DNA of 13,123 bases from Armatimonadota bacterium (GTDB taxonomy: Bacteria; Sysuimicrobiota; Sysuimicrobiia; Sysuimicrobiales; JACQTN01). Positions 1-13,123 of this stretch are shown here, piece by piece; within the stretch, counting starts at the first letter, position 1, and the number at the start of each line of letters is the position of its first letter. The DNA is taken from the NCBI GenBank assembly GCA_016210785.1, contig JACQTN010000306.1:1-13123 (forward strand), given 5' to 3'. A program made the position numbers and the translations under genes. Below the pieces are notes generated by a model, which saw nothing but the letters and a program-made list of their open reading frames with translations, was not told where the DNA came from and searched no databases.

Positions 1-2053
1 CGTAGTTGCGGCAGACGTAGAGGGCCGCGCGACCGTCGACCAGGCCCTTGCCGGCAAGGAGGGGCAAGGCGGGCGCCTCGCCGGCGGGCGCGCCGCTGGC
101 GCCCGCGACGTCCGCTCCCGCCGCCGGGTCGTGGAGGGCGACGATGCGGTTGGGCAGGTGGTGGCGCGCGATCTCGCACCGCAGCGTCTCGTAGTCCTCC
201 TTCCCCGGCGTGCCGATCACCGCCAGCTCCACCGGTCCTTCCAGCAGGAAGTCCACCACGGCCAGGCTCCTGGCGAAGGCGCGCGGGAAGCGCGCGATCA
301 GCTTGCCGTAGGCCATGACCGCGCGGCTCGCCGCCTCACGGAAATCGGCACGGTCGACGTGGAAGGACAGCCGCGCCAGCGCCCACGCCGCCTCGGCGTT
401 GGCCGCGGGCGTCGCGCCATCGGTACCCTCCCGGTACCGGACCATCAGGCGCTCGTGATCGCGCGCCGTGCTGTAGAACCCGCCGTCCTCCGCGCCGAAC
501 TCCTCCATCATGCGCTCCGCCAGCCGCTTCGCCTCCAGGAGGTAGCGCGTGGCACTGCCCGCCTCATAGAGATCGATGAGCGCTTCACACAGGTAGGCGT
601 AGTCTTCCAGCACCGCGTCCACGTGGGCCTTCCCGGCCCGGTACGTGCGCAGCAGGCCGCCGTCCGGCCGCCGCAGCGCCCGCAGCAGGAAGTCCGCCGC
701 GCGCGCCGCCGCCTCCAGGTACCGCGGGTCCCCCAGCACGCGGGCGCCTTCCGCCATCGCGCCGATCATCAGGCCGTTCCAGGCCGTGAGGATCTTGTCG
801 TCGAGCCCGGGCGGCACGCGCTTGCGTCTCGCCTCGTAGACGCTGGCGCGTGAGCGGTCCAGCGACATCCGCAGTTCCTCCGCCATGATCCCCATCTCCG
901 CCGCCACCTCTTCCAGCGTGCGCGGCGTGTTGGGGATGCTCTTGCCCTCCCAGTTGCCCGCAGGCGTGATGTCATAGTAGGCGCAGAACCGGCGCCCCTC
1001 TTCCTCCCCGACCACCTCCCGGATCTGGTCGGGGGTCCACACGAAGAACTTGCCCTCCTCGCCCTCCGAGTCGGCGTCGGTGGCAGAGTAGAAGCCACCC
1101 TCCGGCGACGTCATCTCGCGCAGGATGTAGTCGAGCACTTCGGTGGCAACGCGGCGGTAGAGCGGATTGGTCGTGGCCTGGAATGCCTCCAGGCACACCC
1201 TCGCCAGGAGCGCATTGTCGTAGAGCATCTTCTCGAAGTGGGGCACCAGCCAGCGCTCGTCGGTGGAGTAACGCGCGAATCCGCCGCCGACGTGGTCGTA
1301 CATCCCGCCGCGCGCCATCGCCTCCAGCGTCTTCTCCACCATGCGCAGGGCGTGCTCGTTGCCCGTGCGGCGGTGGTGCCGCAGCAGCAGCGACAATCCC
1401 GTGGCCGGCGGAAACTTGGGCGCGGGCCCGAAGCCGCCGTGCACCGGGTCGAACTCCTCCACGTACTGCGCGAAGGCGGCGTCCAACTCGGCGGCGCCCA
1501 CGGGCAGCGGCGCCGCGAGCCGGATCTGCTGGCTCAGGTGCTCGCTCACGTGGGCCGCGTGCGCCTTCACCGTGTCCTTGTTCTGCGCCCAGTGGTCGGC
1601 GATGCGCCGCAGCACGGTGGTGAAGCCCGGCCGGCCGTGCATGTCGGTGGGCGGGAAGTAGGTCCCGGCGAAGAATGGCTGCTGGTCGGGCGTGAGAAAG
1701 ACGGTCATGGGCCAGCCGCCTTGCCCGCCGTTGAGGGCCAGCGTCGCCTGCATGTAGATCTCGTCCAGGTCCGGGCGCTCCTCCCGGTCCACCTTGACGC
1801 AGACGAAGTGCCGGTTCATCAGCGCCGCGATCTGCTCGTCCTCGAAGGACTCCCGCTCCATCACGTGGCACCAGTGGCAGGAGGAGTAGCCGATGCTGAG
1901 CAGGATCGGTCTATCCTCGTCGCGGGCGCGGCGGAGCGCTTCCTCGCCCCACGGGTACCAGTCCACGGGGTTGTGGGCGTGCTGCAGCAGGTAGGGGCTC
2001 GTCTCGTGGATCAGGCGATTGGCGTGCCGCGGCCGGCTCTGGGGATCGGTCAT
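1..2053 (-). CDS. Thioredoxin domain-containing protein, YyaL/SSP411 (DUF255) family, C-terminus cut by the window edge
   Basis: The reading frame from ATG at 2053 stays open for 684 codons to the left edge. The N-terminus has the family hallmark of a thioredoxin-like domain: [20 protein letters not shown] at residues 12-31, then the CHWCH motif at 59-63 with its Cys pair (C59, C62). A (GG)FY-rich region resembling an (alpha/alpha)6 glycoside-processing fold follows (for example [16 protein letters not shown] and [19 protein letters not shown]). The last visible residues, YVCRNY, are close to the family C-terminus, so only a few residues should be missing. SD sequence GAGGAG lies 5 nt before the ATG. 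The gene is divergent from the MFS gene at 2157 across about 100 bp. The family is widespread and its biochemical role is poorly defined; a redox function is inferred only from the Cys pair. Several long ORFs on the other strand and frames here are GC-rich shadows. Confidence 0.93.
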
Positions 2054-2156
2054 CTCGGCTCCTCTGCGCGCGTCGCCGCGCACCACGCTCCGCCATCGGT
2101 CAAGAAGATGATACCGCACTGAAGGACGCCGCGGCCATCCAGCGAACAACGACGGA
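2054..2156. promoter_or_regulatory. Divergent intergenic region between the DUF255 gene and the MFS gene
   Basis: About 100 bp separates two divergent starts, so promoters for both directions should lie here or overlap the genes. The only motif resembling a -10 box is TATCAT on the minus strand (complement of 2108-2113), for the DUF255 gene, without a convincing -35 at the right distance. No plus-strand promoter or operator repeat is clear. Confidence 0.3.
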
Positions 2157-3365
2157 GTGACCCGCGACACCTGGCTGCCGTCGCTCTGCGCCGTCCGCGC
2201 CTCCGTCACCCTGATCTTCATGACGTACGCGGCCTGCCTGCCCGTGCTGCGCGTGGCATGGGACATGTCGGCCACCGCCGCCGGATCAATCCCGACCGGG
2301 TTCCACCTGGGAAACGGACTCTCCCTCCTGATCTTCTCGTGGCTCGCCGACCGGATCGGCGCCCGCCGAGTCTTTCTGGCCTCCGCCGCGGGCAGCGCCG
2401 TCACCGCGCTGGCGTTTGCGATGCTGGCGCGATCGTACCTCTCCGGCCTGGTCCTCCTCACGCTGGTGGCGCTCACACAGGGCGGCATGTATTCCACCGG
2501 CATCATGCTGGTCGCGGAGCGCTACGGCCCGCGGCAGCGGGGCGCGGCCATGGGCTGGCTGATTGCCAGTTCCTCGGTGGGGTACACGGCGTCGCTGCTC
2601 CTGTCGGGGGCGATGCTGGCCCGCGGCGGATACCCGCTGGCCTTTCTGGCCACCGCGTGCGGACCCGTGGCCGGCGCGGCCATCGCGTGGCTCGCGCTGC
2701 GCTCCACGCCCAACGTCATCCATCCCCGCCGCGAAGGCCTTCGCTTCGGGACGGCGGTGCTGCGCAACCGTGGTGCAATGCGGGTCATCCTGGGCTACAT
2801 GGCGCACAACTGGGAGCTCATCGGCATGACGACGTGGGCCCCGGCCTTCGTCGCCGCCGCGCTGACGGTGGGGGCGATGTCGGCGGGCGCGGCGCAGCGT
2901 GGCGCCTACGTGGCGGCCGCGTTCCACGCGATGGCGTTCCTGGCGTCGCTGTCCATGGGACGCCTCTCCGATCGCCTGGGCCGCCGCGCGGTGCTGCTGT
3001 CGATCGCCGCCACCAGCGCGGCGTGCTCCCTCATCTTCGGCTGGTTGATCCGCTCACCGACCCCGGTCATCGTGGCCGTCGGCGCGCTGTACGGGTTCAC
3101 GGCGCTCGGCGACTCCGCGGTGCTGTCCACGGCGCTGACCGAGACGGTCGATCCCGCGTATCTCGGATCGGCGCTGGCGCTGCGCTCAGTGCTGAGCTCC
3201 GGCGCGGGTGCCCTGGCCCCGCTGGCGTTCGGCGCGGTCCTGGATGCGACCAACCCGCCGGGCGGCACCCCGGCGACGTGGGGATGGGCGTTCACCGCGC
3301 TCGGCGCCGGGGCCCTGATCGCCACGCTGTGCGCGTACGGCCTGAGGGAACGGCATGCGCGCTGA
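2157..3365 (+). CDS. Major facilitator superfamily (MFS) transporter
   Basis: A 402-residue, strongly hydrophobic protein of the length and 12-helix pattern usual for MFS carriers. The two family signature loops are visible: [10 protein letters not shown] between helices 2 and 3 (residues 62-71) and [11 protein letters not shown] between helices 8 and 9 (267-277). There is a long central loop around residues 182-205. It should act in the inner membrane as a proton-coupled carrier; the substrate cannot be read from sequence. The start is GTG at 2157. An in-frame stop at 2109 leaves no other start upstream, and the first hydrophobic helix begins within 10 residues, so a later start (ATG 2220) would remove helix 1. 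The SD (GGAG) almost touches the GTG, so initiation may be weak. It heads the plus-strand operon that includes the cyclic amidohydrolase, suggesting uptake or export of a related compound. Confidence 0.88.
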
Positions 3366-3430
3366 GCACATCCTCAGCCGCAACTTCATCCATCTCTGGC
3401 TGGTCACCCCGACCACGGCAGGACTCACCG
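3355..3430 (+). pseudogene. Probable N-terminal relic of a second MFS transporter gene
   Basis: An ATG at 3355 overlaps the stop of the preceding MFS gene and has its own SD (GAGGGA, 5 nt spacing), as expected for a real coupled gene. The first residues, LSRNFIHLWLVTPTTAG, resemble the start of the intact MFS protein at 4903 (LGRAFITIWLVSLATY), including shared F-I-x-x-W-L-V. After about 22 codons the reading frame loses any membrane character and runs out of frame into the hydantoinase gene, stopping at 3591. I infer that the rest of an MFS gene was deleted here. The homologous stretch is short, so chance similarity is possible; the right boundary is approximate. Confidence 0.35.
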
Positions 3431-3444
3431 CACCGTCAAGGAAG

Positions 3445-3462
3445 ACCTCTTGGAGAGGAGGT
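3445..3462 (+). promoter_or_regulatory. SD of the hydantoinase gene inside small alternative hairpins
   Basis: The strong SD AGAGGAGG (3454-3461) lies 8 nt before GTG 3470 and 11 nt before ATG 3473. Just upstream, ACCTCT (3445-3450) can pair with it in two ways: CCTCT with AGAGG (3446-3450 with 3454-3458, 3-nt loop) or ACCTC with GAGGT (3445-3449 with 3458-3462). Both would partly hide the SD. The pairing is seen; any regulatory role is inference. Confidence 0.3.
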
Positions 3463-3472
3463 GGTTTCCGTG

Positions 3473-4849
3473 ATGGACCTGGTGGTCAAGAATGGAACGG
3501 TCGTCACCTCCGGCAGCATGGCGGTGAGCGACGTGGGCGTGGAGGGGGAGAAGATCGCCGTCATCGGCCCGGGCCTGACGGGGAAGCGTGAGATCGACGC
3601 CCGCGGGAAGTATGTGTTCCCTGGCGGCATCGACGTCCACGTGCACCTCACGCCGTCCTACATCCCCGGGGCCGACGCGCCGAAGCGGGTGGACGACTTC
3701 CTCAGCGGCTCGGCGGCCGCCGTCGCGGGCGGCATCACCACCATCGGCAACATGACCTTCCAGCGGCCGGGCGAGACGCTGCGCGAGGGCGTCGCGCGAG
3801 ACATGGAGGACGCCCGGCGCAACGCGGTGTGCGACTACGTCCTCCACCCCGTCCTCACCGATCCCTCCGAGCGGAACCTGGCGCAACTTCCGGACCTGGC
3901 CGCGGACGGGCACACCAGCCTGAAGATCTTCCTGCTCTTCGAGCACTTCGACGCGCGCGTCGCGGATTACATCAAGGCGATCCAGACCGCGGGCCGGCAC
4001 GGCACCATCAGCATGCTGCATTGCGAGGACGGCGCCCTCATCCGCTGCGTCTGCCAGGAACTGCTGGCGAAGGGCCTGGGCGCGCCGCGCTACTACCCGA
4101 ATAGCCGCCCCGTCTTCACCGAGTCGGCGTCGGTGGAACGGGCCGTGGCCATCGTGCGCGCCACGGGCGCGCCGGCGTACATCGTGCACCTCTCCTCCCG
4201 CGCCGCCCTGGACGCCGCCCGGCGGGGGCGCGCCGATGGGCTGCCGGTGTACGTCGAGACGCGGCCCATCTACCTTTATCTGACGCGCGAGCGGTTCGAA
4301 GAGCCCGATGCCGCCAAGTACGTGGGCAACCCGCCGCTGCGCGAGGTCATCGACCTGCAGTCCATCTGGCACGGCCTGCACCACGGCGACATCCAGTGCC
4401 TGTGCAGCGATCACGTGGGCTGGTCGCTGGAGCAGAAGCTGGAACCCGGCCTCAACATCACCACGGTGCGCCCCGGCATGGCCGACCTGGAAACGCTGAT
4501 GCCCATGCTTTACTCCGAGGGGGTGCACGGCGGCCGCATCTCGCTCAGCCGGTTCGTTGAAGTGACCTCCACCAACACGGCCAAGCTGTTCGGCATGTAC
4601 CCGCAGAAGGGGACGATCGCCGTGGGCTCGGACGCGGACCTGGTGGTGTGGGACCCGGCCGCGCTGCGCAAGATAGAAGGAAGCAAGATGCGGTCCAACG
4701 CCGGCTACTCGGTGTACGAGGGACGGCAGGTGCAGGGATGGCCTGCCTGCACTATCAGCCGGGGCGAGGTGGTCTTCGAGAACGGCGAGATCACGGCGAG
4801 GCGCGGGCGCGGGAAGTGGGTGCGGCGCGGGAGGACGATGGCGCTGTAA
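3473..4849 (+). CDS. Hydantoinase/dihydropyrimidinase-family cyclic amidohydrolase
   Basis: A 458-residue amidohydrolase-superfamily enzyme that hydrolyses a ring amide of the hydantoin, dihydropyrimidine or related type. All expected metal-site residues are visible: H56 and H58 in GGIDVHVHL, the Lys that becomes carboxylated (K151, in SLKIFLLF), H183 in MLHCEDG, H239 in IVHLSS and D313 in CSDHVGW. The C-terminal NTAKLFGMYPQKGTIAVGSD segment (368-387) is typical of the family. The Tyr that usually lies five residues after the Lys in dihydropyrimidinases is Phe (F156), so the natural substrate may differ from dihydrouracil. The start is ATG 3473; GTG 3470, with better SD spacing, would add one residue. 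It lies between MFS genes in an apparent operon. Allantoinase- or dihydroorotase-like activity cannot be excluded. Family assignment is firm, substrate is not. Confidence 0.92.
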   Translation: MDLVVKNGTVVTSGSMAVSDVGVEGEKIAVIGPGLTGKREIDARGKYVFPGGIDVHVHLTPSYIPGADAPKRVDDFLSGSAAAVAGGITTIGNMTFQRPGETLREGVARDMEDARRNAVCDYVLHPVLTDPSERNLAQLPDLAADGHTSLKIFLLFEHFDARVADYIKAIQTAGRHGTISMLHCEDGALIRCVCQELLAKGLGAPRYYPNSRPVFTESASVERAVAIVRATGAPAYIVHLSSRAALDAARRGRADGLPVYVETRPIYLYLTRERFEEPDAAKYVGNPPLREVIDLQSIWHGLHHGDIQCLCSDHVGWSLEQKLEPGLNITTVRPGMADLETLMPMLYSEGVHGGRISLSRFVEVTSTNTAKLFGMYPQKGTIAVGSDADLVVWDPAALRKIEGSKMRSNAGYSVYEGRQVQGWPACTISRGEVVFENGEITARRGRGKWVRRGRTMAL

Positions 4850-4882
4850 GGGACGGACGCGATGTCTAGACACACACGCCAC

Positions 4883-4894
4883 GGCGGGCCCGCC
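4883..4894. repeat. 12-bp perfect palindrome before the second MFS gene
   Basis: GGCGGGCCCGCC is a perfect palindrome lying 8 nt before the proposed GTG start at 4903, in the 53-nt gap after the hydantoinase stop. No SD is visible in this gap. It could be a small operator, or chance in GC-rich DNA; as a hairpin it offers only about 4 bp. Confidence 0.3.
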
Positions 4895-4902
4895 ATGACG
4901 GT

Positions 4903-6078
4903 GTGCGCGTGAATGCCCACCCGCACGCCGGCCTGGGACGGGCCTTTATCACCATCTGGCTGGTCTCCCTGGCCACCTACCTCAGCTTCCAGTTGCTGAC
5001 CGCGAGCCTCCCTCTCTACGCGGTGGGGCTGGGCGCCAGCGACGCCTCCGTGGGCATGTTGAGTGGACTGATCGCGACCGTCGCGCTGATTGCGCGTCCG
5101 ATGGTGGGATGGTGGGTGGACAGAGGCGGCAGCGCGTGGGCGATGATCTCCGGGACCGGCCTCTTCACCGTCGCCGCGGTCGGCTACTGGATGGCATCGT
5201 CGGTGGCGGTGATCCTCCTCTTCCGCGCCGTGAACGGGCTGGGCATCGCGCTCTTCCACACGGCGGGCCAGACCGTGGTCGCCAACCTGGCGCCGGTGGA
5301 GCGTCGGGGCGAGGCGCTGAGTCTGTTCAGCATCTCCCACAGCCTCTCGCAGGGACTCGGGCCGCCCATCGGCGTGGCCGTGGTGCAGGCCGCCGGCTAT
5401 CCCAGCCTGTTTGCGATCTGCGTCACCATCGGCCTGATCGGCGTCGTGCTAGCGTTGCCCCTGAGAACACTGCGCACGGCGCCGGCGAGCCTGACCCGGC
5501 ACCGTTTCTTCCACCGCGGAGTGCTGCTGCCCGGGCTGCTGATGACGGGACTCACCGTCACCTTCGGGGCGACGGTGGGGCTGCTGGCCGTCCACGCCAG
5601 CCGGCGCGGCCTGCCCAATCCCGGCCTTGTCTTCACCGCGTACGCCGCAGGCATCTTCCTGGCACAGTCGGTGGCCGGACGGATCTCCGACCGCCGCGGG
5701 CGCATGGCCGTCATCGCGCCGGGGATGATCCTGGCCGCGCTGGGCATGTGGGCCACAGCGTCGGCGGGCGGGTGGTGGCTCATCGCGGCCGGCGTGCTGG
5801 CGGGGATGGGTCTTGGCAGCAGCCAGCCGTCTCTGTTTGCCCTGGCCGCCGACATGGTGCCCGTGGAGGAGCGGGGCAGCGCCATGGCGACCATGGGCGT
5901 CTTCCTGGAGATCGGCATCGGCACGGGCGCCATCGGCGGCGGGCTGGTCGGCCGCGCCTTCGGGCTCGGGGTCACGTACGGCCTGGCCGGCGTGCCGCCG
6001 GCGCTGGCGGCGATGGTGGCGCTGGGCCGCCTGCGCGCCCAGCGCACGCAAACACGGATGGTTCTCGACAGCCGGTAA
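4903..6078 (+). CDS. MFS transporter
   Basis: A 391-residue, 12-helix type MFS carrier, distinct from the one at 2157. Signature loops are RPMVGWWVDRGG (residues 65-76, helix 2-3) and AGRISDRRGRMA (258-269, helix 8-9). The conserved helix 4/5 region reads ANLAPVERRGEALSLFSISH (127-146), a pattern seen in drug-efflux-like and sugar-efflux-like MFS members. It should work in the cytoplasmic membrane; direction and substrate are not readable. The start is uncertain: GTG 4903 is the first start codon after the in-frame stop at 4867, GTG 4909 is possible, and neither has a clear SD, so translation may be coupled to the hydantoinase gene 53 nt upstream. The extreme N-terminus resembles the relic at 3355, suggesting the two derive from related genes. 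Confidence 0.88.
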   Translation: MRVNAHPHAGLGRAFITIWLVSLATYLSFQLLTASLPLYAVGLGASDASVGMLSGLIATVALIARPMVGWWVDRGGSAWAMISGTGLFTVAAVGYWMASSVAVILLFRAVNGLGIALFHTAGQTVVANLAPVERRGEALSLFSISHSLSQGLGPPIGVAVVQAAGYPSLFAICVTIGLIGVVLALPLRTLRTAPASLTRHRFFHRGVLLPGLLMTGLTVTFGATVGLLAVHASRRGLPNPGLVFTAYAAGIFLAQSVAGRISDRRGRMAVIAPGMILAALGMWATASAGGWWLIAAGVLAGMGLGSSQPSLFALAADMVPVEERGSAMATMGVFLEIGIGTGAIGGGLVGRAFGLGVTYGLAGVPPALAAMVALGRLRAQRTQTRMVLDSR

Positions 6079-6138
6079 CCGCCACGCGGCCCGGGACCGG
6101 AGACGCGGAAAACGGCACATCACACGAAGGGAGGACTC

Positions 6139-6465
6139 ATGATGGGTGAGCAACGGCATCTGACGACGGCCATCATCCTGATCGTCATCGGCGTGCTCTG
6201 GTACGTGCACGGCCTGGGGCGGATCACTTCGGAGATGGCATCGCGGTTGGGATTCCTGGTGCCTCTCATCATCGGGGCGTACCTGGTCTACCTGTGGTAC
6301 TCCCACCGGCGTGGTGAGGGACGGGCGAGCCCGTGGCTGCTGGGCGTCGGCCTGCTCCTGATCCTGGACACGGTGGACGGCTGGTTCGGGTTCGACGTGC
6401 GCTTCGCGCCGACCCTGTTCGTCGTGGTCGGCCTGGTGCTTTTGCTGGACAAGAAAGCCGCCTGA
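6139..6465 (+). CDS. Small four-helix membrane protein, LiaI/LiaF-TM (DUF5668)-like
   Basis: A 108-residue protein with about four hydrophobic segments: residues 9-26, 36-53, 64-80 and 90-104. It has short charged loops and a Lys-Lys-Ala-Ala end. The pattern of G/I/L-rich helices with IVIGVLWYVHGLG near the start and LLLILDTVDG in the third helix resembles the LiaI/LiaF-like transmembrane region (DUF5668), found in envelope-stress proteins and stand-alone small proteins. SD AAGGGAGG precedes tandem ATGs at 6139 and 6142; the second has the better spacing (7 nt), so the true protein may begin one residue later. It is the last gene before a strong hairpin. Its role is unknown, and the family call is by pattern only. 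Confidence 0.75.
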   Translation: MMGEQRHLTTAIILIVIGVLWYVHGLGRITSEMASRLGFLVPLIIGAYLVYLWYSHRRGEGRASPWLLGVGLLLILDTVDGWFGFDVRFAPTLFVVVGLVLLLDKKAA

Positions 6466-6478
6466 CCGGCGATGGCAA

Positions 6479-6513
6479 GGAGCCCGGGACCGCCTGCGGC
6501 GGTCCCGGGCTCC
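6479..6513. terminator. Strong hairpin terminator, possibly bidirectional
   Basis: GGAGCCCGGGACCGCC (6479-6494) and its exact reverse complement (6498-6513) form a perfect 16-bp stem with a 3-nt TGC loop, 13 nt after the stop of the small membrane protein gene. No T-tract follows on either strand, so it may act as a hairpin-only terminator or 3'-end stabiliser. It lies between the plus-strand operon and the minus-strand carbonic anhydrase relic that points toward it, so it would once have served both. Confidence 0.75.
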
Positions 6514-6527
6514 GATGCGGGCCTGCT

Positions 6528-6641
6528 TCACGGCATGGTGATGTCTACTGCGCCCGTGCCCAGGTGGTAGTGCGCCCCCACGATCTTGAGCGTCCCCGCG
6601 ATTCCTTTCTCTACCGGGGCTTCCCGACCTGAGAACCATCA
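6528..6641 (-). pseudogene. C-terminal remnant of a beta-carbonic anhydrase gene
   Basis: Read on the minus strand, 6638 down to 6528 is an open run of 36 codons ending in TGA. It includes the peptide APVEKGIAG followed by TLKIVGAHYHLGTGAVDI. This is the conserved C-terminal strand pattern of beta-carbonic anhydrases (L-K-I-V-G-x-x-Y-D-L-x-T-G-x-V). An in-frame stop (TGA, complement of 6639-6641) lies just upstream, and the M20 peptidase SD begins 80 bp further on, so there is no room for the catalytic part with its Cys/His zinc ligands. I infer that the gene was truncated by a deletion or insertion whose breakpoint is near 6630-6641. The catalytic Asp/Cys motifs are absent, so the fragment cannot be functional. 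Confidence 0.6.
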
Positions 6642-6647
6642 CCGTGA

Positions 6648-6686
6648 CCCGGGAACACTGCGGCAGGGTTCCCGGGCGGCACCCTG
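6648..6686 (+). promoter_or_regulatory. Two overlapping inverted repeats upstream of the M20 gene
   Basis: CCCGGGAAC (6648-6656) is an exact inverted match of GTTCCCGGG (6668-6676), giving a 9-bp stem with an 11-nt loop. CAGGGT (6664-6669) is an exact inverted match of ACCCTG (6681-6686), 11-nt loop. The two share 6668-6669 and interleave, so only one can form at a time. This resembles the alternative folds of an attenuator or leader, or an operator; no known riboswitch was recognised. Confidence 0.35.
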
Positions 6687-6720
6687 AATTCCCCTCGATG
6701 CAGACACGTCGTCCGGTCCA

Positions 6721-6735
6721 CAGGAGGAGCTCCTG
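6721..6735 (+). promoter_or_regulatory. SD of the M20 gene wholly inside a hairpin
   Basis: CAGGAG (6721-6726) pairs exactly with CTCCTG (6730-6735) over a GAG loop, and the SD AGGAGGAG is made up of the left arm and loop. The hairpin ends 2 nt before the ATG at 6738. Opening it would be needed for ribosome binding, so translation of the M20 gene may be limited or regulated. The pairing is seen directly; regulation is inferred. Confidence 0.4.
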
Positions 6736-6737
6736 CC

Positions 6738-8129
6738 ATGTCCATCGACCGTGTGCACCGCCACATCGACGACCACCGCGAAGAGTCTCTCGAAATCCTC
6801 AAGACCCTGATCCGCCAGCCCAGCATCAGCGCCCAGGACAAGGGCGTCAAGGAGTGTGCGCGGCTGCTGGCAGACATCATGCGCAAGTTCGGCATCTCGT
6901 CTGACGTGATCGATACGCCGACGCAGCCGGTGGTGGTCGGCGAGGTCTGTAAGGACCCCAGAGCTTACACGCTGCTGTGCTACGGCCACTACGACGTGCA
7001 ACCGCCGGAGCCACTGGAGCTATGGGAGTCTCCGCCCTTCGAGCCCACGATCCGCAATGGCCGGCTGTACGGCCGCGGCACGGGCGACAACAAAGGGCAG
7101 TTGATCACCCACGTGCTGGCGGCGCGCGCGTGGCTGGAGGCCGCGGGCGGGCCGCCCATCAACCTGAAGTTCGTCTTCGAAGGCGAAGAGGAGTCTGGCT
7201 CGAAGAATCTGGGCAACTTTGTCCGCGAGCACAAGGCGAAGCTCGCCGCCGATCTGGCGTACGTCTCCGACGGCGGCCTGCATCCCAGCGGCCGGCCCAC
7301 CATCTCGCTGGGCAACCGCGGCATCCTGGGCATCACCCTGGTGGCGCAGGGCGCGGACAGAGACAACCACTCGGGCAACAAGGGCGGCGTGGCCCCGAAC
7401 CCCGTCTGGATGCTGGTGCACCTGCTGTCCACCATGGTGCATCCGTCCGGCCGCGTGCTCATCGACGGCTTCTACGACCACGTGCGGCCCATCGGACCGA
7501 CGGAGCAGAAGCTGCTGGCCACCATGGAGTTCGATCCCAAGTCTTTCGCCACCACCATGGGCCTGGAGACGATCCCCATGGACGGCGCCACCTACTGGAA
7601 ACGGATCATGCTGGAGCCCTACTTCAACATCAACGGTTTCATCAGCGGCTACGTGGGCCCGGGCTCCAAGACCATCATCCCGTCCCGCGCGGAGTGTCGC
7701 ATCGATATCCGCCTGGTGGTGGACCAGAAGACGCGGGACATCTTCGAGAAAGTGAAGGCGCACGTGAAGAAGGTGGACCCGCGGGTGCAGGTCCTGGAGC
7801 GCGGCTTCGGCACCATGGAAGCGAGCCGCACCAATGCCGACCATCCCGCGGTGGGGGTGGTGGGCCGGGCCATCAAGGGGGTACGCGGCGTCGAGCCATT
7901 CATCATCCTCTCGGGCGGCGGGAGCCTGCCCAACGCGGTGTGGCCTAATATCCTGGGCGTGGACCACATCGGCGTGCCCTACGCCAACGCCGACGAGAAC
8001 AACCACAGCCCCAACGAGAACCTGAGCGTGGAGCGCTTCTACGACGGCATCCACGTCAGCGCGCAGGTGTTCCAGACGCTGGCGGAGGCCGACACGAAAG
8101 GGGAGCTGCCGCGGCGGTCTACGACGTGA
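6738..8129 (+). CDS. M20-family metallopeptidase (dipeptidase/carnosinase-like)
   Basis: A 463-residue di-zinc hydrolase of the M20 family (carnosinase/DapE/ArgE relatives) that cleaves dipeptides, N-acyl amino acids or similar amide bonds in the cytoplasm. Metal and catalytic residues are in place: H84 and D86 in GHYDVQP, D117 in GRGTGDNKG, the catalytic and ligand pair E151-E152 in EGEEESGS, D178 in VSDGG and the C-terminal ligand H423 in NNHSPNENL. The inserted lid/dimerisation domain (about residues 195-320) carries H211-S-G and closes with RIDIRLV. Length matches the larger CNDP-like branch. The start is ATG 6738, 8 nt after the SD region. It stands alone between a hairpin-rich leader and a structured 3' region. 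Some M20 members are N-carbamoyl-amino-acid hydrolases, which would fit the nearby hydantoinase, but this sequence looks more dipeptidase-like. Confidence 0.95.
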   Translation: MSIDRVHRHIDDHREESLEILKTLIRQPSISAQDKGVKECARLLADIMRKFGISSDVIDTPTQPVVVGEVCKDPRAYTLLCYGHYDVQPPEPLELWESPPFEPTIRNGRLYGRGTGDNKGQLITHVLAARAWLEAAGGPPINLKFVFEGEEESGSKNLGNFVREHKAKLAADLAYVSDGGLHPSGRPTISLGNRGILGITLVAQGADRDNHSGNKGGVAPNPVWMLVHLLSTMVHPSGRVLIDGFYDHVRPIGPTEQKLLATMEFDPKSFATTMGLETIPMDGATYWKRIMLEPYFNINGFISGYVGPGSKTIIPSRAECRIDIRLVVDQKTRDIFEKVKAHVKKVDPRVQVLERGFGTMEASRTNADHPAVGVVGRAIKGVRGVEPFIILSGGGSLPNAVWPNILGVDHIGVPYANADENNHSPNENLSVERFYDGIHVSAQVFQTLAEADTKGELPRRSTT

Positions 8130-8130
8130 G

Positions 8131-8308
8131 GCCGAAGCCTACATCCGGACGGAGCGACTGCGGCCGAGTCGGGCACCCATCTGGGCGAGCCAGAGAAGAG
8201 CGAGGCCTGTCTGAGCCCGCAGGGCGAGTTTGGCCTCGCAACCACAGAAAGCGAGCCCCCGATGGGTTGGCGAGGCCGCCCCGGAGCGGAGCCGGATGTG
8301 GGTGAGGC
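8131..8308 (+). other. Extended nested palindrome, candidate structured RNA or palindromic mobile element
   Basis: The 203-bp gap between the convergent M20 and NicX-like genes folds almost throughout on one axis. Nested arms are: 8131-8133 with 8306-8308; 8137-8148 with 8292-8303 (12 pairs, two G-U); 8160-8165 with 8274-8279; 8168-8171 with 8268-8271 (two G-U); 8175-8181 with 8261-8267; 8183-8186 with 8255-8258; 8189-8190 with 8251-8252; 8200-8207 with 8232-8239; 8215-8218 with 8222-8225 around a GCA loop. Tandem G.A mismatches (GA facing GA) flank arms at 8166-8167/8272-8273, 8187-8188/8253-8254 and 8213-8214/8226-8227. The G-U and G.A positions would be A.C and C.U mismatches on the other strand, so the plus-strand RNA is the more stable form. 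It starts right after the M20 stop. No known RNA family was recognised. Confidence 0.6.
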
Positions 8309-8332
8309 AGCGCTCCACTCTGATGACGCCGT

Positions 8333-9310
8333 TCAGATTCTCAACTGCCCGCCCTCCAGGACGACCCTCCCGTCCAGGCGCAGGGTGGGGCGGTTCATCA
8401 TCCCGTCGAAATGCGCGGCGGCCTTGGTGACGCCGCCCAGGTTGGCGCTGGTACCGATGCCGATGTGCACCGTGCCCATGGCCCCGTGGTCCTGGGCCCA
8501 CACGCCGGTCAGCAGCAGGATGGCCGGGTTGAGACCGATGGCGAGTTGGGCGATGTTGTAGACTGCGGCGTCCCCCATTCCCTCCCACACCCGCCGGATC
8601 ATGCCGGCCTCGTACCCGCCCTCCACCTTCACGATACGGCCGCCCTCCACGGTGCAGATGACGGGGTCGCGCAGGGTGCCACCCAGGCGCAGGTTGGGGA
8701 TGCTGCCGTCGAAGACGATCACGCCCTGCGCGGTGCCGTCCATCGGGGAGACGTTCGCCTCGATGTTGGGGAACGCGCTGAACTTCCCGGGCCGGTCGAG
8801 GATGCAGTCGTGGGCGTTCCCCTTGCGGCCGCGCAGGTCGAAGGTGCAGTCGGTCCCGGCGGGCGTGGTCAGGTGGGCGGTGGTCGCTTCCGTCAGCAGG
8901 CCGGCGACTCTCCGGACCACGGGCGACTGCGCTTCGAAGTCCGCCTCCGCCCCGCCCCGTACGAGTTGATCGGGGGTGGCCGCGGGCAGCGACAGCACCC
9001 GGGTGCCGCTCCCCAGCGCGTTGCGGACCGCCGTGGAGTGGCTGATGGAGTAACTCACCGGGATCAGCGAGACATCCGCGGCCACCAGCGCCGCCGCCAC
9101 CACCTCCGGCGGCTCGCCGCCGTCCACCTCCCGGGGCGTCATGATGGTGGTGACGACCTCCGGGGTGATCTCCAGCGCCGCGACGGCTAGCGCCTCCGCA
9201 ACTTCCATGGTGTCCGTGTCCGCCGCGATCAGCACCTTCTCAGCTTCCCGAACGCGCGCGCATGTGCGCACCACTTTCCTGGCACCGCTCACGACACCGG
9301 CAATCCGCAC
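8333..9310 (-). CDS. M29-like aminopeptidase / NicX-type (2,5-dihydroxypyridine dioxygenase) superfamily protein
   Basis: A 325-residue metal protein of the broad group that holds M29 aminopeptidases and the mononuclear-iron enzyme NicX. The visible metal-site candidates are E184 in PNIEANVSP, H282 in TVHIGIG, and the H300-x-D302 pair in AAAHFDGMM. The H plus HxD arrangement matches the iron ligands of NicX as I recall them and also the end of the M29 site. The second Glu of the di-metal M29 peptidases, usually in an AELGIGLNP-like motif, is Gln here (Q255 in IAQLAIGLNP), which speaks against a standard two-metal peptidase. The GTG start has SD AGGAGG at 7 nt. It is divergent from the TTT cassette across 223 bp, suggesting shared control, and convergent with the M20 gene. 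Pyridine-ring cleavage is only a possibility; no other nicotinate genes are present. Confidence 0.82.
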   Translation of the reverse strand: MRIAGVVSGARKVVRTCARVREAEKVLIAADTDTMEVAEALAVAALEITPEVVTTIMTPREVDGGEPPEVVAAALVAADVSLIPVSYSISHSTAVRNALGSGTRVLSLPAATPDQLVRGGAEADFEAQSPVVRRVAGLLTEATTAHLTTPAGTDCTFDLRGRKGNAHDCILDRPGKFSAFPNIEANVSPMDGTAQGVIVFDGSIPNLRLGGTLRDPVICTVEGGRIVKVEGGYEAGMIRRVWEGMGDAAVYNIAQLAIGLNPAILLLTGVWAQDHGAMGTVHIGIGTSANLGGVTKAAAHFDGMMNRPTLRLDGRVVLEGGQLRI

Positions 9311-9533
9311 AGACGACCCTCCTGTCCCTCGTCACCGGGCTGAGATGATGACTTCTGGAGGCGCCCCTGCGGGCTCCTCCCTGCGCTCGCGCCGCGCAGC
9401 GGCGGCACGCGGCGACGCCGCAGCCGGCGCGCAAACCGGGCCAGGATTCGTCTCCCGCGATGAAGAATCCAGGCAACGTCCCGAGTCACACTGCGACGAT
9501 CTACCGCATCCGGCCTGTGAGGAGGGGACAGGG
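9311..9533. promoter_or_regulatory. Divergent, hairpin-rich intergenic region upstream of the TTT cassette
   Basis: This 223-bp gap must hold promoters for both the NicX-like gene and tctC, but no -35/-10 pair is convincing. It contains a row of inverted repeats: GGAGG-CG-CCC facing GGG-CT-CCTCC (9357-9380), CTGCGC facing GCGCAG (9381-9386 with 9394-9399), GCGGC facing GCCGC (9409-9421), and CC-A-GGATTC facing GAATCC-A-GG (9441-9449 with 9465-9473, 15-nt loop). The last is less GC-biased than the rest and is the best operator or leader-hairpin candidate. No T-box or known riboswitch motif was found. Confidence 0.45.
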
Positions 9534-10511
9534 ATGAAGCGCCTGGGGTGGCTGCCCGTCATCCTCATCGTGGTCTCGGTGTTGGTCTCGCCCGTGATCC
9601 CGGCCGGTCTCGCGCAGCAATTTCCGAGCCGGCCGATTGAATTCGTGGTCCCGTTCGCGGCGGGCGGCGGCAGCGACCTGCTGGCGCGCGCCATCGCCAG
9701 AATGCTGCAGGAGGAGAAACTTCTCCCCGTCCCGATCGTCGTCGTGAACAAACCCGGCGGCTCGGGCGCCGTCGGGTACACGTACCTGGCGTCCAAGAGA
9801 GGGGACCCGCATCACATCGCGACGGTGAGTTCGAGTTTCTGGACCACGCCGCTCGTGGGTCAATCCCCGGTCTCCTACCGGGACTTTACGGCCCTGTACG
9901 GCCTGGCCTTCGACACGTTCCTGCTCGTCACCCGCACCGAATCGACCTTCCGGCGCATGTCCGACGTCGTGGCCGTGGCGAAGCAGCGGCCCGGGCTGGT
10001 CAGCGTCAGCGGCTCCGCCATCGCCTCGGACGACGCCGTGGTGACCTACATGCTGGAGCGCGAGGCCGGCATCAAGCTGAACTACATCTCCTTCGGCGGC
10101 AGCGGCCCGGCGCTGGTGGCGGCGCTGGGCGGCCACGTCATCCTGACCTGGTCCAACCCCGGCGAGGTCCTGCCCCAGCTGGAGGCCCGGAAGGCACGCG
10201 CGCTCGCCGTGGCGTCGGCGAAGCGGCTGGCCGGGTTGCCGGACGTGCCGACCTTCAAGGAGCTGGGGTACAACGTCGACTTCGCCCAGTTCCGCGGCGT
10301 GGTCATGCCGCCGAACGTGCAGGCGGACGCGGTGCGCATCCTGGCCGATGCGGTGGGCAGGCTGTGCCGCAGCAGGCGGTGGCAGAACGACTACGTCGAG
10401 AAGAACATGATCACCGGCGTCTGCATGCGGCCCGATGAGTTCGGCAGAGCGGTGGCCGCGCAGCACGAGCTGTACCGGAAGGTCTTCGCCGGCCTCGGCG
10501 TGATCAAGTAA
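9534..10511 (+). CDS. tctC: Tripartite tricarboxylate transporter substrate-binding protein (TctC/Bug family)
   Basis: A 325-residue periplasmic binding protein that captures a small solute, often a carboxylate, and passes it to the TctA/TctB membrane pair. The N-terminus is a signal peptide: MKR, a hydrophobic run at residues 4-22, and likely cleavage after PAGLA (27). The mature protein opens with the Bug signature PSRPIEFVVPFAAGGGSDLL (31-50), which forms the carboxylate-binding loop. It also has the later family motifs FGGSGPALVAALGGHV and DVPTFKELGYNVDF. The start is ATG 9534, with SD AGGAGG at 8 nt; the in-frame upstream extension overlaps the minus-strand gene and lacks a signal peptide, so it is rejected. 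First gene of the TTT operon, 10 nt before tctB. Substrate unknown. Confidence 0.95.
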   Translation: MKRLGWLPVILIVVSVLVSPVIPAGLAQQFPSRPIEFVVPFAAGGGSDLLARAIARMLQEEKLLPVPIVVVNKPGGSGAVGYTYLASKRGDPHHIATVSSSFWTTPLVGQSPVSYRDFTALYGLAFDTFLLVTRTESTFRRMSDVVAVAKQRPGLVSVSGSAIASDDAVVTYMLEREAGIKLNYISFGGSGPALVAALGGHVILTWSNPGEVLPQLEARKARALAVASAKRLAGLPDVPTFKELGYNVDFAQFRGVVMPPNVQADAVRILADAVGRLCRSRRWQNDYVEKNMITGVCMRPDEFGRAVAAQHELYRKVFAGLGVIK

Positions 10512-10521
10512 TGGTGCGCCG

Positions 10522-10971
10522 GTGAGGACCGCCGACCGGCTGGCCACCCTGGCGCTGCTGGCGTTTGCGGCGTACGTCTACGCCGGCGCCCGCCGCATGC
10601 CCTATGCCGAGGGTGGCATCCCCGGCCCGGGGTTCGCGCCGACCTGGATCAGCGTGCTGATGGCGGCTGGGGCGCTCCTAACCCTGATGGCCACGCGCAC
10701 CTCGGCACCCGCGGACTGCTTCCTCGCCGGCCGCGCGGCCGCGGTGCGCATCCTGTCGCTCGGCGCGGCCATGGTGGCCGCGGCCCTCCTGATCCCCCTG
10801 CTGGGAATGGTGACCACTCTGGTGCTGTTCATCCTGGCCACCGTGACGGTGCTGGGCGGGCGCGGGTGGGCGCGCATCACCGCCGCGGCGGTACTGGTGC
10901 CGCTGGCGCTGCTTGCCGTCTTCCAGGTATGGTTGAAGGTGCCCTTCCCCAAAGGTCCGCTGGGATTCTGA
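10522..10971 (+). CDS. tctB: TTT small membrane subunit (TctB family)
   Basis: A 149-residue protein with four hydrophobic helices (roughly residues 8-22, 37-55, 71-90 and 92-135 in two segments). It ends in the family signature FQVWLKVPFPKGPLG. It is the small, poorly conserved membrane partner of TctA in secondary, proton- or sodium-driven TTT uptake. The GTG start at 10522 lies 10 nt after the tctC stop. No good SD is present; the ATG overlapping the tctC stop (TAATG at 10509-10513) opens only a four-codon frame that ends at 10525, overlapping this GTG, which may help ribosomes restart. Its position between tctC and tctA is the standard order. Confidence 0.9.
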   Translation: MRTADRLATLALLAFAAYVYAGARRMPYAEGGIPGPGFAPTWISVLMAAGALLTLMATRTSAPADCFLAGRAAAVRILSLGAAMVAAALLIPLLGMVTTLVLFILATVTVLGGRGWARITAAAVLVPLALLAVFQVWLKVPFPKGPLGF

Positions 10972-10976
10972 ATCTT

Positions 10977-12506
10977 ATGGAGACCCTGCAGCACCTGCTC
11001 GGCGGCTTCCAGATCGCGCTCCTGCCGGTGAACTTGCTCTTCGCATTCGCCGGCGTGGTGATCGGTCAGTTGATCGGCGTGCTGCCCGGCATCGGCCCCC
11101 CGGCGGGCGTGGCCATTCTGCTGCCGGCTACCTTCAAGCTGAACCCCACCTCCGCCATGATCATGTTCGCCGGTATCTACTACGGGGCCATGTACGGCGG
11201 CACCATCACCTCGGTGCTGATCAACATCCCCGGCGAAGCGGCGTCGGTGATGACGACCCTCGACGGCCATCAGATGGCGCGCCAGGGACGGGCTGGCCCG
11301 GCGCTGGGCATCGCCGCGTTCGGATCGTTCATCGCCGGCACCATCGCGACGGTCATCCTGATGTTCTTCGCCCCCTGGCTGGCGGGGGTCGCCCTCAGCT
11401 TCGGCCCGCCCGAGTACGCAGCGTTGATGGTCCTGGCATTCGCCCTGGTGATTGGGCTGACGGCGGCCTCTCCCGCCAGGGGCTTGGCCTCCCTGGCCGC
11501 CGGGCTGTTTCTGGCCGTGGTGGGCGTGGACGTGATGACCGGCCTTCCCCGCTTCACCTTCGGCCAGCTTCCACTGCTGGACGGGATGGACTTCGTGCCC
11601 GTGGCGATGGGGATCTTCGGCATCGGCGAGGTGCTGGTGAGCCTGGAGGACGAAAGCGCGGGAGACGCCGGCGCCGCCCGCCTCCGGCTTGCCGACCTCT
11701 TCCCCAACCGCCAGGACTGGGCGCTGAGCCGCGTGCCCATCCTGCGCGGCAGCCTGCTCGGGTTTCTCATTGGGGCCCTGCCGGGCGCCGGGGCGACGAC
11801 GGCCTCCATGGTCTCCTACGCCGCGGAGCGGCGCTTCTCGCGACACCCGGAGCGGTTTGGCCACGGCGCCATCGAAGGCGTGGCCGGGCCCGAGTCCGCC
11901 AACAACGCGGCGGCCGTGGGCGCCCTGGTGCCCTTGTTGACGCTGGGGATCCCCGGGTCCGCGACCACCGCAGTCATGCTGGGTGGCCTGTTGATCTTCG
12001 GGCTCCGGCCGGGGCCGCTGCTCTACCAGCAGCACCCGGACTATGAGGGGGGCCTCATCGCCAGCATGTACATCGGCAACGCGATGCTGGTGGTCCTCAA
12101 CACCGTCTTCATCCCGGTCTTCGTGGCGGCCGTGCGCGTGCAGAAGGCGGTCCTGGCGGCGCTGATCGTCACTTTCTCCATCGTCGGCGTCTACAGCCTG
12201 GAGAACAGCATGTTCTCGGTGTGGCTGATGCTGCTGTTTGGGGGAATCGGGTTCTTCATGAAGAAACTGCAGTACCCGCCTGCACCGTTGGTGCTGGCCC
12301 TGGTCCTCGGGCAGACCCTGGAGATGGCGGTGCGTCAGTCGCTCAAGATGTCGCACGGCGACCTGGGGATCTTCATCTCCCGGCCGCTGTCGGCCGCGCT
12401 GCTCACCGTTGCCCTGGCGATGGTCGTGCTCCCGGCGCTCCCGGCGCTGCGGCGGAGGGTGGCAGGCGGACGGAAGGTGCCGGAGATCCCGGCCCCTCAG
12501 AGGTGA
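10977..12506 (+). CDS. tctA: TTT large membrane subunit (TctA family)
   Basis: A 509-residue, about 12-helix membrane protein, the usual length for TctA, which forms the translocation path of the TTT transporter. The family's two repeat signatures are both intact: [20 protein letters not shown] (33-52) and [17 protein letters not shown] (265-281). The following conserved motifs are also present: [20 protein letters not shown] (68-87) and [16 protein letters not shown] (297-312), then [15 protein letters not shown] (323-337). The start is ATG 10977, 5 nt after the tctB stop, with no strong SD, so translation is probably coupled; the longer frame back to 10866 lies inside tctB and is rejected. 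The TctA fold shows no break, so the transporter should be functional. Confidence 0.95.
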
Positions 12507-12510
12507 CGCC

Positions 12511-13116
12511 GTGGGCGCGGCAGAGTTCTTTCTTCTCGCCCACAGCCGCTCGCACTCGGGACGGCTGGTGGGCGTCGAGGCACTCGACGTGTCGTTCTAC
12601 GAAGACCGGGCGCTGCACGGGCTCACCGAGGCGCAGATGCGGATGCGCCCGCACGACCTGAACTCGATCGCCTGGATCCTCTGGCACATCGCGCGCACCG
12701 AGGATTTCGGGGCCAACCTGCTGGTCGCGGGCCGGCCGCAGGTCCTGGACGAGGAGGACTGGCCGCGGCACCTCGGAGTCGCGCGGCGGGACATCGGCAC
12801 GGGGATGACCGCGGAGGAGGTGGCTGAGATCGGCGATCGTCTCGACATCGAGGCCGCCCGGGAGTACCGTCTGGTGGTGGGCCGGCGCACCCGAGAGATC
12901 GTGGGAACGCTGCGGCCGGAGGACTGGGACGCGGCGATCGATGAGGCGCGCGTGCAGCGGGCGTTTGACGCGGGCGCGCTGCTCCCGGGGGCCACCTGGC
13001 CGCGCCCGTGGTTCACCGGCAAGTCGGTGGCGTGGGTGCTCTCGTGGCCGTGCCTCGGACACAACAATATGCACCTGGGACAGGCCATGTGGGTGAAGCG
13101 ACTCGTAAGGAGATGA
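12511..13116 (+). CDS. DinB-family putative metal-dependent protein
   Basis: A 201-residue protein of the DinB/DUF664-like four-helix-bundle superfamily. The expected His triad is visible: H59 in WILWHIARTED, and H184 and H188 in GHNNMHLGQ near the C-terminus. This matches the H...HxxxH nickel/zinc-site layout of the family. Relatives include thiol-dependent transferases (bacillithiol, mycothiol, maleylpyruvate isomerase types) and many uncharacterised proteins. The GTG start at 12511 has its SD (GAGGTG) overlapping the tctA stop, so it is coupled to the TTT operon by a 4-nt gap. A thiol-dependent isomerase or transferase acting on an imported compound is possible but is inference. The longer frame from 12409 lies within tctA and is rejected. 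Confidence 0.85.
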   Translation: MGAAEFFLLAHSRSHSGRLVGVEALDVSFYEDRALHGLTEAQMRMRPHDLNSIAWILWHIARTEDFGANLLVAGRPQVLDEEDWPRHLGVARRDIGTGMTAEEVAEIGDRLDIEAAREYRLVVGRRTREIVGTLRPEDWDAAIDEARVQRAFDAGALLPGATWPRPWFTGKSVAWVLSWPCLGHNNMHLGQAMWVKRLVRR

Positions 13117-13118
13117 CG

Positions 13119-13123
13119 ATGGC
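13119..13123 (+). CDS. Start of a further gene, cut by the window edge
   Basis: AAGGAG (13107-13112) followed 6 nt later by ATG at 13119 is a good initiation site at the end of the DinB-family gene. An in-frame ATG at 13113 overlaps the DinB stop (ATGA) but abuts the SD. Only two codons are visible, so no function can be given; it appears to extend the TTT operon. Confidence 0.45.

Follow-up and report, generated by a model that had tools for sequence, protein, structure and literature searches.

What is the long palindrome that occupies positions 8131-8308 of the window (the whole 13,123-nt stretch of DNA analyzed here)? The sequence-only reading had suggested a structured RNA, either a separate RNA or part of a 3' UTR read with the upstream M20 gene, and had named a palindromic repeat as the main alternative. 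Our analysis indicates that the palindrome, at approximately 8129-8335, is probably the decayed copy of a DNA element that is genome-specific, MITE-like and non-autonomous and that we designate family A. It lies between two convergent genes, as had been noted before: a Peptidase_M20 gene on the plus strand (6738-8129), whose TGA stop touches the element, and an aminopeptidase-like gene on the minus strand (8333-9310), for which PF26233 was found on homologues and PF02073 remained below the cut-off. Some homologues of the aminopeptidase-like gene were named from NC10/Methylomirabilota, Armatimonadota and Firmicutes/Bacillota. Among open reading frames of at least 100 amino acids, the only one listed over the 8131-8308 core was antisense (8139-8588) and extended into the neighboring gene.

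Folding of both strands showed that the long palindromic rod is real. The plus strand of 8131-8308 formed a single rod of -97.4 kcal/mol (z -5.10), compared with -75.5 +/- 4.3 kcal/mol for shuffled sequences, and none of 200 composition-matched shuffles folded equally well. The minus strand reached -85.4 kcal/mol with a z of -2.34, and 4 of its 200 shuffles were equally good; the plus strand was thus favored, as had been proposed. The excess is one over composition-matched shuffles, and by raw energy 8131-8308 is not the strongest 178-base fold of this GC-rich window: at least 6 of the 146 stretches of 178 bases taken every 89 bases along its 13,123 nt, with 8131-8308 itself not among them, reached -98 or lower. 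The plus-strand fold contained 56 pairs, rather than the 47-50 claimed earlier. Its other predicted details were recovered, including the outer arm of 12 pairs, exactly four G-U pairs (8137/8303, 8140/8300, 8169/8270 and 8171/8268) and three strict tandem GA/GA mismatches. These mismatches are located at 8156-8157 (partner 8284-8285), 8166-8167 (partner 8272-8273) and 8187-8188 (partner 8253-8254) of the plus strand, and are conserved as GA/GA in 9, 9 and 7, respectively, of the nine aligned copies described below. Beside these sites the rod has two related loops, one GAA/GA and one GGA/GGA, and its apical part (8191-8250, plus strand) consists of a 9/11-base internal loop and an inner hairpin. 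No run of T follows the hairpin on either strand.

Searches of the assembly from which the window comes (3.73 Mb, 616 contigs, 72% complete) revealed that the palindrome is one of many, in agreement with the alternative that had been ranked behind the RNA. Using a 201-base query, blastn gave at least 23 matches, counted as 19 separate places, and this copy number is a lower bound because 40 of the 46 first-look candidates were scored. A covariance model built from six copies gave at least 14 matches at E<=1, with 150 of 1445 candidates scored, and added one new place (C596); at the present locus it matched 8126-8312, around the core hairpin of the repeat (8129-8308, plus strand). Two further short forms, C167 and C410, were reached through the end pattern.

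Outside this genome no comparable family was observed in the phylum genomes searched. Among 43 genomes of the phylum, the own genome included, the covariance model found matches in the own genome only (60 candidates scored per genome, with stricter filters). A blastn search of 41 genomes (the own genome and 40 relatives) gave a single match elsewhere, in G007, inside an open frame of 375 amino acids. The exact end pattern matched three times in the own genome (reversed control, 0) and not at all in the 42 other genomes of the phylum. No match to the element was found by blastn in plasmids and phages, and the exact 24-letter pattern had 0 matches in viral contigs and 12 in 84,980 species genomes, the own genome being left out. 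We read these 12 matches as chance, since seven copies compared by blastn with the genomes concerned gave local matches of 49 bases at most, and the best match was 32 bases around the 24-letter pattern itself. With regard to known RNAs, Rfam gave 0 matches at gathering score over the whole 13,123-nt window, which is consistent with the earlier statement that no known family could be recognized; at E<=10, the four matches in 7900-8600 all lay outside the element and far under their gathering scores. A limited literature search, based on words and not on sequence, found no description of family A.

The better-preserved copies share a common anatomy, that is, one imperfect palindrome of approximately 260 bases in which one or both of the outer arms terminate in CTAG (C567, C84 and C28 are examples). 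CTAG is present at both ends of the short copies C566 and C167, and at one end only in other copies. The outer inverted repeats are CTAGTGCYTGCYTGC-like; in C566, C167, C410, C84 and C212 they are present at both ends and base-pair with one another, and in other copies they are present at one end. C84 measures about 260 bases end to end (264 bases folded) and C212 measures 302 bases including an insert, and in the folds of both the outermost arms pair together. The short forms retain the outer arms and miss much of the core, and L003 and L006 have no clear ends. The 8131-8308 copy has no terminal inverted repeats. Alignment with six other copies allowed us to recognize its decayed right outer arm (8309-8335, plus strand, outer limit approximate), in which ATGACGCC is common with other copies and the terminal CTAG is lost. 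No CTAG ends and no target duplication are visible in this copy, and its extent is therefore given only approximately.

Several copies carry extra repeat blocks, located on the 3' side of the apical internal loop (L007 and L012), near the hairpin tip (L009, L010 and L011) or also in the 5' arm (L008 and L012). One of them, block B, occurs in L005, L008, L010 and L012 and near L009; it had 60 matches in the own genome, often in tandem, and 0 matches in the other 42 genomes of the phylum. Block B is approximately 60-75 bases long, contains GGTGAGCGCGGTAGAGTG-like sequence and is found at L008:1428-1502 (minus strand), C177, C572, C196, C220, C319 and other places. A second block, block C (around CCAAACCAGGGAGCTCCTTG..AACAGACGC), forms several tandem units in L095 (C144), and related sequence was observed inside the family A copies L007 and L012 and also in L098. 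L009, L010 and L011 have an additional palindrome close to the hairpin tip, CCCCAGAAATTC..GAATTTCCGGGG (GAATCTCCGGGG in L011), and palindromes of similar look were seen near L002, L003 and L022.

Family A is a dispersed repeat whose hairpin has been kept through paired changes. In the core alignment of nine copies (A1), standard pairs filled 96.2% of 476 cells (shuffles, 90.1%), and both sides had changed in 13 of 53 pairs (shuffles, 5.0) and in 25 cells (shuffles, 5.9); 0 of 500 shuffles reached any of these three values, which are not probabilities, given that these nine copies also supplied the structure and that relatedness is not preserved in the shuffles. When the partner was shifted by one to three columns, 0-3 two-sided pairs remained. 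Thus, compensatory changes are present, as the covariation check of the RNA proposal had called for, here among paralogues within one genome; they cannot distinguish between RNA, folded DNA and template correction. The 26 private changes at pairs comprised 8 double changes with the pair kept, 8 changes to G-U, 8 that broke the pair and 2 one-sided changes to a Watson-Crick pair. Stem and loop columns had similar identity (85% and 84%, respectively), and with a divergence of about 15% between copies there is no sign of recent movement.

An inner hairpin does not have to be preserved by compensatory change in a transposon copy, which counts against the MITE-like reading, and the paired changes seen within these presumed transposon copies call for an explanation: either selection on the folded strand or template-switch correction. 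Template switching during replication is a mechanism for arm-to-arm change in imperfect palindromes, and could have generated the paired changes in the absence of selection while leaving the MITE-like reading of the element in place. Stem and loop diverge alike and the pairs are nevertheless kept, and the 8 private double changes retain the pair, both of which are expected if one arm is corrected from the other. However, such correction should erase the GA/GA mismatches, whose persistence on one strand speaks against pure template correction, and 8 private changes leave G-U. We consider this origin of the paired changes possible, although not the probable one.

Family A copies sit between genes, often directly 3' of a stop codon, and in both orientations. 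Among the 22 copies examined, 12 had a CTAG end, and in nine of these (L002, L004, L010, L011, L012, L014, L022, L054 and L062) the adjacent gene ended exactly at the TAG of this CTAG, the genes being called by a GC-by-codon-position rule. The three exceptions were L005, L009 and L018. L011 has the CTAG and little end repeat; CTAG sites near L008, L017 and L046 and one internal CTAG in L022 were left out as non-ends. The fetched loci contained 56 CTAG sites in total, of which 22 were at stops, 26 were intergenic and 8 were inside genes. After subtraction of the 17 element sites, 13 of the 39 comparison sites were at stops, compared with 9 of the 12 element ends (Fisher p 0.018; the loci are not a random sample). 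Since CTAG is rare inside genes and the loci are non-random, the placement may largely follow where CTAG sites exist. In addition, CAAGGTTGG-like sequence was observed 3' of CTAG sites at several loci, some of these sites being stop codons, and perhaps represents another CTAG repeat family.

Under the MITE-like reading, a transposase acting in trans would recognize the outer inverted repeats and insert the element at CTAG, with duplication of either TA (IS630/Tc1-mariner-like) or CTAG (IS5-like). The copies with CTAG at both ends, C566 and C167, fit the two duplications equally, and further copies show CTAG at one end only. IS630 reportedly prefers TA in CTAG, judging by the title of a 1991 work of Tenzen and Ohtsubo. 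Because the first base of the element after TA would be G, a copy entering a CTAG stop codon would rebuild TAG without altering the protein, and its tolerance at stops would thereby be explained; the CTAG-at-stop placement would then be a case of an insertion that preserves the host protein. Whatever its orientation, a copy that is read through would give the transcript a strong hairpin at its 3' end, and the family A hairpin may act on mRNA ends. MITE-like insertion at CTAG accounts for the dispersal, the end repeats, the CTAG ends, the mixed orientation, and the truncated and block-bearing copies.

The same distribution is what would be expected of a bidirectional terminator or mRNA 3'-end protector that is maintained by the host, in the manner of REP/BIME use, and spread by recombination rather than by transposition: the copies are intergenic, often right at a stop codon and in both orientations, and their hairpin is maintained. 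On the other hand, the 8131-8308 hairpin is not followed by a T run on either strand, and the short copies carry CTAG-flanked terminal inverted repeats at both ends, which points to transposition. Such a host-maintained function appears unlikely to be what family A represents.

A multicopy, strand-specific structured RNA transcribed in the same direction as the M20 gene, either a 3' UTR element or a small RNA, draws on the asymmetry between strands. The plus strand had the better z in eight of nine copies (all except L008; inserts left out), the GA/GA mismatches are retained at three sites on one strand, and 13 of 53 pairs show paired changes. Mismatch type gave a divided result. When G-U was excluded from the choice of pairs, their union contained 14 G.T and 4 A.C departures, in cells that are not independent, whereas there were three of each where the folds of both strands agree (34 pairs). 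A stronger G-U preference (approximately 13 G-T to 2 A-C cells) was rejected as a biased count, because the fold itself picks G-U pairs. Thus, the strand asymmetry of mismatches is unsettled. At CTAG stops, the gene and the element plus strand had the same direction in four of nine copies (L004, L012, L014 and L054) and opposite directions in five, which makes a strand-specific 3' UTR RNA unlikely. In addition, there is no Rfam match, and the short forms hold the outer arms and lose much of the core. An RNA of this kind is therefore quite improbable, and the original proposal of an RNA read with the M20 gene gives way to that of a dispersed repeat.

What the MITE-like reading leaves unexplained is the persistence of the fold and of the GA pairs on one strand. 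A bacterial mobile element might move or function in single-stranded, folded form (RNA or single-stranded DNA), its rod with tandem sheared G.A pairs being recognized by some mobilizing machinery, and might grow by absorbing other hairpins; the lasting one-strand GA/GA loops and the paired private changes would then be its signature. We regard this as improbable. Transposition of single strands by a Y1 (RAYT or IS200/IS605-type) transposase with the folded plus strand as substrate would fit the plus-strand preference and the lasting GA/GA pairs, but is very unlikely, since no Y1_Tnp was found in the own genome (72% complete) by a search that was positive in 5 of 14 control genomes, and CTAG-ended inverted repeats are not known as ends of that family. 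Likewise, REPINs and RAYT-associated REPs were rejected as an assignment, no RAYT (Y1_Tnp) gene having been found in this 72% complete genome.

Multicopy insertion sequences are often missing from assemblies, and searches of the own genome (616 contigs, 72% complete) revealed no transposase with matching ends. The name MITE-like was chosen because no ends common with an autonomous element were found. Broken-frame remains resembling an IS630-type transposase were observed in L063 (C187) at 1295-2110, where a DDE_3 fragment scored below the cut-off. No family A ends were seen in the surroundings of this fragment, and contig C187 gave no hit in the end-pattern searches; the loose patterns gave fewer matches than the reversed control (13 vs 49 and 43 vs 114), and thus only their best matches mean anything. 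Family A was not classed as an IS630 derivative, given that this one DDE_3 fragment was all that was found in the incomplete assembly and its contig showed no family A ends.

What looked like a candidate new RNA is reinterpreted here as a probable mobile-element family, and family A illustrates that the covariation signal used for the discovery of structured RNAs can also be present in multicopy repeats. If real, the one-strand preference would bear on how some short hairpin elements move with no visible transposase.

Several known systems resemble family A in part. REP/BIME and REPIN are palindromic mosaic repeats between genes, and family A is likewise palindromic, mosaic and intergenic; however, it is far longer and no Y1 transposase was found with it. 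Correia/NEMIS and ERIC elements have TA ends, as family A does, and hairpin transcripts able to affect neighboring mRNA, as those of family A may do (PMC2229807, PMC10969869), although they occur in different organisms and the likeness is one of description. QMITE2 is approximately 190 bp long, lies mostly in 3' untranslated regions and has REP-like truncated copies; family A shares with it a location in 3' UTRs, a strong hairpin and the existence of truncated copies that lack ends, whereas the direct repeats of QMITE2 are 7-9 bp and family A has CTAG ends (PMC10969869). The element described in PMC3189936 is small, non-autonomous and targeted to CTAG, as family A probably is, but the inverted-repeat sequences in its table are, by eye, dissimilar to those of family A. 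For MITEPsy1, a 4-bp CTAG duplication is reported. Finally, PMC2229807 describes RUP of Streptococcus pneumoniae as a 107-bp element thought to be moved by IS630-Spn1 into a TA target. Unlike RUP, family A is approximately 260 bases when complete, GC-rich and without a matching autonomous element found; like RUP, it is short, non-coding and intergenic, with terminal inverted repeats and a presumed TA at the target, and its transcript would form a long stem-loop (PMC2229807).
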